64,000 nt of DNA from Streptomyces sp. DT2A-34. Lineage in GTDB: Bacteria > Actinomycetota > Actinomycetes > Streptomycetales > Streptomycetaceae. The stretch lies in the NCBI RefSeq assembly GCF_030499515.1, contig NZ_JASTWJ010000001.1, forward strand, positions 5,188,001 to 5,252,000, given 5' to 3'. Position numbers and translations under genes: made by a program. This document shows, in pieces, positions 1-64,000 of this stretch. The first letter of the stretch is position 1. The number at the start of each line of letters is the position of its first letter. The notes beneath the pieces were generated by a model, which was given only the letters and a program-made list of their open reading frames with translations, made no database searches and was not told the DNA's origin.

Positions 1-888
1 TGGGACCACTGTCTGGAGTCGTTCACGCTGATGGCGGGCCTGGCCGCGGTCACCGAGCGGATCAAGCTGTACGCCTCCACGCCCATCCTCGTCCTGCCCC
101 CGGCGATCGTCGCCCGCATGGCCACGACGGTCGACTCGATCGCCCCCGGCCGCTTCGGCGTCAACATCGTCACCGGCTGGGCGCCCGGCGAGTACTCCCA
201 GATGGGCCTGTGGCCCGGCGACGAGCACTTCGGCAACCGCTACGCCCGGGCCGTCGAGTACGTCACCGTGATGAAGGAGCTGTGGCGCGAGGGCGTCAGC
301 GACTTCAAGGGCGAGTTCTACGAGATGGACGACTGCGTGCTGTCGCCGCGCCCGGCGAACGGGCACATCGACATCGTTGCCGCGGGCCAGAGCAGCACGG
401 GCATGCGGTTCGCCGCCGAGCACGCCGACTACAACTTCATCCTCGGCAGCGGCGTCAACACCCCGCTCGCCTTCTCGGACAGCACCGCCACGCTGGTGGA
501 GGCGGCGCGGGAGACCGGCCGGGACGTGGGCGCGCTCTCCCTCTTCATGGTCATCGCGGACGAGACCGACGAGGCCGCCCAGGCCAAGTGGCGCGACTAC
601 CACGACAACGCCGACCGCGCGGCACTGGCGTACATGGCCGGGGAGTCCGCCTCGGACACGACCGCCGACGACTCCTCGACCGCCCGCACCATCGTGCTGC
701 CCGAGGGCGCGGTGAACTTCAACATGGGCACGCTCGTGGGGTCGTACGAGAGTGTCGCGAAGATGCTCGACGAGGTCGCCGAAGTCGACGGCACCAAGGG
801 GATCATGCTGGTCTTCGACGACTTCCTGGAGGGCATCGAGAACTTCGGCACGCGCATCCAGCCGCTGATGAAGTGCCGGCGGGCATGA
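1..888 (+). CDS. rutA: RutA-like pyrimidine oxygenase (LLM flavin monooxygenase), 5' end cut by the window
   Basis: The reading frame is open from base 1, so the N-terminus (roughly 70 residues compared with E. coli RutA, 363 aa) lies outside the window; 295 residues remain. RutA is an FMN-dependent luciferase-like enzyme that opens the uracil ring to ureidoacrylate for use of pyrimidines as nitrogen source. Visible RutA signatures are SDFKGE, the ADYNF stretch, [28 protein letters not shown] and the C-terminal LVFDDF...FGTRIQPLM. Its stop overlaps the start of the next gene (ATGA), so the two are translationally coupled, and an isochorismatase-fold hydrolase as second gene fits the Rut pathway. 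Family membership is firm; the exact substrate is inferred from similarity. Confidence 0.85.
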
Positions 889-1535
889 GCGGGTTACAGC
901 AGCGCGAGGACGACTACGAGCAGGTCGGCTTGGGCGGCCGGCTCACCCCCGGCACCTCCCCGGCCCTGCTCCTGGTGGACCCCGCCCGGGCCTACGTGGA
1001 CCCCGACTCCCCTCTCTATGCCGGGGTCGAACCGGCCGTGGAGGCGATGAAGGAGCTGCTGGCGGGCGCCCGCCGAGCGGGCATCCCCGTGGTCGTCACG
1101 CGGGTGCGGTTCCGGCCCGACGGCGGCGACGGCGGCGTCTTCTTCCGCAAGGTGCCGACGCTGAAGGTGTTCGCCGAGGGCAGTCCGTACGGCGACTTCA
1201 TCGACGGACTGGCCCCGACGGCAGCCGAGTTGACGGTCACGAAGCAGTACCCGAGCGCCTTCTTCGGTACGTCCCTGGCGGCGTACCTCACCGCCAACCG
1301 CATCGACACGCTCCTCATCGGCGGGCTGTCGACGAGCGGTTGCGTGCGCGCCACCGCGCTCGACGCGATGCAGCACGGGTTCGTCCCGGTTGTCGTGGAG
1401 GAGGCGGTGGGTGACCGGGATCCGGACGTGCACGCGGCGAACCTCTTCGACATCCGGCACAAGATCGGTGAGGTGTGGCCGATGGGCCGGGTGGAGGAGT
1501 ATCTCGGAGGCGTGCGGGGAGACGAACGGCCTTGA
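885..1535 (+). CDS. Isochorismatase-family amidohydrolase (RutB or maleamate amidase type)
   Basis: A 216-residue cysteine hydrolase. The catalytic triad of the family is visible: Asp in [12 protein letters not shown], Lys in [11 protein letters not shown] and the nucleophilic Cys in [10 protein letters not shown]. The start is the ATG that overlaps the stop of the upstream oxygenase gene by 4 nt. Position after a RutA-like gene suggests the RutB role, hydrolysis of ureidoacrylate. However, the [12 protein letters not shown] and [18 protein letters not shown] segments look closer to maleamate / N-carbamoylsarcosine amidohydrolases, so the substrate could be another short amide. No other rut genes follow; the next gene is on the opposite strand. 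Confidence 0.85.
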
Positions 1536-1608
1536 TGACAGGGGTGGTTGCGGGCAGCCCGTGATCCGCCTCGCGCACTCTCGACGCGCTGCATCTGAGG
1601 GACAGCAG

Positions 1609-2244
1609 CTATGCGACGGACGGGACCATCGGGGAGTACGTGGAGCGCTGGGGGTCGGTGCCGAGGGTTCCGGCGGCGCGGGTGGCGAGGGAGAGGGGGC
1701 CGCGGGACCGAGCTGGGGTCGCCGTGATCGCCGGGTGCGCGAGGTTCGTCGGGACGGGGGCTGGGGCCGGGGTCGCGGCCGGGAGGTGCCCGGCGTTCGC
1801 CGTGGCAGCCTCTTTCTTCCGCTCCGCGAACACGAACAGCCGCAGGACCAGGAACCGGCCGATGCCGGCCAGCCCGGAGGCGGTGAGGTAGACGGCCTGC
1901 TCGCGGAGCATGGTGGGCGACGGCCGTACGGCGTGCAGTACGAGCATCGCGGCGGTCGTCGCCAGGTACGCGGCGACGGCCGACCCCGAGGACTGCAGGT
2001 GCTGCCGCCAGCCGGGGCGCCGTCCGGTGCCGAAGGTGAACAGGGCGTGCAACTCGGTGCACAGGAGGGTGGCGGCGACGGTGATCAAGGCGTTGGCGAG
2101 CGCCCAGGGCATCACCGCGGCCAGCAGCGGGACGGCTGCGCTGGAGAGGAGCCCGACACCGCCGCCGCACACCACGAACCGGGCGAAGGAGGAGAAGGGG
2201 CCCGGTGTCGACGGGCCCGGCGTCGACGGGCGCTGCGACTCCAT
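1609..2244 (-). CDS. GtrA-family membrane protein
   Basis: A 211-residue protein with four predicted membrane helices between about residues 22 and 145 (FARFVVCGGGVGLLSSAAVPLLA, ALITVAATLLCTELHALFTF, AVAAYLATTAAMLVL, LTASGLAGIGRFLVLRLFVF). The layout and the final R-x-L-V-L-R-x-F-V-F match GtrA proteins, which help flip polyprenyl-phosphate-linked sugars in cell-envelope glycosylation. The C-terminal 60 residues are Ala/Pro-rich and probably cytoplasmic. It stands alone between a convergent hydrolase and an NmrA-like reductase. A second GtrA domain lies about 8 kb away, fused to a GT2 glycosyltransferase. The partner of this copy cannot be told from context. Confidence 0.8.
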   Translation of the reverse strand: MESQRPSTPGPSTPGPFSSFARFVVCGGGVGLLSSAAVPLLAAVMPWALANALITVAATLLCTELHALFTFGTGRRPGWRQHLQSSGSAVAAYLATTAAMLVLHAVRPSPTMLREQAVYLTASGLAGIGRFLVLRLFVFAERKKEAATANAGHLPAATPAPAPVPTNLAHPAITATPARSRGPLSLATRAAGTLGTDPQRSTYSPMVPSVA

Positions 2245-2534
2245 GGCGGCTTCCTTCCGGGCTGACCTGAACCTCTGACGGATTCAGCTCATCCCGGCAC
2301 GGCTTCAGCAGGGCCTCAGTCGGGCTTCAGCCGGTCTCGACGGGGCTTCAGCCGGTGCGGACCGCGCCTCAGCCGGGATTTCAGCCGGGATCAACTGAGG
2401 CCAACGATGCCGTTGTCCGCACGTCGGAGCGATGGAGTGACCTACCGGACCGAAGGTGGGGCAGGCTCCACCATGGGAGGTCGGGGCAGCGCCCAGCTCG
2501 ACTCCGCGGCCCCCGTCCAGCACTGCTCCGCAGG
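2245..2534. repeat. Intergenic stretch with degenerate direct repeats
   Basis: No convincing gene. From about 2295 to 2400 the sequence repeats variants of GGGCTTCAGCCGG and CCTCAGCCGGG five to six times with irregular spacing. The open frames through it are Pro/Ala/Arg-rich and carry no recognisable motif. It separates the start of gtrA-like 1609-2244 from the 3' end of the downstream reductase gene, so it should contain the gtrA promoter, but I see no clear -35/-10 pair. Confidence 0.4.
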
Positions 2535-3365
2535 CTATGCGTAGGCACTGACATTGCGTCCGGCCCAGTCCGCGAACGCACGGCCCGGCCGCCCGAGGAC
2601 GCGCTCCACGTCCGGGCTCACCCGTCGCAACGCGGCCGCCGGAGCCCCGAGCATGTCGAGCGTGCTCTCCACGACCGGCTCGGGCATGAACCCCAGCATC
2701 CGCTCCCGGGCCTCAGCGCGGGTCAGTTCGACGAACCGGACGGCCTCACCCAGGGCGTCCTCGATCGCGGCCGTCTGCTGCCGGGGCGAGACGGGCGCGG
2801 GGCCGGTCAGTTCGTAGACCTCGCCGTCGTGGCCCGGCCCGCGCAGCGCCAACGCCGCGACCTCCGCGATGTCGACCGGGTCGACGGTCGGCAGGGCCAC
2901 GTCGCCGAAAGGGGCGGCCACCTCCCGCCGGGTGCGGATCAGGTCGGCCCACTGGAGGGCGTTGGAGTGGAAGCCACCCGGGCGCAACACCGTCCACTCC
3001 AGGCCCGATGCCTTGACGGCGTCCTCCAGGAACGAGGGGTGCTCCCCGGTGCCGACCCCTTGGGACGACAGCAGGACCACACGCCGTACGCCGGATCCCC
3101 GTACGACCTCCAGGACGGCCCCGAGGCCACCGCCGGCCGCCATGAAGTCGCCGGAGGTCAGCAGGAACAGGGCCTTGGCCCCGTCGAGCGCGGGTGCCAG
3201 GCGTTCGGGTTCGGTGAGGTCGGCCGGGTGGTGGCGGGTCCCCTCCGGCACGTCCCGCGCGGAGATCCGGCGGGAGACCGCCGTCACCTGCTCGCCCGCT
3301 TCGACGAGGGCCCGCACAAGTGGCCGTCCCACATTGCCGGTTGCTCCGGTCACCACGATCATCAT
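2535..3365 (-). CDS. NmrA-like / SDR NAD(P)-binding reductase
   Basis: A 276-residue atypical short-chain dehydrogenase. The N-terminus MMIVVTGATGNVGRPLV carries the TGATGNVG dinucleotide-binding loop of the NmrA / NAD(P)H:quinone-reductase-like group, followed by an ARDVPEGTRHHPADL segment typical of the family. The catalytic YxxxK of classical SDRs is absent, as usual here. Start: tandem ATG ATG at 3365/3362. It is divergent from an HxlR regulator, a very common pairing in which the regulator controls the reductase in response to electrophiles or redox stress. The upstream region is full of short tandem repeats. Confidence 0.82.
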   Translation of the reverse strand: MMIVVTGATGNVGRPLVRALVEAGEQVTAVSRRISARDVPEGTRHHPADLTEPERLAPALDGAKALFLLTSGDFMAAGGGLGAVLEVVRGSGVRRVVLLSSQGVGTGEHPSFLEDAVKASGLEWTVLRPGGFHSNALQWADLIRTRREVAAPFGDVALPTVDPVDIAEVAALALRGPGHDGEVYELTGPAPVSPRQQTAAIEDALGEAVRFVELTRAEARERMLGFMPEPVVESTLDMLGAPAAALRRVSPDVERVLGRPGRAFADWAGRNVSAYA

Positions 3366-3380
3366 CGGTCTCCGTTCGGT

Positions 3381-3450
3381 TCCGAGGTTTCCGAGGTTCC
3401 GAGGTGCCGAGGTGCCGAGGTTCGGATCTCGGATCTCGGATCTCGTATCT
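3381..3450. repeat. Short tandem repeats upstream of the NmrA-like gene
   Basis: Five copies of CCGAGGT (with T/G spacers) at about 3381-3421 are followed directly by three copies of CGGATCT and one CGTATCT to about 3450. They start 16 bp upstream of the reductase start codon and so lie in its 5' untranslated region or promoter. Low-complexity slippage is the simplest origin. Confidence 0.6.
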
Positions 3451-3487
3451 CGTCTTTCGCTCTCGTCTCGCACGGCGACGCTACTGT

Positions 3488-3520
3488 TCTGGAGGTAGTA
3501 GGTACCTAGAGGAAAGTATT
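3488..3520. promoter_or_regulatory. Putative HxlR operator
   Basis: The 10-bp perfect palindrome TAGGTACCTA (3499-3508), flanked by GAGGTAG on the left and GAGGAAAGT on the right, sits 30 bp upstream of the HxlR start in the region shared with the divergent reductase. HxlR-family regulators commonly autoregulate through GTACC-containing sites of this kind. Assignment is by position and motif only. Confidence 0.5.
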
Positions 3521-3537
3521 GGCAGACGGGGGTAGTT

Positions 3538-3930
3538 GTGACCGAGGACATAGGGAAGTCGGAGAAGCGGGCCCCGCGCGGCGGCGATCCCGAGAACGCC
3601 TGCCCGGTCGCCCCCGTCGTCGACATCGTCTTCAGCCGCTGGACCACCCCGATCCTGTGGGCGCTCCACGAGTACGGCCGGCAGCGCTTCGTCGAACTGG
3701 AGCGCCGGATCGCCACGATCACACCGAAGGTGCTGACCCAGCGACTGCGGCAGCTGGAGCGGGACGGCCTGGTCGTGCGCACGTACCACCCCGAAGTGCC
3801 GCCCCGCGTGGAGTACGAGATCAGCGAACTCGGCCGTAGCCTCGCGCCGTTGTTCGCCGCGCTCTCCGAGTGGTCCGCCCGTCTGCCCGAGGTCGAGCGG
3901 GCACGGGCGGCGTACGACGCCCGTCGCTGA
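3538..3930 (+). CDS. HxlR-family winged-helix transcriptional regulator
   Basis: 130 residues with GTG start. The HxlR signature is clear: CPV near the N-terminus (Cys22, the redox-active position in characterised members), FSRWTTPILWALHEYGRQRF, ITPKVLTQRLRQLERDGLVVRTYHPEVPPRVEYEISELG. Such dimeric DNA-binding proteins often sense aldehydes, quinones or disulfide stress through the N-terminal Cys. It is divergent from the NmrA-like reductase, its probable target, and a palindromic site lies just upstream. Its stop abuts the convergent marR stop (TGATCA). Confidence 0.9.
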   Translation: MTEDIGKSEKRAPRGGDPENACPVAPVVDIVFSRWTTPILWALHEYGRQRFVELERRIATITPKVLTQRLRQLERDGLVVRTYHPEVPPRVEYEISELGRSLAPLFAALSEWSARLPEVERARAAYDARR

Positions 3931-4413
3931 TCAGGCCTTGTCCTGGTCGCGGAGTTCGTCGATGTAGGCCTGCGCGAGCCCTGTCGTACGGGTGAACCAG
4001 TCCGTGAGTACGGAGATCTCGTCGGCGGAGTAGTCGGCGAAGAGGGCGTTGAGGCGGGCGTAGTAGGGGCCGTAGAGCTCCTCGACCCGGGTGACCGCGG
4101 CTGGGACGGCGGCCACGCGGACGCGGCGACGGTCGGTCGGGTCCGGGCGGCGGGTGATGAAGCCGGCACGTTCCAGGCGGTTGAGGATGCCGGTCATCGC
4201 GCCGGTCGTGACGTGGGCGTGTTCCGCGAGGTCGCCCGCCGTGAGCAGGTTCTCGCCGGCTTTCAGCACGCAGGCGAAACAGAGCAGGTCGGTGATGTTC
4301 AGGCCCAGCCGCTGGGCCATTTCCTGCTGGCCGAGCAGGTGGGCCGCGATGAGGGAGTCCATCGCCTCCAGCGCCTGGGCCGGGGTGGCGGTGGGGCGCG
4401 GCTTGGCTTGCAT
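3931..4413 (-). CDS. MarR-family transcriptional regulator
   Basis: 160 residues with the MarR winged helix: LTAGDLAEHAHVTTGAMTGILNRLERAGFITRRPDPTDRRRVRVAAVPAA, where the DRR of the wing is visible. N- and C-terminal helices for dimerisation flank it. A perfectly placed imperfect palindrome (4434-4462) lies 20 bp upstream of its start and probably serves for autoregulation and for control of the divergent gene at 4519. Ligand unknown. Confidence 0.9.
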   Translation of the reverse strand: MQAKPRPTATPAQALEAMDSLIAAHLLGQQEMAQRLGLNITDLLCFACVLKAGENLLTAGDLAEHAHVTTGAMTGILNRLERAGFITRRPDPTDRRRVRVAAVPAAVTRVEELYGPYYARLNALFADYSADEISVLTDWFTRTTGLAQAYIDELRDQDKA

Positions 4414-4433
4414 CTTCCTGATTACCTTAGCTT

Positions 4434-4462
4434 GTGAGAGATTTAGTGCCTAAACTTCTCAC
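4434..4462. promoter_or_regulatory. MarR operator candidate (29-bp palindrome)
   Basis: Half-sites GTGAGAGATTTAG and CTAAACTTCTCAC are separated by TGC; 11 of 13 positions are symmetric. It lies between the marR start (4413) and the divergent gene (4519). The AT-rich half-site stands out in this GC-rich sequence, as expected for a regulator-binding site. Confidence 0.65.
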
Positions 4463-4518
4463 GAGGTGAGAGATTCTCCGAATGCTCCGAATGCTCGAAA
4501 TGCTCGGGAGGTGGGCAC

Positions 4519-4917
4519 GTGAGTCAGTATGACGAGGGGCACACGGTCGCGGGGTGGACCGGAACCGCGATCGCGAGCGTCGGCGCCGCTGTGCTGGGGG
4601 CGGGGACATGTGTGGTTTCGGCTGCGCTGATGGTGGGCGGGCTGGGGATCCTGGCGGCGAGCGTCCTCGTCACCTGGGCCCTGCACCTGTCCGGTTGGGG
4701 CAAGCCGCCGGGCGTCCGGACTCGCGGTCAGTGGCGTATGGGGTCGCGCGATCTGACCGCGCGGGACGGACATGCGGATTGTTGGGGGTGCCGACTGGCG
4801 GGGCGCGGTCGACGGCGTACGGCCGTGGTGGCGTCCGTGGTGGCGTCCGACGCCGCGTCCGACGTGGTTGTCGTGACCGGGGATCCCGAGCCCGCCGCCG
4901 CTGAGGCCGGCCGCTGA
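4519..4917 (+). CDS. HGxxPAAW-type small membrane protein
   Basis: 132 residues with GTG start. The N-terminal GHTVAGWTG corresponds to the HGxxPAAW motif of a Streptomyces family of unknown function. Two hydrophobic helices follow at about residues 16-38 and 38-60. The C-terminal half (residues 70-132) is polar, Ala/Val/Asp-rich and not recognisable. It is divergent from the MarR gene and shares its operator region, so repression by that MarR protein is likely. Confidence 0.65.
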   Translation: MSQYDEGHTVAGWTGTAIASVGAAVLGAGTCVVSAALMVGGLGILAASVLVTWALHLSGWGKPPGVRTRGQWRMGSRDLTARDGHADCWGCRLAGRGRRRTAVVASVVASDAASDVVVVTGDPEPAAAEAGR

Positions 4918-5018
4918 GGTCGGGGCGTCGAGGTCGGGGCGTCGAGGTCGGTTGCGGAACCGGCGCCCCCAGTCGCCGAACCGCCGTTGTCAGTGCCTGC
5001 CTCTAGTCTCGAAGAGCG

Positions 5019-5903
5019 ATGGCACAGGCATGGAGATGCAAGGGGCTGCGGTGGTCCGCGGACGGCCCCGAGCTGGCGTGGGACGGCGGTCGGCGCTCCG
5101 CGCTGACCTGGGGGAAACGGGTGGCCTTCGGGGTCGCGGAAGGGGGCGTGCGGACATGCGTGGGAGCACGGGGGCATGCGTGCCCGGTACGGGCGGTCGT
5201 GCCGGGGCGGAGTACGGGGGCGCGGTGCGAGGAGTGCGCGCGGCTGGACCGGGCGCACTCGGTGGCGGCCGACACGATCGCGGACGATCCCCGGCCGTAC
5301 CACGTATATCTGGCGTGGTTCGGGCCCGGGATGGTGAAAGTCGGCATCACCGGCCTTGAGCGCGGCTCGGCACGGCTGCTGGAACAGGGCGCCGTCTGCT
5401 TCACCTGGCTGGGCGTCGGCCCACTGATGGCGGCCCGGCGCGCCGAGGAGCTGTTGCGCGCGGCCCTGCGGGTGCCGGACCGGATCCCGTACGCACACAA
5501 GCGGGCGGTGCGCTCCGCGCTGCCGGCGTCGGCGGCGGAGCGGGCCGCCGACGTGGAGGACCTGCACGCCCGGGCCGTGGCCCTCCCCGGCTGGCCGGAG
5601 TCACTCGACCGTGAGCCCTGCCAACCGGTCGATCACGCCGGGGTGTTCGGGCTCGCGGAGCTGCCGGACGCGGTGGGGGAGGTGACCGAGCTGGTCGCGG
5701 GCGGGGTGGTGAGCGGGCGGTTGGTGGCGGCTGCGGGGCCGGATCTGCATCTGGCGGCCGGGGGTGGGGTCGTCGTGCTGGATACGCGGTTGATGCGGGG
5801 GTGGGAGCTGAATGCTGTCGAGGGACTCGTGGCAGGGGGTGAACTCACCTTGCCCGTAAGGGAGTTCAAGCATGAGGTGAGCGCACAGGACAGCTTGTTC
5901 TGA
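5019..5903 (+). CDS. DUF2797 protein
   Basis: 294 residues of the DUF2797 family. The N-terminal third is a small beta domain followed by paired cysteines (TCVGARGHACP, then CEECARLDR) that could bind a metal. Then comes YHVYLAWFGPGMVKVGIT, which resembles the first strands of GIY-YIG nuclease folds (YxVYL...KVGIT), and an ARRAEELL helix. The biochemical function of the family is unknown to me. Start ATG at 5019. Followed by a hairpin at 5956. Confidence 0.75.
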   Translation: MAQAWRCKGLRWSADGPELAWDGGRRSALTWGKRVAFGVAEGGVRTCVGARGHACPVRAVVPGRSTGARCEECARLDRAHSVAADTIADDPRPYHVYLAWFGPGMVKVGITGLERGSARLLEQGAVCFTWLGVGPLMAARRAEELLRAALRVPDRIPYAHKRAVRSALPASAAERAADVEDLHARAVALPGWPESLDREPCQPVDHAGVFGLAELPDAVGEVTELVAGGVVSGRLVAAAGPDLHLAAGGGVVVLDTRLMRGWELNAVEGLVAGGELTLPVREFKHEVSAQDSLF

Positions 5904-5955
5904 TCCGGGAGACCGACGGGAGGGGCGGGGACGGGGACGGGGACGGTAAAGAGTT

Positions 5956-5976
5956 GGATCCCTCCGGGATCCCTTT
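5956..5976 (+). terminator. Hairpin terminator after the DUF2797 gene
   Basis: Perfect 7-bp stem GGATCCC / GGGATCC with a 3-nt loop (TCC), followed by CTTT. It starts 53 bp downstream of the DUF2797 stop codon. Confidence 0.55.
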
Positions 5977-6025
5977 CGGCAAGGAACCTGGACGCCGTGG
6001 GGTGCGGGAACGGACCGTAGGTGAC

Positions 6026-6329
6026 ATGAGCGATCACCGCATTGCACCTGTCGTCCCTGTTCCTGCTCACGAACCTCCGTACTACGCCGTGGTGTTCACC
6101 TCCGTACGCACAGAGGGCGACGGCGGATACGGTGCGACCGCCCAGCGGATGGGCGAACTGGTCAAGCCACGTGGAGCATCGCGCGGCCAAGGCGCACGGG
6201 CGTGCCCACTGGTACGAGCGCTACTCGCTGCACATCGCCAGGGTTGAGCACAGCAGTGGGTTCGAGCGGGCGAGCACCCTGACCGCCGGGTCCTGCGAGC
6301 TCCTCTCTCCGGACGGTGTCCAGCGGTGA
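6026..6329 (+). pseudogene. Antibiotic biosynthesis monooxygenase (ABM) gene with internal deletion and frameshift
   Basis: The first 47 codons, from ATG 6026, read MSDHRIAPVVPVPAH, then PPYYAVVFTSVRTEGDGGYG and RMGELVK, the typical N-terminus of Streptomyces ABM-domain proteins. At about 6170 the homology jumps to another frame: HVEHRAAKAHGRAHWYERYS then LHIARVEHSSGFER, the typical C-terminus. The central part that should contain the LGxESAR and IxVxYWxD region of the ferredoxin-like fold (about 35-40 codons) is missing and the frame changes. The protein cannot fold as an intact ABM domain. A terminator hairpin follows directly. Confidence 0.8.
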
Positions 6330-6354
6330 GGTGAGGTGAGGTGAGGTGAGGTGT
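6325..6354. repeat. (GGTGA)5 microsatellite
   Basis: Five perfect copies of GGTGA (6325-6349) and one GGTGT. It begins within the stop codon of the broken ABM gene and runs into the terminator stem. Confidence 0.9.
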
Positions 6355-6380
6355 GGGCCGATCGATGGGGATCGGCCCAC
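6353..6380. terminator. Intrinsic hairpin
   Basis: Perfect 11-bp stem GTGGGCCGATC / GATCGGCCCAC with a 6-nt loop. No T-tract, as is usual for Streptomyces terminators. It insulates the broken ABM gene from the DUF899 gene. Confidence 0.6.
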
Positions 6381-6497
6381 TGATCAGTCGCGGCAGCGAT
6401 GAGTTCCGGCCGGGTCGGGAGTCTGTTCCGGTGAGTGTCGTGGGACGCGCATGACGTCATACGGCGCTGCCCGCCCCGAGACATCACGGAGGACACC

Positions 6498-7292
6498 ATG
6501 ACGACCACGCCGGACGACCCGACCACCGCGCTGCCCGGCCGCCCACCCGTGGTCGACCTGGCCACCTGGCAGACCGCCCGTGACGAGCTGCTGATCCGCG
6601 AGAAGGCCCACACGCGCGAGGGCGACGCCATCGCCGCGGCCCGCCGTCGGCTGCCGATGGTGGAGTTCGACGGGGCGGTCGAGGTCGTCGGAGCCGACGG
6701 CCCGGTTCCGTTCCTGGACCTGTTCCAGGGGCGCGACGAGCTCGTGGTCTACCAGCACATGTGGTACGACGGCGCGCCGCACCAGGGGCAGTGCGAGGGC
6801 TGCACCACCACGGCCTGGCATCTGCAGGACGCCGTCTACCTCAACGCCCGTGGCGTGTCGTTCGCCGTCCTGACCACGGGCCCCTGGGACGAGGTGGCCG
6901 CCTATGTCGAGTTCATGGGCTACACCCAGCCCTGGTACTCGGTGCTCGACGTGGACGCGCCGGTCGGCGGCGAGATGGGTTACCTCACCTGCTTCCTGCG
7001 CGACGGCGACCGCGCCTTCCTCACCTACTCCACGACGGGCCGTGGCAACGAGCGGGTCAACGGGTCCCTCGGCCTGCTCGACATGACGCCCTACGGCCGC
7101 GGCGAGGCATGGGAGGACAATCCCGAGGGTTGGCCCGAGGACTGGCCCGAGGGGGGCAGCCCGTGCTGGTCCTGGCGCTCGGACGCGGACGGGAACGCCA
7201 CCTGGGGCCCGACCAGCCGCCCCGTGCCGCAGTGGACCCGCCCCGGCGCGACCCCCGTCAAGACCCTCGGTCGGCACGGCCACCACCACTGA
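6498..7292 (+). CDS. DUF899 thioredoxin-like protein
   Basis: 264 residues; ATG 6498 chosen because of the CGGAGGA ribosome-binding site 6 nt upstream. DUF899 signatures: LPMVEFDGAVEVVGADGP, LFQGRDELVVYQHMWYD, a QCEGCTT cysteine pair in the position of a thioredoxin active site, and FLRDGDRAFLTYSTTGRGNE with the MTPYGRGE loop. The family has a thioredoxin-like fold with unproven function, possibly redox. A WPED repeat and a C-terminal GRHGHHH His-rich tail are visible. Flanked by hairpins on both sides, it is probably monocistronic. Confidence 0.8.
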   Translation: MTTTPDDPTTALPGRPPVVDLATWQTARDELLIREKAHTREGDAIAAARRRLPMVEFDGAVEVVGADGPVPFLDLFQGRDELVVYQHMWYDGAPHQGQCEGCTTTAWHLQDAVYLNARGVSFAVLTTGPWDEVAAYVEFMGYTQPWYSVLDVDAPVGGEMGYLTCFLRDGDRAFLTYSTTGRGNERVNGSLGLLDMTPYGRGEAWEDNPEGWPEDWPEGGSPCWSWRSDADGNATWGPTSRPVPQWTRPGATPVKTLGRHGHHH

Positions 7293-7301
7293 CGCGCCAA
7301 T

Positions 7302-7356
7302 GACCTGCGGGTTTCCGGGTGAGAGGGCTTCTGGGGTCCTCGCGGACCCGCAGGTC
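7302..7356. terminator. Long-loop inverted repeat after the DUF899 gene
   Basis: Perfect 11-bp arms GACCTGCGGGT and ACCCGCAGGTC separated by 33 nt that can fold internally. It begins 9 bp after the DUF899 stop; probable terminator. No T-tract. Confidence 0.5.
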
Positions 7357-7389
7357 TCTGGTGTCGACCCAAGCGTCCCCTGAGAGTCT

Positions 7390-7417
7390 CCTGTGCGTTT
7401 CTTAGGAAAATCACAGG
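7390..7417. promoter_or_regulatory. 28-bp palindromic operator candidate upstream of the two-component operon
   Basis: Half-sites CCTGTGcgTTTC and GAAAatCACAGG around a TTAG centre, 10 of 12 positions symmetric. It lies 45 bp before the response-regulator start codon, in a short AT-rich island. OmpR-family regulators usually bind direct repeats, so this palindrome may belong to a different regulator. Confidence 0.55.
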
Positions 7418-7461
7418 TTGCAGAAAGCGTGTTCTCAGAGGACTCAGACAAAGTTTCCAGC

Positions 7462-8202
7462 ATGACCACGACCTCGCCCCAGGGGCGCACCGAACTGCTG
7501 AGGCCGGACGGGAGCCCCGTCCGAGTGCTTGTGGTGGACGACGAGCTGTCGATCACCGAACTTCTGTCGATGGCCCTTCGCTATGAGGGCTGGCAGATCC
7601 GCAGCGCGGGGGACGGCCAGGGTGCCGTTCAGGCCGCGCGTGAGTTCCGGCCAGACGCCGTCGTCCTGGACATGATGCTGCCGGACATGGACGGGCTGGC
7701 CGTCCTCGGGCGGCTGCGGCGGGACCTGCCGGACGTGCCCGTGCTGTTCCTGACGGCCAAGGACGCGGTCGAGGATCGTATCGCCGGGCTCACGGCCGGT
7801 GGCGACGACTACGTCACCAAGCCGTTCAGCCTGGAGGAGGTCGTCGCCCGGCTGCGTGGGCTCATCCGGCGTTCCGGTGCCGCCGACCGGCGGTCGGACT
7901 CCGTGCTGGTCGTCGGGGACCTGACGCTTGACGAGGACAGCCACGAAGTCTCGCGGGCCGGGGAGAACATCCACCTCACCGCCACCGAGTTCGAACTGCT
8001 GCGCTTCCTGATGCGCAACCCGCGGCGCGTGCTCAGCAAGGCCCAGATACTCGACCGCGTGTGGTCGTACGACTTCGGCGGGCAGGCCAATGTCGTCGAG
8101 CTGTACATCTCCTACCTGCGCCGGAAGATCGACGCCGGTCGCGAGCCGATGATCCACACCCGGCGTGGCGCCGGTTACCTGATCAAGCCCGCGGCGTCAT
8201 GA
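7462..8202 (+). CDS. OmpR/PhoB-family response regulator
   Basis: 246 residues from ATG 7462. The receiver domain (residues 13-130) has the acidic pair DDE, phospho-acceptor Asp70 in VVLDMMLPDMDG, Thr in FLTAKDA and Lys in YVTKPFS. The C-terminal winged helix (about 145-243) has the TATEFELLRFLMRNPRRVLSK pattern and ends RRGAGYLIKP. It is coupled to the kinase gene by an ATGA overlap, and two glycosyltransferase genes follow, so it likely controls an envelope glycosylation operon including itself. An in-frame ATG at 7393 would add 23 residues but would read through the palindrome at 7390-7417, so it is disfavoured. Confidence 0.92.
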   Translation: MTTTSPQGRTELLRPDGSPVRVLVVDDELSITELLSMALRYEGWQIRSAGDGQGAVQAAREFRPDAVVLDMMLPDMDGLAVLGRLRRDLPDVPVLFLTAKDAVEDRIAGLTAGGDDYVTKPFSLEEVVARLRGLIRRSGAADRRSDSVLVVGDLTLDEDSHEVSRAGENIHLTATEFELLRFLMRNPRRVLSKAQILDRVWSYDFGGQANVVELYISYLRRKIDAGREPMIHTRRGAGYLIKPAAS

Positions 8203-9836
8203 GCGGGCGACGACGACCGCGTACGCAGAAGAGACGAGCGGGTCAGCCGCGCACCCTGCGAGCGCGGCTCGTCGTCGCGTCCCTGGTGCTGATCGCTGTC
8301 GTGTGCGCCGTGATCGGTACGGTGACGACGCTCGCGCTGCGTTCGCACCTGTACGAACAACTGGGCACCCAGCTCACCGAGGTCGGCAACCGGGCCGCAG
8401 GCAAGCCTCCCGGCGCCGAGCCCGACAAGAGTGACCCCAACAAGAACGACGAGCCTGACAATGCCGCCCAGACCTTCGACCTCGGCGAGTTCGCCAAGCG
8501 CGCAGGCGGCCCGGGGTCGTCCGGCACGGTCATCGCCTTGGTCCGGAACGGCGTCATCACCGAGGCCAAGGTCGGGCAGAAGACGAACGACAGCACCGCC
8601 GCCGGCGACTTCGGGATGGAGGCCAACGACCTCACCGACGCTCAGGAAGCGGCGCTCAACAAGGTCGCTCAGGACGACGAGCAGCACACCGTCGACCTGG
8701 GCAGCCTCGGCGAATACCGCGTCTTGTACCGGACCAGCGCCGACCGCACCCGCAGCTACTACGTCGCCATCCCCACCAAGGACGTCAGCAGCACCCTCAA
8801 CACCCTGATGCTCATCGAAGCCAGCGTCACCGCCGCCGCCCTGGTAGCCGCAGGCATCGCCGGCACCGTCATAGTCGGCGTAGCCACCCGCCCCCTCCGC
8901 CGAGTCGCGGCCACCGCCACCCGCGTCTCCGAACTCCCCCTCCACACCGGCGAGGTCAACCTCAGCGAGCGCGTCCCCGAGTCCGAGACCGACCCGCACA
9001 CCGAGGTCGGCCGGGTCGGCGCCGCGCTGAACCGCATGCTGGACCACGTCCACGCCGCCCTGCACTCCCGCCAGCAGAGCGAGATGCGGGTACGGCAGTT
9101 CGTGGCCGACGCCAGCCATGAGCTGCGCACCCCCCTCGCCTCCATCCGCGGATACGCCGAGCTGACCAGACGCGGCAGAGAAGAGGTCGGGCCGGACACC
9201 CGGCACGCGCTCGGCCGTATCGAGTCCGAGGCGGGCCGGATGACGCTGCTCGTGGAGGATCTGCTGCTGCTCGCCCGGCTCGACGCCGGACGTCCGCTCC
9301 AGTTCGAGCAGACCGACCTGATCCCGCTCGTCGTGGACACCATCAGCGACGCCCGCGCGGCCGGCATGGATCACAACTGGCGCCTCGACCTGCCGGACGA
9401 GCCCGCGCTCGTGTCGGCGGACGCGGCCCGGCTGCAACAGGTCCTCGTCAACCTGCTCGGCAACGCCCGCAACCACACCCCGCCCGGGACGACGGTCACT
9501 GCCCGTGTTCAGCGGCGCGGCCCATGGATGTGCGTGGACGTCGAGGACAACGGCCAGGGCATCCCGGCCGATCTGCTCCCGCACGTCTTCGAACGGTTCG
9601 CGCGCGGCGACTCCTCGCGCTCGCGTGCCTCCGGCTCGACCGGTCTCGGCCTGGCCATCGTGCAGGCCGTGGCGACCGCGCACGGCGGCGCCGTGACCGT
9701 CGACAGCGTGCCCGGGCGCACCGTCTTCACGGTGCATCTGCCGGCGCTCCCCGCGCCGCCGAGCCCCGAAATGAGCTGGCAACAGCACTCACAGGCACAG
9801 CACAGCGTCACCACATCGGCGGAACAGGGCGCCTGA
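8199..9836 (+). CDS. Membrane sensor histidine kinase
   Basis: 545 residues. Transmembrane helices at about 23-46 and 201-226 enclose a roughly 155-residue extracytoplasmic sensor. Then come HAMP, the HisKA domain with phospho-acceptor His307 in DASHELRTPLASIRGY, and HATPase_c with N-box LVNLLGNARNH, G1 box DNGQGIP and G2 STGLGLAIVQ. It is the cognate kinase of the upstream regulator (4-nt overlap). The sensor region contains a Pro/Asp/Asn-rich stretch and no domain I recognise, so the signal is unknown; the downstream glycosyltransferases suggest envelope stress. Confidence 0.92.
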   Translation: MSGRRRPRTQKRRAGQPRTLRARLVVASLVLIAVVCAVIGTVTTLALRSHLYEQLGTQLTEVGNRAAGKPPGAEPDKSDPNKNDEPDNAAQTFDLGEFAKRAGGPGSSGTVIALVRNGVITEAKVGQKTNDSTAAGDFGMEANDLTDAQEAALNKVAQDDEQHTVDLGSLGEYRVLYRTSADRTRSYYVAIPTKDVSSTLNTLMLIEASVTAAALVAAGIAGTVIVGVATRPLRRVAATATRVSELPLHTGEVNLSERVPESETDPHTEVGRVGAALNRMLDHVHAALHSRQQSEMRVRQFVADASHELRTPLASIRGYAELTRRGREEVGPDTRHALGRIESEAGRMTLLVEDLLLLARLDAGRPLQFEQTDLIPLVVDTISDARAAGMDHNWRLDLPDEPALVSADAARLQQVLVNLLGNARNHTPPGTTVTARVQRRGPWMCVDVEDNGQGIPADLLPHVFERFARGDSSRSRASGSTGLGLAIVQAVATAHGGAVTVDSVPGRTVFTVHLPALPAPPSPEMSWQQHSQAQHSVTTSAEQGA

Positions 9837-9850
9837 CAAAAGTCGGTGTC

Positions 9851-11365
9851 ATGCGAACCGACTCTTCTCCCGGCACCCTGCCGGCGCGGGAGCACCTCCC
9901 GGCCGGCGACGCCGGTACGCCTGTCCTGGACGTAGTGATCCCCGTCTACAACGAGGAGAAGGACCTCCAGCCGTGTGTGCTGAGACTGCATGATCACCTC
10001 AAGCGCACCTTCCCGTACGCGTTCCGCATCACGATCGCGGACAACGCGTCGACGGACACCACCCCCCAGGTGGCGTCGCGGCTGGAGGCGGAGATACCGG
10101 AGGTCAAGTCCTTCCGGCTGGAGCAGAAGGGCCGCGGCCGGGCGCTGCGGACCGTCTGGTCCGCCTCGGACTCCCCGGTCCTCGCCTACATGGACGTGGA
10201 CCTGTCCACCGACCTCAACGCCCTGCTGCCGCTGGTGGCGCCGCTGATCTCCGGTCACTCGGACCTGGCGATCGGCTCCCGGCTCGCCCGCACCTCCCGC
10301 GTCGTACGCGGACCCAAGCGGGAGTTCATCAGCCGCGCCTACAACCTCATCCTCCGCGGCTCGCTCCAGGCCCGCTTCTCCGACGCCCAGTGCGGCTTCA
10401 AGGCGATCCGCCGGGACGTGGCCCAGGTGCTGCTGCCGCTGGTGGAGGACACCGGCTGGTTCTTCGACACGGAGATGCTGGTGCTCGCCGAGCGCGCGGG
10501 ACTGCGGATCCACGAGGTGCCGGTCGACTGGGTCGACGACCCGGACTCCGCGGTCCACATCGTGAAGACGGCGACCGACGACCTCAAGGGCGTGTGGCGG
10601 GTCGGCAAGGCGCTGGCCGGCGGTGCGCTCCCGCTGGACCGGCTCACCCGCCCCTTCGGCGACGACCCGCGCGACCGCGAGATCAAGGACGTACCCAAGG
10701 GCCTGGCCCGCCAGCTCGTCGGCTTCTGCGTCGTCGGCGGCCTGTCCACCCTGTTCTACCTGCTGCTGTACAGCGGCTTCCGGGTGTTCACCGGCTCGCA
10801 GATCGCCAACGCGCTCGCCCTGCTGGTCTCCGCGATCGCCAACACGGCGGCCAACCGGCGCCTGACCTTCGGGGTGCGCGGCCGGAGCGGCGCCGTACGG
10901 CACCAGGCGCAGGGCCTGGTCGTCTTCGGCATCGGCCTCGCCCTGACCAGCGGTTCGCTCGCCGCCCTGAACGCGGCCGGCAGCAGCCCCGCGCACTCCA
11001 CCGAACTGGCGGTCCTCATCGCCGCCAACCTCGCCGCGACGGTGCTGCGCTTCCTGCTCTTCCGGGCGTGGGTGTTCCCGGACCACAGCGACGGCGACAC
11101 CGGTTCGACGGTGGTCGCCTCGCACCACCCGCCGCACGCCCCGGCCCCCAGCCCGTCCTCGCGGACCTACTCCACGGTCTCCGCAGCGCCCTCCGGCCAC
11201 CACGGCCCGCTCCCGCAGCGTCCGGTGGCCCAGCGCGCGCCCCAGTACCCGTACGAAACCGCTCAGTTCCGCGCCGGTGAAGCCGCGGACGGCAGCTGGC
11301 GGGACGCCACCATGCAGCCGCAGCCGGTGCGCCCGCACGACACCGACTCGAGGGACTCCCGATGA
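9851..11365 (+). CDS. GT2 glycosyltransferase fused to GtrA domain
   Basis: 504 residues; ATG 9851, 14 bp after the kinase stop. Residues 20-270 form a GT2 domain of the polyprenyl-phosphate mannosyl/glucosyltransferase type: VVIPVYNEEKDL, ITIADNASTDTT, a DMDVDLSTD metal-binding motif and CGFKAIRRDVA. Residues about 280-410 are a GtrA module of four helices (QLVGFCVVGGLSTLFYLLL, then NTAANRRLTFG). The C-terminal 90 residues are disordered. It probably charges the lipid carrier with a sugar and helps flip it for the GT39 enzyme encoded next, as in the Bacillus ykcC-ykcB type pair. ATGA coupling to the next gene. Confidence 0.88.
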   Translation: MRTDSSPGTLPAREHLPAGDAGTPVLDVVIPVYNEEKDLQPCVLRLHDHLKRTFPYAFRITIADNASTDTTPQVASRLEAEIPEVKSFRLEQKGRGRALRTVWSASDSPVLAYMDVDLSTDLNALLPLVAPLISGHSDLAIGSRLARTSRVVRGPKREFISRAYNLILRGSLQARFSDAQCGFKAIRRDVAQVLLPLVEDTGWFFDTEMLVLAERAGLRIHEVPVDWVDDPDSAVHIVKTATDDLKGVWRVGKALAGGALPLDRLTRPFGDDPRDREIKDVPKGLARQLVGFCVVGGLSTLFYLLLYSGFRVFTGSQIANALALLVSAIANTAANRRLTFGVRGRSGAVRHQAQGLVVFGIGLALTSGSLAALNAAGSSPAHSTELAVLIAANLAATVLRFLLFRAWVFPDHSDGDTGSTVVASHHPPHAPAPSPSSRTYSTVSAAPSGHHGPLPQRPVAQRAPQYPYETAQFRAGEAADGSWRDATMQPQPVRPHDTDSRDSR

Positions 11366-13590
11366 CGACCCACTACGACCAGACCGCGCACGACAGAGAG
11401 GCGAGTCCCGACCCCTGGGACCGGCCCCCGACACCCCCGCCCGCCGCCCCGGTTCCCGACGCCGGTGAACCCAAGCAGCCCTTCGTACGGCGGCTGTGGC
11501 GCGGCCGCCCCGAGGACCCGCGCTGGGCGCGCCCGGCCATCCTCGGCCTGCTGCTCGCCACACTCCTGCTCTACCTCTACAACCTGAGCGCCTCCGGCTA
11601 CGCCAACTCCTTCTACTCGGCGGCCGTCCAGGCCGGCAGCCAGTCCTGGAAGGCCTTCTTCTTCGGCTCGCTGGACGCGGCCAACGCCATCACCGTCGAC
11701 AAGCCCCCGGCCGCGCTGTGGCCGATGGCCCTGTCGGTGCGGCTCTTCGGCCTCCACTCGTGGGCGATCCTCCTGCCCGAGGTCCTGATGGGCGTCGGCA
11801 CGGTCGCCGTCGTCTACGCCTCCGTACGCCGCCGGTTCAGCCCCGTGGCCGGCCTGATCGCGGGCACGGTGCTCGCGCTCACCCCCGTCGCGGCGCTGAT
11901 GTTCCGGTTCAACAACCCGGACGCGATGCTGGCCCTGCTGATGGCCGTGGCCTGCTACTTCGTGGTCCGCGCTCTGGAGGACGGCCGTACGAAGTGGCTG
12001 GTGTGGGCCGGTGTCGCGATCGGCTTCGCCTTCCTCGCCAAGACGCTGCAGGCCTTCCTGATCCTGCCGCCGCTGGCGATCGTGTACGCGGTCTGCGCGC
12101 CGGTGTCGGTGAAGAAGCGCTTCGGACAGCTGGCCGCGGCGACGCTCGCACTGGTCGTCTCCGGCGGCTGGTGGGTCGCGATCGTCGAACTGTGGCCCGC
12201 CTCCTCCCGCCCCTACATCGGCGGCTCTCAGAACGACTCCTTCCTGGAGCTGACCTTCGGCTACAACGGCCTCGGCCGGCTCAACGGCGAGGAGACCGGC
12301 AGCGTCGGCGGCGGCGGTGGCAACGGTGGCGGCAACTGGGGCGAGACCGGCTGGGACCGCCTGTTCAGCTCCAGCATCGGCGGCCAGATCTCCTGGCTGA
12401 TCCCGGCCGCGCTGATCCTGCTGATCGCGGGCCTGGTGGCCACGCGCAAGGCCAAGCGGACGTCGGTGACGCGTGGTTCGTTCCTGGTCTGGGGCGGCGC
12501 GCTGATCACGACCATGCTGGTCTTCAGCTACATGCAGGGCATCTTCCACGAGTACTACACGGTGGCCCTCGCCCCCTACATCGCCCCGCTGATCGGCATG
12601 GGCGCGGCCAAGCTCTGGGAGGAGCGCGGCAAGATGTGGGCGTCGCTGTCCCTGGCGGCCGCGATGACGGCCACCGCGGCCTGGGGCTACGTCCTGCTCA
12701 ACCGCTCCTCCGACTATCTGCCCTGGCTGAAGTGGGTCGTACTGGTCGGCGGTCTGGCCGCCGCGCTGGGCCTGATCTTCGCCTCGAAGCTGGGACGCCA
12801 ACTGACCATGGGAGTCGTCGGTTTGGGCCTCGCCGCGGCACTGGCCGGTCCGACCGCGTACACCCTCACCACGCTGAGCGAGGGCCACACCGGCTCGATC
12901 GTCACCGCCGGCCCCGCGGTCGCGGGCGGCCGTGGCGGCGGCCCCGGTGGCGGTGGCGGTGGCGGCATGGGCGGCCCCGGCGGGGGCGGCATGCCCGGCC
13001 GGAACCAGCAGAACCAGCAGGGGCAGCAGGGTCAGCAGGGTCAGAACAACCAGCAGGGCGGCCAGAACCAGCAGAACGGCAACGGCTTCCCCGGTGGCGG
13101 CATGCCCCGCCAGCAGGGCCAGGGCCAGGGCCAGGGCCAGGGCCAGGGCCAGCAGGGCGGCATGCCCGGCGGTGGTCAGAGGGGCGAAGGCGGCATGGGC
13201 GGCGGTGGCGGCGTGGGCGGTCTGCTCAACGGCGCCAGCGTCAGCGACGAGGCCAAGAAGCTGCTGGAGACCGACGTCGACGACTACACCTGGGCCGCCG
13301 CGGCCATCGGCGCCCAGAACGCCGCGAGCTACCAGCTCTCCACCGGCGCCCCGGTCATGGCGATCGGCGGCTTCAACGGCACCGACCCGTCCCCGACGCT
13401 GGCGCAGTTCAAGGAGTACGTGGCGGATGGCAAGATCCACTACTTCATCTCCAGCGGCTCCGGTGGCGGCATGGGCGGCAGCAGCAGCGGTACGTCCTCG
13501 CAGATCACCTCGTGGGTCGAGGCCAACTTCAAGAAGGTGACGGTCGGTTCGGCCACCTTCTACGACCTCACGCAGAAGGCGAGCAGCTGA
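11362..13590 (+). CDS. GT39/ArnT-like polytopic membrane glycosyltransferase with Gly/Gln-rich loop
   Basis: 742 residues. After a Pro-rich cytoplasmic N-terminus the protein has about 11-12 helices (residues 55-510). The catalytic loop after helix 1 contains NSFYSAAVQAG and ITVDKPPAALW, the PMT_2/ArnT pattern in which an acidic residue takes part in sugar transfer from a polyprenyl-phosphate donor outside the membrane; FNNPDAML is a further family motif. Residues about 515-620 are very Gly/Gln-rich, including (GQ)n encoded by repeated GGCCAG hexamers at about 13114-13155. The last 120 residues form an extracytoplasmic globular domain. Acceptor unknown. Ends at a strong terminator. Confidence 0.88.
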   Translation: MTTHYDQTAHDREASPDPWDRPPTPPPAAPVPDAGEPKQPFVRRLWRGRPEDPRWARPAILGLLLATLLLYLYNLSASGYANSFYSAAVQAGSQSWKAFFFGSLDAANAITVDKPPAALWPMALSVRLFGLHSWAILLPEVLMGVGTVAVVYASVRRRFSPVAGLIAGTVLALTPVAALMFRFNNPDAMLALLMAVACYFVVRALEDGRTKWLVWAGVAIGFAFLAKTLQAFLILPPLAIVYAVCAPVSVKKRFGQLAAATLALVVSGGWWVAIVELWPASSRPYIGGSQNDSFLELTFGYNGLGRLNGEETGSVGGGGGNGGGNWGETGWDRLFSSSIGGQISWLIPAALILLIAGLVATRKAKRTSVTRGSFLVWGGALITTMLVFSYMQGIFHEYYTVALAPYIAPLIGMGAAKLWEERGKMWASLSLAAAMTATAAWGYVLLNRSSDYLPWLKWVVLVGGLAAALGLIFASKLGRQLTMGVVGLGLAAALAGPTAYTLTTLSEGHTGSIVTAGPAVAGGRGGGPGGGGGGGMGGPGGGGMPGRNQQNQQGQQGQQGQNNQQGGQNQQNGNGFPGGGMPRQQGQGQGQGQGQGQQGGMPGGGQRGEGGMGGGGGVGGLLNGASVSDEAKKLLETDVDDYTWAAAAIGAQNAASYQLSTGAPVMAIGGFNGTDPSPTLAQFKEYVADGKIHYFISSGSGGGMGGSSSGTSSQITSWVEANFKKVTVGSATFYDLTQKASS

Positions 13591-13610
13591 CGTAGGTCTT
13601 GAGGCTGGAT

Positions 13611-13649
13611 GAGGAAGGGCGGTGACCGCTCGGGTCGCCGCCCTTCCTC
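13611..13649 (+). terminator. Strong intrinsic terminator of the two-component/glycosyltransferase operon
   Basis: 17-bp stem starting GAGGAAGGGCGG and closing CCGCCCTTCCTC, with one T-G pair and a 5-nt loop (GCTCG). It lies 20 bp after the GT39 stop codon. Confidence 0.85.
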
Positions 13650-13690
13650 CTGTCGCGGGCCCTTCCCGCTGTCTACGGCCGGAAAGCGCG

Positions 13691-13724
13691 TTGTACAGCG
13701 TATGGGAACTGTTCTACGGTGTAC
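13691..13724 (+). promoter_or_regulatory. Promoter and overlapping TetR operator of the MFS gene
   Basis: TTGTAC (13691-13696), 18-bp spacer and TACGGT (13715-13720) form a promoter whose predicted start falls at 13727-13728, the A of the ATG, so the mRNA would be leaderless. An inverted repeat GTACAGCGTA (13693-13702) / TACGGTGTAC (13715-13724) covers both promoter elements, with 9 of 10 positions symmetric around a 12-nt spacer. Binding would block transcription. The tetR gene at 15362 is the natural candidate. Confidence 0.65.
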
Positions 13725-13727
13725 GGC

Positions 13728-15209
13728 ATGACCGCTCCCGCCTCCGTCACCGTCTCCCAGGGCCATCCCCAGCGCTGGCTGATACTCGGCGTCATCTGTC
13801 TCGCCCAGCTCACCGTGCTGCTCGACAACACGATCCTGAACGTGGCGATCCCCTCGCTGACCAGCGAACTCGGCGCCGCGACCTCGGACATCCAGTGGAT
13901 GATCAACGCGTACTCGCTGGTGCAGTCGGGGCTCCTGCTCACCGCGGGCAGCGCGGCCGACCGCTACGGCCGCAAGAAGATGCTGGCCGCCGGACTGGTG
14001 CTGTTCGGCGTGGGCTCGCTGGTCGCGGGCCTCGCGGAGTCCACCGGCCAGCTGATCGCGGCGCGGGCCGGGATGGGCGTCGGCGGGGCGTTGCTGATGA
14101 CCACCACGCTCGCCGTGGCGATGCAGATCTTCTCGCCGGAGGAGCAGCCGAAGGCGATCGGGATCTGGGCGGCGGTGAACTCGCTGGGCTTCGCGGCCGG
14201 CCCCCTCCTCGGCGGCTTCATGCTGAACCACTTCTGGTGGGGCGCGATCTTCCTCATCAACCTGCCGGTCGCCGCGCTCGCCCTGGTCGCGGTCGTGATC
14301 CTGGTCCCCGAGTCCAAGAACCCGCAGGGCGACCGCCCCGACCTGTTCGGCGCCCTGCTCTCCACGATCGGGATGTCCTCCCTGGTCTTCGCGATCATCT
14401 CCGGACCCGAGCACGGCTGGACGTCCGGCCGTGTGCTGGCGTCGGCGGCCGTCGCGGTCGTGGTGCTGGCCGGCTTCGCGTACTGGGAGAGCCGGATCCC
14501 GTACCCCATGCTCGACATGCACTTCTTCACGAACCGCCGTTTCACGGGAGCGGTGGCCGGGGCGGTGCTGATCACCTTCGGGATGGGCGGGTCGCTCTTC
14601 CTGCTCACCCAGCACATGCAGTTCGTGCTCGGCTACGGCCCGCTGGAGGCGGGGCTGCGCACGGCGCCGCTCGCGTTGATGATCGTGGCCCTGAACTTCA
14701 CCGGACTGTCGGCCAGGTGGTCGGGCAGGCTCGGAACTCCCTTCTCCATAGGGCTGGGCATGACGGCGATGTCCGCCGGCCTCGTCTCGATCGCCACGCT
14801 CACCGAGCACGGGTACCCGGGCACGCTGCTGGGCCTGGTGCTGATCGGCGCGGGCGCCGCGATCGCCAGCCCCGCCATGGCGCACGCGATCATGAGCGCG
14901 ATTCCGCCGGAGAAGGCCGGGGTCGGCGCGGGCATCAACGGCACCGTGGCGGAGTTCGGGCAGGGGCTGGGCGTCGCGGTGCTGGGCGCTGTGCTGAACT
15001 CGCGGTTCGCGGCGTTGATTCCGGTCGCCGCGGTGTCCCTGCCGGGGGCGTTGGCCGCGGCGGGATCGGATGCGGAGAGGGTGCGGATCACGGAGGCGTT
15101 TGCCTCCGGGCTGGAGACCAGTCAGTTGGTGGGGGCGGGGGCTGTGTTGGCCGGGGGGTTGGTCGCGGGGGCGTTGCTGCGGCGGGCTGAGCGGGCAGAG
15201 TTGGCCTAA
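13728..15209 (+). CDS. MFS drug-exporter (DHA2, 14-TM type)
   Basis: 493 residues from ATG 13728; a GTG at 13719 is possible but lies inside the -10 region. Major facilitator of the EmrB/QacA group: motif C-like LDNTILNVAIPSL in helix 1, the DRYGRKKML loop (motif A) and antiporter signature GAALLMTTTLAVAMQIF with GPLLGGF. About 14 helices cover the sequence. Probably a proton-drug antiporter for hydrophobic compounds. Followed by a TetR gene in the same direction, and the promoter carries a palindrome suited to that regulator. Confidence 0.9.
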   Translation: MTAPASVTVSQGHPQRWLILGVICLAQLTVLLDNTILNVAIPSLTSELGAATSDIQWMINAYSLVQSGLLLTAGSAADRYGRKKMLAAGLVLFGVGSLVAGLAESTGQLIAARAGMGVGGALLMTTTLAVAMQIFSPEEQPKAIGIWAAVNSLGFAAGPLLGGFMLNHFWWGAIFLINLPVAALALVAVVILVPESKNPQGDRPDLFGALLSTIGMSSLVFAIISGPEHGWTSGRVLASAAVAVVVLAGFAYWESRIPYPMLDMHFFTNRRFTGAVAGAVLITFGMGGSLFLLTQHMQFVLGYGPLEAGLRTAPLALMIVALNFTGLSARWSGRLGTPFSIGLGMTAMSAGLVSIATLTEHGYPGTLLGLVLIGAGAAIASPAMAHAIMSAIPPEKAGVGAGINGTVAEFGQGLGVAVLGAVLNSRFAALIPVAAVSLPGALAAAGSDAERVRITEAFASGLETSQLVGAGAVLAGGLVAGALLRRAERAELA

Positions 15210-15250
15210 GAGCTCGGGTGGCTCTCTCGGTGTGCGGCTGCGGGTCCGTC

Positions 15251-15305
15251 GTGGTTGATCGCGCCCACGCGGCGGAGCCGCATATCGATGCAGCCCCGCG
15301 CCCCT
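15251..15305 (+). repeat. Streptomyces intergenic repeat element, copy 1
   Basis: A sequence of about 55 bp containing GCGCCCACGCGGCGGAGCCG, CATATCGATGCAG and CCCCGCGCCCC. Near-identical copies lie at 16117-16170 (inverted) and 27681-27744. The core GCGGC-GGA-GCCGC forms a hairpin. From general experience, elements of this type recur between convergent or tandem genes in Streptomyces genomes, probably as terminators or REP-like repeats. Confidence 0.75.
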
Positions 15306-15361
15306 GAGGGACGTTGCCGCCTAGCATCTTGATCAGTTCACGGAGTCGAGGAAGGTGCGCC

Positions 15362-16117
15362 ATGGCCAGGGCAGCCCGTCAGTCCGCCCGGACCAGTGTC
15401 TGGTTGGAGGGCAAGGAGCGGCGGGGCGGGCGTGGTGGGGGACAGCCCTCCGGGCTCGACCGGGACCGGATCACCGCGGTGACCGTTCGGCTGCTGGACG
15501 CCGACGGGCTGGCCAAGTTCTCCATGCGGCGGCTGGCCGCCGAGTTGAACGTGACCGCGATGTCCGTCTACTGGTACGTCGACACCAAGGACGACCTCCT
15601 CGAACTCGCCCTCGACGCGGCGTTCGGCGAACTGACCCTGCCCGATCCGGAGGCCGACGAGGACTGGCGCGACCAACTGCGCGCGCTGGCCCGCGGCTAC
15701 CGTGACCTGCTGGTCCGCCACCCTTGGCTGTCGCCGCTGATCGGCACCTACGTCAACATCGGTCCGAACAGCCTCGCCTTCTCCCGGGTCGTCCAGCGCG
15801 TCATCCGCGAAACCGGCCTGCCGGCGCACGGTCTGGTGGCCGCCATCTCCGCCGTCTTCCAGTTCGTGTACGGCTTCGGCACGATGGAGGGCCACTTCAT
15901 CACCCGCAGCGCGGCCTTCGGCATGACCCCGGACGACTACTTCCAGCACGCCATGAGCACCGTCTCGCAGGCTCCCGACACCGACGACATCGTCCAGGAC
16001 GCCTCGGAACTCATGGCGGCCCGAGGCGGCGACACGGTCGAGGAGATGTGGGGACGGGACTTCGAGTTCGCCCTGGACCTACTGGTGGCGGGCATCGAGG
16101 CGATGCGCGCCCCGTAG
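15362..16117 (+). CDS. TetR-family regulator with TetR_C-type ligand domain
   Basis: 251 residues from ATG 15362. The helix-turn-helix is at about residues 36-82 (ITAVTVRLLDADGLAKFSMR, then LAAELNVTAMSVYWYVDTKDDLLE). The C-terminal part (90-250) resembles TetR_C domains (RDLLVRHPWLSPLIGTYVNIGP, FEFALDLLVAGI), which bind small drugs. Likely represses the upstream MFS exporter via the palindrome at 13693-13724 and is released by the exported compound. The gene is enclosed by two inverted copies of the intergenic repeat. Confidence 0.88.
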   Translation: MARAARQSARTSVWLEGKERRGGRGGGQPSGLDRDRITAVTVRLLDADGLAKFSMRRLAAELNVTAMSVYWYVDTKDDLLELALDAAFGELTLPDPEADEDWRDQLRALARGYRDLLVRHPWLSPLIGTYVNIGPNSLAFSRVVQRVIRETGLPAHGLVAAISAVFQFVYGFGTMEGHFITRSAAFGMTPDDYFQHAMSTVSQAPDTDDIVQDASELMAARGGDTVEEMWGRDFEFALDLLVAGIEAMRAP

Positions 16118-16170
16118 GGGCGCGGGACCGCATCGATATGCGGCTCCGCCGCGTGGGCGCGAGAAACCAC
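16117..16170 (-). repeat. Streptomyces intergenic repeat element, copy 2 (inverted)
   Basis: Reverse complement of the element at 15251-15305, starting inside the tetR stop codon. It shares the CATATCGATGC and GCGGCGGAGCCGC core. Together the two copies form inverted repeats flanking tetR. Confidence 0.75.
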
Positions 16171-16250
16171 AGATCACCCGCAGCCGCCCGACAACCGTAT
16201 GCCCCGAGCTCTCAGGCGTCCCCCTCGACAAGCCGCGAAGGAAACCCACC

Positions 16251-16723
16251 GGTGGCCACCGGCCCCCACTTCTCCGGCGTGACCCGAATGATCGACTTCC
16301 CCTGCTTCAGCATCGCCGCCCGGGCCCCTTCCTTCTGCGCTCCTCGCACTGCTTGGCAGGCTTCGGAGCGCTGCGCCGGATTCCGTCCGTCGAGTGGTGC
16401 TGGGCGGGCGGTGACTAGTCCTCGGACACCAGGCGGGCCGGGAAGCCGCCGGTGGCCACCGGCCCCCACTTCTCCGGCGTGACCCGAATGATCGACTTCC
16501 CCTGCTTCAGCATCGCCGCCCGGGCCCCTTCCTTCTGCGCTCCTCGCACTGCTTGGCAGGCTTCGGAGCGCTGCGCCGGACTCCGTCCGTCGAGTGGTGC
16601 TGGGCGGGCGGTGACTAGTCCTCGGACACCAGGCGGGCCGGGAAGCCGCCGGTGGCCACCGGCCCCCACTTCTCCGGCGTGACCCGAATGATCGACTTCC
16701 CCTGCTTCAGCATCGCCGCCCGG
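16251..16723. repeat. 200-bp tandem repeat (2.4 copies) carrying the 3' end of the PPOX gene
   Basis: Units 16251-16450 and 16451-16650 differ at a single base (T16381 / C16581); a third partial unit runs 16651-16723 inside the intact gene. Each unit holds the last ~35 codons of the PPOX gene, its stop, and about 95 bp of spacer. The outermost copy (left end) switches just before 16251 to a different C-terminal coding sequence ending GGFPSRLVEGDA in place of GGFPARLVSED, so it is the remnant of a divergent gene end rather than a simple copy. Confidence 0.9.
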
Positions 16724-17085
16724 TACTCGTCCCAGTCCGGATGCTCCCCGGCGATGTTCCGGTAGTACTCCACGAGCGGCTCCACGGACTCCGGCGAGTC
16801 GATCACCTCCGCGGAACCCTCGATCTGCACCCAGGGCCCGTTCCAGTCATCGCTGATGACCAGGACACTCACCCGAGGATCCCGCTTCGCGTTCCGCGTC
16901 TTGGCCCGCTCGGGATACGTGGAGACCACGATCCGCCCCGAGTCGTCGACCCCGCAGGTCAGCGGCGAGGCCTGCGGGCTCCCGTCCGCCCGCCGGGTGA
17001 GCAGGATGGCCCGGTGACGGGGCCGTACGAAGTCCAGCAACTCTTCGAGCGAGACTCGGGTGTTCGTCGCGATGTTCGGTGCCAT
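16615..17085 (-). CDS. PPOX-class (pyridoxamine-phosphate-oxidase-fold) F420/flavin-dependent protein
   Basis: 156 residues. Split beta-barrel protein: SLEELLDFVRPRHRAILLTR, SPLTCGVDDSGRIVVSTYPE, AKTRNAKRDPRVSVLVI, WVQIEGSAEVID, and the C-terminal KQGKSIIRVTPEKWGP are typical of the PPOX class F420-dependent enzymes of actinobacteria. These small dimers bind FMN or F420 and reduce diverse substrates; the natural one is unknown. Its 3' end overlaps a 200-bp tandem repeat, and the downstream repeats still encode copies of its C-terminus. Confidence 0.87.
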   Translation of the reverse strand: MAPNIATNTRVSLEELLDFVRPRHRAILLTRRADGSPQASPLTCGVDDSGRIVVSTYPERAKTRNAKRDPRVSVLVISDDWNGPWVQIEGSAEVIDSPESVEPLVEYYRNIAGEHPDWDEYRAAMLKQGKSIIRVTPEKWGPVATGGFPARLVSED

Positions 17086-17094
17086 GGCCTCAGC

Positions 17095-17922
17095 CTAGAG
17101 GCCCGAGGGCAGCGATTCCCCTTGCACCGCCTGGATGTCGAGCTCCACCTTCAGTGTCGTACCGATGGCCGCGATCCCCGCCTGCACCACCTGGTTGTAG
17201 TTCATGGCGAAGTCGTCCCGACGGAGTTCCGCCGTGGCCCGGAACGCCGCCCGCGTGCCGCCCCACGGGTCGGCCCCCGTACCGAGGTAGGACAGGTCCA
17301 GGTCCACCGGCCGTACGACACCGTGCATGCCCAGCTCGCCGTGCACCGTCCAGCGGTCCGGACCCGCGGCCGCCGTCACCCCCGTCGACCGATAGGTGAT
17401 CTCGGGGTACTGCTCCACATCCAGGAAGTCCGGCGACTTCAGATGCCCGTCCCGCATGCCGTTGCCCGTGTCGATCGAGTCGGCCCGGATCGCCGCCTCC
17501 ACCCGGGACTTGGTGACGTCGTCCGGTGCGATCTCGATGGTGCCGGAGAAGTGGGTGAAACGGCCGTGCACGCTGGAGATGCCCAGGTGCTGGGCGACGG
17601 CGCCCACGCTGGAGTGCGCCGGGGCGATGGTCCAGGGCCCCGGTGGCGGCAGTTCCGTGCCGCCCTGCCGGGCCAGCGTCACCGTGCCGACCTCGGCCCG
17701 TCCGCTCGCCGTGACGATCGCGCTCGCGGCGGCGGGCGCGTAGCCGACGGCGGTGACGATGACGGTGTACGCGCCCGGGGGCAGGGGATCGGCGTCCCGT
17801 ACGGCCCCCTCCGCGTCCGCCTCCGCCCGCAGCACCTGCGTTCCGGTCATGTCGGTCACCGTGACGACCGCGTGCGACACGGCCCATCCGTCCCGGGTGC
17901 GGATCCTCGCGGTCAGTCCCAT
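17095..17922 (-). CDS. YceI-family lipid-binding protein with N-terminal carboxypeptidase-regulatory-like domain
   Basis: 275 residues from ATG 17922, chosen for AGGGAG 8 nt upstream. Residues 3-85 form a beta-sandwich of the carboxypeptidase-regulatory type (ARIRTRDGWAVSHAVVTVTD, DPLPPGAYTVIVTAVGYAP). Residues 95-270 are a YceI lipocalin-like domain: WTIAPAHSSVGAVAQHLGIS, FSGTIEIA, IDTGNGMRDGHLKSPDFLDV, EQYPEITYRST, and a FAMNYN motif near the end. YceI proteins bind isoprenoid-like lipids. No signal peptide. The same beta domain occurs three times in the next upstream gene, an MFS exporter, suggesting a joint function. Confidence 0.85.
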   Translation of the reverse strand: MGLTARIRTRDGWAVSHAVVTVTDMTGTQVLRAEADAEGAVRDADPLPPGAYTVIVTAVGYAPAAASAIVTASGRAEVGTVTLARQGGTELPPPGPWTIAPAHSSVGAVAQHLGISSVHGRFTHFSGTIEIAPDDVTKSRVEAAIRADSIDTGNGMRDGHLKSPDFLDVEQYPEITYRSTGVTAAAGPDRWTVHGELGMHGVVRPVDLDLSYLGTGADPWGGTRAAFRATAELRRDDFAMNYNQVVQAGIAAIGTTLKVELDIQAVQGESLPSGL

Positions 17923-18029
17923 CCCGTCCAACTCCCTGCGAATACTTACAAATTGGTCGTAAAGAGACCGGCCCGTGGCCGGGCGCACCTCCGCTCAGAG
18001 CGCGCCGCCCGCCACGGGCCGGGGTTCTG

Positions 18030-20546
18030 CTACTCGCCGGGGTGGGCGAGTTCGATGTCGTGGTCGTCGACGCCGCGGCCGGTCACCGTCAGAGCCGTCG
18101 CCACCGGCGGGTAACCGGTCGCGATGACCGTGTACTCGCCGCTGTCCAGGTCGGTGAAGGCGTACGCCCCGTCCGCGCCGGTGGTGGCGGTGCCCACGAC
18201 GTTGCCCGCCGCGTCGACCAGGCTCACGCGGGCGTCGGCCAGCGCGCCGTACGGTGCCCGGACCACGCCCTGGACCTGGGCGCCCGACTCGAGGTCGACC
18301 TCGATCCGGGTGACCCCGGTGCCGCCGATCTCGACGGGCAGGGCGCGCGGCCGGAACCCGGCGGCGTTCACCGCGACGGTCACGGCACCCGGCACCAGCT
18401 CGGCGAAGCCGAACTCGCCCTGTTCACCGGTGGCGGCGGTGGCCAGCAGATCCCCGCGGACGTCGGTGACGATCACCATCGCGTCCTTCACCGGCAGCGC
18501 GTTCTGCGCGGCCCGCACCACACCGGTCAGGCCACTCGTACCGCTGAGCAGGACGTCGTACGACACCGGCTCGTCGCCGTTGACGACGACCGTGGAGGCC
18601 TGCGGCTGGAAGCCGTCGGCGGAGGCGATCAGGACGTACGACCCCGCGCCGGGGGCGTCGACGGCGTACGACCCGTCGGCCCGCGCCACCGAGCGGCCGA
18701 GCTGCCGACCGGCGAGCGAGATCAGCGTGACCGCCGCCTGCGGCACGGGCGCACTCTCGGCGCCCCGCACGAAGCCGCGGACCGGGACGCCGCCGGACGA
18801 ACCGGTGGTCTCCTCGGGACGGGCCACCGTGGCCACGGCGGCGAGCCTCTGGGTGCCGTCGGGAGCGGCCTCGGTGTCGGAGGACGCGGCGGCCCAGCTC
18901 GGGACCCGCTCCTGCGCGGCGGCCTGCGCGGCAGCCCCGGCAGCCTCCGGCGCCTGCGGAGTCGCGGACTCGGCGGCCTGGGCCAGGGCGCCCTTCGTCT
19001 TCAACGGGACCTCCTTGATGAACAGGGCGAACAGGAGGGCGAGGAAGGCGATCGGCGCGGCGTACAGGAAGACGTCCGCGACGCCGTGGCCGTACGCGCT
19101 CTCGATGACGGTGCGCACCGGAGCCGGCAGCGCGTCGAGGTCGGGGATCTCCCCGTGGCCCGACGAGCCCTGCACGCCGAGCTTGGTCAGGCCCTCCTCG
19201 GCGTAGTGCGTGATCCGGTGACTGAGGACCGCGCCCAGGGCCGAGACGCCCATGGCACCGCCGAGGGAGCGGAAGAAGTTCACCACCGAGCTGGCGGCGC
19301 CCAGGTCGCTCGGGGCCACCTGGTTCTGCGTGGCGAGCACCAGGTTCTGCATCATCATGCCGATGCCGAGGCCCAGCAGCGCCATGAAGACGCCGACCTT
19401 CCAGTACTCGGTGTCGTAGCGGATCGTGCCCAGCAGGCCGAGGCCCGCGGTGACCAGGACACCGCCGGAGATCAGCCATGCCTTCCAGCGTCCGGTGCGG
19501 GTGATGACCTGGCCGGAGACGGTCGACGACACGAACAGGCCGAGGATCATCGGGATGGTCATGACGCCGGACATGGTCGGCGACTTGTCGCGGGCCAGCT
19601 GGAAGTACTGGCTGAAGAAGATGGTGCCCGAGAACATCGCGACGCCGACGAAGAGGGAGGCCAGCGAGGCGAGGGTGATGGTGCGGTTGCGGAACAGGCG
19701 CAGCGGGATGATCGGCTCGCTCGCCCGGGTCTCGACGAGCACGAAGACGAGCAGCAGGGCGAGCGCGCCGCCGGTCATCGCGTACGTCTGCCAGGACAGC
19801 CAGTCGTACTTGTCACCGGCGAAGGTCACCCAGATCAGCAGCAGGCAGACCGCGGCGGTGATGAAGAAGGCGCCCGCCCAGTCGACCTTGACCTTCCGCC
19901 TGGCGACCGGCAGGTGCAGGGTGCGCTGGAGCACGATCAGGGCGATGACGGCGAAGGGCACGCCGACGTAGAAGCACCAGCGCCAGCCGAGCCAGTCGGT
20001 GTCGGTGATGACACCGCCGATGAGCGGGCCGCCGACCATGGCGGTGGCGAAGGTGGCGCCGAGGTAGCCGTTGTAGCGGCCGCGCTCACGCGGGGCGATC
20101 ATCGCCGCCATGATGATCTGGGCCAGCGCGGACAGACCGCCCATGCCTATGCCCTGGACCGCGCGGAAGGTGATCAGCGTGCCGGCGTTCTGCGACAGAC
20201 CGGCCGCCGCCGAACCGAGGACGTAGATGACGAGGGCCAGCTGGACCAGCAGCTTCTTGGAGAACAGGTCGGCGAGCTTGCCCCACAGCGGGGTGGACGC
20301 GGTCATCGCCAGCAGCGACGCGGTGACCACCCAGGTGTAGGCGCTCTGGCCGCCGCCGAGGTCCTTGATGATGTCGGGCAGGGCGTTGGAGACGATCGTC
20401 GACGACAGGATCGCGACGAACATGCCGAGCAGCAGCCCGGTCAGCGCTTCCAGGATCTGCCGGTGCGACATCGGGGCGCCGTCGGCGGGGGCGCCTCCCG
20501 AGTGCTTGGCGTGGGCCCGCACACCGGCTGGTGTGGTCGTTGCCAT
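18030..20546 (-). CDS. MFS exporter (EmrB/QacA type) fused to three carboxypeptidase-regulatory-like repeats
   Basis: 838 residues. Residues 30-520 are a 14-helix DHA2 transporter (LSSTIVSNALPDIIKDLGGG, WGKLADLFSKK loop, GPLIGGVITDTDWLGW). After an Ala-rich linker (about 525-590) come three homologous beta-sandwich units at about 593-670, 672-750 and 750-830, each with a VxGxVRxxxxxPVxxAxVTL opening and a GSYxxxxxxxGxYxxxAxxxG closing. Such soluble C-terminal extensions are unusual for MFS proteins and may bind a substrate, peptidoglycan or the neighbouring YceI protein. MarR gene directly upstream in the same direction; 23-bp gap. Confidence 0.88.
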   Translation of the reverse strand: MATTTPAGVRAHAKHSGGAPADGAPMSHRQILEALTGLLLGMFVAILSSTIVSNALPDIIKDLGGGQSAYTWVVTASLLAMTASTPLWGKLADLFSKKLLVQLALVIYVLGSAAAGLSQNAGTLITFRAVQGIGMGGLSALAQIIMAAMIAPRERGRYNGYLGATFATAMVGGPLIGGVITDTDWLGWRWCFYVGVPFAVIALIVLQRTLHLPVARRKVKVDWAGAFFITAAVCLLLIWVTFAGDKYDWLSWQTYAMTGGALALLLVFVLVETRASEPIIPLRLFRNRTITLASLASLFVGVAMFSGTIFFSQYFQLARDKSPTMSGVMTIPMILGLFVSSTVSGQVITRTGRWKAWLISGGVLVTAGLGLLGTIRYDTEYWKVGVFMALLGLGIGMMMQNLVLATQNQVAPSDLGAASSVVNFFRSLGGAMGVSALGAVLSHRITHYAEEGLTKLGVQGSSGHGEIPDLDALPAPVRTVIESAYGHGVADVFLYAAPIAFLALLFALFIKEVPLKTKGALAQAAESATPQAPEAAGAAAQAAAQERVPSWAAASSDTEAAPDGTQRLAAVATVARPEETTGSSGGVPVRGFVRGAESAPVPQAAVTLISLAGRQLGRSVARADGSYAVDAPGAGSYVLIASADGFQPQASTVVVNGDEPVSYDVLLSGTSGLTGVVRAAQNALPVKDAMVIVTDVRGDLLATAATGEQGEFGFAELVPGAVTVAVNAAGFRPRALPVEIGGTGVTRIEVDLESGAQVQGVVRAPYGALADARVSLVDAAGNVVGTATTGADGAYAFTDLDSGEYTVIATGYPPVATALTVTGRGVDDHDIELAHPGE

Positions 20547-20569
20547 GGGCTTCCTTCTCTTACAGGCTT

Positions 20570-21019
20570 CTACTGGGTGATCGCGGGTGTACGGCAGTCG
20601 TCAAAGCTGGCCCTGAGCCGGGCCATGAGCCGGGTGAGTTCGGCGACGTCGTCGTCGGTCCAGTCGCTCAGCCGCTCGGCGAGCAGCTGCGTGGTCCGCC
20701 GGGACATCTCCCGCACCCGGCCCTCACCGGCCGGGGTGAGGCGGAGGATGCGGCTTCGTTTGTCCGCCGGGTCGGGGGAGCGCTCGATCCAGCCGCGCTC
20801 GGCGACGTGGGCGACATGGCGGCTGGTGACCGACATGTCCACGGCGAGCAGCTCCGCGAGCTTGCTCATGCGCATCTCCCCGTGGCGGGCCAGCAACGTC
20901 AGTACGGCGGCGGAACCGGAGGGGCAGTCGGACGGCAGCGTCCGTCCCATCTCCCGTTTCACGGCGCCGAAGGCGCTGAACTGGCGCACCAGCTCCTCGT
21001 ACTGCGCCTGCTGGGCCAT
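20570..21019 (-). CDS. MarR-family regulator of the exporter operon
   Basis: 149 residues. ATG 21019 is preferred over GTG 21022 because of the spacing to GGAGG. Winged helix: MRMSKLAELLAVDMSVTSRH, HVAERGWIERSPDPADKRSRILRLT. It is the first gene of an operon with the MFS fusion and possibly the YceI gene. Two 15-bp palindromes just upstream (21036-21080) fit autorepression of the operon. Confidence 0.9.
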   Translation of the reverse strand: MAQQAQYEELVRQFSAFGAVKREMGRTLPSDCPSGSAAVLTLLARHGEMRMSKLAELLAVDMSVTSRHVAHVAERGWIERSPDPADKRSRILRLTPAGEGRVREMSRRTTQLLAERLSDWTDDDVAELTRLMARLRASFDDCRTPAITQ

Positions 21020-21035
21020 CACACCTCCGTCGTTT

Positions 21036-21080
21036 GTTGCTTAGGGCAACCATAGGAGTTATTGGTTGCTACAGGCAAAC
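21036..21080. promoter_or_regulatory. Two MarR boxes
   Basis: GTTGC-TTAGG-GCAAC (21036-21050) and GTTGC-TACAG-GCAAA (21065-21079) are two 15-bp palindromes starting 29 bp apart, immediately upstream of the marR start codon. The first is perfect, the second has one mismatch. Confidence 0.65.
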
Positions 21081-21224
21081 GAACGGGCTCGGCGTGCCGC
21101 AAAAACTTGGCAAAGGCAAGTATTGCGACCGTAAATGTGCAGGTGGGGTGGGTCCTGTGACCCCCTGTGCAGGGCGGGAGCCCCCACTTGGGCCGAACGG
21201 GCGGATTCGCTAGGGTCTCAGGCC

Positions 21225-21419
21225 ATGGCTAACACCCAGGGCCCCCAGGGCAACCACGACCCCGCAGGCAGCACCCAGATGTTCCGCGCGTTCGTCGACG
21301 AGGGCCCGCAGGGCGGTCGGCAGCAGCAGGCCTCCTCGGGCCCGCGCATCGGTCTGATCGTCGGCGTGATCGCCGCCGTGGTGATCGTGGCGGCGGTGGC
21401 CTGGCTGGCGCTCAAGTAG
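21225..21419 (+). CDS. Small single-pass membrane protein
   Basis: 64 residues, ATG 21225. A polar, Gly/Gln-rich N-terminal part (GPQGNHDPAGSTQMFRAFVD) is followed by one transmembrane helix near the C-terminus (IGLIVGVIAAVVIVAAVAWL). No known domain that I recognise. No clear Shine-Dalgarno directly upstream. Regarded as real because of codon usage and the clean helix. Convergent with the lipoprotein gene. Confidence 0.65.
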   Translation: MANTQGPQGNHDPAGSTQMFRAFVDEGPQGGRQQQASSGPRIGLIVGVIAAVVIVAAVAWLALK

Positions 21420-21454
21420 TCACTGCCGGGCCCGCTTCCGGGTTCACTCCCGGG

Positions 21455-22219
21455 TCACTTCCATCGGACGGTGGCGTCCCGCGTCTCGATGTGCATGCCC
21501 AGCGGCACCCGCCAGGCGTCCACGCACACCGTCCAGGTCTTCTCCCTGCGTGCCCCGGCTTCGATCGGCGCCGGGAGTTCCTCCGTGGACTCGACCGTCG
21601 CCCAGTCGATGCCGAGCGCGCCGATGACGTGGGTGCCGAAGGTGACGGTGCCGGAGCGCACGGCTGTGCCGCCCGCGTTGTGGAAGTCGAGGGTCACCTT
21701 CTCGCACCAGCGCTTGTCGGTGGGCTCCCGTTCGGGGTCGCTCACGGTGAGGTTCGCGGGCGCGGATGTCGCGGGCGCTGATGTCGAGGGGGCGGGTGAA
21801 CCGCTGGGCGGGGCGGCCGGACCGGACGGCGTGGCCGCGGGGCTGTGGGTGCCGCTCGGGAGGCGGGCAGGACTCTCCGTCCCTTCGCGGTCTGTTCCCT
21901 GAGCGGGTGCCGGCGCCCGGCTCCCGTCCCGCCCGGGGGAATCGCCGGAACCGCCCCCTTCACCGCTGCCGCCGACGCCGCTGCTCTCCGGCCCGTCGAG
22001 CGGCACCAGCGTCACCTCGCCCGTCGGCGCGACAGCCGTACCGGAGACACGGGGCGGTCCTCCCGCCGCCCCCGTGGCGACGTAGCCGTCACCGCTCCCG
22101 CCGCTCCCACACGCGGCCAGTACCCCGCCCAGGCAGACGACGGCCGTCGACGCGCCGAGTAGGGCGCACCGACGGCCATGTGTCCAGGTCGTCCACGTCG
22201 ACCATGTCGCGCGAAGCAT
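21455..22219 (-). CDS. Secreted lipoprotein of unknown function
   Basis: 254 residues. The signal peptide ends in lipobox LAAC (Cys37), preceded by an RR pair and a hydrophobic core (ALLGASTAVVCLGGVLA). A Ser/Pro/Thr-rich linker covers about residues 75-155. The C-terminal 95 residues form a beta-rich domain (KVTLDFHNAGGTAVRSGTVTFG, HVIGALGIDWATVES) reminiscent of carbohydrate-binding or Ig-like modules, with two Cys that may pair. The function is not recognisable. It lies upstream of sigN in opposite orientation to none of its neighbours; both are on the minus strand. Confidence 0.75.
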   Translation of the reverse strand: MLRATWSTWTTWTHGRRCALLGASTAVVCLGGVLAACGSGGSGDGYVATGAAGGPPRVSGTAVAPTGEVTLVPLDGPESSGVGGSGEGGGSGDSPGRDGSRAPAPAQGTDREGTESPARLPSGTHSPAATPSGPAAPPSGSPAPSTSAPATSAPANLTVSDPEREPTDKRWCEKVTLDFHNAGGTAVRSGTVTFGTHVIGALGIDWATVESTEELPAPIEAGARREKTWTVCVDAWRVPLGMHIETRDATVRWK

Positions 22220-22268
22220 CCGGCCATGGTGGATGACGCTCCGTCAATTATGAAGAGGCCGGGAGGGG

Positions 22269-23180
22269 TCAGTCGGAGATGAGGCCCTCACGCAGCTGCG
22301 CCAGGGTCCGGGTCAGCAGCCGGGAGACGTGCATCTGGGAGATGCCGACCTCCTCGCCGATCTGCGACTGGGTCATGTTGGCGAAGAAGCGCAGCATGAT
22401 GATCCGCCGCTCGCGGGGCGGCAGTTTGGCCAGCAGCGGCTTGAGGGACTCGCGGTACTCGACGCCCTCAAGGGCGGTGTCCTCGTAGCCGAGCCGGTCG
22501 GCCAGGGAGCCCTCGCCGCCGTCGTCCTCCGGGGCCGGGGAGTCCAGCGAGGAGGCCGTGTACGCGTTGCCGACCGCGAGGCCGTCGACGACGTCCTCCT
22601 CGGAGACGCCCAGCACGGTGGCGAGTTCGGTGACGGTCGGAGAGCGGTCCAGCTTCTGGGAGAGCTCGTCGCTGGCCTTGGTGAGGGCCAGGCGCAGCTC
22701 CTGCAGGCGGCGCGGCACGCGCACCGACCAGGAGGTGTCGCGGAAGAACCGCTTGATCTCGCCCACGACCGTCGGCATCGCGAACGTCGGGAACTCCACG
22801 CCCCGTTCGCAGTCGAAGCGGTCGATCGCCTTGATCAGGCCGATGGTGCCGACCTGGACGATGTCCTCCATCGGCTCGTTGCGCGAGCGGAAACGGGCCG
22901 CCGCGTAGCGCACGAGGGGGAGGTTGAGCTCGATGAGGGTGTCCCGGACGTACGCGCGCTCGGGACTGTTCTCGTCCAGGGTGGCGAGCCGCAGGAACAG
23001 GGAGCGGGAGAGGGTGCGGGTGTCGATATTCGCCGTGGCCGGCCAGGCCGGGACGTCATCGACCGGGACGGCCGGTGCCGGAACGGCCTCAAGGGCCGGA
23101 ACATCGTCGAGCGCGGCGTCGGGCGCGGACTCGCTCTTCGTGAGCGTGAGCACCTTCGAGCTGCCCTGTTCTGCGGACAT
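22269..23180 (-). CDS. sigN: RNA polymerase sigma factor SigN (SigB/SigF/SigG family)
   Basis: 303 residues from ATG 23180. Group 3 sigma factor: region 2 ([61 protein letters not shown]), region 3 ([20 protein letters not shown]) and region 4 ([40 protein letters not shown]). Tandem with sigF, as sigN-sigF in S. coelicolor, where SigN acts in aerial differentiation; symbol given on that synteny. A promoter of SigB-family type (23249-23275) precedes it, consistent with autoregulation. No anti-sigma gene is adjacent. Confidence 0.9.
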
Positions 23181-23248
23181 GCCACCCCCTTTGGGTCGCG
23201 GGACGGTCGCGGCGAACGCTCCGATCGAGGAACGCCAGCCTTCACCTG

Positions 23249-23275
23249 AATACCGGAGCCGAAGCCACGGCAAAC
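23249..23275 (-). promoter_or_regulatory. SigB-family-type promoter of sigN
   Basis: On the minus strand GTTTGC (rc of 23270-23275), 15-bp spacer and GGTATT (rc of 23249-23254). This matches the GTTT...GGGTAT class recognised by SigB/SigF-type factors. The start would give a leader of about 60 nt before sigN. Confidence 0.55.
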
Positions 23276-23318
23276 GCGCTTCCCGAAGAATGTCACATGT
23301 CGGCAACACGCTGTAGTG

Positions 23319-23332
23319 ACATGTCGACATGT
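23319..23332. promoter_or_regulatory. Perfect 14-bp palindrome between sigF and sigN
   Basis: ACATGTCGACATGT, with a further CACATGTCG at 23294-23302. The CATGTCG half-site thus occurs three times within 40 bp upstream of the sigN promoter. Possible operator; binder unknown. Confidence 0.45.
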
Positions 23333-23448
23333 GAGACTTGAATCCGCCCTGGATAAAGGGGGTCTGACGGTCTTTCAACGCAGAACTGTCGGGATCCGCC
23401 CTGGTGAGCGATTCGCTCGGGACGGTTACGGGTCGCTCTTGTTTGCGG

Positions 23449-24315
23449 TTACGCGTCGATCCGGTTCGCCGAACGCAGCCGCTGGAAGCTACGCGCGAGT
23501 AGCCGCGAAACGTGCATCTGGGAGACCCCGAGTTCCGCACTGATTTGCGATTGGGTGAGGTTGCTGTAGTAGCGCAGGAGCAGGATTCTCTGCTCGCGTT
23601 CGGGGAGCTGCACCAGCAGATGCCGGACCAGGTCCCGGTGCTCCACGCCGTCCAGCGCCGGGTCCTCGTAGCCCAGCCGGTCCAGCAGCCCGGGCAGCCC
23701 GTCGCCCTCCTGCGCGGCCTCCAGCGAGGTGGCGTGGTACGACCGTCCGGCCTCGATACAGGACAGCACCTCGTCCTCGGTGATGCGCAGCCGCTCGGCG
23801 ATCTCGGCGGTGGTGGGGGTGCGCCCGAAGGCGGTCGTCAGGTCCTCGGTCGCGCTGTTGACCTGGACCCACAGCTCGTGCAGCCGGCGCGGTACGTGGA
23901 CCGTGCGGACGTTGTCGCGGAAGTACCGCTTGATCTCGCCGACGACCGTCGGCATCGCGAAGGTCGGGAACTGCACGCCCCGGTCCGGGTCGAAGCGGTC
24001 GATGGCGTTGATGAGCCCGATGGTGCCGACCTGGATCACGTCCTCCATCGGCTCGTTGCGGGAGCGGAAGCGGGCGGCCGCGTAGCGCACGAGCGGGAGG
24101 TTCGCCTCGATGAGCGCCCCGCGCACACGGTTGTGCTCCGGAGTGCCCGGCTGGAGCTCCTTCAGCTCGCCGAAGAGCACCTGGGTGAGCGCCCGGGTGT
24201 CGGCGCCGCGACTGCGGGGCGGTGTGGGCGCGGGCGGGTCCGCGGGAGTGTCCTCCTGGGCCGGGGCTTGAGGCGCAGTACTGGCCGGCACGGTCAACTC
24301 CACCTCGTGATCCAT
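23449..24315 (-). CDS. sigF: RNA polymerase sigma factor SigF
   Basis: 288 residues from ATG 24315. A GTG at 24291, preceded by GGTGGAG at a good distance and giving [10 protein letters not shown] as N-terminus, may be the true start; that N-terminus matches what I remember of S. coelicolor SigF. Regions 2-4 are near-identical in pattern to SigN ([60 protein letters not shown]). SigF drives late spore maturation including spore pigment. 268 bp separate it from sigN, which has its own promoter. Confidence 0.92.
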
Positions 24316-24442
24316 CAACTCACATCAACTCATCCGTCAAAAGCGGTCATAGCATCACAAGACATGTCCACCGTGTGCAAGCACCGCATAACGCCGTGTT
24401 GGGGATGGTTCGGGGGTCGGATCAGAGGGCCGGGCATGCGAA

Positions 24443-24469
24443 AGCCCCCCGCCGTTCCGGCGGAGGGCT
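24443..24469 (-). terminator. Intrinsic terminator after the Dabb gene
   Basis: 12-bp stem with one mismatch (AGCCCTCCGCCG / CGGCGGGGGGCT on the minus strand), 3-nt loop GAA, followed by TTTCG. Serves the minus-strand gene ending at 24514. Confidence 0.8.
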
Positions 24470-24513
24470 CCGGGAAGACCGGGCGGATCCGGGTGGATCC
24501 GGGGCGCTGGGGC

Positions 24514-24807
24514 TCAGTATTCGTAGTCGGCGATCACCCAGGTGGCGAACTCCCGCCACAATGTGACGCCCGCCTGGTGCTCGGGGTGCTCCGCGTAGGC
24601 ACGCAGGGCGGCCGCGTCGTCGAAGGCGGAGTTGATCGCGAAGTCGTAGGCGATGGGGCGGTCGCTGATGTTCCAGCCGAGCTCCCAGTGCCGGATCTCG
24701 GAGATCTTGCCCTCCAGCGAGCGGAACGCCTCGACGCCCTCCACGACGCGCGGGTCGTCGCGCTCGACGCCCTCGTTGAGCTTGAAGAGGACGAGGTGGC
24801 GGATCAT
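24514..24807 (-). CDS. Dabb-family (stress-responsive A/B barrel) protein
   Basis: 97 residues. The dimeric alpha/beta-barrel domain spans the whole protein: MIRHLVLFKLNEGV, SLEGKISEIRHWELGWNISD, AYDFAINSAFDDAAALRAYA and the HPEHQ motif. Family members range from stress proteins to small cyclases; the role here is unknown. It lies 10 bp downstream of a small membrane protein gene and ends at a good terminator. Confidence 0.85.
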   Translation of the reverse strand: MIRHLVLFKLNEGVERDDPRVVEGVEAFRSLEGKISEIRHWELGWNISDRPIAYDFAINSAFDDAAALRAYAEHPEHQAGVTLWREFATWVIADYEY

Positions 24808-24816
24808 GAGTACTCC

Positions 24817-24996
24817 CTAGCTGCCGCCGCTGTTGGCGATCCACGTCATGAAGTCGCCGATGGCCTTGGCGGCGTCCGATATGCCCTCGAACCCTATCTC
24901 GACGTACCCGGCGGCCCCTTTCGGGTCCGTGATGATCACGTAGAGCACGAAGACCACGAGTACATAGACGGCGGCCTTCTTCGAATTCACCGCCAT
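24817..24996 (-). CDS. Small membrane-anchored protein
   Basis: 59 residues from ATG 24996 with GGGGAGG 7 nt upstream. One N-terminal transmembrane helix (AAVYVLVVFVLYVIITDP) follows MAVNSKK; the rest (GAAGYVEIGFEGISDAAKAI) is a short amphipathic helix. No domain recognised. Reading the frame further upstream would run into tRNA-Ser, so the short start is right. Confidence 0.75.
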   Translation of the reverse strand: MAVNSKKAAVYVLVVFVLYVIITDPKGAAGYVEIGFEGISDAAKAIGDFMTWIANSGGS

Positions 24997-25045
24997 CGCG
25001 GCCTCCCCTGTCACTTTTGCCCCATCGACCGCACATGATCGCACG

Positions 25046-25073
25046 AAGGGCCCCGTCTTTCGACGGGGCCCTT
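25046..25073 (-). terminator. Terminator downstream of tRNA-Ser
   Basis: Perfect 12-bp stem AAGGGCCCCGTC / GACGGGGCCCTT with a 4-nt loop, 8 bp beyond the 3' end of the tRNA. Confidence 0.85.
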
Positions 25074-25080
25074 CTGAGAG

Positions 25081-25165
25081 CGGTAGCGGAGGGATTTGAA
25101 CCCTCGGTGACTTGCGCCACACTCGCTTTCGAGGCGAGCTCCTTCGGCCGCTCGGACACGCTACC
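25081..25165 (-). tRNA. tRNA-Ser (anticodon CGA)
   Basis: 85 nt. The acceptor stem GGTAGCG pairs with CGCTACC, with discriminator G and no encoded CCA. The D-arm starts GTCCGAGC. The anticodon stem CTCGC / GCGAG encloses the loop CTCGAAA (anticodon CGA, reads UCG). A long variable arm as in class II tRNAs follows, and the T-arm contains GGTTCAAATCC. Followed by a strong hairpin. Confidence 0.95.
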
Positions 25166-25245
25166 AAGGGAGACCTTACAGCACGGTCGGCCGTGCTCTG
25201 AAATCCGTTTCCCGACGAGCCCCCGGTCAGGAGCCCGGCACCGGG

Positions 25246-25767
25246 TCAGCGGCCGCCGCGGAAGAAGTCGGTAAGGATCTGCGCGCACTCCTCGGCGAGT
25301 ACGCCCTCGATCACCTCGGGCCGGTGGTTGAGCCGCCGGTCGCGTACGACGTCCCAGAGGGAGCCCGCCGCGCCGGCCTTCTCGTCCCGGGCGCCGTAGA
25401 CGACCCGGTCGACCCGGGACTGCACGATCGCGCCGGCGCACATCGTGCAGGGCTCCAGCGTGACGACGAGCGTGCAGCCCGAGAGCCGCCACTCGCCCGC
25501 CCGTCGCCCACCACCGCCCTTGCCGGAGACGCTTCGCGCCGCCCCTCCCAACTTCGCCGCCGCCCGCCGGATCGCCAGGACCTCGGCGTGGGCGGTCGGA
25601 TCGCCGGTCGCCTCGCGTTCGTTGTGGCCGACTCCGAGGACCGTCCGGCCGTCGGCGGCCAGCACGACGGCGCCGACGGGTACGTCCCCGCCCCGGACGG
25701 CCAGTTCGGCCTCGTCCAGGGCGAGCCGCATCGCGGCCCGCCAGCGGTCGCGTATCGGGTCGGGCAC
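25246..25767 (-). CDS. tadA: tRNA adenosine(34) deaminase TadA
   Basis: 173 residues, the usual length. Converts A34 to inosine in tRNA-Arg(ACG). The zinc deaminase motifs are complete: PTAHAEVLAIR (His ligand and catalytic Glu) and TLEPCTMCAGAIV (two Cys ligands); the C-terminal ARDEKAGAAGSLWDVVRDRRLNHRPEV segment is typical of TadA. A Gly/Arg-rich loop (GKGGGGRRAGEWR) is inserted after the AAAKLGG helix. The gene for its associated protein lies 29 bp upstream on the same strand, and a tRNA gene follows. Confidence 0.95.
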   Translation of the reverse strand: MPDPIRDRWRAAMRLALDEAELAVRGGDVPVGAVVLAADGRTVLGVGHNEREATGDPTAHAEVLAIRRAAAKLGGAARSVSGKGGGGRRAGEWRLSGCTLVVTLEPCTMCAGAIVQSRVDRVVYGARDEKAGAAGSLWDVVRDRRLNHRPEVIEGVLAEECAQILTDFFRGGR

Positions 25768-25796
25768 CTCGGGCGCCGACTCCTGGTCGAACGAGG

Positions 25797-26327
25797 TCAG
25801 CGGACGGTCTCCAGCACCTCCGAGGCACCCAGCGCCTCGGCGATCGCGCCCAGCGCGTCGTCGGCGTCCAGGGCCTTCAGCTCCTTCTCGCTGACGCCGA
25901 GGTCGTCGAGGATCTCGGTATCGCCGACGGGGCTGTGCGGAACGGCTTCCGCGGAGCCGCCGTCCTCGTCGTCGTCGGAGTCGCCGTCCGGCTCCTCCGT
26001 ACCGTCGAGGTCGAGGGCGTCCAGGTCGGGGCCGTCGTCGCCGGGCTCCCTGCCGAGCAGTTCGTCGGTGAGCAGGATCTCCCCGTAACTGCTGCGGGCA
26101 GCGGCGGCGGCGTCCGAGACGTAGATCCGAGGGTCGTCCTCGCCGTCGATCCGGACGACGCCGAACCAGGCGTCCTCCTGCTCGATGAGCACCAGCACCG
26201 TGTCGTCCTCGGGGGAGGCTTCACGGGCCAGTTCGGCCAGGTCCGACAGGGTTTCCACATCGTCGAGCTCTGTGTCGCTCGCTTCCCACCCGTCTTCGGT
26301 GCGCGCGAGCAGTGCGGCGAAGTACAC
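25797..26327 (-). CDS. tRNA adenosine deaminase-associated protein
   Basis: 176 residues from GTG 26327, chosen for GGGAGAG upstream; ATG 26348 has no such site. Conserved actinobacterial protein always next to tadA. N-terminal domain YFAALLARTEDGWEASDTEL then LAELAREASPEDDTVLVLIEQ; the middle (about 95-130) is very acidic (EEPDGDSDDDEDGGS); the C-terminus DADDALGAIAEALGASEVLE is helical. Function is inferred only from conserved neighbourhood. Confidence 0.85.
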   Translation of the reverse strand: MYFAALLARTEDGWEASDTELDDVETLSDLAELAREASPEDDTVLVLIEQEDAWFGVVRIDGEDDPRIYVSDAAAAARSSYGEILLTDELLGREPGDDGPDLDALDLDGTEEPDGDSDDDEDGGSAEAVPHSPVGDTEILDDLGVSEKELKALDADDALGAIAEALGASEVLETVR

Positions 26328-26640
26328 CGTGACTCTCCCACTGGTCATAGGCGTGCCGGTTGGGGGTCCCCCCGGCGGAGGTTGGGGTGGGGAGAGCTGT
26401 GCTCCGAGCCCACCCACTCGGAATCGTGGCAGAAACAAGGCGTTCAGGGGACGTCTTCGGCTCCCTGTGTCCGGCAGTTTTGATCGCGTTGTCCCGGGAG
26501 AGGCGCGAGCACCTCCGCAAAGGACCGACCAGCACAGTCGTTGCTGCCACGTGCGGATCGTACGCGGCTTTTCCAGGTGTCCACGCACGCCCACCGCCGC
26601 AACGCACCCGCGGACCGCGGATCTCCCCCGACGCCTCCCT

Positions 26641-26835
26641 CTACCAGCGGAACGTCCGCATACGCACCGCGTGACGCAGGCGGGCCACCTTGGCGCGCCG
26701 TGGCTGGACGCGGTCGCGCAGTTCGCGGGCCTCGGCGAGTTCCCGCAGGAACCGGTCCCGGCGCCGACGGCGCGCGACGTCGGTCTCCTCCGGCGTGTCC
26801 TGCGCGGGATCCGCTGGGGACTCAGGATCAGGCAT
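26641..26835 (-). CDS. Small basic conserved protein
   Basis: 64 residues from ATG 26835 with GGTGGTGAG upstream. The N-terminus is acidic/Pro-rich ([19 protein letters not shown]), followed by a basic, probably helical part ([20 protein letters not shown]) and the end [11 protein letters not shown] recognise the type as a conserved Streptomyces hypothetical between the tadA cluster and upp, without known function. The 310 bp between it and the deaminase-associated gene show no further gene. Confidence 0.65.
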
Positions 26836-26987
26836 CGGCTCACCACCCCCGGGTACGTCCCTCCCACTTTCCCTCCGATGGGCGGTTTGATGCCGACTCG
26901 GATTCAAGAGGGGGGAGGGCGGAGCCCTCTCGAGCAGGGCGGTGGTGGGCGACGGGTGGGCGTGCGAGCACCGTTACTGTTGTGGAC

Positions 26988-27623
26988 ATGCGTCTCCACG
27001 TCGTCGACCACCCTCTGGTCGCCCACAAACTCACCACGCTGCGCGACCAGCGCACCGACTCCGCGACCTTCCGGCGGCTCGCCGACGAACTGGTCACCCT
27101 GCTCGCCTACGAGGCCACGCGGGACGTGCGCACCGAAGCGGTCGACATCACGACCCCGGTCACCGACACCACCGGCGTCAAGCTCTCCCACCCGCGGCCC
27201 CTGGTGGTGCCGATCCTGCGGGCCGGTCTCGGCATGCTGGACGGCATGGTCCGGCTGCTGCCGACCGCCGAGGTGGGCTTCCTGGGCATGATCCGCAACG
27301 AGGAGACCCTTGAGGCCTCCACGTACGCCTCGCGCATGCCGGAGGACCTTTCCGGCCGTCAGGTATACGTGCTGGACCCGATGCTGGCCACGGGTGGCAC
27401 GCTGGTCGCGGCGATCCGGGAGCTCATCAAGCGGGGTGCCGATGACGTGACCGCCGTGGTGCTTCTGGCCGCGCCCGAGGGTGTGGAGCTGATGGAGCGG
27501 GAGCTGGCGGGGACGCCGGTGACGGTGGTGACGGCCGCGGTGGATGACCATCTGAACGAGCACGGGTACATCGTGCCGGGGCTGGGGGACGCGGGGGATC
27601 GTCTTTACGGCGCGGCCGAGTAG
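26988..27623 (+). CDS. upp: Uracil phosphoribosyltransferase
   Basis: 211 residues, standard length. Makes UMP from uracil and PRPP in pyrimidine salvage. Motifs: [31 protein letters not shown]-binding [18 protein letters not shown] and the C-terminal uracil-binding [23 protein letters not shown]. No Shine-Dalgarno is visible; a -10-like TACTGT (26975-26980) lies just upstream, so the transcript may be leaderless. Followed by a copy of the intergenic repeat. Confidence 0.95.
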
Positions 27624-27680
27624 GGGGCAGATCGCCTGTTCGCCGTAGGGGTGCGGTGTGTCGGCGGCTACGGGTTCGTT

Positions 27681-27744
27681 GTGGCTGGTCGCGCCCACGC
27701 GGCGGAGCCGCATATCGGCACAGCCCCGCGCCCCTTTGGGGCGC
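27681..27744 (+). repeat. Streptomyces intergenic repeat element, copy 3
   Basis: Same element as at 15251-15305, between the convergent upp and LytR_C genes. It ends with GCGCCCC-TTT-GGGGCGC, a perfect 7-bp hairpin, which supports a terminator role for the element. Confidence 0.8.
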
Positions 27745-27747
27745 TTC

Positions 27748-28395
27748 TCAGCAGCCCCTCTTTGAAGCACCGGGCGTCGGCTCGGGGTTGGCCAGTGCGG
27801 TCAGCGCCTTGTCGGCGTCCGCCTTCTTTGTCAGGCCCTTGAACTTGTCGCCGATGATCAGGTCGACGGCCGTGCCCTTGCGGGCGGCTTCGGCGCGGTA
27901 TTCGGCGTTGCCGAGCTGGGTGGCGAGGACGGGCAGCGAGGTGTCCAGGGCCGAGTCCGGGCCGAGCAGTAGCCCGGTGCCCTTGACCTTCTTGTCGAAC
28001 TGCTTCGTCGCGTTGCCCACGTCACCGATCTTGAAGCCGCGCTTCTTCAGCTCGTCCGCGGTCTGCTTGGCGAGGCCGCTGCGGGTGGTGGCGTTGAAGA
28101 CGTTGACGGTGATCTTGGCCGGCTCGGGCAGTGGCCCCGTGGCCGTAGGCGTGGCCGAGGGGGTCGCCCTGGTCCCGCAGCCGGCCTTGGTGCCGGCTGC
28201 CGAAGCCTTTCCGCCGCCCCCGGTGAACAGGTCGATGAGCTGCAGGGTGCCCCACCCGATCATGCCGAGTACGGCGACGGAGGCGACGGCGGCGGCGACG
28301 AGCCTGCCGCGCCGCCGACGGCGCCGCATCCGCGGGTACTTGTCCCCCTTGATGCGGTACTGGCCGCCCATGCCAGGGGGAGTCAGCATGCTCAT
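27748..28395 (-). CDS. LytR_C-domain membrane protein
   Basis: 215 residues. A cytoplasmic N-terminus rich in Arg (PRMRRRRRRGR) precedes one transmembrane helix (about 32-54, LVAAAVASVAVLGMIGWGTL). After a Thr/Pro linker comes a LytR C-terminal domain at about 92-190: ITVNVFNATTRSGLAKQTAD, ELKKRGFKIGDVGNA, ADLIIG-type end. Such domains are found attached to or near LytR-CpsA-Psr cell-wall ligases, and may bind envelope glycopolymers. Here it is free-standing. Confidence 0.88.
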   Translation of the reverse strand: MSMLTPPGMGGQYRIKGDKYPRMRRRRRRGRLVAAAVASVAVLGMIGWGTLQLIDLFTGGGGKASAAGTKAGCGTRATPSATPTATGPLPEPAKITVNVFNATTRSGLAKQTADELKKRGFKIGDVGNATKQFDKKVKGTGLLLGPDSALDTSLPVLATQLGNAEYRAEAARKGTAVDLIIGDKFKGLTKKADADKALTALANPEPTPGASKRGC

Positions 28396-28506
28396 GGGCG
28401 CAGCGTAGTGCTCCTGGGCGGCAATGCCTACTAGATGATCATTCGACGGCGCTCAGTCCAACCCGAAAGGGCCAACTGTGCGGGCGTGGGGGTGTCGGCC
28501 CCCGGG

Positions 28507-28803
28507 TCAGTCCAGTTCCAGGACTCTCGCGTGCAGCACCTGGCGCTGCTGGAGCGCCGCGCGCACCGCGCGGTGGAGGCCGTCCTCCAGATACAGGTCG
28601 CCCTGCCACTTCACGACGTGCGCGAAGAGGTCGCCGTAGAACGTCGAGTCCTCGGCGAGCAGGGTTTCCAGATCGAGCTGGCCCTTGGTCGTCACGAGCT
28701 GATCGAGGCGGACCGGGCGCGGCGCGACGTCCGCCCACTGCCGGGTGCTTTCCCGGCCGTGGTCGGGGTACGGCCGGCCGTTTCCGATGCGCTTGAAGAT
28801 CAC
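28507..28803 (-). CDS. ParB/sulfiredoxin-like small protein
   Basis: 98 residues. It reads MIFKRIGNGRPYPDHG, then VRLDQLVTTKGQLDLETLL, and LYLEDGLHRAVRAAL; the last is the DGxHR loop of ParB/Srx-fold domains that bind nucleotides. Highly conserved in Streptomyces in my memory and sometimes labelled VapB antitoxin, but no toxin gene is adjacent. Role unknown. Confidence 0.75.
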   Translation of the reverse strand: MIFKRIGNGRPYPDHGRESTRQWADVAPRPVRLDQLVTTKGQLDLETLLAEDSTFYGDLFAHVVKWQGDLYLEDGLHRAVRAALQQRQVLHARVLELD

Positions 28804-29101
28804 ACGGAAAGCCTACCGGTCAAGACCTTCCGGGCGCAGCCATGGCGACGGAGTGCGGCACTGGAAAAGACGCGACAAAAAGGGACGGACCGGGAGGGGG
28901 TGGCGGAACGGCGGCCCGATCGGAAGCCGGAACGGCGCCGAACGGAAGCCGCGGACGGCGGCCGGGGCCGAGCCGAACGCCTGATTCGCTCGAAAGGAGG
29001 CGGGGATGCGCGGGCGGTGTGCACAGGCTGTGGACAGGGATCGATCGGTACGTGGCGGAGGCCGGGGTTCCCGTAGGAGGCCCGCCTCCGCCACATCGGC
29101 G
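28804..29101. other. Non-coding stretch with hairpin and paired DnaA-box-like sites
   Basis: No convincing gene. Two near-DnaA boxes, TGTGCACAG (29018-29026) and TGTGGACAG (29029-29037), lie 11 bp apart; the second is 8/9 to the reverse complement of TTGTCCACA. A hairpin with perfect 11-bp arms GTGGCGGAGGC (29052-29062) and GCCTCCGCCAC (29084-29094) follows and probably terminates the minus-strand gene at 29102. Confidence 0.5.
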
Positions 29102-29227
29102 TCAGCGGCGCTCCCGTTCCTTCGGGGGCTGCTGCGGGTTCTCCTTCCGCACCTGCGGTTTCGGGGCGTTGCGTACGGCCTCCGCGCGCAGCAGGGCGCG
29201 CAGGACCGCGTAAGGGTCGGTGGGCAT
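29102..29227 (-). CDS. 41-residue conserved peptide
   Basis: ATG 29227 has a strong AAGGAG site 7 nt upstream. The product begins MPTDPYAVLRALLRAEAVRN and ends PQQPPKERERR: an N-terminal amphipathic helix and a basic Pro-rich tail. The frame is open further upstream, but that part is Ala/Arg/Pro noise antisense to the secreted-protein frame. Probably co-transcribed with the gene at 29275-29610. Confidence 0.55.
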   Translation of the reverse strand: MPTDPYAVLRALLRAEAVRNAPKPQVRKENPQQPPKERERR

Positions 29228-29274
29228 TGCTGTGCTCCTTGTGGTCGTGTCGGCTGACCTCGTCGCGGGGTCTG

Positions 29275-29610
29275 TCAGCAGCGCAGGACCACAGTGCGCA
29301 GGATGTACGGCACGTACGGCGGCCGGGGCGGCGCGGGGCGGGCGAGGCAGGCCGAGACGCCGGGCGGCGCCTGCTTCGGCAGGGGTGCGGGACGCAGCCG
29401 TACGGTGTTGCGCCGGTCGGGGCGGGCCAGGGGCCGCAGGAGTGTGTCGAGGGCGTCGTGCTCGGCGAGCTCGCCGGAGGCGCCGGAGGCACCGGCCGCC
29501 AGGGGCACGGCGTGCACCTGCGTGTGCGCGCCCGGCACCAGCAGGGCGAGCAGCAGCACGAGGACACGCAGCCAGGCGTGGCTGAGCAGGGGACGTCGTG
29601 CGGTGCTCAC
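29275..29610 (-). CDS. Small secreted protein
   Basis: 111 residues with GTG start at 29610 and GGGGAG upstream. A signal peptide MSTARRPLLSHAWLRVLVLL then LALLVPGAHT with AHT/QVHA cleavage region is clear. The mature part is Arg/Pro-rich (RPDRRNTVRLRPAPLPKQAP) and ends PPYVPYILRTVVLRC. No known domain. Lies 47 bp upstream of the 41-residue peptide gene. Confidence 0.6.
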   Translation of the reverse strand: MSTARRPLLSHAWLRVLVLLLALLVPGAHTQVHAVPLAAGASGASGELAEHDALDTLLRPLARPDRRNTVRLRPAPLPKQAPPGVSACLARPAPPRPPYVPYILRTVVLRC

Positions 29611-29696
29611 GGAAGGTCATCTCCCCGGCGGCCGTACGGTGATCACCGCGTCGGACGTGAGATCCGCCCGCACGGCGTACCGGGGCGCGGCGGGTA

Positions 29697-30377
29697 TCAC
29701 AGCTCGTGCGGGACCTGGCGGGCCCGCGTCCGCATCCGGAGGCCGGTGATGATCTCGACGATGCCGACCGCCACGAGCCACCATCCGGCGAGCAGCATGA
29801 GCACGGTGACCGACTCGATCGGGGAGTCGATCAGCACGATGCCGCCGACGAAGGTGATGCCCCCGAGGAAGATCTGCCAGCCGCGGGCCGGCATGGACTT
29901 GTCGGAGGCGGCGGCCAGGGTCTGGGTGATGCCGCGGATGAGCCAGCCGATGCCGATCCACAGGGCGAGCAGCAGGACCGACTGCATCGGGCGGCGGAAG
30001 CAGAACAGGCCGAGGAGCACCGACAGGGAGCCGCTGATGAAGGCCAGCACCCGCAGCGAGGTCGTCCGGTGCGTGCCGAAGGCGGAGACCAGCTGGAACA
30101 CGCCGCTGATCAGGAGGTAGAGGCCGAAGAGGACACCGGAGACGAAGAGCGGGGCGCCCGGCCAGACCAGGACCAGGATGCCCAGGGCCAGGGAGGCGAC
30201 CCCGGTGAGCAGAACGATCTGCCAGGCGGCGCGGGAGAGAGCGTGCAGCGGCCCCTCGAACGGCGGCTCGGGCTCATGGGACGTCCCTGGCCCGGGGGGC
30301 CCGGGTGGGTGACCGGCGTGGACCCGGCGGTCGTCGTAGTCCCGGCCGTAGGGGGAGCCGGTCGGTGCCTCGCTCAT
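29697..30377 (-). CDS. HdeD/DUF308-family membrane protein
   Basis: 226 residues from ATG 30377; an ATG at 30413 would add 12 residues and cannot be excluded. After a Pro/Gly-rich N-terminus (1-45) six helices in three hairpins follow (IVLLTGVASLALGILVLVWP, FVSGVLFGLYLLISGVFQLV, FISGSLSVLLGLFCF and so on), the DUF308 repeat seen in E. coli HdeD acid-resistance protein. Function in actinobacteria is unknown. Confidence 0.82.
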   Translation of the reverse strand: MSEAPTGSPYGRDYDDRRVHAGHPPGPPGPGTSHEPEPPFEGPLHALSRAAWQIVLLTGVASLALGILVLVWPGAPLFVSGVLFGLYLLISGVFQLVSAFGTHRTTSLRVLAFISGSLSVLLGLFCFRRPMQSVLLLALWIGIGWLIRGITQTLAAASDKSMPARGWQIFLGGITFVGGIVLIDSPIESVTVLMLLAGWWLVAVGIVEIITGLRMRTRARQVPHEL

Positions 30378-30413
30378 GCTCCATGCTGCGAACGAGGCCA
30401 CCGGCTCCGCCAT

Positions 30414-30750
30414 CTGAAGGGGTCCACTCGACTGACGTCTGCTGCGGGGGTGTTTACGGGGCGGTCGGCTGCGGCCGGGCTGCTCCTGGTCGGGCGGGGC
30501 GGCGTCGGAGGCGTACGGCGAAGGGGGCGCGGGTCAGCGCGCCCCTATGTCGAGCGTGCGGGCGGCCGGGGCGGCCGGGGTAGTCGGGGCGGCCGGGCTG
30601 CCGCTCCCGGGCCGGAGCCGCCCCGCGGCCGCGTGTGCCGGACGGTTGCCGTCGGGCCGGCGCCCCCGCCGATCGTCACTGTCGGGCTGGTGCTCCGCCT
30701 GCCGGCCATCACCGTGGCCGGCGCTCCCGGGCCGGGCGGGCGGTGGTGGG
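30414..30750. other. Stretch without a recognisable gene
   Basis: About 340 bp of very GC-rich sequence with GGCGGCCGGGG repeats (about 30560-30600). Open frames exist on both strands but have Arg/Gly/Pro-rich low-complexity products. I see no promoter or RNA gene. Confidence 0.5.
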
Positions 30751-31344
30751 CTACTTGCCGGAGGCCTTCGCTGCCTTGGCCGCTGCCTTCAGTTCCTGTT
30801 TGTGGGCCCGTACCTTGGCCAGGGACTCGGGGCCGGTGATGTCGGCGACGGAGCGGAAGGACTTCGGCTCGCCGTAGGCGCCGGCGGCCTCCTGCCAGCC
30901 CTTGGGGCGTATGTTCAGTTGCTTGCCCAGGAGGGCGAGGAAGATCTGGGCCTTCTGCTTGCCGAAGCCGGGCAGGTCCTCCAGGCGGCGCAGCAGTTCC
31001 CGGCCGTCGTCGACGCCCTTCCAGACGAGCTCGGCGTCACCGTCGTAGTGCTCGACGAGGTACTGGCAGAGCTGCTGGATCCGCTTGGCCATCGAGCCCG
31101 GGTAGCGGTGCACGGCCGGCTTCTCGGAGAGGAGGGACGCGAACGCCTCCGGGGCCTGGGCGGCGATGTCGTGGGCGTCCAGGTCGTCCGTGCCGAGGCG
31201 GTCCGCGATCGTGCGGGGGCCCTTGAACGCCCACTCCATCGGAACCTGCTGGTCCAGCAGCATGCCGACCAGCGCGGCGAGCGGGCTGCGGCCGAGGAGT
31301 GCGTCGGCCTCGGGGTCCTGGGCGAGGTGCAGGGTGACGTCCAT
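30751..31344 (-). CDS. HhH-GPD-type base-excision DNA repair protein
   Basis: 197 residues from ATG 31344 (ATG 31356 possible). It reads LLGRSPLAALVGMLLDQQVP, WAFKGPRTIADRLG, and the helix-hairpin-helix LEDLPGFGKQKAQIFLALLG followed by a GWQEAAG segment; this is the actinobacterial HhH-GPD family. The catalytic Lys/Asp of DNA glycosylases is not obvious, so activity is uncertain. Lies 25 bp downstream of the FG-GAP gene on the same strand. Confidence 0.85.
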   Translation of the reverse strand: MDVTLHLAQDPEADALLGRSPLAALVGMLLDQQVPMEWAFKGPRTIADRLGTDDLDAHDIAAQAPEAFASLLSEKPAVHRYPGSMAKRIQQLCQYLVEHYDGDAELVWKGVDDGRELLRRLEDLPGFGKQKAQIFLALLGKQLNIRPKGWQEAAGAYGEPKSFRSVADITGPESLAKVRAHKQELKAAAKAAKASGK

Positions 31345-31369
31345 GACCCCGATCATGTCGTGGCCGGCG

Positions 31370-32857
31370 TCAGTTCTCCACGTGAGGACTGGTGAGGGCG
31401 GCGCCGAAGCCGGCGTCCATGCCCCGGACCGTGACGCCGGCACCCTTGCCGCACAGGTTGACCGAGCCGCTCGTGACCGGGCCGGAGGCCGAGCCGCGGG
31501 CGACCCAGACGCAGCCGTCGCTGTTCTCGCCGGGTGCGCCGACCACCGCCTCGGCCTTGCCGTCCTTGTTCAGGTCGGCGAGATGGACGGTCCCGCCGAA
31601 CTGGTCGCCCGTCTCGACGGAGCCGGGCACACCCGCCGTGTCCTGGGTGTAACCGGCGGCCCTGGTGGTGGTCAGGCCGGTGGCGGAGCCGCGCAGCAGC
31701 ACGGCGGTGCCCGCCGAGGCGCGCGAGCCGATCGCCTCCTCCGGGGAGCCGACCAGGACGTCGGCGTACCCGTCGGCGTTGACGTCGCCCACGCTCAGGG
31801 ACTGGCCGAACCAGTCGCCCCACTCCGCGCTGCCGGGGACACCGGCCGTGTCCTGGTGGAAGACCTTCGGCTTCTGCTCGGCGGTGATGCCCTGGGCGCT
31901 GCCGTAGAGAACCTGGATCTCGCCCCCGCGACGGGCCGCCGGCGTGGGCGCGTTGAAGTGGGAGTCGTCGCCCGCGATACCGGTGACGAGGTCGCCGTAG
32001 CCGTCGCCGTTGATGTCGCCGATCCGACCCGCGTGGCCGTCGGCGTACGGTAGCTCGACGCCCTGGTTGACGAGAGGGTCCTCGGAGCCGGGGGCGCCGG
32101 CGTCGAGGGTCACCGGTCCGCGGATGTCGCCGTCGGTGGGGCCGGCCAGGTAGAAGCGCTCGGCCTTGCCGTCGCCGTTCACGTCGCCCATCACCACGCC
32201 ACGGGCGTTCTCCCGCCACTCCAGATAGCGGGAGGCGGCCTGGCCGGTGCGGGTGAAGGGGCCGCTGTAGGACGCGACGTGGCAGCCCGAGCCGATGCCG
32301 ACCTCCGGGGCGCCGTCGCCGTTCATGTCTCCGGCGGCGAGGGACATGCCGAAGCGGCAGTAGATCCTGTCTTCGCCGTACCCGGTCGGAGGGGCGATGT
32401 TCGCGCCGCCCTTCAGTCCGCTCGGCCCGCCCCACACCACGGTCACCGAGCCCCGCGACTCGGCGTCGCCGACATCCTCGCCCGGGGCGCCGACGAGCAG
32501 GTCGGCGTAGCCGTCCCGGTCCAGGTCGGCGGCGGCCACCGTCCTGCCGAAGCGGTCGGACTCCTCGGCGGTACCGGGGATCCCGGTCGTCGCCTGGGTG
32601 ATGACCGTGCGGCGGGTGGTGCTCACCGAGGACGCCGAGCCGTAGAGCACGACGACCGAACCGGCCTCCTCCACCGTGCCGTTGGCGGCGCCCGGCGCGC
32701 CGACCGCCAGATCGCGGTAGCCGTCACCGTTGAAGTCGTCCTGCACAGCGGCTGTGTTGGCGCCCTTGAAGGGGGCGGCGGCGGAGGACGTCACGGGGGT
32801 GAGGGTGACGGCGACGGACGCGGTGAGTACCGCGGCGGCCGTGACTGCTCTGCGCAA
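31370..32857 (-). CDS. Secreted FG-GAP / integrin-alpha beta-propeller protein
   Basis: 495 residues with TTG start at 32857 and GAGGAG upstream. Signal peptide 1-27 (AVTAAAVLTASVAVTLTPVTSSAAA). Seven FG-GAP blades are recognisable by Ca-binding loops of DxNxDG type: DDFNGDGYRD, ADLDRDGYAD, GDMNGDGAPE, GDVNGDGKAE, GDINGDGYGD, GDVNADGYAD, ADLNKDGKAE. Such propellers are extracellular adhesion or scaffold modules, common in large numbers in Streptomyces. Partner unknown. Confidence 0.9.
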   Translation of the reverse strand: MRRAVTAAAVLTASVAVTLTPVTSSAAAPFKGANTAAVQDDFNGDGYRDLAVGAPGAANGTVEEAGSVVVLYGSASSVSTTRRTVITQATTGIPGTAEESDRFGRTVAAADLDRDGYADLLVGAPGEDVGDAESRGSVTVVWGGPSGLKGGANIAPPTGYGEDRIYCRFGMSLAAGDMNGDGAPEVGIGSGCHVASYSGPFTRTGQAASRYLEWRENARGVVMGDVNGDGKAERFYLAGPTDGDIRGPVTLDAGAPGSEDPLVNQGVELPYADGHAGRIGDINGDGYGDLVTGIAGDDSHFNAPTPAARRGGEIQVLYGSAQGITAEQKPKVFHQDTAGVPGSAEWGDWFGQSLSVGDVNADGYADVLVGSPEEAIGSRASAGTAVLLRGSATGLTTTRAAGYTQDTAGVPGSVETGDQFGGTVHLADLNKDGKAEAVVGAPGENSDGCVWVARGSASGPVTSGSVNLCGKGAGVTVRGMDAGFGAALTSPHVEN

Positions 32858-32948
32858 AGGGGCTCCTCGACTCGTGCGACAGACGCCCCTCTTGACGCAC
32901 CAGGCGCACGAACGGTTGTACGCCCACGCCCCGCAGCCGCGCGCCCGG

Positions 32949-33668
32949 TCAGGGCCGCCAGTACCCCAGCGCGTTCACCCGCTGCTTCGGCAGGCCCAGC
33001 TCCCTGCGGACGTACGACGTGAGGGCGCGGGTCGTCGCCGTGTCGCAGGCGATCCAGACGTACGGGTCCGGGGTGCCGTCGAGGAGGCCGGGCAGGGCGT
33101 CCTTCACCTGGGCGACCAGGTGGGCGCCGGAGTCGCGGCGCGGGACCTTTCGCACCTCGTGGCGGGACGGTTCGGTGCGGAAGGGCAGGTCGTCCCGCTC
33201 GCCCTCGAACCAGACCGTGGCCGGCGCCGAGGCCAGGGTGGTGAGCAGGGAGTTGAGGGCGGGGAGCGAGGCGGGGTCGGCGACGGCGAAGACGTGGGAG
33301 GGGGCGGGGTCGGGGTCGGTGAACCCGGTGCCGTGAAGGGTCGCCTCGATCGTGTCGCCGGGCTTCGCCGTGCGCGCCCAGTCGCTGGCGCAGCCCTCGT
33401 GCAGCGCGAACTCCAGGCTGAAGGTGCCGGCCGCCGGGTCCGGGTCGACCAGGGTGTAGGCGCGCTGGTGGGGCCTGCCCGCGTTGTCGAACCACAGGCG
33501 GACCCACATGGTCGGGTGCACGCCCGTCGCGGCCAGCATGCCGCCGTCCGTGAGGTGGACGCGGCGGTAGTGCTCGGTGACGTCCTCGGCGTCCGTCACC
33601 GTGAACACGAAGTCCTTGGCGCGCAGCAGCTTCAGGACCGCGCCCTCCCAGCCGTGCCCCTGCCCCAT
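32949..33668 (-). CDS. Siderophore-interacting protein (ferric-siderophore reductase type)
   Basis: 239 residues from ATG 33668. SIP family flavoreductase: N-terminal FAD-binding barrel (VFTVTDAEDVTEHYRRVHLT, WVRLWFD, RAYTLVDPDP, HEGCASDWARTAKPGD) and C-terminal NAD(P)-binding part (VFAVADPASLPALNSLL, YVWIACDTATTRALTSYVRR, ELGLPKQRVNALGYW). Releases iron from imported siderophores by reduction. Divergent from the acylase operon across an iron box, so expected to be induced under iron limitation. Confidence 0.9.
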   Translation of the reverse strand: MGQGHGWEGAVLKLLRAKDFVFTVTDAEDVTEHYRRVHLTDGGMLAATGVHPTMWVRLWFDNAGRPHQRAYTLVDPDPAAGTFSLEFALHEGCASDWARTAKPGDTIEATLHGTGFTDPDPAPSHVFAVADPASLPALNSLLTTLASAPATVWFEGERDDLPFRTEPSRHEVRKVPRRDSGAHLVAQVKDALPGLLDGTPDPYVWIACDTATTRALTSYVRRELGLPKQRVNALGYWRP

Positions 33669-33708
33669 GGTCTCTGCACCCTTCGCGTACGATTCCCCCA
33701 CCAAATAC

Positions 33709-33727
33709 TTAGGGAAGCCTAACCTAA
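33709..33727. promoter_or_regulatory. Iron box (DmdR1/IdeR site)
   Basis: TTAGGGAAGCCTAACCTAA matches the 19-bp consensus TTAGGTTAGGCTAACCTAA at 16 positions. It lies between the divergent starts at 33668 and 33746, ending 18 bp before the acylase GTG, so it can control both directions. Confidence 0.85.
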
Positions 33728-33745
33728 AGCAAAGGAGGGGCACAG

Positions 33746-35944
33746 GTGACGGGCGAGATCTTCCGTGATGCCTGGGGCATTCCGCATCTCCGTGCGAACG
33801 GCGCGAGAGAGCTCGCCCGCGTACAGGGCCGCGTCACCGCCCTCGACCGGGCCTGGCAGCTGGAGGTGGAGCGGCACCGGGCGCAGGGCACGTCCGCGTC
33901 CTTCCTCGGCGCCGAGGTCCTGCCCTGGGACCGGTTCGTGAGACGGGCCCGCCTCGACGACACGGCGAGACGCTGCTTCGCCGAGTTGGAGAGGCGGGAT
34001 CCGGAGACCGCGGCGTGGGTGCGGGCGTATGTCGACGGCGTGAACGAGGGGCTGACGGAGGGGGCTCGTCGTACGCCGGAGTTCGCGCGGACCGGCCTGG
34101 CCCCCGGCCGTTGGGAGCCGTGGACCCCGCTCGGCGTCTGGCTCGCGGTCCACATCCTCTTCGCGGGCTTCCCGGCCAAGCTCTGGCGCGAGCAGGTCGT
34201 ACGGCATCTCGGCGCCGACGCGGTGAAGTTGTTCGCCACCGACGGGCCGGGCACCTCCGGCAGCAACGGCTGGCTGGTGAGCGGGGAGCGGACCGTCACC
34301 GGGCACGCCATCATCGCGGGGGACCCGCATCGGTTCATCGAGGAGCCCGGCGTCTACCAGCAGATCCACCTCTCCTGCCCCGAGTTCGACGTCGTCGGCC
34401 TCGCCGTCCCCGGCATCCCCGGCATCGCCCACTTCGGCCACACCGGCACGGTGGCCTGGGCCATCACCAACGCCATGGCCGACTACCAGGACCTGTACCG
34501 GGAGCGGTTGCGGCGTACGGGGGCGGGGGTGGAGGCCCTCGGGCCGGACGGGGTGTGGCGGCGGGCCTCGCGGCACATCGAGGTCGTGGAGGTGGCGGGG
34601 GAGGAGCCGGTCGAGGTCGAGGTGATCGAGACGGAGCGGGGGCCGGTGATCATCGGGGGGCCGGACGGGTTGCCCGGTGGGTCCGGTGGCTCCGGTGGGT
34701 CCGGTGGGTCCGGTGGCTCTGCCGATGGTCTACAGGAAGGTTTCTCCAGCGGGCTGCTCGATGCGTTCCCCGACACCCCGCAGGCTGACCTCGACGACGG
34801 CGCCCTCCTCGCCGTCGCCCTCCGCTACCCACCCCGCGTCACCGGCGACCTCGGCTTCAGCGCCCTCCTCCCCCTCCTGCGCGCCCGCCGCGTCGCCGAC
34901 GTCGACCGTGCCGTCGAGCTGTGGGCCGAGCCCGTCAACGTCGTCCAGGCCGCCGACACCGAGGGCGGGCTGCTGCACCGCGTCGCCGGGAAGGTGCCGG
35001 TGCGGGCCGAGGCCAACCGGGTGCGGCTCGTGCCCGCCTGGGAGCCGGGGCACGACTGGCAGGGCTGGCGCGAGACGCCCCGCGGCGGCCTCACCGACGG
35101 CGTCGCCGCCATGGCCAACCAGCGCGGCCTCGCCACCCCGCTCGGCGTCGAGTTCGCCCCGCCCCATCGCGCCGACCGCATCACGGAACTGCTGGGCGAG
35201 AAGGAGCACTGGTCGGCCGCCGACATGCCGGCGATCCACATGGACACACAACTGGCCTCCGCCACGCCGCTGTTGGACCTCCTGCGCTCCGTCGACACCC
35301 TCACCCCCGAGGCCGCCCGCATCCGGCGGACCCTCCTGGCCTGGGACCGCCGCATGGACGCGAGCAGCGAGGCCGCGGCCGTGTACGCGGCGGTGCGCGG
35401 GGCGGTCGTACGGCGACTCGCCGCCCAGCCGGCCTTCACCGCGCTGTCGGCCCCGCCCGCCTACCCGGAGGTCCTCCTCCCCTGGCTGTCCCTGGTCCCG
35501 CGCGTCGGCTTCGCCCTCGAACACCTCCTGCGCGCCCCGGAGTTGTACGGCATCGACCGCGCCGAGACCGTCCGCGCGGCGGTCGAGGAGGTGGCGGCGG
35601 CCCCGCAGCCCACCGGCACCTGGGGCGACACCCACCGCCTGGCCCCCTGGCGGGCGAGGGCCACGACGACCCCCTACGACGAACCCGCCCTCTCCGGCGA
35701 CCACGACTGCGTGCTGTGCACCTCCGCCGTACCCGGCCTCACCGACCTGAGCGCACGCGGCCCGGCCGCCCGCTACGTCTGGGACCTGGCCGACCGCGAG
35801 GCGAGCCGCTGGGTGGTCCCGCTCGGCGCCTCGGGCATCCCCGGCTCGCCCCACCACCGCGACCAACTCCCCTTGTGGCTCAAGGGAGATCTGGCCCCCG
35901 TCGTCACCGATTTCACCCAGCTGGAGAAGGAGTCCGATGTCTGA
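33746..35944 (+). CDS. Penicillin-acylase-family Ntn hydrolase
   Basis: 732 residues, GTG 33746 with AAAGGAGG 7 nt upstream. Autoprocessed Ntn hydrolase: alpha part to residue 172, then the new N-terminal nucleophile Ser173 in SNGWLVSG, HxxxFGHTGTVAWAITN and the DYQDLYRE segment. No signal peptide is seen, so probably cytoplasmic, unlike secreted penicillin or AHL acylases. A (GGS)5-like linker sits at about residues 309-324. First gene of a four-gene coupled operon under an iron box, suggesting deacylation of a siderophore or precursor (compare PvdQ in pyoverdine maturation). From memory, an acylase/acyltransferase pair called desG/desH accompanies some desferrioxamine loci. Confidence 0.88.
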   Translation: MTGEIFRDAWGIPHLRANGARELARVQGRVTALDRAWQLEVERHRAQGTSASFLGAEVLPWDRFVRRARLDDTARRCFAELERRDPETAAWVRAYVDGVNEGLTEGARRTPEFARTGLAPGRWEPWTPLGVWLAVHILFAGFPAKLWREQVVRHLGADAVKLFATDGPGTSGSNGWLVSGERTVTGHAIIAGDPHRFIEEPGVYQQIHLSCPEFDVVGLAVPGIPGIAHFGHTGTVAWAITNAMADYQDLYRERLRRTGAGVEALGPDGVWRRASRHIEVVEVAGEEPVEVEVIETERGPVIIGGPDGLPGGSGGSGGSGGSGGSADGLQEGFSSGLLDAFPDTPQADLDDGALLAVALRYPPRVTGDLGFSALLPLLRARRVADVDRAVELWAEPVNVVQAADTEGGLLHRVAGKVPVRAEANRVRLVPAWEPGHDWQGWRETPRGGLTDGVAAMANQRGLATPLGVEFAPPHRADRITELLGEKEHWSAADMPAIHMDTQLASATPLLDLLRSVDTLTPEAARIRRTLLAWDRRMDASSEAAAVYAAVRGAVVRRLAAQPAFTALSAPPAYPEVLLPWLSLVPRVGFALEHLLRAPELYGIDRAETVRAAVEEVAAAPQPTGTWGDTHRLAPWRARATTTPYDEPALSGDHDCVLCTSAVPGLTDLSARGPAARYVWDLADREASRWVVPLGASGIPGSPHHRDQLPLWLKGDLAPVVTDFTQLEKESDV

Positions 35945-36560
35945 GCTGCCTGCGGTCGGCAGCGACCGCGTCCGCGAACCCGTCCATGAACAGGCCGTCG
36001 ACGGCTTCGGCACCGTCCGCATCCGGCCCCTCGATCCGCAGGCCGACGCCGAGGTCGTGCACGGTTGGGTCAGCGAGGAGCGGGCCTCCTTCTGGGGCAT
36101 GAACGGCGTGACCAGGGACCAGGTGGCCGAGATCTACGCCCACATGGACACCCTCGACACCCATCACGCCTTCCTGGTCCTGCGGGACGGCGACCCGGTC
36201 GCGCTCCTCCAGACGTACGAGCCGGAGGCCGACCGTGTCAGCGAGTGCTACGACGTCCGCCCCGGAGACATCGGCGTCCACCTGCTGCTCGCGCCGGCCG
36301 GTGCGGAGGGGACGCGACCCGGCTGGACGTCGGCGCTCCTGACCGTCATCACGTCCTACGTCCTCCTCACCCTGGGCCGCCGGCGGGTCGTCGTCGACCC
36401 CGACGTGCGCAACGAGAAGGCCATCGCCCGCTTCCTCAGGCAGGGCTTCATGGCGGGCCCGGCGGTCGTGCTGCCGGAGGTCGACCTCCCGGACGTGTAC
36501 ATCCCGCGCAAGGAAGCCCAACTCGCCTTCCTCACCCGGGAGGTAGCCTTCCCGGCGTGA
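35937..36560 (+). CDS. IucB/AlcB-like GNAT acetyltransferase (siderophore type)
   Basis: 207 residues; its start overlaps the acylase stop by 8 nt. GNAT domain of the siderophore-biosynthesis type: VRIRPLDPQADAEVVHGWVS, EERASFWGM, FLVLRDGDPVALLQTYEPEA, GDIGVHLLLAP, VVVDPDVRNEKAIARFLRQG, which is the IucB-like pattern (acyl transfer to N-hydroxylysine or a related amine). Together with the acylase it could exchange acyl groups on a hydroxamate siderophore. GTGA overlap with the cupin gene. Confidence 0.87.
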   Translation: MSELPAVGSDRVREPVHEQAVDGFGTVRIRPLDPQADAEVVHGWVSEERASFWGMNGVTRDQVAEIYAHMDTLDTHHAFLVLRDGDPVALLQTYEPEADRVSECYDVRPGDIGVHLLLAPAGAEGTRPGWTSALLTVITSYVLLTLGRRRVVVDPDVRNEKAIARFLRQGFMAGPAVVLPEVDLPDVYIPRKEAQLAFLTREVAFPA

Positions 36561-37030
36561 CTCCCGAAGACCTCGTCGCGCACTACGAACTGGAGCCGAT
36601 CCCGCGCGAGGGCGGGCTGTTCCGCCGTACCTGGGCGGGACCGGAACTCGCCGACGGACGGCCACAGGGCTCGGCGATAGTCGTCCTGCTCACCTCGGAC
36701 GACTTCTCGGCCCTGCACCGCCTGCCGTCCGACGAGGTCTGGCACTTCTATCTGGGCGATCCCCTGGAGATGCTGCTCCTCGCCCCCGACGGCACGTCAC
36801 GCACCACCGTGCTCGGCCCCGCCCTGCTGAACGGCCAGCACATCCAGCTCACCGTGCCCGCCGGTACCTGGATGGGCGCGCGGGTGGTGACCGGCGGGTC
36901 TTGGACCTTCTTCGGCTGCACGATGGCACCGGGCTTCACCTACGAGGGCTACGAGCACGGCGACCTGACGGACCTGACGGCGCGCTATCCTGCCGAAGCC
37001 GCCCGGATCGCGGGACTGTGCCGCCCATGA
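36557..37030 (+). CDS. Cupin (DUF985 family)
   Basis: 157 residues, GTG overlapping the previous stop. DUF985 cupin: LVAHYELEPIPREGGLFRRT, AIVVLLTSDDFSALHRLPSD, EVWHFYLGDPLEMLLL, GQHIQLTVPAGTWMGARV and FTFFGCTMAPGF-like end. The metal ligands are His/Glu in LHRLPSDEVWHFY. Possible small-molecule isomerase or oxygenase; unknown. Coupled by ATGA to the SDR gene. Confidence 0.82.
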   Translation: MTPEDLVAHYELEPIPREGGLFRRTWAGPELADGRPQGSAIVVLLTSDDFSALHRLPSDEVWHFYLGDPLEMLLLAPDGTSRTTVLGPALLNGQHIQLTVPAGTWMGARVVTGGSWTFFGCTMAPGFTYEGYEHGDLTDLTARYPAEAARIAGLCRP

Positions 37031-37803
37031 ACGGACCCAGGGGGCTCCTCGAAGGACAGGTCGCCCTTGTCACGGGCGCGGGCGGCGGCATCGGGCGCGG
37101 GATCGCGCTGCGGTTCGCCGAGGAGGGGGCGGCGGTCGCGTTGCACTGCCGTACGGCGGTGGAGGCGGCGGACGACGTGGCGTCCCGGGTCCGGGAGTCG
37201 GGTGGGCGGGCCGTGGTGGTGCGGGGAGATCTGACCGACGAGGACGCGTGCCGGCGGGTGGTGGGGGAGGCCGCCGAGTGGGGTGGCGGGCGCCTGACCG
37301 CGCTGGTCAACAACGCGGGCGTGCAACCGACGCGGGAGCTGCGCGGCATGAGCGCGGCGGAGTGGCGGGTGGTCGTGGACACCAACCTGTCGAGCGTCTT
37401 CGCGTGCACGCAGGCGGCGGCCGAGATCATGCGGGAGCAGAGCGGGGGCGGCTCGGTGACCCACATCGCCTCCATCGAGGCGAGCCGGCCGGCGCCCCTG
37501 CACGCCCACTACTCCGCCTCCAAGGCGGCGGTGGTGCTGCACGCCCGCTCGGCCGCCCTGGAGTACGGGCGTTTCGGGATCCGCGTGAACTCGGTCTCGC
37601 CCGGGCTGATTCACCGGGAAGGGCTGGAGGAGGCCTGGCCGGAGGGGGTGCGGAGATGGCGTGCGGCGGCTCCCGTGGGGAGACTGGGGCGGCCGGAGGA
37701 CGTGGGGGACGCGTGTGTGTTCCTGGCGTCGGGGCTGGCGTCGTGGGTGACGGGGCACGATCTGGTGGTGGACGGTGGGGTGTCGGCGCGACCGACGTGG
37801 TGA
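37027..37803 (+). CDS. Short-chain dehydrogenase/reductase
   Basis: 258 residues, ATG overlapping the cupin stop. Classical SDR: TGAGGGIGRGIA cofactor loop, NNAG motif, Ser in THIASIEAS, catalytic YSASK, and the C-terminal GRPEDVGDACVFLASGLASW, DGGVSARPTW. Arg in the first loop region (HCRTAVEAA) suggests NADP preference. Last gene of the acylase operon; substrate unknown. Confidence 0.9.
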   Translation: MNGPRGLLEGQVALVTGAGGGIGRGIALRFAEEGAAVALHCRTAVEAADDVASRVRESGGRAVVVRGDLTDEDACRRVVGEAAEWGGGRLTALVNNAGVQPTRELRGMSAAEWRVVVDTNLSSVFACTQAAAEIMREQSGGGSVTHIASIEASRPAPLHAHYSASKAAVVLHARSAALEYGRFGIRVNSVSPGLIHREGLEEAWPEGVRRWRAAAPVGRLGRPEDVGDACVFLASGLASWVTGHDLVVDGGVSARPTW

Positions 37804-38085
37804 CCCGCGCTGCCGCCACCTGCCTACACCGTCGAAGCCACTCATTCCCATGCGCCAGTAGTTATCTTGCGCCACGGGGAGCTGTTCACCCTGCCACTGT
37901 TGGGCGGCCCTGGCACTGCTCCTGCCCGGGCTGCCGTACGCCGTCGCCGATGCGCGAGGAAGGGAGAGCTCCGCGCCCGGCGTCGACCAGGACTTGTCCG
38001 AGTGATCTGAGACCGCCCTGTGGGCGCGTACGCGAACCGATGCGCGTACTCGGCCGGCCGCTCCCCGAGCCGGACCGCCGCTTCC
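37804..38085. other. Convergent intergenic region, nothing recognised
   Basis: About 280 bp between the convergent SDR and methyltransferase genes. GC content drops in places (for example near 37860), but I see no gene, strong hairpin or repeat. Confidence 0.5.
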
Positions 38086-39264
38086 TCAGCCGAGGAGTGG
38101 CGGAACTGGATTCCCCGGATCGTCAAGCCAGACGGTCTCGGCCTCGGGGGTCACCGTGAGCCCGAAGCGATCGAATCCGGGGCACCCCTGAGCTTCCCAC
38201 CATTGGTGCGCCTTTTCGACTTCGTCCCACAGCCTCCGGGGTCCCGACTGCACTACTTCGAATTCCACCCGGTCCTTCTCGAAATCGGCCGTTGCCCATG
38301 AGGTGACCGCCGTGTCCCGAAGCCACAGTGTGTAAGAGCCGTCCTTGTACGACTCCGTCCAAGGGAACGCGCCGCCGACCTGGGCACCGATAGCGAACAT
38401 GACGTGCCAGTCGCCCACGTCGTCGGGGGAAAGGGACGTGGTGGACGTGGCGCCGTCGGCGGGCCACGGCTTGCCCTTCAGGTACTCGCGGACGTGCTTG
38501 CGTTCGGTGCGCTGGGTGCGGAGCCGCATGAACGCAGAGGAACCGAGGAACTTGCCCGAGGCAGTCCCGTCCCCCTTGGCGGTGAGCCGCACAACTGCCT
38601 CTCCGCCGTACGTCGGTCCCCACGGCGCCACGATCACACCGCCGGGCCTCATCTGCTCAACCCATGCGTAAGGCATCCTGCCGATCGAGCAAGTGGCCAT
38701 CAGCCGGTCGTACGGCGTGCCCTGCGCGTATCCGTCCGCTCCATCACCAACGACGACCGTGGGAGCGAATCCGGCGCCCTGGAGCCGCTTACGGGCCGCT
38801 GCGGCAGTGGCTTGATCCACCTCGACTGTTGTGACATTCGCGGGGCCGACGCGGGCGGACAGCAGTGCGGCATTCCACCCTGTGCCGGTGCCGATCTCCA
38901 AGACCCGATGGCCATCGCTGACGCTCAGGGCGGCGAGCATCGAAAAGACCATGGTCGGCATCGAGTTGGAGGAGGACGGGATCCTGCCCTTCCCCGGACC
39001 GACGTAGGCTCCGTCGTCCCACTGAGTCGTGATCGGGGCGTCTGTGTAAACGGCCTCCCACCACGCGCGGGGTTCCTCGGAGCGAATGACCCGGTTCTTC
39101 TGACGGTTGCCGCCGGCTGTCCCTGGCCAGATCATTTCGGGCACGAACATATGTCTCGGTGCCCTGCGGAACGCGGGAAGCCAGTCGGACGACAGCGCGC
39201 CCTTCTGCATGAGCGCGGAGGCCAGCCGCTCGGGGCCGGCCTCCGCTTCGTACGGCTCGGTCAT
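38086..39264 (-). CDS. PIMT-like O-methyltransferase of a RiPP-type locus
   Basis: 392 residues, longer than housekeeping L-isoaspartate methyltransferase (about 210). Residues 1-215 form the PIMT-like AdoMet domain: MQKGALSSDWLPAFRRAPRH then MFVPEMIW, the TQWDDGAYVGPG loop, SSSNSMPTMVFSMLAALS, SAM motif VLEIGTGTGWNAALL, and GPYDRLMATCSIG-like motif. About 175 extra C-terminal residues (from about 218) carry a domain typical of RiPP-associated PIMTs. The ATG follows the stop of the Asp/Gly-rich peptide gene without a gap (TAG ATG), so the two are made together. In lanthipeptide, graspetide and imiditide systems such enzymes methylate Asp, which then closes to aspartimide. Confidence 0.85.
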   Translation of the reverse strand: MTEPYEAEAGPERLASALMQKGALSSDWLPAFRRAPRHMFVPEMIWPGTAGGNRQKNRVIRSEEPRAWWEAVYTDAPITTQWDDGAYVGPGKGRIPSSSNSMPTMVFSMLAALSVSDGHRVLEIGTGTGWNAALLSARVGPANVTTVEVDQATAAAARKRLQGAGFAPTVVVGDGADGYAQGTPYDRLMATCSIGRMPYAWVEQMRPGGVIVAPWGPTYGGEAVVRLTAKGDGTASGKFLGSSAFMRLRTQRTERKHVREYLKGKPWPADGATSTTSLSPDDVGDWHVMFAIGAQVGGAFPWTESYKDGSYTLWLRDTAVTSWATADFEKDRVEFEVVQSGPRRLWDEVEKAHQWWEAQGCPGFDRFGLTVTPEAETVWLDDPGNPVPPLLG

Positions 39265-39399
39265 CTAGCGGCCGTCCGCCGGACCCTGGCCGTCGTTGGT
39301 GTTGCCGCCCTCGTCCGACCCACCCCCACCGTGCTTGTTCCCGCTGTCGCTGTCGTCCTGAGGGTTGCCGTCCGCCATCTTGAGCCACCAGCTGGGCAC
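39265..39399 (-). CDS. Asp/Gly-rich 44-residue putative RiPP precursor (imiditide-like)
   Basis: GTG start at 39399 with AGGAGG 7 nt upstream, a near-perfect ribosome-binding site. The peptide begins MPSWWLKMADGNPQDDSDSG, continues through a GGGG run, and ends NTNDGQGPADGR. It has two Trp near the N-terminus, then seven Asp, one Glu and many Gly; three Asp-Gly pairs (residues 10-11, 36-37, 42-43) are the sites most prone to succinimide formation. Its stop codon touches the methyltransferase start. No other RiPP enzyme (ATP-grasp, LanM/LanKC, radical SAM) is in the window. A longer frame upstream exists but has no ribosome-binding site. Confidence 0.75.
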   Translation of the reverse strand: MPSWWLKMADGNPQDDSDSGNKHGGGGSDEGGNTNDGQGPADGR

Positions 39400-39579
39400 T
39401 TGGTTACCTCCTGATTGTCGATGGTGTCTGTCGGCCGTCCCGCTGTCCGCGAGACGGTGTCTGGCGAGAACACTCACCCGTGATGCAGCGGCGCGCCTGT
39501 GTGCGGGGCTGCTTGCTGTCGTCGAGGCGCCAGGCGTCGTCGCCGATACGGGCCAGGGTCACGGAGCCCTCGAGATGCT

Positions 39580-39777
39580 TCAGCGACCGGGGCGCCTGCC
39601 GCTTTCGGTGCAGCGCCAGCACCGGCAGGGCGGCCATGCAGTGGTGAGCAGGGGCGGCAGGTCATCCGTGGTGAGCACGGTCTGCTCAGGCCCCCACGTT
39701 CGACCGGAGTCACGAGAGACGCGCATGGTCATCAAGGGTCGGTCGGCAAAGAGACCTGAGCCCGATTCCCTGCTCAT
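39580..39777 (-). CDS. Small conserved Streptomyces protein (MRVSRDxGRTW type)
   Basis: 65 residues; ATG 39777 overlaps the stop of the preceding gene (ATGA). The core MTMRVSRDSGRTWGPEQTV, TTDDLPPLLTTAWPPCRCWR with the final CRC/C cysteines recurs in small Streptomyces proteins that accompany XRE regulators. The SRDSGRTW part resembles an Asp-box of sialidase propellers, but a single one cannot form a blade enzyme. Function unknown. Confidence 0.55.
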   Translation of the reverse strand: MSRESGSGLFADRPLMTMRVSRDSGRTWGPEQTVLTTDDLPPLLTTAWPPCRCWRCTESGRRPGR

Positions 39778-39965
39778 GACGTGTGTGCCGCTGCGTGATG
39801 CTTGCGCAGCTCCACATTCACGTCAGATACGGCACTGTAGTCACCGCTGGAGCGGGCGTTCTGTCTGGCAACGGCCAGTGGCAGACACGCGGCGCAGCCA
39901 GGTACGGCGGAGGGCTCGGTAGGCAGCTCGGTCAGGCCGTAATCCTGCGGCTTCAGTGTCTCCAT
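39774..39965 (-). CDS. Small conserved protein with CxxC and C-terminal His residues
   Basis: 63 residues from ATG 39965 with GGAGG 7 nt upstream. METLKPQDYGLTELPTEP is followed by GCAACLPLAVARQNARSSGD, YSAVSDVNVELRKHHAAAH. The CxxC plus the DxNVxxRxH...H arrangement suggests a small zinc-binding fold. Coupled to the next gene. Downstream of an XRE regulator on the same strand. Confidence 0.65.
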   Translation of the reverse strand: METLKPQDYGLTELPTEPSAVPGCAACLPLAVARQNARSSGDYSAVSDVNVELRKHHAAAHTS

Positions 39966-40058
39966 GCGGTGCCTCCACGGCCTATCGGCTCTCGGTTCAA
40001 CGACCGTATGGAGACAGCGGGTTGCCGATCCACGGACTTGCATGAGCTTGCGCCGCGA

Positions 40059-40901
40059 TCACCCGAGAGCGTCGATGGCGGCGGTGATGAGCGATCTGGC
40101 CTGTGTGCCGTACACGGCGAGGGCGGACAGCTCGGCGAATGCCTTCGTGTACTCCGCGATCTCGCCGGGTTGGGTGACGGTCAGGTGCGCGGAGACGAGT
40201 TCCACGTTCACCTGTGTGTCGTCGTACATGGTGAACGACTCGACGGGCCACCCGGCACCGCGCAGTGTGCCGAGAGGGATGATGCCCAGGCTGACGGAAG
40301 GGAGCGAGGCGACAGAGATCAAGTGGCCGAGGGCTCCGGCCATGGTGTCGTGGTCGCCTATGACGGTGCGCAGTACCCACTCCTCGACGAGCATGGCGAA
40401 ACGGTGGTCGCCGGTGTGCAGGATGCGCTGCCGGTCCATGCGCACGGCCACGGCATCGTCGATGTCGTCGGGTACGTCCCGGAGGTGGGCCACGGTGCTC
40501 AGTACGGCTCGGGTGTAGGCGGCCGACTGGAGCAGGCCGGGAATCACCCAGGATTGGTAGACGCGGAAGCGGCGGGTGCGCTCGAAGAGTGGCGCCACAG
40601 ATTGTTGGACGCGTCGAAGGCCCGCGCGCTCCATGCGCCGCCATTGGATGTAGGCGCCCTCTATTCCACGTGCCGTGGCGATCAGGTCGGCGGTCTGGTC
40701 CTGGGCACCGCAGAGGGTCGTGTACGTCCGAATGTCCGCGTCGGACGGGGACGTGCGCCCGTTCTCAAGTCGCGAGCACTTCGACTCGTGCCAGTCGGCA
40801 CGCCTGGCCAGCTCTCGCGCCGTAAGGCCGGCGTCCACGCGGATCTCGCGGAGACGCCGGCCGAGGGCCTGCCGTGCCTGCTGAACACTGGATGAAGTCA
40901 C
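40059..40901 (-). CDS. XRE-family regulator with DUF5753 domain
   Basis: 280 residues. N-terminal HTH_31 (residues 10-66: LGRRLREIRVDAGLTARELA, RRADWHESKCSRLENGRTSP) and C-terminal DUF5753 (about 90-275: QSWVIPGLLQSAAYTRAVL, RQRILHTGDHRFAMLVEEWV, SVSLGIIPLG, ESFTMYDD). Streptomyces carry dozens of these; several (WhiJ, AbaA-type) influence development and antibiotics. Upstream on the same strand are the DUF6879 and partner genes. Confidence 0.9.
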   Translation of the reverse strand: MTSSSVQQARQALGRRLREIRVDAGLTARELARRADWHESKCSRLENGRTSPSDADIRTYTTLCGAQDQTADLIATARGIEGAYIQWRRMERAGLRRVQQSVAPLFERTRRFRVYQSWVIPGLLQSAAYTRAVLSTVAHLRDVPDDIDDAVAVRMDRQRILHTGDHRFAMLVEEWVLRTVIGDHDTMAGALGHLISVASLPSVSLGIIPLGTLRGAGWPVESFTMYDDTQVNVELVSAHLTVTQPGEIAEYTKAFAELSALAVYGTQARSLITAAIDALG

Positions 40902-40915
40902 ACCGGGATTGTGGA

Positions 40916-41437
40916 TCAGGCGAGCCTGTAGTCCTCGTGTGGCACTGCCAGGGCCCAGACGGCCTCGAAGGCATCAGCACACAGCTTCACGACGCCCGGA
41001 TCGTCAGTGAACTCCTCGTCGTCCGGAGCGAGTTCGCCATCACCGGCGAAGTGGTTGAAGACGACGGAGCTGTCGTCGAAGAGCCAGAAGTCGTTGCCGG
41101 GCAGGGCCAGCCCGGATGCGTGACGGCGAGGCAGCCAGCGCACTTGCTCGCCTGCCTCCACGTTGGGGCCGGTCAGGTGGTGCTCGAACCGGATGTAGTC
41201 CGATACAGGCTCCGACACGATGCGGGCCCTGCGTACCTCGACCCCTTGGGCTACGAGGTCGGCGACGAGCCGCAGCCACGGCCGACGCTCCGGGTCGCTC
41301 TCCGCGGGATCATTACGGACGCCGTTCTGCCAGGCTGCGAATCGAGGGTCCGAGCGCATGTACCCGTCGCGCATCTCCAGATGGACAGCGGAACGGGTGC
41401 AGCGCCGCAGTCGGTCCTCAAGAGTCGGCACGGCCAC
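40916..41437 (-). CDS. DUF6879 protein
   Basis: 173 residues, all-alpha/beta domain commonly encoded next to XRE/DUF5753 regulators: AVHLEMRDGYMRSDPRFAAW, RPWLRLVADLVAQGVEVRRARI, VSEPVSDYIRFEH, GNDFWLFDDSSVVFNHF. It probably works with the XRE protein 14 bp downstream; molecular function is unknown. Its start overlaps the preceding small gene by 20 nt. Confidence 0.82.
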   Translation of the reverse strand: MAVPTLEDRLRRCTRSAVHLEMRDGYMRSDPRFAAWQNGVRNDPAESDPERRPWLRLVADLVAQGVEVRRARIVSEPVSDYIRFEHHLTGPNVEAGEQVRWLPRRHASGLALPGNDFWLFDDSSVVFNHFAGDGELAPDDEEFTDDPGVVKLCADAFEAVWALAVPHEDYRLA

Positions 41438-41645
41438 CGTCTTTCACCTCCGGGAAGAACTGCACCATGCGCTTCGGGATCTCGATCACGTCCTCGTGGC
41501 CCGGAAGGTCCAGCTGCGAACGCCGAGCCTCGTCGTCCACCTTCCAGCCTTGCACCAGGTAGGTGCCCTTCTCGTCGTCGAGGTAGATGGTGGGCGACTT
41601 GCCTTCCGGGCTCTCGGGATCCTGGCCAAGTTTGATCAGAGCCAT
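41418..41645 (-). CDS. Small acidic partner protein
   Basis: 75 residues from ATG 41645 with AGGGAGG upstream. It reads MALIKLGQDPESPEGKSPTI, YLDDEKGTYLVQGWKVDDEA, then VIEIPKRMVQFFPEV. Recurrent upstream of DUF6879 genes in Streptomyces as I recall. Acidic and beta-rich; may act as small partner of the XRE/DUF6879 set in the way DUF397 proteins do. Confidence 0.7.
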   Translation of the reverse strand: MALIKLGQDPESPEGKSPTIYLDDEKGTYLVQGWKVDDEARRSQLDLPGHEDVIEIPKRMVQFFPEVKDGGRADS

Positions 41646-41734
41646 CGCTGCCTCCCTTGTCGTTGGGCATCCGTGCTCGATCTTGTGCCCAACGTCGAAC
41701 GGAGGCCAGGAACTTGCGAGAACTTGCGCGCGGA

Positions 41735-41917
41735 TTACCGCTTCGCGGTCATCGCGTGTGAGAGGAAGCCTGCCCACGCGGTGGGCCGGAAGGTGAGGTG
41801 GGAGCCGGTCGGGTTCTTGGAGTCGCGGATGTGCATGGTGGTGGGGGTGCTGGCTATCTCGACGCAGTTGGCGGCTTCGGCGCTGTATGTGGACCTCTGC
41901 CAGGTCAGTTCGGGCAT
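41735..41917 (-). CDS. DUF397 protein
   Basis: 60 residues, complete DUF397: WQRSTYSAEAANCVEIASTP, HIRDSKNPTGSHLTF, WAGFL. Small partner protein of XRE/DUF5753 regulators (WhiJ/AbaA type). Located 10 bp downstream of such a regulator gene on the same strand. Confidence 0.92.
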   Translation of the reverse strand: MPELTWQRSTYSAEAANCVEIASTPTTMHIRDSKNPTGSHLTFRPTAWAGFLSHAMTAKR

Positions 41918-41927
41918 GGTGGGTTCC

Positions 41928-42779
41928 TCAGAGCTCGGCGGCGATGCGGTGGATCAGGTCTCGGGATTCGGGCTCGGGAAGAGCGCGGGACTCCATGCGG
42001 TCCAGTACGGAGCGGTAGCGGTCCAACTGAGCCTCGGCATCCAGGAACTCGCAGCCATGGTCGGTGTCCAGGACCACGGTGTCGAGCTGTGGGACAGGGC
42101 CGCTCGCGCATGTGATGGGCTGGCCCGACGCGGGGAAGCCGGTCTGGCCGAAAGGCAGCACCAGCAGGGTGACTGTCGGCTGCTCGCTCATCTCCAGTAG
42201 GTACCGCAGCTGGGCGCGGGCGATGTCCGCGCCGCCGAAGCCCATGCGCAGGGCTGCCTCATGGACGATGGCTGTGTAGGGGGTCGGAGTGCCCTCGAAC
42301 AGGACGGCCTGGCGCTTCACGCGGTAGGAGACGCGGTGCTCGATTTCGTACGGACGTAGAGGCGGAACGGCTTCCCGCATAGTGGCGCGGGCGTGCTCCG
42401 AGGTCTGGAGCAGTCCCGGCATGTGCACGGTGACGGCTACGCGGATCGCCGTGGCGTGGTATTCGAGTTCCGCCAGATCGAGGAGTCCCGATGGGAGGTT
42501 GTCGCGGTACTCCTCCCACCAACCCCGAGTGCGGGCGCCCGTCATGCCGGCGAGGGCGTCGACGTAAGCCTCCTCGGCGCAGCTGTAGTTGCGCGCCAGC
42601 GTGCGTACGCGGTCGGCGCTCACTGCGTACCGCCCGGCCTCGATGTTGCTGATCCGAGCCTGCGGTGCGCTCAGGAGCCCGGCGGCTGCGGTCGACGTCA
42701 GGCCCGCGCGCTCGCGGAGTTTACGCAGCTCGGCGCCGAGGCGCTGCTGGCGCAGGGTGGTGATGAGGGCGGGAGACAT
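41928..42779 (-). CDS. XRE-family regulator with DUF5753 domain (WhiJ/AbaA type)
   Basis: 283 residues. HTH at residues 13-70 (LGAELRKLRERAGLTSTAAA, GLLSAPQARISNIEAGRY) and DUF5753 at about 95-280 (MPGLLQTSEHARATMREAVP, RQAVLFEGTPTPYTAIVHEA, TVTLLVLPFGQTGFPA, VVLDTDHGCEFLDAEAQLDR). Forms a set with the DUF397 gene downstream and the divergent HATPase gene, the layout of whiJ-like modules. A possible operator lies in the divergent region. Confidence 0.9.
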   Translation of the reverse strand: MSPALITTLRQQRLGAELRKLRERAGLTSTAAAGLLSAPQARISNIEAGRYAVSADRVRTLARNYSCAEEAYVDALAGMTGARTRGWWEEYRDNLPSGLLDLAELEYHATAIRVAVTVHMPGLLQTSEHARATMREAVPPLRPYEIEHRVSYRVKRQAVLFEGTPTPYTAIVHEAALRMGFGGADIARAQLRYLLEMSEQPTVTLLVLPFGQTGFPASGQPITCASGPVPQLDTVVLDTDHGCEFLDAEAQLDRYRSVLDRMESRALPEPESRDLIHRIAAEL

Positions 42780-42847
42780 GTCGTGTCGTTTCTCTCCTCA
42801 GCGCGGGCGTGCAGCGTCACTCACACGGGTGGCTATTGGTAGATCTT

Positions 42848-42881
42848 CGTGGATTCGATGGAATACCTTCCAATCTCCACG
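42848..42881. promoter_or_regulatory. Nested inverted repeat in the divergent XRE/HATPase region
   Basis: Outer arms CGTGGA / TCCACG and inner arms TGGAA / TTCCA around TACC, with slightly unequal spacing (5 versus 3 nt). It lies 69 bp upstream of the XRE start. Candidate binding site of the XRE regulator. Confidence 0.45.
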
Positions 42882-43016
42882 CTACGTTGTGCGTGCTGGC
42901 AGCTCAACTCCCCCCGCCCATGAGCCGGAAGCGCACCACCCCAGGCAATGCCACCGCCCGGCGCGGCAGTTGAGCGAGCTCAGACTCCCTTCCTTGCGAG
43001 ACTCCCGGAGGTTTCC

Positions 43017-43459
43017 ATGCGCACCGTATCCCCGCCCGACACCTGGGTGTACGCCCTCCGCCTCCCCCACGACCCCCGCGCGGCACGGGTCGCACGTATG
43101 ACCGTACGGTCGGTGCTCGCCAGCCACGGCAGGCCCGAAGCCCTCGACGCCGTTGAGCTGTTGACGTCCGAAATGGTGACGAACACCTACCTGCACACCA
43201 ACGGCCCCGCATCCCTCCGCCTGACCGCCCTTGCCGACGGACGTCGCGCGTCGGGGTCTGGGACAGCCACCCCCGTATTCCCGCACCCTTCGGCCGACCG
43301 CCCCACGACCACGTCCCGCCCGCCCCGCCGGATGCCGAGGGTGGTCGCGGCCTGCGCCTCGTCCAGGAATACGCCGACTGCTGGGGCGGAGTGTCCCTCG
43401 GTGACGGCACCTTCGACCGGCGGGCCGGGAAGCTGCTCTGGTTCGAGACGGGCAAGTGA
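43017..43459 (+). pseudogene. HATPase_c anti-sigma-like ATP-binding protein, frameshifted
   Basis: ATG 43017 with GGAGG. Frame 1 gives the N-terminal half with the N-box (DAVELLTSEMVTNTYLHTNG). At 43245-43246 one base is missing: DGR is followed by CG instead of a full Leu codon, and the homology continues in another frame with RVGVWDSHP (G1 box), EGGRGLRLVQEYADCWGG (G2) and KLLWFETGK to the TGA at 43459. Restoring one base gives a normal protein of about 147 residues of the RsbW/SpoIIAB-like GHKL kinases that accompany XRE/DUF397 modules. Either a recent inactivation or a sequence error. Confidence 0.82.
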
Positions 43460-43522
43460 GCGTGGGACCCTTCGCATCCGTACGTAGCAGCGAGGTGGCA
43501 CGGACGACGACGGAGAAGTGGC

Positions 43523-45351
43523 GTGAGGTGTGATGGCGGCGGCGGACACCCAGGGTGTCGAAGGCAACGGCGACTTCAAAGGCTGGTGCTGCTGGGCCCC
43601 CTGCTGGTCCTGCTCCTCCTCGGCGTTACGGGCCCCGCGTCGGCCCACGCAGCACTCCGGGCCACCGACCCCGAGGACGGAACCCTCCTCAAGTCGGCCC
43701 CCCGCCATCTCACCCTGACCTTCACGGAGTCCGTCGGCCTGCTCGACGACTCCTTCCGCGTCCTGGACCCCGACGGGCGCCGCCTGCGCACGGGCGAGCC
43801 GCAGCACGCGCAGGGCGGGGGTGACACGGCCAGGGTGACGTTGCCCGCGAAGCTGGCCCAGGGGACGTACACCGTCGCCTGGCGGGTGGTGTCGGCCGAC
43901 AGCCACCCGGTCTCCGGCGCGTTCACCTTCTCCGTCGGCAAGCGCTCCCTGACCACGGCCACCGTGGACACCGGCCCCACCGAGGATCCGGCGACCAAGG
44001 CCCTCTACAACATCGCCCGCTATCTCGCCTACCTCGCCGCCGCCCTGCTCATCGGCACGGCGACGTTCATGGCGGTCTGCCGTCCGCCGGACGCCCCCGT
44101 GCTGCACAAGCTGCTCAGGACCGGGTGGTGGACCCTTCTCGCCGCCACCCTCGCCCTGCTGGTGCTGCGCGCCCCGTACGAGACGGGTGAGGGGCCGCTG
44201 GGGTCCCTGGGCATCGAGTCCCTGACCCGCACGCCGACCAGCCGCCCGGGCGCGGTCCTGCTGGCACGGCTGGGCCTCCTGGCGGTGGCCGCCGGCTATC
44301 TCGTACGACTGGCCAGGCAGCGCAAGCCATACGGCTGGGCCGGTGCCGTCCTCGCCGTCGGCCTCGCCATGACCTGGGCCGCCGGCGAGCACGCCTCCGC
44401 GGGCATCCAGGTACCGGCCGCGATGGCGTCCTCGGCGCTGCACCTGCTGGCCACGGCGGTATGGCTGGGCGGCCTCGCGGCCCTGGTCGTGACGCTGTAC
44501 CGGGCAGCCCCCCGACGCCGGCGACGGTCACCCGCTTCTCCCGCCTCGCCTTCGCCTCCGTGACCGTCCTGGTCGTCACCGGCGTCTACCAGTCCTGGCG
44601 CGGCCTCGGCTCCTGGGACGCGCTCACCGGCACGACGTACGGCAGGCTCCTGACCCTCAAGCTGGCCGCGGTGGCCCTGCTCCTCGGGGCGGCGGCCGTG
44701 TCGCGCCGCTGGACGGCGCGCCTTGCGACGGCGGACGCGGAGACGGTCGTATGGGAGCGGGATCGGGAGCACGAGCGGGATCGGGAGCGGGAGCGGGTTC
44801 CGGAGTCGGTCGGTGGGCCGTCGTCGGCGGAGCAGCCGACGTCGGCCGACGTACCGCCGCCCCCCACCTACCCCCACCGCCGCGCCCTGCGCCGTTCCGT
44901 CCTCGCCGAAGCAGCCGTCGGCGCCGCCGTGCTGGCGGTCACCACGATCCTCACCAGCACGTTGCCCGGCCGGGCGCAGGCCGAGGCGGCGGCGGTGGCG
45001 CCCGCAGTGGTCGGCGCCTCCGTCACCGAAGTCCCCTTCGACGTCGGCACCCCCGGCGGTCACGGCAAGGTGCAGATCACCCTCGACCCCGGCCGGGTCG
45101 GCGACAACTCGATCGAGGCCCTCGTCTTCGGCCCCGACGGCGGCGTGTCCATCGTCCCCGAACTGCGGATCTCCTTCACTCTCCCGGCCAAGGACATCGG
45201 CCCCCTCGACGCCGAACTCACCGACAAGGGCGGCTACTGGAGCAACAGCTTCCTCAACCTGCCCATCGCCGGGACATGGGAGATGAAGGTCACCGTACGG
45301 ACGTCGGAGGTCGACCAGGTGACCGAGACCAGGTCGGTCGTCGTGCGCTAG
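43523..45351 (+). pseudogene. CopC-CopD copper protein, frameshifted at a C-run
   Basis: Frame from GTG 43523 (GGAG 7 nt upstream): signal peptide ending PASAHA, mature N-terminal His, CopC domain (SAPRHLTLTFTESVGLLDD, YTVAWRVVSADSHPVSGAFT) and the first CopD helices to ALVVTLYRA. At the six-C run 44508-44513 the frame shifts; adding one C restores TVTRFSRLAFASVTVLVVTG, YQSWRGLGSWDALTGTTYGR, further helices and a C-terminal soluble domain (VPFDVGTPGGHGKVQITLDP ... SFLNLPIAGTWEMKV, YtkA-like) to 45351. The intact product would be about 609 residues and take part in copper handling. Conservation on both sides points to a very recent frameshift or a sequencing error. Confidence 0.82.
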
Positions 45352-45438
45352 GGCCATCAGAAGGGCCCTGGGGGCGCACGGCGTGAGTCGGCCCCTCCTG
45401 GGCGCTCAGCGCTCAAGATCCGTTCGAGATATCGGTCA

Positions 45439-45495
45439 CGTTTCCGAAACGGCGATCGACATCTCTTGACGCATGACCTGACATACGGCTGTTAT
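45439..45495 (+). promoter_or_regulatory. Promoter and palindromic operator of the galactoside operon
   Basis: A 13-bp perfect palindrome CGTTTCCGAAACG (45439-45451) lies 14 bp before TTGACG (45466-45471), which is paired with TGTTAT (45490-45495) at 18 bp. The leader to the first gene is about 90 nt. The palindrome resembles LacI/GntR-family operators; no such regulator gene is in the window. Confidence 0.6.
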
Positions 45496-45590
45496 TGCGC
45501 CACCGTGTTCGGTCAAGTTGATTTCTGGTCGGTTACGTCCGGCTTGATCATGCCACCGCCACGGCCACCCCTTGCCTTCAGGAGCCGCAG

Positions 45591-46907
45591 ATGCACCACA
45601 CCTCCTCCCCCTCCGGTCTTTCCCTCCCCTCGCCCAGCCGCCGCACCCTGCTGCGTGGCGTGGGCGGCGCCGCAGTTCTCGGCGCCGGCATTCCCTTGCT
45701 CAGCGCCTGCGGCGGCAGCGGCTCGGCGAGTGACCCGAAGACCGTCACGGTCGGCTCCAACGCGTCGGACGCGGTGCCGAAGAAGGCGTTCGCCGACATC
45801 TACGCGGCGTTCAAGAAGGAGTCCGGGCTCACGGTCGACGTGAACACCAAGGACCACAACACCTTCCAGGAGCAGATCAACTCCTACCTGCAGGGCACGC
45901 CGGACGACGTGTTCAACTGGTTCGCCGGCTACCGCATGCAGTTCTTCGCGGCCAAGGGACTGGCCACGCCGATCGACGACGTGTGGAAGACCATCGGGGG
46001 CAACTTCCCCGACGCGATGCACAAGCTCAGCAAGGGCGAGGACGGCAAGTACTACTTCGTGCCGCTGTACACGTACCCGTGGGCGCTCTTCTACCGCAAG
46101 AGCGTCTTCAAGGAGAAGGGGTACGAGGTTCCCACCAAGTGGGACGACTTCGTCGCGCTGTGCAAGCAGATGAAGAAGGACGGGCTCGTCCCGATCGCCT
46201 TCGGTGACAAGGACGCCTGGCCCGCGCTCGGCACCTTCGACCAGATCAACTTCCGTGCCAACGGCTACGACTTCCACGTCGAGCTGATGGCCGGCAAGGC
46301 CTCGTGGACCGACGCCAAGGTGCGCAAGGCCTTCGACCTGTGGACGGAGATCCTCCCCTACCACCAGGACGGTGCCACCGGCCGTACCTGGCAGGACGCC
46401 GCCCAGACGCTGGCGTCCAAGAAGGCCGGCATGTATCTGCTGGGCACCTTCGTGGGGCAGCAGTTCACCAACGAGGCCGACCGCGAGGACCTGGACTTCT
46501 TCGCCTTCCCGGAGATCGACCCGGCGTACGGCCAGGAGACCGTCGAGGCGCCCACCGACGGCTTCATGCTCTCCAAGGCCCAGAAGAACAAGGCCGGTGC
46601 CGTGAAGCTGCTGCAGTACCTGGGCTCCCCGGCCGCCGAGGAGATCTACCTCAAGTCCGACCCGAACGTCGTCGCCGCCTCCACCAAGGCCGACACCTCC
46701 TCGTACAGCGCCCTGCAGAAGAAGGCGTACGAGATGATCTCGGGTGCGAAGAGCCTGACGCAGTTCATGGACCGGGACAGCCGGCCGGACTTCACCTCCA
46801 CGGTGATGCAGCCCGCGCTGCAGAAGTTCATCCGCGACCCCAAGCAGATCGACAGCCTGCTCTCGTCGATCGAGCGCCAGAAGAAGACGATCTTCGCCTC
46901 GTCATGA
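45591..46907 (+). CDS. ABC transporter sugar-binding lipoprotein
   Basis: 438 residues. N-terminus with Tat-like SRRTLLRG and lipobox LSAC (Cys40), so an exported lipoprotein. Family 1 solute-binding protein: VTVGSNASDAVPKKAFADIY, FQEQINSYLQGTPDDVFNWF, YVPLYTYPWALFYRKSVFKE-like region, YEVPTKWDDFVALCKQMKKD. First gene of an operon with two permeases and two galactosidases, hence probably binds galactosides. The ATPase is missing, as usual; Streptomyces share one MsiK-type ATPase among such importers. Confidence 0.93.
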   Translation: MHHTSSPSGLSLPSPSRRTLLRGVGGAAVLGAGIPLLSACGGSGSASDPKTVTVGSNASDAVPKKAFADIYAAFKKESGLTVDVNTKDHNTFQEQINSYLQGTPDDVFNWFAGYRMQFFAAKGLATPIDDVWKTIGGNFPDAMHKLSKGEDGKYYFVPLYTYPWALFYRKSVFKEKGYEVPTKWDDFVALCKQMKKDGLVPIAFGDKDAWPALGTFDQINFRANGYDFHVELMAGKASWTDAKVRKAFDLWTEILPYHQDGATGRTWQDAAQTLASKKAGMYLLGTFVGQQFTNEADREDLDFFAFPEIDPAYGQETVEAPTDGFMLSKAQKNKAGAVKLLQYLGSPAAEEIYLKSDPNVVAASTKADTSSYSALQKKAYEMISGAKSLTQFMDRDSRPDFTSTVMQPALQKFIRDPKQIDSLLSSIERQKKTIFASS

Positions 46908-47881
46908 CGACCGACATCACCAAGGAGATCCCGGAGGCGGCCGCCGAGTCGCCTTCGGGCGCTGCCCCCGCCAAGAAGGTGCCCCAGGGGCACCGCCGCC
47001 TGCTGACCCGCCGCGACCGGCTGACCCTCGGCCTGATGGCGGGCCTGCCCACGATCCTGCACATCGCCCTCGTCTGGGTCACCGCCCTCGCCTCGATCGC
47101 GCTGGCCTTCACCACCTGGGACGGCATCGGCTTCGACTCGATCAAGTGGGTCGGCCTCGAGAACTTCAAGGAACTGTTCAGCAACAACCCGCAGTTCTGG
47201 CCGGCCGTCGAGCACAACGTCATCTGGTTCGTCGTGCTCATCCTGATCCCGACGCCGCTCGGGCTGTTCCTGGCCGTGCAGCTGGACAAGAAGATCCGCT
47301 TCAGCCGCGTCTACCAGACCGCGTTCTTCCTGCCGGTCGTGCTGTCCATGGCCGTCATCGGCTTCGTCTGGCAGCTGATCTACAACCCCGACACCGGCCT
47401 GATCAACAGCCTCATCGGGGCCAACGAGCCCGGCAAGTACATCGACTGGATCGGCGACCCGGACCTCAACCTCTGGGCGATCCTCATCGCCGCGTCCTGG
47501 CGCCACACCGGCTACATGATGATCCTGTACCTGGCCGGCCTCAAGGGCGTCGACCCCGCGCTGCGGGAGGCGTCCGCCCTGGACGGCGCGGGCGAGTGGC
47601 AGACGTTCAAGAACGTCATCTTCCCCACCCTGCGCCCGACCAACACCATCGTCCTGGTGGTGACGATCATCGAGGCGCTGCGCGCGTTCGACCTGGTCTT
47701 CGTCTTCAACAAGGGTGCCGAGGGCACCGAGTTGCTGTCGATCCTGGTCACCAACAACATCATCGGCGAGTCCAGCCGCATCGGATACGGCTCCGCGATC
47801 GCCGTCGTCCTGCTGCTGATCTCCCTCGCCGTGATCATCCCGTATCTGATCGCGACCTTCCGGAAGGAGCGGCGCGCATGA
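46904..47881 (+). CDS. ABC sugar permease (MalF type)
   Basis: 325 residues, ATGA overlap with the binding-protein gene. Six helices; the EAA loop is REASALDGAGEWQTFKNVIFPTL, which contacts the ATPase. Start segment ends at RRDRLTLGLMAGLPTILHIA (first helix). Forms the heterodimeric channel with the next gene product. Confidence 0.93.
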   Translation: MTTDITKEIPEAAAESPSGAAPAKKVPQGHRRLLTRRDRLTLGLMAGLPTILHIALVWVTALASIALAFTTWDGIGFDSIKWVGLENFKELFSNNPQFWPAVEHNVIWFVVLILIPTPLGLFLAVQLDKKIRFSRVYQTAFFLPVVLSMAVIGFVWQLIYNPDTGLINSLIGANEPGKYIDWIGDPDLNLWAILIAASWRHTGYMMILYLAGLKGVDPALREASALDGAGEWQTFKNVIFPTLRPTNTIVLVVTIIEALRAFDLVFVFNKGAEGTELLSILVTNNIIGESSRIGYGSAIAVVLLLISLAVIIPYLIATFRKERRA

Positions 47882-48765
47882 GCTCCGTGAGCGCGCTGGG
47901 CAAGCAGCGCACCCCCGTCCGCCCGGGCCGGATCCTGCTGCACGTCTTCCTCGCGAGCATGGCGCTGGCCTGGCTCGCCCCGCTGCTCTGGGCGGTCTAC
48001 GCGGCCCTGCGCCCGTACGGCGAGACCTCCGAGAAGGGCTATGTCTCCTGGCCCGACAAGCTGACGTTCGAGAACTTCACGAACGCCTTCACGCAGTCGG
48101 ACATGACGCACTACTTCGGCAACACGATGCTGATCGCGATCCCGGCCGTGCTGCTGACGCTGTTCCTGTCGTCGATGGTCGCCTTCTACGTCAGCCGCTT
48201 CGACTTCCGCGTCAACCTGTTCCTGCTGCTGGTCTTCACGGCCGGCAACCTGCTGCCGCAGCAGGTCATCATCACCCCGCTGTACCGGCTGTACCTGCTC
48301 GTCGACCTGCCCGGCATCACCATGAGCGGCAAGCTCTACGACTCCGCGCTGGGCCTGGTCCTCATCCACGTGGCGTTCCAGTCGGGCTTCTGCGCCTTCG
48401 TGCTGAGCAACTACATGAAGATGCTGCCGCACGAGCTGACCGAGGCGGCCCTCGTCGACGGCGCCTCGGTGTGGCGGCTGTACTGGCAGATCACCCTGCC
48501 GCTGTGCAAGCCGGCGATGGCGGCTCTCGGGACCCTGCTGTCCATCTGGATCTACAACGACTTCTTCTGGGCTCTCGTCCTGATCTCGACCGGCGAGAAC
48601 ATGCCGATCACGTCGGCGCTGAACAACCTCTCCGGGCAGTACTTCACCGACCCCAACCTGATCGCGGCCGGCGCCCTGATCACCGCGGTCCCGGTCCTGG
48701 CCGTGTACTTCCTGCTCCAGCGCCAGTTCGTCAGCGGCCTCACGCTCGGCGCCAACAAGGGCTGA
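47878..48765 (+). CDS. ABC sugar permease (MalG type)
   Basis: 295 residues, ATGA overlap with the first permease gene. Six helices, EAA loop TEAALVDGASVWRLYWQITL and the final VSGLTLGANKG, typical of MalG-like permeases (VxGLTxGAxKG). Imports the galactoside together with the upstream components. Confidence 0.94.
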   Translation: MSSVSALGKQRTPVRPGRILLHVFLASMALAWLAPLLWAVYAALRPYGETSEKGYVSWPDKLTFENFTNAFTQSDMTHYFGNTMLIAIPAVLLTLFLSSMVAFYVSRFDFRVNLFLLLVFTAGNLLPQQVIITPLYRLYLLVDLPGITMSGKLYDSALGLVLIHVAFQSGFCAFVLSNYMKMLPHELTEAALVDGASVWRLYWQITLPLCKPAMAALGTLLSIWIYNDFFWALVLISTGENMPITSALNNLSGQYFTDPNLIAAGALITAVPVLAVYFLLQRQFVSGLTLGANKG

Positions 48766-48812
48766 CGGCCCGCTTCCCGAAGCCGACGGCCCCTTTCTTG
48801 AAAGAGACACCC

Positions 48813-50129
48813 GTGCACCACCTCTTCACCCCCGTCGCCTCCGTGCCCGTGGACGAGGCCCGCGCCCGCGTCCACGAGGAGGGCTGGCAGTCCTGGAGCC
48901 CCAGCGGCGCCTACGCCGTCGGCGACAAGCCGTACCGCCCCACCAACGACAACTGGGCGACGGTCTGTTACCGGCCGGGCGTCACCGTCCCGGAGGGCAC
49001 GTTCCAGGGCGAGGGCCTGCTGGCGCTCGACCCGGGCGACGGATCGCCGGTCCGCCTGTGGGCGGCGGTCAATCCGACACGTGAGGTCCCGTCGATCCGG
49101 CTGGTCGTGGTGGACGGTCGGGCCGAGGTCAGCGCCGACGGTCCGGTGAAGGAGTGGACGGGCGCCACCGTGCAGTCGGTCCTGGGCGACTGGGCCGACA
49201 GCCTCCAGCTGTCGGCCCCGCGCCCGGCCCCGACGGTCTGGTGCTCCTGGTACGAGTACTTCACCGCCGTCACCGAGGACGACATCCACGAGAACCTCCG
49301 TGCGATGGAGAACCTCGACCTGCCCATCGACGTCGTCCAGATCGACGACGGCTACCAGAAGGCCCTCGGCGACTGGCTCACCCTCTCCGGCCGCTTCCGC
49401 TCCCGCGCGGGCATCGCGGACGAGATCAGGGCACGGGGCCGCCGGGCAGGCATCTGGACCGCGCCCTTCCTGGTCGACCCGGCGAGCGACCTGGCCGCCG
49501 AGCACCCCGAGTGGCTGGTCCGGGACACGGACGGCGGCTTCACGCACGCCGGCCGCAACTGGGGCCACGACCTGCGCGTCCTGGACACCACGCACCCCGA
49601 GGCGGCGGCGTATCTGACGGACGTGTTCCGCACGCTGCGCGCCGAGGGCTACGACTACTTCAAGGTCGACTTCCTCTACGCGGGCGCCCTGGACGGCGTA
49701 CGGCACGACGGGGACATGGACGCGCTGACGGCGTACCGCGAGGGCATCCAGCTGATCCGCGAGGCGATCGGCGAGGACGCCTACCTGCTGGGCTGCGGAG
49801 CACCCCTGTTGGCGTCCATCGGCCTGTTCGACGCGATGCGGGTCAGCCCTGACACCGCCCCGCACCGCCGCCCCGAGGCCGACGACTACAGCCAGCCCGG
49901 CCAGGACCCGGCCGAGTTCACCGGCGTCGGCCGTCAGTGGCAGCACGGCCGGCTCTGGGTCAACGACCCCGACTGTCTGATGGCCCGCCCGGCGGTGGAG
50001 ACCCGAGAGCAGTGGGCGGCCCACGTCGAGGCGACGGGTGGCCTGATGGCGTCCAGCGACCGCCTGCTGTCGCTGGACGAGTGGGGCGTGGCCACGACCC
50101 GCCGTCTCCTCGGGGGAGCCGACCTGTGA
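48813..50129 (+). CDS. GH36 alpha-galactosidase
   Basis: 438 residues from GTG 48813 (AAAGAG upstream). The beta/alpha barrel motifs are clear: TVWCSWYEYFTAVTEDDI, VVQIDDGYQKALGDWL, IWTAPFLVDPASDLAAEHPEW, and KVDFLYAG with nucleophile Asp286; a second acidic residue in MRVSPDTAP is the likely acid/base. Shorter than typical 700-residue GH36 enzymes, lacking most of the N-terminal beta-supersandwich. No signal peptide: acts on imported oligosaccharides such as melibiose or raffinose-type sugars. GTGA coupling to the beta-galactosidase gene. Confidence 0.9.
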   Translation: MHHLFTPVASVPVDEARARVHEEGWQSWSPSGAYAVGDKPYRPTNDNWATVCYRPGVTVPEGTFQGEGLLALDPGDGSPVRLWAAVNPTREVPSIRLVVVDGRAEVSADGPVKEWTGATVQSVLGDWADSLQLSAPRPAPTVWCSWYEYFTAVTEDDIHENLRAMENLDLPIDVVQIDDGYQKALGDWLTLSGRFRSRAGIADEIRARGRRAGIWTAPFLVDPASDLAAEHPEWLVRDTDGGFTHAGRNWGHDLRVLDTTHPEAAAYLTDVFRTLRAEGYDYFKVDFLYAGALDGVRHDGDMDALTAYREGIQLIREAIGEDAYLLGCGAPLLASIGLFDAMRVSPDTAPHRRPEADDYSQPGQDPAEFTGVGRQWQHGRLWVNDPDCLMARPAVETREQWAAHVEATGGLMASSDRLLSLDEWGVATTRRLLGGADL

Positions 50130-52132
50130 AGCGCGAACTGTCCGTCCCCGGCATCGCCTACGGCGGCGACTACAACCCCGAGCAGTGGCCCGAGGAGGTC
50201 TGGGCCGAGGACATGCGCCTGATGCGCGAGGCCGGGGTGACCATGGTCAGCGTCGGCATCTTCTCCTGGGCGCTGCTGGAGCCGAAGGAGGGCGCGTACG
50301 ACTTCACCTTGCTGGACCGCGTCCTCGACCTGCTGCACGCCCACGGCATCGCGGCCGACCTCGCGACCCCGACGGCGGCGCCCCCGGCCTGGTTCTTCCG
50401 CGCCCACCCCGAGGCGCTGCCCGTGGACAAGGACGGCAGGGGGCTGTCGTACGGCAGCCGCCAGACGTTCTGCCCGAGCAGCCCGGCGTACCGCGAGGCG
50501 GCCCTGCGCATGGCGGGCGAGATCGCCCGGCGTTACGCGGACCACCCGGCCGTGGCGATGTGGCACGTCCACAACGAGTACGGCTGCCACAACGCGGAGT
50601 GCTACTGCGACGAGAGCGCGGCCGCCTTCCGGCGCTGGCTGCGCAGGCGGTACGCGGACGATCTGGCCGCCCTGAACGACGCCTGGGGCACCCGCTTCTG
50701 GAGCCAGTGGTACTACGACTGGGACGAGATCCTCCCGCCGCGGCCGACGGGCGCCGTCCCGAACCCCACCCACCAGCTGGACTGGCGCCGCTTCTGCAGC
50801 GACGAGCTGCTGTCGCTGTACGAGGCGGAGCGCGAGGTCCTGCTGGCGGCGGCCCCGTCGGTCCCCGCCACCACCAACTTCATGGTGATGTACAACTTCG
50901 ACGCGCTGGACTACTGGCGCTGGGCCCCGAAGCTGGACATCGTCTCCAACGACCACTACCTCCAGTCCGCCGACCCCGAGTCGCAGATCGACATCGCGCT
51001 CAGCGGCGACCTGGTCCGCTCCCTCGCGGGCGGCCCGTGGCTGCTGATGGAGCACTCAACGGGCGCGGTGAACTGGCAGCCGGTGAACCGGGCGAAGGGC
51101 CCCGGCGAGCTGCGGCGCAACGCGCTGGCCCATGTGGCCCGCGGTGCGGACGGCATCGCCTACTTCCAGTGGCGCGCGGCGAAGGCGGGCGCCGAACAGT
51201 GGCACTCGGCGATGCTCCCGCACGCCGGTACGGACAGCCGGATCTGGCGGGACGTCGTCCGACTGGGCGCGGACCTGCGGGCGTTGGCCGAGGTGCGCGG
51301 CAGCGTCGGTACGGCCGAGGTGGCGATCGTCTGGGACTGGAACTCCCGCTGGGCGATGGAACTCCCCTCCCAGCCGAGCGCCGAGCTGCGCTTCCAGGAC
51401 CTGGTGCGCGCCTGGTACGAGCCGCTGTGGCGCGCGGGCGTCGCGGTGGACTTCGTACGCCCGGACGCGGATCTGTCGCCGTACCGCCTGGTCCTGGCGC
51501 CGAGCCTGTACATGGTGGACGACGAGGGCGCGGCCAATCTCACCGGCTTCGCGGAGCGCGGCGGCACGCTGGCCGTCGGCTTCCACAGCGGGGCGGTCGA
51601 CGAGAACTGCCACGTCCGGCTGGGCGGTTACCCGGGCGCGTTCCGGGAGGCGCTGGGGGTGCTGACCGACGAGCTGTTCCCGCTGCTGCCCGGCGAGTCC
51701 GTGGGGCTCAGCGGGGGCGGTACGGGGACGCTGTGGTCGGAGCGCGTGGGCCTGGCCGGCGCCGAGCCGGTCGAGTCGTACACGACCGGCCCGCTGGCGG
51801 GTGGGCCCGCGGTGACGCGCAACTCCCGTGGTGAGGGCGTCACTTGGTACCTCGCCACGCAGCCGGACGCGGCGACGCTGGCCGGGTTGCTGGACCGCAT
51901 CCGTACGGAGGCGGGCGTGCGGCCGGTCCGCGCGACTCCCCCGGGCGTCGAGGCGGCCCTGCGGCGGGGTCCGGACGCCGACTATCTCTTCCTGATCAAC
52001 CACACCGACCGGCCCGCCCATATCGCGGTCGCGGCGGACGCCACGGAACTGCTGACGGGCAGGGCGGTGCCGGGGGCGGTCAGTGTCGCGGCGGGGGAGG
52101 TGGCGGTGGTGCGGGAGCCGCACGCGGGCTGA
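50126..52132 (+). CDS. GH42 beta-galactosidase
   Basis: 668 residues. GH42 family: GGDYNPEQWPEEVW at the N-terminus, acid/base Glu151 in WHVHNEYG, zinc-site Cys cluster CHNAECYCDE, nucleophile Glu309 in LLMEHSTGAVNWQP. The trimerisation domain and a small C-terminal beta domain follow. Cytoplasmic (no signal peptide). Last gene of the operon; acting with the GH36 enzyme it suggests a substrate with both alpha- and beta-galactosyl links or general galactoside use. Converges with the tubulin-like operon. Confidence 0.93.
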   Translation: MKRELSVPGIAYGGDYNPEQWPEEVWAEDMRLMREAGVTMVSVGIFSWALLEPKEGAYDFTLLDRVLDLLHAHGIAADLATPTAAPPAWFFRAHPEALPVDKDGRGLSYGSRQTFCPSSPAYREAALRMAGEIARRYADHPAVAMWHVHNEYGCHNAECYCDESAAAFRRWLRRRYADDLAALNDAWGTRFWSQWYYDWDEILPPRPTGAVPNPTHQLDWRRFCSDELLSLYEAEREVLLAAAPSVPATTNFMVMYNFDALDYWRWAPKLDIVSNDHYLQSADPESQIDIALSGDLVRSLAGGPWLLMEHSTGAVNWQPVNRAKGPGELRRNALAHVARGADGIAYFQWRAAKAGAEQWHSAMLPHAGTDSRIWRDVVRLGADLRALAEVRGSVGTAEVAIVWDWNSRWAMELPSQPSAELRFQDLVRAWYEPLWRAGVAVDFVRPDADLSPYRLVLAPSLYMVDDEGAANLTGFAERGGTLAVGFHSGAVDENCHVRLGGYPGAFREALGVLTDELFPLLPGESVGLSGGGTGTLWSERVGLAGAEPVESYTTGPLAGGPAVTRNSRGEGVTWYLATQPDAATLAGLLDRIRTEAGVRPVRATPPGVEAALRRGPDADYLFLINHTDRPAHIAVAADATELLTGRAVPGAVSVAAGEVAVVREPHAG

Positions 52133-52147
52133 GTGACCAGGGACGCG

Positions 52148-54076
52148 TCAGACGATGAGCATCAGCACGAGTCCCACCAGTACGGCGCCCAGAACCAGGA
52201 GGCTTCCGATGAAGAGCCGGTCCGGGATGCCGCCGGGGTCCGAGGGGAGGTCGGTTCGCTGTGGGGGTGGCGCTGTGGGCGCTTGAACGGGGCGGGGCGG
52301 CTGGGGCGCGGCGGGCTGTCTGCCGTCGCGGTTCAGCGCGTTCAGCAGCAACTGCCTCCACAGCTCCGGCGGCAGGTCGGGGATCTGGTCGCTGTCCGGT
52401 CGGATGATGCTTCGCTGGAGCCAGGTGGACGCGGCCACCTCGGTGCTCTGGCTCATCAGGTTCAACACCTTCGACAGTTGGGCGAAATGGCGCGGGTCCC
52501 GGGCCACCGGGGCGACCGCCCAGGTGAAGAGGTTGGCCGCCCGGATGGCCAGGGCCATCTTCGACGTGTCTTCCGGACTCGGCTCCTCAGGCTTGAAGTA
52601 CAGGCGCTTGCGGAGGACCTCCGCGCACAGCTCGTGCCGCGTCTCCGGATCACGCACCTCGATGCGGCCGGGCCTGCCCAGCTCGTCCAGCACCAACTCG
52701 ACCGATTCCGCGGGCAGATCGCCGGAGCGTAGCTCGCGCAGGAGCAGTTCGTCGGACTGCATGCGCAGGTCCGCCATCAGATAGCTGCGCCGACTGCCGT
52801 CCCCGTCCCCGCGCCGGTAGCCGCACAGCTTCAGGTGGAGGGCGTGGGCGTCGTGCGGGTCGTGGCCGTTCGAGGTGGGTGCGGGTGCGGGTGCGGGTGC
52901 GGGTGCGGGTGCGTGCGGGGGCGGTGGGGGCGCGGGTGAGGGGGTCGGGTACGGCTGCCCGTAAGAGTCCGCGTACGGGGCTTCCCGGTATGTGTCCGCG
53001 TACGGGGCTTCCGGGTACGGGTCCGCGTACGGAGCCTCCGGGTACGGGTCCGTGGCGATCGTGGGCCCGGCCGGCTGCCCGGCACGGTCGAGTTCCCGGG
53101 CGCGATCCCGCTCCTGATCCCGCTCGCCGGCCCGCTCCCGGGAGCGGGGCCGTTCCTGTCGGTCGGGGCCGAGGATCTTCCTGAGCCGGTCGCGGCGTCG
53201 CTCCCAGTCCAGTGCCGCACCGTCGGGGAGCTCCTTGACCAGCTGCGGTACGCCGGGAGCCGCCTGCGGGTGGGCGACGAGGTGAGCCACCAGCTGCGCC
53301 GCCGCCCTGTGCTCGAACTGGAAGGTGGCCGGCCGGCGTCCCACGACCCGGGCCAGCGGGCCGGAGCCACCCGAGTCCGGCTCCCAGCGCGGGACGGACA
53401 TCAGCCGCAGGGGATGGCTGTCCACCGTGTCGTACGTGGCGAACGTCCACTCCGTGTCAAGCCAGGACCCGAAGATCAGGAACAGCCCGAGATAGGCCAG
53501 CGGCACCATGGCCGGGTCCGGCCAGCTCTCCGGTGTCTTCTCCTCCAGCAGCAGCGACACCCGCTGCCTCGGATCGCGCAGCAATTCCGCGCCGGCGAGG
53601 ATCAGCGCGCGCTCGATCTCCGGCAGCCGCTCCACCATGCCGGGCAGCCGGCCCCTCGCCAGATCGTGGAGGTCCGTGAGATCGAACTTCGTCAGTCGGC
53701 CGGACTCCTGCTCGGCCCTCTCCTGCTTGCGCCAGCCGCCGTACGCGAGCCCGAGGCAGCGCGCGGGCGGCAGGGTCCCGCGGTCGCCGACCAGCACATG
53801 GCTGACCGTGCTGGGCCGCCCGCCCCGGTCGGTCGTGGGCCAGCGCTGGACGAGCAGGACGTCGCCGTCGCGGGACAGGGTGCGCACGACGCTCGGGCGG
53901 GCGGCCGCCGTGCCGGAGACCCACAGCAACGGGCCCAGTTCCCGGCCCAGTTCCTCGGCGCGTTCGGCCTCGCAGGAGTGGGCGACGGCGTTCATGCCGG
54001 TGCCCTGGCGGCCGTGGTTGCCGTCCCACCGGAAGACGACCTGGTGCACCGAGCCCCGGTCCTGGAAGTCGTTCAC
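52148..54076 (-). CDS. Tail-anchored protein, last gene of the tubulin-like operon
   Basis: 642 residues from GTG 54076 (AAGGGAA upstream), overlapping the previous stop by 4 nt. No known domain: the N-terminal 310 residues are a conserved-looking globular part (VHQVVFRWDGNHGRQGTGMN, CEAERAEELGRELGPLLWVS, FDLTDLHDLARGRLPGMVE). About 315-425 is charged and then low-complexity, with PYPEAPYAD repeats and (PA)n. A second globular part follows (LRMQSDELLLRELRSGDLPA, ALAIRAANLFTWAVAPVARD). One C-terminal transmembrane helix (about 620-642) makes it tail-anchored, active side in the cytoplasm. The product is probably an effector or adaptor for the GTPase encoded upstream. Confidence 0.7.
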   Translation of the reverse strand: MNDFQDRGSVHQVVFRWDGNHGRQGTGMNAVAHSCEAERAEELGRELGPLLWVSGTAAARPSVVRTLSRDGDVLLVQRWPTTDRGGRPSTVSHVLVGDRGTLPPARCLGLAYGGWRKQERAEQESGRLTKFDLTDLHDLARGRLPGMVERLPEIERALILAGAELLRDPRQRVSLLLEEKTPESWPDPAMVPLAYLGLFLIFGSWLDTEWTFATYDTVDSHPLRLMSVPRWEPDSGGSGPLARVVGRRPATFQFEHRAAAQLVAHLVAHPQAAPGVPQLVKELPDGAALDWERRRDRLRKILGPDRQERPRSRERAGERDQERDRARELDRAGQPAGPTIATDPYPEAPYADPYPEAPYADTYREAPYADSYGQPYPTPSPAPPPPPHAPAPAPAPAPAPTSNGHDPHDAHALHLKLCGYRRGDGDGSRRSYLMADLRMQSDELLLRELRSGDLPAESVELVLDELGRPGRIEVRDPETRHELCAEVLRKRLYFKPEEPSPEDTSKMALAIRAANLFTWAVAPVARDPRHFAQLSKVLNLMSQSTEVAASTWLQRSIIRPDSDQIPDLPPELWRQLLLNALNRDGRQPAAPQPPRPVQAPTAPPPQRTDLPSDPGGIPDRLFIGSLLVLGAVLVGLVLMLIV

Positions 54077-56271
54077 TGCTGTTCCCTTCCCTCGGATCCC
54101 TCGGGCTCCTCGGACCCGTCGGACCTCTCGAAAGCCCTCTCGAACCGCTCGGGTTCCTCGGCTTCGCCGGCGTCCGCGGCCTCTTCCCACGGCACCGCTT
54201 CGAGCGCCGGTGCCTCTCCCACCGCCAACGCCTCGGCGCCGCCCAGCACTTGGATCAGCCCGTGCATGGCCAGCAGCGCCAGCAGCGGTTCCAGGACGCG
54301 TCGGGGCCCCGCCCCCGCCGGGTAGCGGCCGTGGTCCTCCTGGCCGCCGGTGGCGGACGCGATGTGCAGGGTGCACCGGCGGATCGCGTCGAAGGGGCGC
54401 AGCCATGCCTGGCCCGCGTGCCGGCGCAGCAGCCCGTACAGGTCCCGGCTCTCCTCGCGGACCAGCTCGGGGTCCAGCGAGGTGGCCGGGGGCCGGCTCA
54501 GCCAGCGGTCCACGGGCGGCTGGAACCTGAGCAGGTCGGCCTTGCCGAGCACCATCGCGGCCGGCACGTCCAGATACCCGCCGTTCTTCGGCAGCCGGTC
54601 CAGGACCGTGCCGAAGGCGAGGTCGCCGTCCCGGTTGACCTCCACGCCCCAGCGTTCCCTGGCGTGGTCCAGCTGCGGCAGCGGCAGGGCCAGCGCCGGG
54701 TCGACGACGAAGACCAGGGCGTCGACCCCGAGCAGGAACCTGAGCGCCGCGTCGGTCCGTACCAGGTCCTCGCCGCCCAGGTCGAAGAAGGCGACCGGGC
54801 GCACCTGCCCCCGGGCGTCGGTGATCAGCAGGGACTCCACGAAGTGGGCGAAGTCGTCCATGCCCAGGGCCGCCGTGTGGTCCAGCACCTTGCCGTTGCG
54901 CAGCGGCTGCACCCGGTCCCGTACATAGCGGGCGTGCTGCTCCGGATTGACGGACTGCCATTTCAGGCCGAACGGCTCCAGACCGCCGTCGGTGATCGCC
55001 GCGATCATCTGGGCCAGCAGATGACTCTTCCCGGTGGAGGACTGGCCGACCATCGCGATGGTCAGCGGCCGGCCGTACGTCAGGTAGGGCACCGGGATGT
55101 AGTGCGCGGGGAACTCCGGGTCCGCCGTGCACTTCTGGACGGCGCCGCGCATGATGTCGGTCCGCCGCAGGGGGTTCTTGATGCCGGCCAGGTCCAGCGG
55201 CTGGTACTGCATCCGGCTGTCGGTGACGAACAGCTTCGTGAGGTCGAGCCGGATGGTCTCCAGGCAGTACGGGCAGAGCACCTCGCCGTCGGCCGACCCC
55301 GACCCCGACCCCGACCCGGACGTGGAGCCGTTGCGGGGGCGGGCCGCGGGTGCCTGCCGTTTGAGCCGCAGCGCCTCCTCGAAGGCCTCGTGGTGCGGGC
55401 GCGTCTCATCGGGGGGCACGGCGAGCCGGACGCGGCGCGCGGCACCCGGCGCCACGAGGCCGAGCACCTGGGCGGGCGTCGGCCGGTCGGCCGCCCTCGG
55501 CGCGAAGGCGTCCCGCAACGTCTGGTCGAGCTTGCGGTGTTCGCCGAGGTCGGCGGGCGGCCGGTCGGCGGGGCCGGCCCGCCCCGTCACCAGCTGGTAG
55601 AGAACCTGGGCCGCGCTCCACACCGCGTCCCGGGAGTCGGCGAGGGCCTCGCCCCGGCGCTGTTCGGGCGAGCAGAAGGGCGAGCGGCCCCAGGGGCGCC
55701 GCGGCCGTCCGGTCCGGGTCACCGACTCCAGCCCCCAGAGCTGGACCTTGGCGCCGTCCCAGAACACGGTGGCGGGCGAGACGCCGCGCGGCACCAGGCC
55801 CTGGCCCTCCAGCAGGCACAGGGCCAGCATCAGATCGCGGGTGAGGATCTCCTGGTCGGTCGCGGACATCACATGGATCCGGGCGACGGGCGTGCCGCGG
55901 GGCGGGTCGTACAGCAGATAGGGCTCGGCGGTGTCCAGCTCGTAGCCGACGATCCTCGGGAAGAGGGCCGCGTACTCCGTGCCGCCCAGCAGCTGGTTCA
56001 GCTGCAGTGCCGTGCCCGCCTCGGTGTCCAGCAGGGCGCGCGCCGCCGGGTTCGCCGCCTCCTTGGCGCTCAGGCGTACCTGCACGCACTGCTGTCCCTC
56101 GTCGTCGAGGACGGCCTTGCGGATCAGCTGGGGCAGCAGCCGGTCGCGGCGGAACTCGCGGCCGACCCGGACCGGGGTGACGCGCCGCCGCCCCGACGGC
56201 ACGGTGAACGTGAGCTTGTCCGGAGCCGGTCCGCCCGGCCCCGGCAGGGGGGAATGCGTGGTGCTCGTCAC
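54073..56271 (-). CDS. Pseudokinase - zinc-ribbon - GTPase fusion protein
   Basis: 732 residues. Residues about 30-270 look like a degenerate protein kinase: GLVPRGVSPATVFWDGAKVQ in place of the HRD-loop, WGLESV in place of DFG, and SPEQRRGEALADSRDAVWSA with LYQLVTGR as in the kinase C-lobe. After a (GS)n linker (about 315-327) comes CPYCLETI. Residues 400-700 form a P-loop GTPase: G1 VGQSSTGKSHLLAQ, G3-like FFDLGGEDL and G4-like LGKADLL. Coupled on both sides by 4-nt overlaps. Likely switch protein of the system; catalytic kinase residues appear absent. Confidence 0.78.
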   Translation of the reverse strand: MTSTTHSPLPGPGGPAPDKLTFTVPSGRRRVTPVRVGREFRRDRLLPQLIRKAVLDDEGQQCVQVRLSAKEAANPAARALLDTEAGTALQLNQLLGGTEYAALFPRIVGYELDTAEPYLLYDPPRGTPVARIHVMSATDQEILTRDLMLALCLLEGQGLVPRGVSPATVFWDGAKVQLWGLESVTRTGRPRRPWGRSPFCSPEQRRGEALADSRDAVWSAAQVLYQLVTGRAGPADRPPADLGEHRKLDQTLRDAFAPRAADRPTPAQVLGLVAPGAARRVRLAVPPDETRPHHEAFEEALRLKRQAPAARPRNGSTSGSGSGSGSADGEVLCPYCLETIRLDLTKLFVTDSRMQYQPLDLAGIKNPLRRTDIMRGAVQKCTADPEFPAHYIPVPYLTYGRPLTIAMVGQSSTGKSHLLAQMIAAITDGGLEPFGLKWQSVNPEQHARYVRDRVQPLRNGKVLDHTAALGMDDFAHFVESLLITDARGQVRPVAFFDLGGEDLVRTDAALRFLLGVDALVFVVDPALALPLPQLDHARERWGVEVNRDGDLAFGTVLDRLPKNGGYLDVPAAMVLGKADLLRFQPPVDRWLSRPPATSLDPELVREESRDLYGLLRRHAGQAWLRPFDAIRRCTLHIASATGGQEDHGRYPAGAGPRRVLEPLLALLAMHGLIQVLGGAEALAVGEAPALEAVPWEEAADAGEAEEPERFERAFERSDGSEEPEGSEGREQQ

Positions 56272-59114
56272 CAGCGGTCGCCGTCCCCTCGGTCGTCGCT
56301 CTGCGTCCAGTCGCCCGAGCTCAGCCAGTCGCCGGAGTCCGTCCGGTCGTACGAGGCGGGCGGTTCGTGCGGGGCGGGCGGCTCGTGCGAGGCGGTCCGC
56401 TCGTAGGGGTGCGCCGGCTCACCCCGGTCGGGCCGGTCGTACGGCTCTGTCCGGTCGTACGGCTCAGTCCGGTCGTACGCGTCCGTCGAGCCGTACGCCT
56501 CCATCCCGTCCATCCCGTGGTCCCTGGCCATGCCCGGGTCCCGGCCCATGTCCCCGTCCCTGTCCGTCCCGTCCGGCCCCGAGCCGTGCCGGGGCCGGAC
56601 GGTGTGCACCACGCCCATGCGCAGCGGGGTGAGCCGCACCAGGCCGGCGTACCGGCCCGACGACGTCCACAGGACCTCTTCCGGATGGACCGAACCGCTC
56701 GTCCGCCAGGCCTTCTCGACCTCGTCGCGTACGGCCCTCGGGGCGAACCTGAGCCACACCGCGGCCGCCGGGTCGCGGCTGAGCAGGGTGCCCTGCTCGG
56801 GTGTGGACAGCTGCACCACGGACTGCCGGTCGGCCTCCGCGCCGACCAGTTCGGCCGGTCCGTGCGGGTCGGTGCCGAGCAGGCTCGCCGAGGTGGCGCG
56901 GACGCGGCGCGGGGCGGCGAACGGAGGCGGGGCCAGCACGCCGTTGTGCTGGAGGTGGTGGCGGGCCGTCGACAGCAGCTCGCGGACCCGTTCCTCGGTG
57001 CGCAGGACGGCGCGGGCACCGGCCTGGCCGCGTTCCACGGCACCCCAGTACTGCTTCATCGCCTCCAGGGCCGCGTCCGTCAGGTCGGCGGACAGGGTGG
57101 CGACCAGTTCGGGCCCGCCCTCCCCGCTCTCCCGCTCCAGCCAGCGCGGGACAACTCCCTTGCCGCGCCGCCTGGTTGGAGCGATTCCGGACTCCCCGCC
57201 CGGCTCCTTCCCCTTCTCCTCCTGCGCCGGCTCGTCCTCCCAGGCGTACACGCTCGCCCAGTCGCCGTCGTCGGAGTCGGCGAGGGCGTTGTCCGGCTCC
57301 AGGTCCGTGTCGTCGTCGAGCCAGTCTCCCCCGACGGACCTTCCGGCGCCGGACGCGCCGAAGGACGTGGACACCCCGGCGGCCACGAGGCGCTCCGGCT
57401 CGGGCACCGCCTCCGCCTCCGCCGCGGCCGCCGTCGCCCGCAGCATGCCGGCCACGGAGCGGGCGGCGTCGGCGCAGTACAGCCGCTCCTCGACGGCCCA
57501 GTGCTCCCGGACCGCCTCGGCCAGCAGCGCGTCCAGGCCCTCAAGTGCCCTGCGCAGTACGGCTGTCGCGTGGGCCGGGGCCCAGGCGGCGGCCGCCGCG
57601 CGCCAGAGCCGGCGGACCGTCTCCTCCGCGACGCCGAGAGCGGCCAGCAGTCCGATGGTGCCGACCCAGGCCGGCGAATCGGTCGCGTACCCCACCGTCG
57701 CCCCGACCACCGTGCCGGCGATCGCCGCGACCGTGGGGGCCACGCCCCAGCGGCCCGGGCGTCCCGCACCCTTCAGCCGGGCCGACCCGAGCACCGCCAT
57801 CCCGACGAACAGCAGCGGCACGACGACCGCCAGCGCGAGGAACGGCCCCGACCACAGCGCACCGAGCAGCCCCGCCCCGGCCGCCGCGAAGGGGCCGGCC
57901 ACCGCGACGCCGGAGACCTCGGCGCCCGCCGTGCCCGCCGCGCCCGTCTGCCGGGCCACGGCCTCGGCGGAGTGGGGGGCGAGCTTCGGCAGCAGCGCCG
58001 AGCCGGGCAGCGGCTCCACCCGCCCGGCCAGACCGGTGAAGCGCTGGGCCACCGACCGCAGGGCGAGCTGCTGGCCCAGCAGTTTGTGGGCGAACTCCCG
58101 CAGCCCCTCGCCGATCCGCTCGCCGATGCCCTCGGCCGAGGGCACCCGCAGTCCGAGGGCCGCGAGCCGGGTCGCCGACTCGGCGGCCGACGGTGCGCTG
58201 CCGCCGCCGCTGCGCAGGGCCGTGGCGACGAGATCCCGGTAGGTGTCGAGGGCTTGGCGGGCCTGGTCGGCGTCCGCCTCGAACGCCTCCCGGCGGGAGG
58301 ACCGCAGCAGGCCGGGCAGGGTCCGCAGCCCGGCCAGCGCCTCCTCGGCGTAGTCGAGGGCGTCCGCACAGGCACGGTAGGCGTCGTCGGCCACGCCGCC
58401 GGGCTCCCGGTGCCCCAGGCCCCGGCCGCCCCGGCCCGCGACCAGGCCGCGCAGCGGCTCCGGCAGATCGGCTCCGGAGGAGGCGGTCAGCAGCACGTCC
58501 GGGGCGAGTTCGGTGTCCGCCCCGGCGAACCGGGTGAGCGCGTCGCGCCAGGCCCGGTCACGTACCTCCGGCGGCAGGTCCTGCTCCAGCAGCCGTACGC
58601 CGGGCGCGGCGACGGCGTCGGGCAGCGACTGGATGCGCTCCAGCACCTCTAGGTAGACGTCCGGCACCGACAGCACGTCCACCAGGACCGCCAGCGCGTC
58701 CGGGTCGTCCGGCTCGGGCTGCTCCAGCGCGGTGCGGGCGGAGCGCAGATCGCCGGCCCACAGCAGTGCGGTGCCCGAGGCGCGCAGCACCGCGGGCCGC
58801 AGCAGCCGGCGGTCGGGCTGGAAGCCGCCCTCCGCACCGGCGAACGCGCCCGGCGCGCTGCCGACCAGCAGCACCAGCAGCCTGACCTCGCCCACCGCCC
58901 GGTAGCCGGTGAGCAGCTCGTACTGCGGCTGGTGGTCCGTGAGCCCGGCCGGGGTGTCGACCACCAGGAACAGCGGTTCGTCCGGCTCCGGCAGCCCGGC
59001 CCGGCCCAACTCCTGGGCGACCCTGGCCCGCAGGGCGGACGGACTGTGCAGCGCCGCCGCCCCGGCGCGCAGGTCCAGATGAATGACCGTACTGAAGTCC
59101 TGGGACCGGCTCAC
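56268..59114 (-). CDS. Large membrane protein of the tubulin-like operon
   Basis: 948 residues, overlapping both neighbours by 4 nt. The N-terminal 330 residues are cytoplasmic (MSRSQDFSTVIHLDLRAGAA, EPLFLVVDTPAGLTDHQPQY). Hydrophobic helices occur at about 400-500 (VAVAGPFAAAGAGLLGAL, FLALAVVVPLLFVGMAVLG, VAAIAGTVVGATVGYA, WVGTIGLLAALGVA). A further alpha-rich part and C-terminal domain follow (SVVQLSTPEQGTLLSRDPAA, HPEEVLWTSSGRYAGLVRLT), ending with YDRTEPYDRP-like repeats. No family name recognised. Topology and position suggest the membrane platform for the tubulin-like protein. Confidence 0.7.
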   Translation of the reverse strand: MSRSQDFSTVIHLDLRAGAAALHSPSALRARVAQELGRAGLPEPDEPLFLVVDTPAGLTDHQPQYELLTGYRAVGEVRLLVLLVGSAPGAFAGAEGGFQPDRRLLRPAVLRASGTALLWAGDLRSARTALEQPEPDDPDALAVLVDVLSVPDVYLEVLERIQSLPDAVAAPGVRLLEQDLPPEVRDRAWRDALTRFAGADTELAPDVLLTASSGADLPEPLRGLVAGRGGRGLGHREPGGVADDAYRACADALDYAEEALAGLRTLPGLLRSSRREAFEADADQARQALDTYRDLVATALRSGGGSAPSAAESATRLAALGLRVPSAEGIGERIGEGLREFAHKLLGQQLALRSVAQRFTGLAGRVEPLPGSALLPKLAPHSAEAVARQTGAAGTAGAEVSGVAVAGPFAAAGAGLLGALWSGPFLALAVVVPLLFVGMAVLGSARLKGAGRPGRWGVAPTVAAIAGTVVGATVGYATDSPAWVGTIGLLAALGVAEETVRRLWRAAAAAWAPAHATAVLRRALEGLDALLAEAVREHWAVEERLYCADAARSVAGMLRATAAAAEAEAVPEPERLVAAGVSTSFGASGAGRSVGGDWLDDDTDLEPDNALADSDDGDWASVYAWEDEPAQEEKGKEPGGESGIAPTRRRGKGVVPRWLERESGEGGPELVATLSADLTDAALEAMKQYWGAVERGQAGARAVLRTEERVRELLSTARHHLQHNGVLAPPPFAAPRRVRATSASLLGTDPHGPAELVGAEADRQSVVQLSTPEQGTLLSRDPAAAVWLRFAPRAVRDEVEKAWRTSGSVHPEEVLWTSSGRYAGLVRLTPLRMGVVHTVRPRHGSGPDGTDRDGDMGRDPGMARDHGMDGMEAYGSTDAYDRTEPYDRTEPYDRPDRGEPAHPYERTASHEPPAPHEPPASYDRTDSGDWLSSGDWTQSDDRGDGDRW

Positions 59115-62100
59115 TGCGCGTCACCGTCCCAGGGGGCGCGACCGCCGGGCTCGTCGTCGTCCCAGGGCGGCCGCGGCGCCTCGGAGCCGGGGGCCCCGCT
59201 TCCGGTGTCGTACCTCGGGCGCTCCCCGCCGCGCTCTGCCGTTTCAGGCCCGGGCCGGTCGGGGTCGGGCCGGTCGTAGACGTCGTAGTCGTCGTAGTCG
59301 TCACGGCGGCCGTCGGCGCGGGCGCCGGTGTCGCTGTCGCGGCGGGCGCCCCAGCTGTCGCGGCCGTCCCGGTCCTCGTCGCCGCGTTCGTCGCCGTAGG
59401 GCCTGTCGTAGTCGTCGTGACGGCCCCTGCCGCGCGGGGTGACGGGCGCGGTCCCCCAGTCGTCCTCGTCCGGTGCGGGGCGCCGGGGTTCCGAGAGGTC
59501 CTCGCGGGCGCGGGGGCGGGCCGGGCTGCCGCCGCGGATGTGTTCCAGCAGGGTGCGCAGGGTCGGCTGGACCGCGCGCTGGTCGCCGAACTGGGTGTCC
59601 AGCGCGGCGGGGAGGGTCTCCGCCCAGAACTCCCACAGCGGGCGCACCCAGCCCTCGACCCGCTCGCCGCCCCGCTCCCGGCGCTCCGCGAGCAGCTCCA
59701 GCTGGCGCGGGGCGACCTTCTCGACCAGGTCGACGAAGAGCGGATGCGGTTCGCTGCCGGTGCGGGCCAGGCCCAGCGGCTGGGCCCGCATCAGCTCCCG
59801 GCAGTAGTCCTCGACGATCCGCTCGTCGTCGAGGACCGTCCAGCGTTCGTACGAGCGCAGCAGCTCGGCCCAGCTCGACACGCCCCCGGGGTAGTCACCC
59901 AGCCGCAGCCGCACGCCGGGGATGTCCGTGCCCTTGTCGGGGGACAGCCGCAGCCGGACCCGGTCCGGCGACGCCGGGTCGCCGTCCACCACGTCCACCT
60001 GGCCGTTCCACATGCAGCACAGGAGGCGGTGCAGGATGACCCGCCGGTCCTCCTCGCTGCTGACCATCCAGCTGTCCCGGTAGCCGAGCCGCTGCCGCCA
60101 CCGCAGGACGTCCTGGGCCTGCTCGTTGTCCTTCGCGCGGGCCCACTGGCGCAGTACCTTGCGGGCCTCGGGCACCTGGGTGAGGCTCATCTCGCTGCGG
60201 AAGAGGACCACGGTGATCGAGTCGCTCTCCACGCCCCGGTACTCCACGGAGTTCTTCGCGTCCGAGGGCAGCCGCAGCGTCTTGCCGAGGTACTCCTGCA
60301 CCTCCTCCACGGCCTGCACCCGCGGATAGGTCACCAGGACCCGCAGCAGCCCGGTGCCCTCAGGGGTGAACCCCACCGGCAGCAGCCCGGCCAGCTTCCG
60401 GCCGAACAGGTCGAGCGCCTCCTTGCTGACCTGGTCCTTGGCGTCCGCGTCACCGGCCGCCGCGGCCAGCAGCGTGCCCATGGACGGCAGCAGCGGCCGC
60501 TCCTCCAGATGCGCCCCGCTCTCGGCGAACAGCCGGGTGATCCGGGCCTCCAGCTGCCCCTTGACCCGGGCCACCGAGCCCTCGGGGTCGCGCCGGCTGA
60601 GCCCGTGGACCTGGCGCCAGGTGTCCCCGTCGACCAGCTTGAGCAGCAGCGCCGCCTCGTCGTCGTTCTCGCGCAGCCCCTCCCGGCGGACCAGCCGGGC
60701 GACGACGTCCTCGTAGAAGTGGTTGAGGGTGCGCTGCGGCGGCAGCAGATACGAGATGCCGGTGCGGTCCTCGTACAGTTCCAGGCCCTTTTGCTGGGCG
60801 GTCTTGCGCTCCTGGTCGCTGTGCCTGCGGAAGGCGTTCACCAGCCGCCCGAGGTCGGTCCCGGCCGCGTCGGCCTGCGGCTGCCAGTGCTGTTGCTGGT
60901 CGCGCCAGGCCTCGTGCCACACCATCCGGCAGCGCCACTGGTACCAGGCGTCCTGCTCCTGGATGGCCGCCTGCACGTCGTCGTCGCCCCAGCGGGCCGG
61001 TGCCAGGCCGCCCAACTGGCCCTTGATGCGGGGGATCTTGGGCGGCTGCTCGGTCACACCGGGCGGGCGCTGCGGATTGCGGGCGCGGTTCTCCAGCATG
61101 CCGAGGAAGCCGAGCCGGGCGATCTGTTCCTCGCTGTCCGGGACGCCCCTGACGACGCGTTCGGCGAGGAAGGGGTCGACGGTCTGGAGCAGCTTGTCGA
61201 TGGCGGGGCGCGGGGCGAACCGGTCGGCCATCGCGGCGGCCGCGCGGTCCGCCTCCACCCGCAGGTCGGACAGCAGCCGCTGCATGTCCGCGATGCGTTC
61301 GCCGAGCGCCTGCTCGATGTTGCGGCCACCGCGCGGCAGCGGATCGGGCTCGGGGACCGCCAACTGCCTGCGTTCCCACAGCTCTTCGAGGTGGGAGTCG
61401 GCGAACAGCTGCCGGATCATCGGCACCGCCCCGTCCCGCAGCACCGCCCGCGGCCGCTCCACGAGGTCCGTGACCGCCAGCCGCAGCAGCCGCCCGGCCA
61501 CCAGGTCGGCGAGCTGGTCCATCGGCGCGGTCATGGAGGCGACCAGGCTGGTGGAGACGCCCTGCCGGCCGATGCCGGTGGGGGAGACCGCGCTGCGTTG
61601 CACGCCCCGGTTGATGAAGCTCGCGGCGAAGGTCTGGAAGTCGTCGTCGGCCGCCACCTTCCGGCCCCGGGCGCGGCCGTCGCCCAGCTCGGTGCCGATC
61701 AGCGACATCACCAGGGAGACGATGGAGCGGCGCAGGTCGTCCGCGCGGATGCCGGCGGTCGGGCTGAACAGGAACGCCGTGGGCAGGATGCCGGTGCGCA
61801 GCCGGATCGGCGTGGTGCCCGGGTAGCGGATGCCGAGCCCGAGCTCCTGGTCGAGATCGCCGATCTCGTGGCCTTCCGAGGGCGCGTTCTGCGTGTCCAC
61901 CAGCCGGAACAGGTCGACCAGCGACCGGGCGGCGTTGAGTTCCGCCTCGCGTCCGCCACCGGTGGCGGCGGAGAACGACGACGGCATGACGACCAGCGGG
62001 TAGATCTTCACGCCGTCGAAGCGGCGCAGCTGGAAGGCGTGGTTGATCAGGTGCAGATAGTCCAGGAAGATCCCGGCGCCGGTGCCGCCGGCCACCGAGA

Positions 62101-62671
62101 AGGCGACGAACACGTCACAGCCGTTGACCTTGCCGCCGCCGAGTTCGCTGAGCTCGCCCGCCGACTTGGCGATCGCGTCGATCGCCTGGAGCAGCGGCTC
62201 CAGGACCGGGGCGAGGCTGTGCCGCAGGGTGGCGAACAGGGCGGCCCGGCCGACGGTGGGCAGCTGGCCCGCGCCGGCGTGCAGCGGGGTGACCTTCGGC
62301 TCGTCGATGCGCGGCGGCAGCCAGTCGGCGACCTCGTCGCGCAGGACCGCCCGGAGCATCTTGGTCACTTCCGGGGAGGCGTCGAAGTTCGGCAGCAGGT
62401 CGTGGGTGGCCCGGGACGTGCGGGCGTACGCGGCCCGCAGGGACGGGTCCACGTTGAACTGCGGCAGCCGCTGCAGATCGCTCTCGCTGTAGTCCGCGTA
62501 CACGAACTGCAGGCAGTCGGGCAGCTGGAAGGGGGCGTGGCCGCTCTGCCGGCTGAGCGCCATGCCGTCCGGACCGCACAGCTCGGTGCGCAGTCTGCGT
62601 TCCAGCTCGGCGCCGACCAGGCCTCCGGTGCCGCCCAGGCCGACGAAAAGCATCGGCTGGAAGATCTTCAT
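59111..62671 (-). CDS. Tubulin/FtsZ-like protein (Tubulin_2 type)
   Basis: 1186 residues. N-terminal GTPase fold: first glycine loop LFVGLGGTGGLVGAEL at residues 8-23 and the tubulin signature variant FSVAGGTGAGIFLDYLHLI at about 190-210 (compare GGGTGSG of FtsZ), followed by VKIYPLVVMPSSFS and a segment with NAARSLVDLFRLVDTQNA. It belongs to the large bacterial tubulin-like proteins, which Makarova and Koonin linked to membrane remodelling together with GTPase and vWA genes. The middle 600 residues are helical and unassigned; the last 110 are Arg/Asp/Tyr-rich and disordered. Start ATG 62671 with GAGGAAACC upstream. First gene of the 4-nt-overlap series. Confidence 0.85.
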   Translation of the reverse strand: MKIFQPMLFVGLGGTGGLVGAELERRLRTELCGPDGMALSRQSGHAPFQLPDCLQFVYADYSESDLQRLPQFNVDPSLRAAYARTSRATHDLLPNFDASPEVTKMLRAVLRDEVADWLPPRIDEPKVTPLHAGAGQLPTVGRAALFATLRHSLAPVLEPLLQAIDAIAKSAGELSELGGGKVNGCDVFVAFSVAGGTGAGIFLDYLHLINHAFQLRRFDGVKIYPLVVMPSSFSAATGGGREAELNAARSLVDLFRLVDTQNAPSEGHEIGDLDQELGLGIRYPGTTPIRLRTGILPTAFLFSPTAGIRADDLRRSIVSLVMSLIGTELGDGRARGRKVAADDDFQTFAASFINRGVQRSAVSPTGIGRQGVSTSLVASMTAPMDQLADLVAGRLLRLAVTDLVERPRAVLRDGAVPMIRQLFADSHLEELWERRQLAVPEPDPLPRGGRNIEQALGERIADMQRLLSDLRVEADRAAAAMADRFAPRPAIDKLLQTVDPFLAERVVRGVPDSEEQIARLGFLGMLENRARNPQRPPGVTEQPPKIPRIKGQLGGLAPARWGDDDVQAAIQEQDAWYQWRCRMVWHEAWRDQQQHWQPQADAAGTDLGRLVNAFRRHSDQERKTAQQKGLELYEDRTGISYLLPPQRTLNHFYEDVVARLVRREGLRENDDEAALLLKLVDGDTWRQVHGLSRRDPEGSVARVKGQLEARITRLFAESGAHLEERPLLPSMGTLLAAAAGDADAKDQVSKEALDLFGRKLAGLLPVGFTPEGTGLLRVLVTYPRVQAVEEVQEYLGKTLRLPSDAKNSVEYRGVESDSITVVLFRSEMSLTQVPEARKVLRQWARAKDNEQAQDVLRWRQRLGYRDSWMVSSEEDRRVILHRLLCCMWNGQVDVVDGDPASPDRVRLRLSPDKGTDIPGVRLRLGDYPGGVSSWAELLRSYERWTVLDDERIVEDYCRELMRAQPLGLARTGSEPHPLFVDLVEKVAPRQLELLAERRERGGERVEGWVRPLWEFWAETLPAALDTQFGDQRAVQPTLRTLLEHIRGGSPARPRAREDLSEPRRPAPDEDDWGTAPVTPRGRGRHDDYDRPYGDERGDEDRDGRDSWGARRDSDTGARADGRRDDYDDYDVYDRPDPDRPGPETAERGGERPRYDTGSGAPGSEAPRPPWDDDEPGGRAPWDGDAQ

Positions 62672-62893
62672 GGTTTCCTCCCCGCTTCACGGCCGACGCG
62701 GCCGCCGGTTCGTGCTCGGTACGTCTGTGGTGCCGCGCGACGGGACGGCCGCGCGGCGGTGCGGTGCGGTGCGATGTGGTGCGGTGCGTTGTGGTGCTTG
62801 TGCGGTGCGGTGCGGTGCGGTGCGGTGCGGTGCGGTGCGGTGCGGTGCGTGGGGCGGGCCGGGCGGTGACGTGTCCGGACGTCGCCCCGCGCG
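62672..62893. repeat. Intergenic (TGCGG)n pentanucleotide repeat
   Basis: Nine perfect copies of TGCGG at 62801-62845, preceded from about 62754 by degenerate copies interrupted by TGTGGTGC. The 222-bp gap separates the otherwise overlapping tubulin-like operon from the upstream membrane-protein gene on the same strand. Any operon promoter would lie here, so repeat length might affect spacing. Confidence 0.85.
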
Positions 62894-64000
62894 TCACAGG
62901 AACTCGTCGTAGGCGCTGCCCTGGCTGGGGGACGTCTCGTGGGTGCGGCCGGCGCGGGCGCCCGTGTAGGTGCCCCGCACCGTGCCGGTCGCCGGAGGGG
63001 TCCCGCCGAGGGTGAGGCTCAGGGTGTCGGTCAGCTGGACCTGGCCGCGGACGGGCAGCGGGATCCGGTTGCCGCCCTTGCGCACCACCGCGCCGCCCTC
63101 GCGGCTGCGCCGGACGGCGTACGGGCCGTGCGCGCGCTTCTCGATGCGCGGGCTGCGATGGGCCTCGGCGACGGCGAACTCGTACCACTGCTTGTTGTTG
63201 CCGTGCCCGGCCTTGTGCTCGTTGAGGACGGTGCCGTCCTCGGAGACGAGCTGCAGCACCAGCCCGTAGGGGTCCCGTCGGCGCCTGAGCAGCCCCAGCC
63301 AGGCGACGACGGCCACGGCGGCCAGCGCGATCGCGACGGCGCCGGACACGAACGCCCACCAGTACTTCTCCCAGATCCCGGGCTCAGGCGTGACCCGCAC
63401 CGAGACCGGGGTGCTTTCGAGCCGCCGGTCGTCGTCGGTGGTGTCGACGACGGTGAAGGTGCCGGAGAGGTCGAGGCCGTCGCCGAGGCGGTCACCGAAG
63501 GCGTCCGCGGGGGAGACCTTGACGGTGACCTGCCGGGTGCCCTGCTCACCGGGCTTGAGCGTGATCTCGTTCGGCTCGACGGAGAGCAGCCCGTCCTTCA
63601 CGTCGGCGATGGACAGCCGCAGCGTGTGCGGGGAGTCGGTGGTGTTGCTGACGTCCAGGGTGCCGGTGACGGTGCCGCCGGGGTGGGTGTTGCCGGCGGG
63701 CAGTTCGAGCGGGGCCTTGACGGGCAGTTCGCCGGGCGCGACCTCGCCGGTCTCGCTGCGGGTGTCGGCGCTCAGGCCCGAGGCGGTCAGCGTGGCGCTC
63801 ACCGTCAGCGCCCCGTCGGCGTCCTCGGGGATGGTCACGGTGCCGGTGAAGGAGCCGTCGCTCGCCTCGGGGTCGGAGCCCTTGCCGTTGTCGGCGAGGT
63901 CGAGCGCGAGCGGGGAGAAGCCGTCCCCGGTCAGCTCGCTGCGCACGCGCAGCCCCTCGTAGTCGCGCGGGTCCTTGATCTCGTAGCCCTCGCGGGTCTG
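62894..64000 (-). CDS. Membrane protein with beta-sandwich domains (probable vWA-family protein), 5' end beyond the window
   Basis: The frame is open to base 64000, so only the last 368 residues are seen. They show extracytoplasmic beta-sandwich domains (GSFTGTVTIPEDADGALTVS, TGTLDVSNTTDSPHTLRLS, ITLKPGEQGTRQVTVKVSP), then one transmembrane helix (WWAFVSGAVAIALAAVAVVA) and a cytoplasmic C-terminal domain (YGLVLQLVSEDGTVLNEHKA, RKGGNRIPLPVRGQVQLTDT). The architecture fits actinobacterial vWA proteins of tubulin-like loci, but the vWA part would be upstream and is not visible. Ends GSAYDEFL. Start of the associated operon probably lies left of the window edge on this strand. Confidence 0.7.
   Translation of the reverse strand, partial: QTREGYEIKDPRDYEGLRVRSELTGDGFSPLALDLADNGKGSDPEASDGSFTGTVTIPEDADGALTVSATLTASGLSADTRSETGEVAPGELPVKAPLELPAGNTHPGGTVTGTLDVSNTTDSPHTLRLSIADVKDGLLSVEPNEITLKPGEQGTRQVTVKVSPADAFGDRLGDGLDLSGTFTVVDTTDDDRRLESTPVSVRVTPEPGIWEKYWWAFVSGAVAIALAAVAVVAWLGLLRRRRDPYGLVLQLVSEDGTVLNEHKAGHGNNKQWYEFAVAEAHRSPRIEKRAHGPYAVRRSREGGAVVRKGGNRIPLPVRGQVQLTDTLSLTLGGTPPATGTVRGTYTGARAGRTHETSPSQGSAYDEFL

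Follow-up and report, generated by a model that had tools for sequence, protein, structure and literature searches.

The locus analyzed here raises the question of what is encoded by a 44-codon open reading frame (ORF) lying directly ahead of a gene for a PIMT-type O-methyltransferase (PAMT): a precursor that the enzyme modifies, a partner of the neighboring regulators, or a peptide that is incidental to the enzyme. To answer it, we combined profile searches, structure prediction and comparative genomic analyses of a 64,000-nucleotide stretch of Streptomyces sp. DT2A-34 DNA (hereafter, the window) and of related loci in other genomes. The features of the locus are listed in Table 1.

Table 1. 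Features of the peptide-methyltransferase locus and its surroundings, in window coordinates.
Feature	Position	Strand	Basis
Island between SDR gene and CopC gene (edges approximate)	37804..43522	.	Flank spacing in relatives; G+C
PIMT-type O-methyltransferase (PAMT) of 392 residues; C-terminal domain, WxxxGxP motif (WEAQGCP)	38086..39264	-	PF01135, TIGR04188, AF2
Precursor peptide gene, 44 codons + TAG, GTG start	39265..39399	-	Sequence reading; similar peptide upstream in 26/26 enzyme-found clade loci; 22 protein matches
Asp36 codon, likeliest modified Asp (Asn/Ser-Asp-Gly-x-x-Pro)	39292..39294	-	Alignment; predicted site
Asp15-Asp16 codons (Gln-Asp-Asp-Ser), second conserved acidic site	39352..39357	-	Alignment
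Shine-Dalgarno AGGAGG, 7-nt spacer to GTG	39407..39412	-	Read from sequence
XRE HTH + DUF5753 regulator of 280 residues, upstream of the peptide	40059..40901	-	HTH_31 58.4 bits, DUF5753 112.9 bits
DUF6879 protein	40916..41437	-	195.9 bits; cluster in 9/27 loci (L010 and L079 denote one locus)
119-aa protein without a family assignment	41418..41777	-	Cluster c5 in 4/27 loci
DUF397 small protein	41735..41917	-	72.4 bits
Second XRE HTH + DUF5753 regulator	41928..42779	-	DUF5753 158.6 bits

Architecture of the peptide-enzyme pair

The peptide ORF starts with a GTG at 39399-39397 and stops with a TAG at 39267-39265 of the minus strand, and the very next base, 39264, opens the ATG of the methyltransferase gene. 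An AGGAGG site, a 44-residue peptide and a TAG abutting the start of a 392-residue enzyme had been described in an earlier note, and the sequence bears this description out. The same note called the two products fused in translation; this is apt insofar as translational coupling is likely, and wrong as to a literal fusion, since a stop codon separates the ORFs. From this junction we infer that precursor and enzyme are carried on one message and are translationally coupled. A promoter scan and a terminator scan returned 0 and 0 predictions.

The encoded peptide (VPSWWLKMADGNPQDDSDSGNKHGGGGSDEGGNTNDGQGPADGR) is acidic and rich in Gly and Asp, and 3 of its 44 residues are Pro. It contains Asp-Gly pairs at residues 10-11, 36-37 and 42-43, a GGGG run at residues 24-27 and two N-terminal Trp residues (4-5), all of them as previously claimed. 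It has neither a Cys residue nor a zinc-ribbon motif, and a Pfam scan assigned it to no family at E <= 1, hence no DUF397 domain.

The methyltransferase scored 90.8 bits against PF01135 and 330.9 bits against TIGR04188, the latter below the cut-off of 380 for that family. The AF2 model (pLDDT mostly > 90) presents a PIMT fold followed by a C-terminal domain, with 1DL5 as a full-length structural match, so that profile matches and predicted fold together confirm the earlier identification of a PIMT homologue with an additional C-terminal domain. The WxxxGxP motif occurs in 34 of the 39 enzymes of the clade defined below. An AF2 model of a read-through fusion of peptide and enzyme yielded no docked pose (peptide pLDDT 31-42). 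We also considered whether the charges of enzyme segment 245-275 complement those of the precursor: the window clade has the more basic segment (p = 6e-5, 39 versus 14 rows), and this was set aside because the rows are related and the mean total enzyme charges are nearly equal (-11.6 versus -11.9).

Distribution and conservation of the pair

A protein search with the precursor gave 22 related sequences, including one at E = 7; those with a named host come from Streptomyces or Kitasatospora and are annotated as hypothetical proteins. A peptide search of 392 genomes of the genus (E <= 1e-4) located the peptide at 32 places in 30 genomes, and the enzyme adjoined it at 32/32 of these places. When loci were found by the enzyme alone, a matching peptide lay upstream of all 26 enzymes of the clade, these being 24 places at >= 54% identity in 150 genomes together with loci L011 and L013. 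We therefore rule out a chance ORF, given the conservation of the peptide and this two-way pairing, and the imiditide-like layout proposed earlier, in which the precursor lies directly beside a PAMT gene, is upheld. The expectation that homologous enzymes would not lack such an upstream ORF holds within the clade (26/26 paired) and does not always hold outside it, where two enzymes that are 44-45% identical to that of the window (L110 and L112) are unpaired. One of the 26 loci, L033 (G012:C1:8345378-8349166), encodes a shortened enzyme without about its first 88 residues and is absent from the tree described below; its peptide lies just before the remainder of the enzyme, apparently in the same reading frame.

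The clade set used for the tree comprises 39 loci, 14 of which came from the peptide search, where the peptide is present by construction, and were excluded from the 26. In 37 of 38 loci, the peptide stop falls between -10 and +4 nt from the start of the enzyme gene, the starts being approximate because they were projected from that of the window enzyme; the distance is -66 in L124, and L129, the precursor of which was identified by eye, was unscored. Some precursors are shorter: only the C-terminal half is present in L125, one of the 26 loci found by the enzyme, and in a peptide of Streptomyces pini (P0142) two Gly-Asn repeats flank an internal gap, with QDDSDSGN and TNDG retained.

The peptide core of the window clade reads QDDSDSGNKHGGGG. 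Over 31 loci, those left after dropping enzymes >= 95% identical, the 24-codon core has pS 0.470, pN 0.056 and pN/pS 0.12, a value biased towards conservation in that the loci were picked by the core pattern. The enzymes of the same 31 loci have pS 0.560, pN 0.257 and pN/pS 0.46, and the mean identity between pairs of loci is 95% in the core versus 62% in the enzyme. This calculation skipped 25 of the 57 peptide loci, seven of them in the window clade (L089, L125, L127, L128, L129, L130, and L131), and its input left out three loci without a recognized peptide. Judged from these values, the core is under strong purifying selection and is more conserved than its own enzyme.

To place the enzyme, we built a quick maximum-likelihood tree from 62 enzyme sequences, with the graspetide PAMT of the same genome (L003) as the outgroup. 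The window enzyme falls in a clade of 38 A-labelled rows plus L129 (SH-aLRT 98; here the window clade), whose sister clade (SH-aLRT 99) consists of 17 rows, namely 15 loci with Pro-rich type I precursors together with L112 and P0179. The last of these is a Streptomyces sparsogenes PAMT that is 44% identical to the window enzyme; it shares its species with SpaM, without identity to SpaM being implied. The L112 locus (G078:C98) encodes a PAMT that is 45% identical, and has upstream of it a small ubiquitin-like protein (MoaD/ThiS-like by eye) and no recognized precursor.

The outgroup locus L003 (G000:C1:7045438-7048782) is a graspetide-type pair in which the PAMT gene closely follows a GRASP_SAV_5884 ATP-grasp gene. 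Besides it, the genome has two more ATP-grasp genes, at 0.16 and 9.30 Mb, and the nearest GRASP_SAV_5884 gene lies 1.8 Mb from the pair. BLAST searches with two ATP-grasp queries from this genome matched 2 of 60 loci, L097 and L110, both outside the window clade, and 0 of the 39 clade loci, some of which are short. In L097 (G101:C2:88463-101602), a Pro-rich, type I-like precursor and a PAMT share the 13-kb locus with an ATP-grasp gene whose identity to the L003 one is 65%.

The pair also occurs on a linear plasmid (L159, NZ_CP108097.1:223640-236803), in the order HTH, small protein, peptide, enzyme. A tblastn search of plasmids with the peptide gave no match although this copy carries it, probably because the BLAST low-complexity filter hides the peptide. 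The plasmid pair lies a few genes from one annotated enediyne antibiotic chromoprotein. A search for the letters of the core in the full text of papers gave no match.

Regulators and the variable island around the pair

The neighbor families comprise XRE, DUF6879, DUF397, SDR, CopC, cupin, GNAT and penicillin amidase. No recognized peptide exporter or leader protease was found among the window neighbors scanned. The earlier remark that no other maturation enzyme is present also stands for recognized RiPP maturases other than those of the lanthipeptide and lasso families.

We searched the upstream regions for XRE regulators with an HMM trained on 11 regulators from ten clade loci, scoring only loci with >= 2.5 kb of upstream sequence. 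Of 35 clade loci, 26 had an XRE HTH gene no more than 2.5 kb upstream, or 16 of 25 when the loci used for training were left out, near-copies (L011/L077, L090/L117 and L091/L092/L115) being counted separately. The total of 26/35 is made up of 25/33 plus L125 (positive) and L129 (negative), which the tree moved to the window clade from the Pro-rich set where a crude pattern had put them. The corresponding figure for controls was 2.5% of random positions, deriving from 3 HTH genes in 20 random 19.9-kb stretches from ten genomes. Outside the clade, 6 of 17 loci with a peptide and none of the 3 without a recognized peptide had a match. Pfam scans, run on the misses alone and not on the control stretches, added HTH or DUF5753 proteins for another seven loci of the clade, with two scoring just short of the HTH_31 cut-off.

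In several loci an HTH-DUF5753 gene precedes the peptide on the same strand. The upstream regulators vary overall, being HTH-DUF5753, HTH-TPR or HTH proteins in which no further domain was found, and lie on either strand. The association is strong when measured against random positions, and hitch-hiking on shared islands may contribute to it. The words regulator, XRE and helix-turn-helix are absent from the main text of the pamtide paper and of the aspartimide review.

The pair and its regulators occupy an apparent island. The SDR gene was found at E <= 1e-60 in 10 of the 31 genomes searched, that of the window included. The gap from this gene to the CopC gene is about 5.7 kb in the window, 97-154 bp in three relatives (G011, G016, and G017) and 7.7 kb in G007; in G003, 52 kb of one contig separate the two genes, and the remaining genomes with the SDR gene have no nearby CopC match. 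G+C content in 400-bp bins is 64.5-69.5% within the island and 69.5-74.5% outside it.

The G007 island (L155, G007:C1:418000-428500) is related to that of the window: it encodes HTH-DUF5753 and, as recognized by eye, a DUF397-like protein and small ORFs, and it has no match to about 38086-39478, the segment with enzyme and peptide. The pair can therefore be present or absent within a regulator island. For this reason, and since 9 of the 35 clade loci have no HMM match, the tie to the regulators is not obligatory. A 412-aa transposase-like ORF was also recognized by eye in the G007 island. In the window, an ORF on the plus strand (42948-43487) has a HATPase/anti-sigma-like first half and a second half that appears out of register, again by eye, and has no Pfam match.

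Predicted chemistry and role of the peptide

We aligned 62 peptide rows (42 distinct C-terminal 33-mers) and scored each window residue among the 61 other peptides. Asp36-Gly37 stands out as the conserved Asp-Gly pair for which such an alignment had been suggested (Asp36 in 58, Gly37 in 59), and Pro40 is kept in 57 and Asp42 in 51. Asp15 (59) and Asp16 (60) are conserved as well as Asp36. Sister-clade precursors mostly carry Pro-Asp-Gly at a similar distance from the C-terminus, and L128, L129 and L131, all of the window clade, retain an Asp close to this position and have lost the Gly. Asp36 is most likely the modified residue: it belongs to an Asp-Gly pair, its distance from the C-terminus nearly equals that of the sister-clade Pro-Asp-Gly, and it is kept in the short forms L125 and P0142.

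The anatomy of the locus makes it a probable member of the type I pamtides/imiditides, such as SpaA-SpaM of S. sparsogenes and NmaA-NmaM of Nonomuraea maritima, with the Asp chemistry being predicted. Shared features are a Gly/Asp-rich precursor of about 45 residues that adjoins the PAMT, a PAMT C-terminal domain of the 1DL5 kind with WxxxGxP, and a conserved Asp near Gly and Pro. SpaM and NmaM are reported to modify linear precursors (PMC10787088; PMC13001092). Three features of the window pair, which lies in a separate sister clade, do not fit the usual picture. Its precursor is Pro-poor and acidic, whereas imiditide precursors are described in a review as Pro/Lys-rich and positively charged, a typical and not a defining trait: Pro accounts for 4.5% of the last 36 residues, the mean net charge of 37 clade peptides is -5.2, and the 14 Pro-rich comparison peptides, with a mean of -2.5, are likewise not positive. 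Its core is near-invariant between species and more conserved than the enzyme. Finally, XRE genes often lie upstream of window-clade pairs, as they also do at some Pro-rich loci.

Taken together, the locus is likely to be a biosynthetic pair of the type I pamtide/imiditide kind, from a divergent sub-clade, with Asp36 as the modified residue. The PAMT would bind the unfolded acidic core and then methyl-esterify one Asp, most likely Asp36 of Asn-Asp-Gly; the ester would cyclize on the Gly nitrogen to an aspartimide which, by analogy with the work on SpaM, NmaM, FcaM and SsfM, would open mainly to isoAsp. The near-invariant core, the lack of a recognized exporter or protease among the scanned window neighbors and the frequent upstream XRE gene suggest an action of the product within the producing cell, perhaps, more speculatively, as a ligand or partner of the XRE regulator.

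A different reading gives the peptide a regulatory function: it would be the partner of the adjacent XRE protein, an intracellular ligand in a DUF397-like role, with Asp methylation or isomerization as a switch and no secreted product. Streptomyces XRE-DUF397 pairs (Scr1/Scr2 and others), which consist of an HTH-DUF5753 regulator and a small partner gene (PMC10364602; PMC6262351), are a comparable system, and one such pair sits in the window island; the window peptide, in contrast, is no DUF397 member and is accompanied by a methyltransferase. The excess of upstream XRE genes over the random controls, the loci in which an HTH-DUF5753 gene and then the peptide follow on one strand, and the stronger conservation of the core than of the enzyme all argue for this reading. 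Yet the regulators differ in make and strand, the G007-related island retains regulators without the pair, and XRE matches are sparser outside the clade (6/17 and 0/3); moreover, XRE-rich islands could gather both as cargo, for which random positions are no control. We regard it as possible but doubtful. That the forms of Asp36 (Asp, methyl ester, aspartimide and isoAsp) are themselves the signal, the modified peptide binding or releasing the upstream XRE protein in a gene switch and not an antibiotic, we consider unlikely; if it were so, imiditide-type chemistry would serve as a gene switch in place of a secreted antibiotic.

The enzyme might also be a repair PIMT for damaged proteins with an incidental peptide, as its PF01135 domain and PIMT fold would allow. 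This is very improbable: all 26 clade enzymes are paired with a peptide under strong purifying selection, the C-terminal domain and WxxxGxP are those of RiPP-linked PAMTs, the patchy presence (peptide in 30/392 genomes) is unlike that of a housekeeping gene, and the genome holds 15 other PF01135 matches, many of them weak. Equally improbable, in our judgment, is a decayed graspetide (graspimiditide) locus that has lost its ATP-grasp gene. The family nearest to the enzyme, TIGR04188, takes its name from ATP-grasp peptide systems, the genome contains the graspetide-type pair L003, and L097, outside the clade, has an ATP-grasp gene within 13 kb of a Pro-rich precursor; but no ATP-grasp match was obtained in the 39 clade loci (some short), the peptide is kept nearly unchanged, and the L003 PAMT, the outgroup of the tree, branches outside.

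With the type I pamtide/imiditide reading preferred, the class itself is already known, having been named recently, and what is new is a hint, open to testing, that the product may serve regulation within the cell. A near-constant product made by enzymes of 62% mean identity, with frequent XRE genes nearby, makes the peptide worth testing not only for antibiotic activity but also for binding to a regulator. The published recognition model would not transfer unchanged to a precursor that is acidic and poor in Pro, and the sub-clade supplies a series of such precursors for probing a charge-based model of substrate recognition.

Two further groups resemble the window pair in part. Group 13 graspetides (graspimiditides) have a homologous TIGR04188 PAMT, and differ in that the window locus has no ATP-grasp gene. 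DUF397/DUF5753 genes may accompany graspetide groups 11 and 13 (PMC13097080), and HTH-DUF5753 is listed with other genes associated with ATP-grasp loci, for the most part in actinobacteria (PMC8939145). Type II pamtides/cysimiditides (FcaA-FcaM) share the two-gene layout and a precursor Asp-Gly, whereas the window precursor is without their two CxxCxGxG motifs. In Frankia sp. CIT1 (L014:5897-6025), where the enzyme is 39% identical to that of the window, a four-Cys type II pamtide precursor overlaps the start of the PAMT gene.
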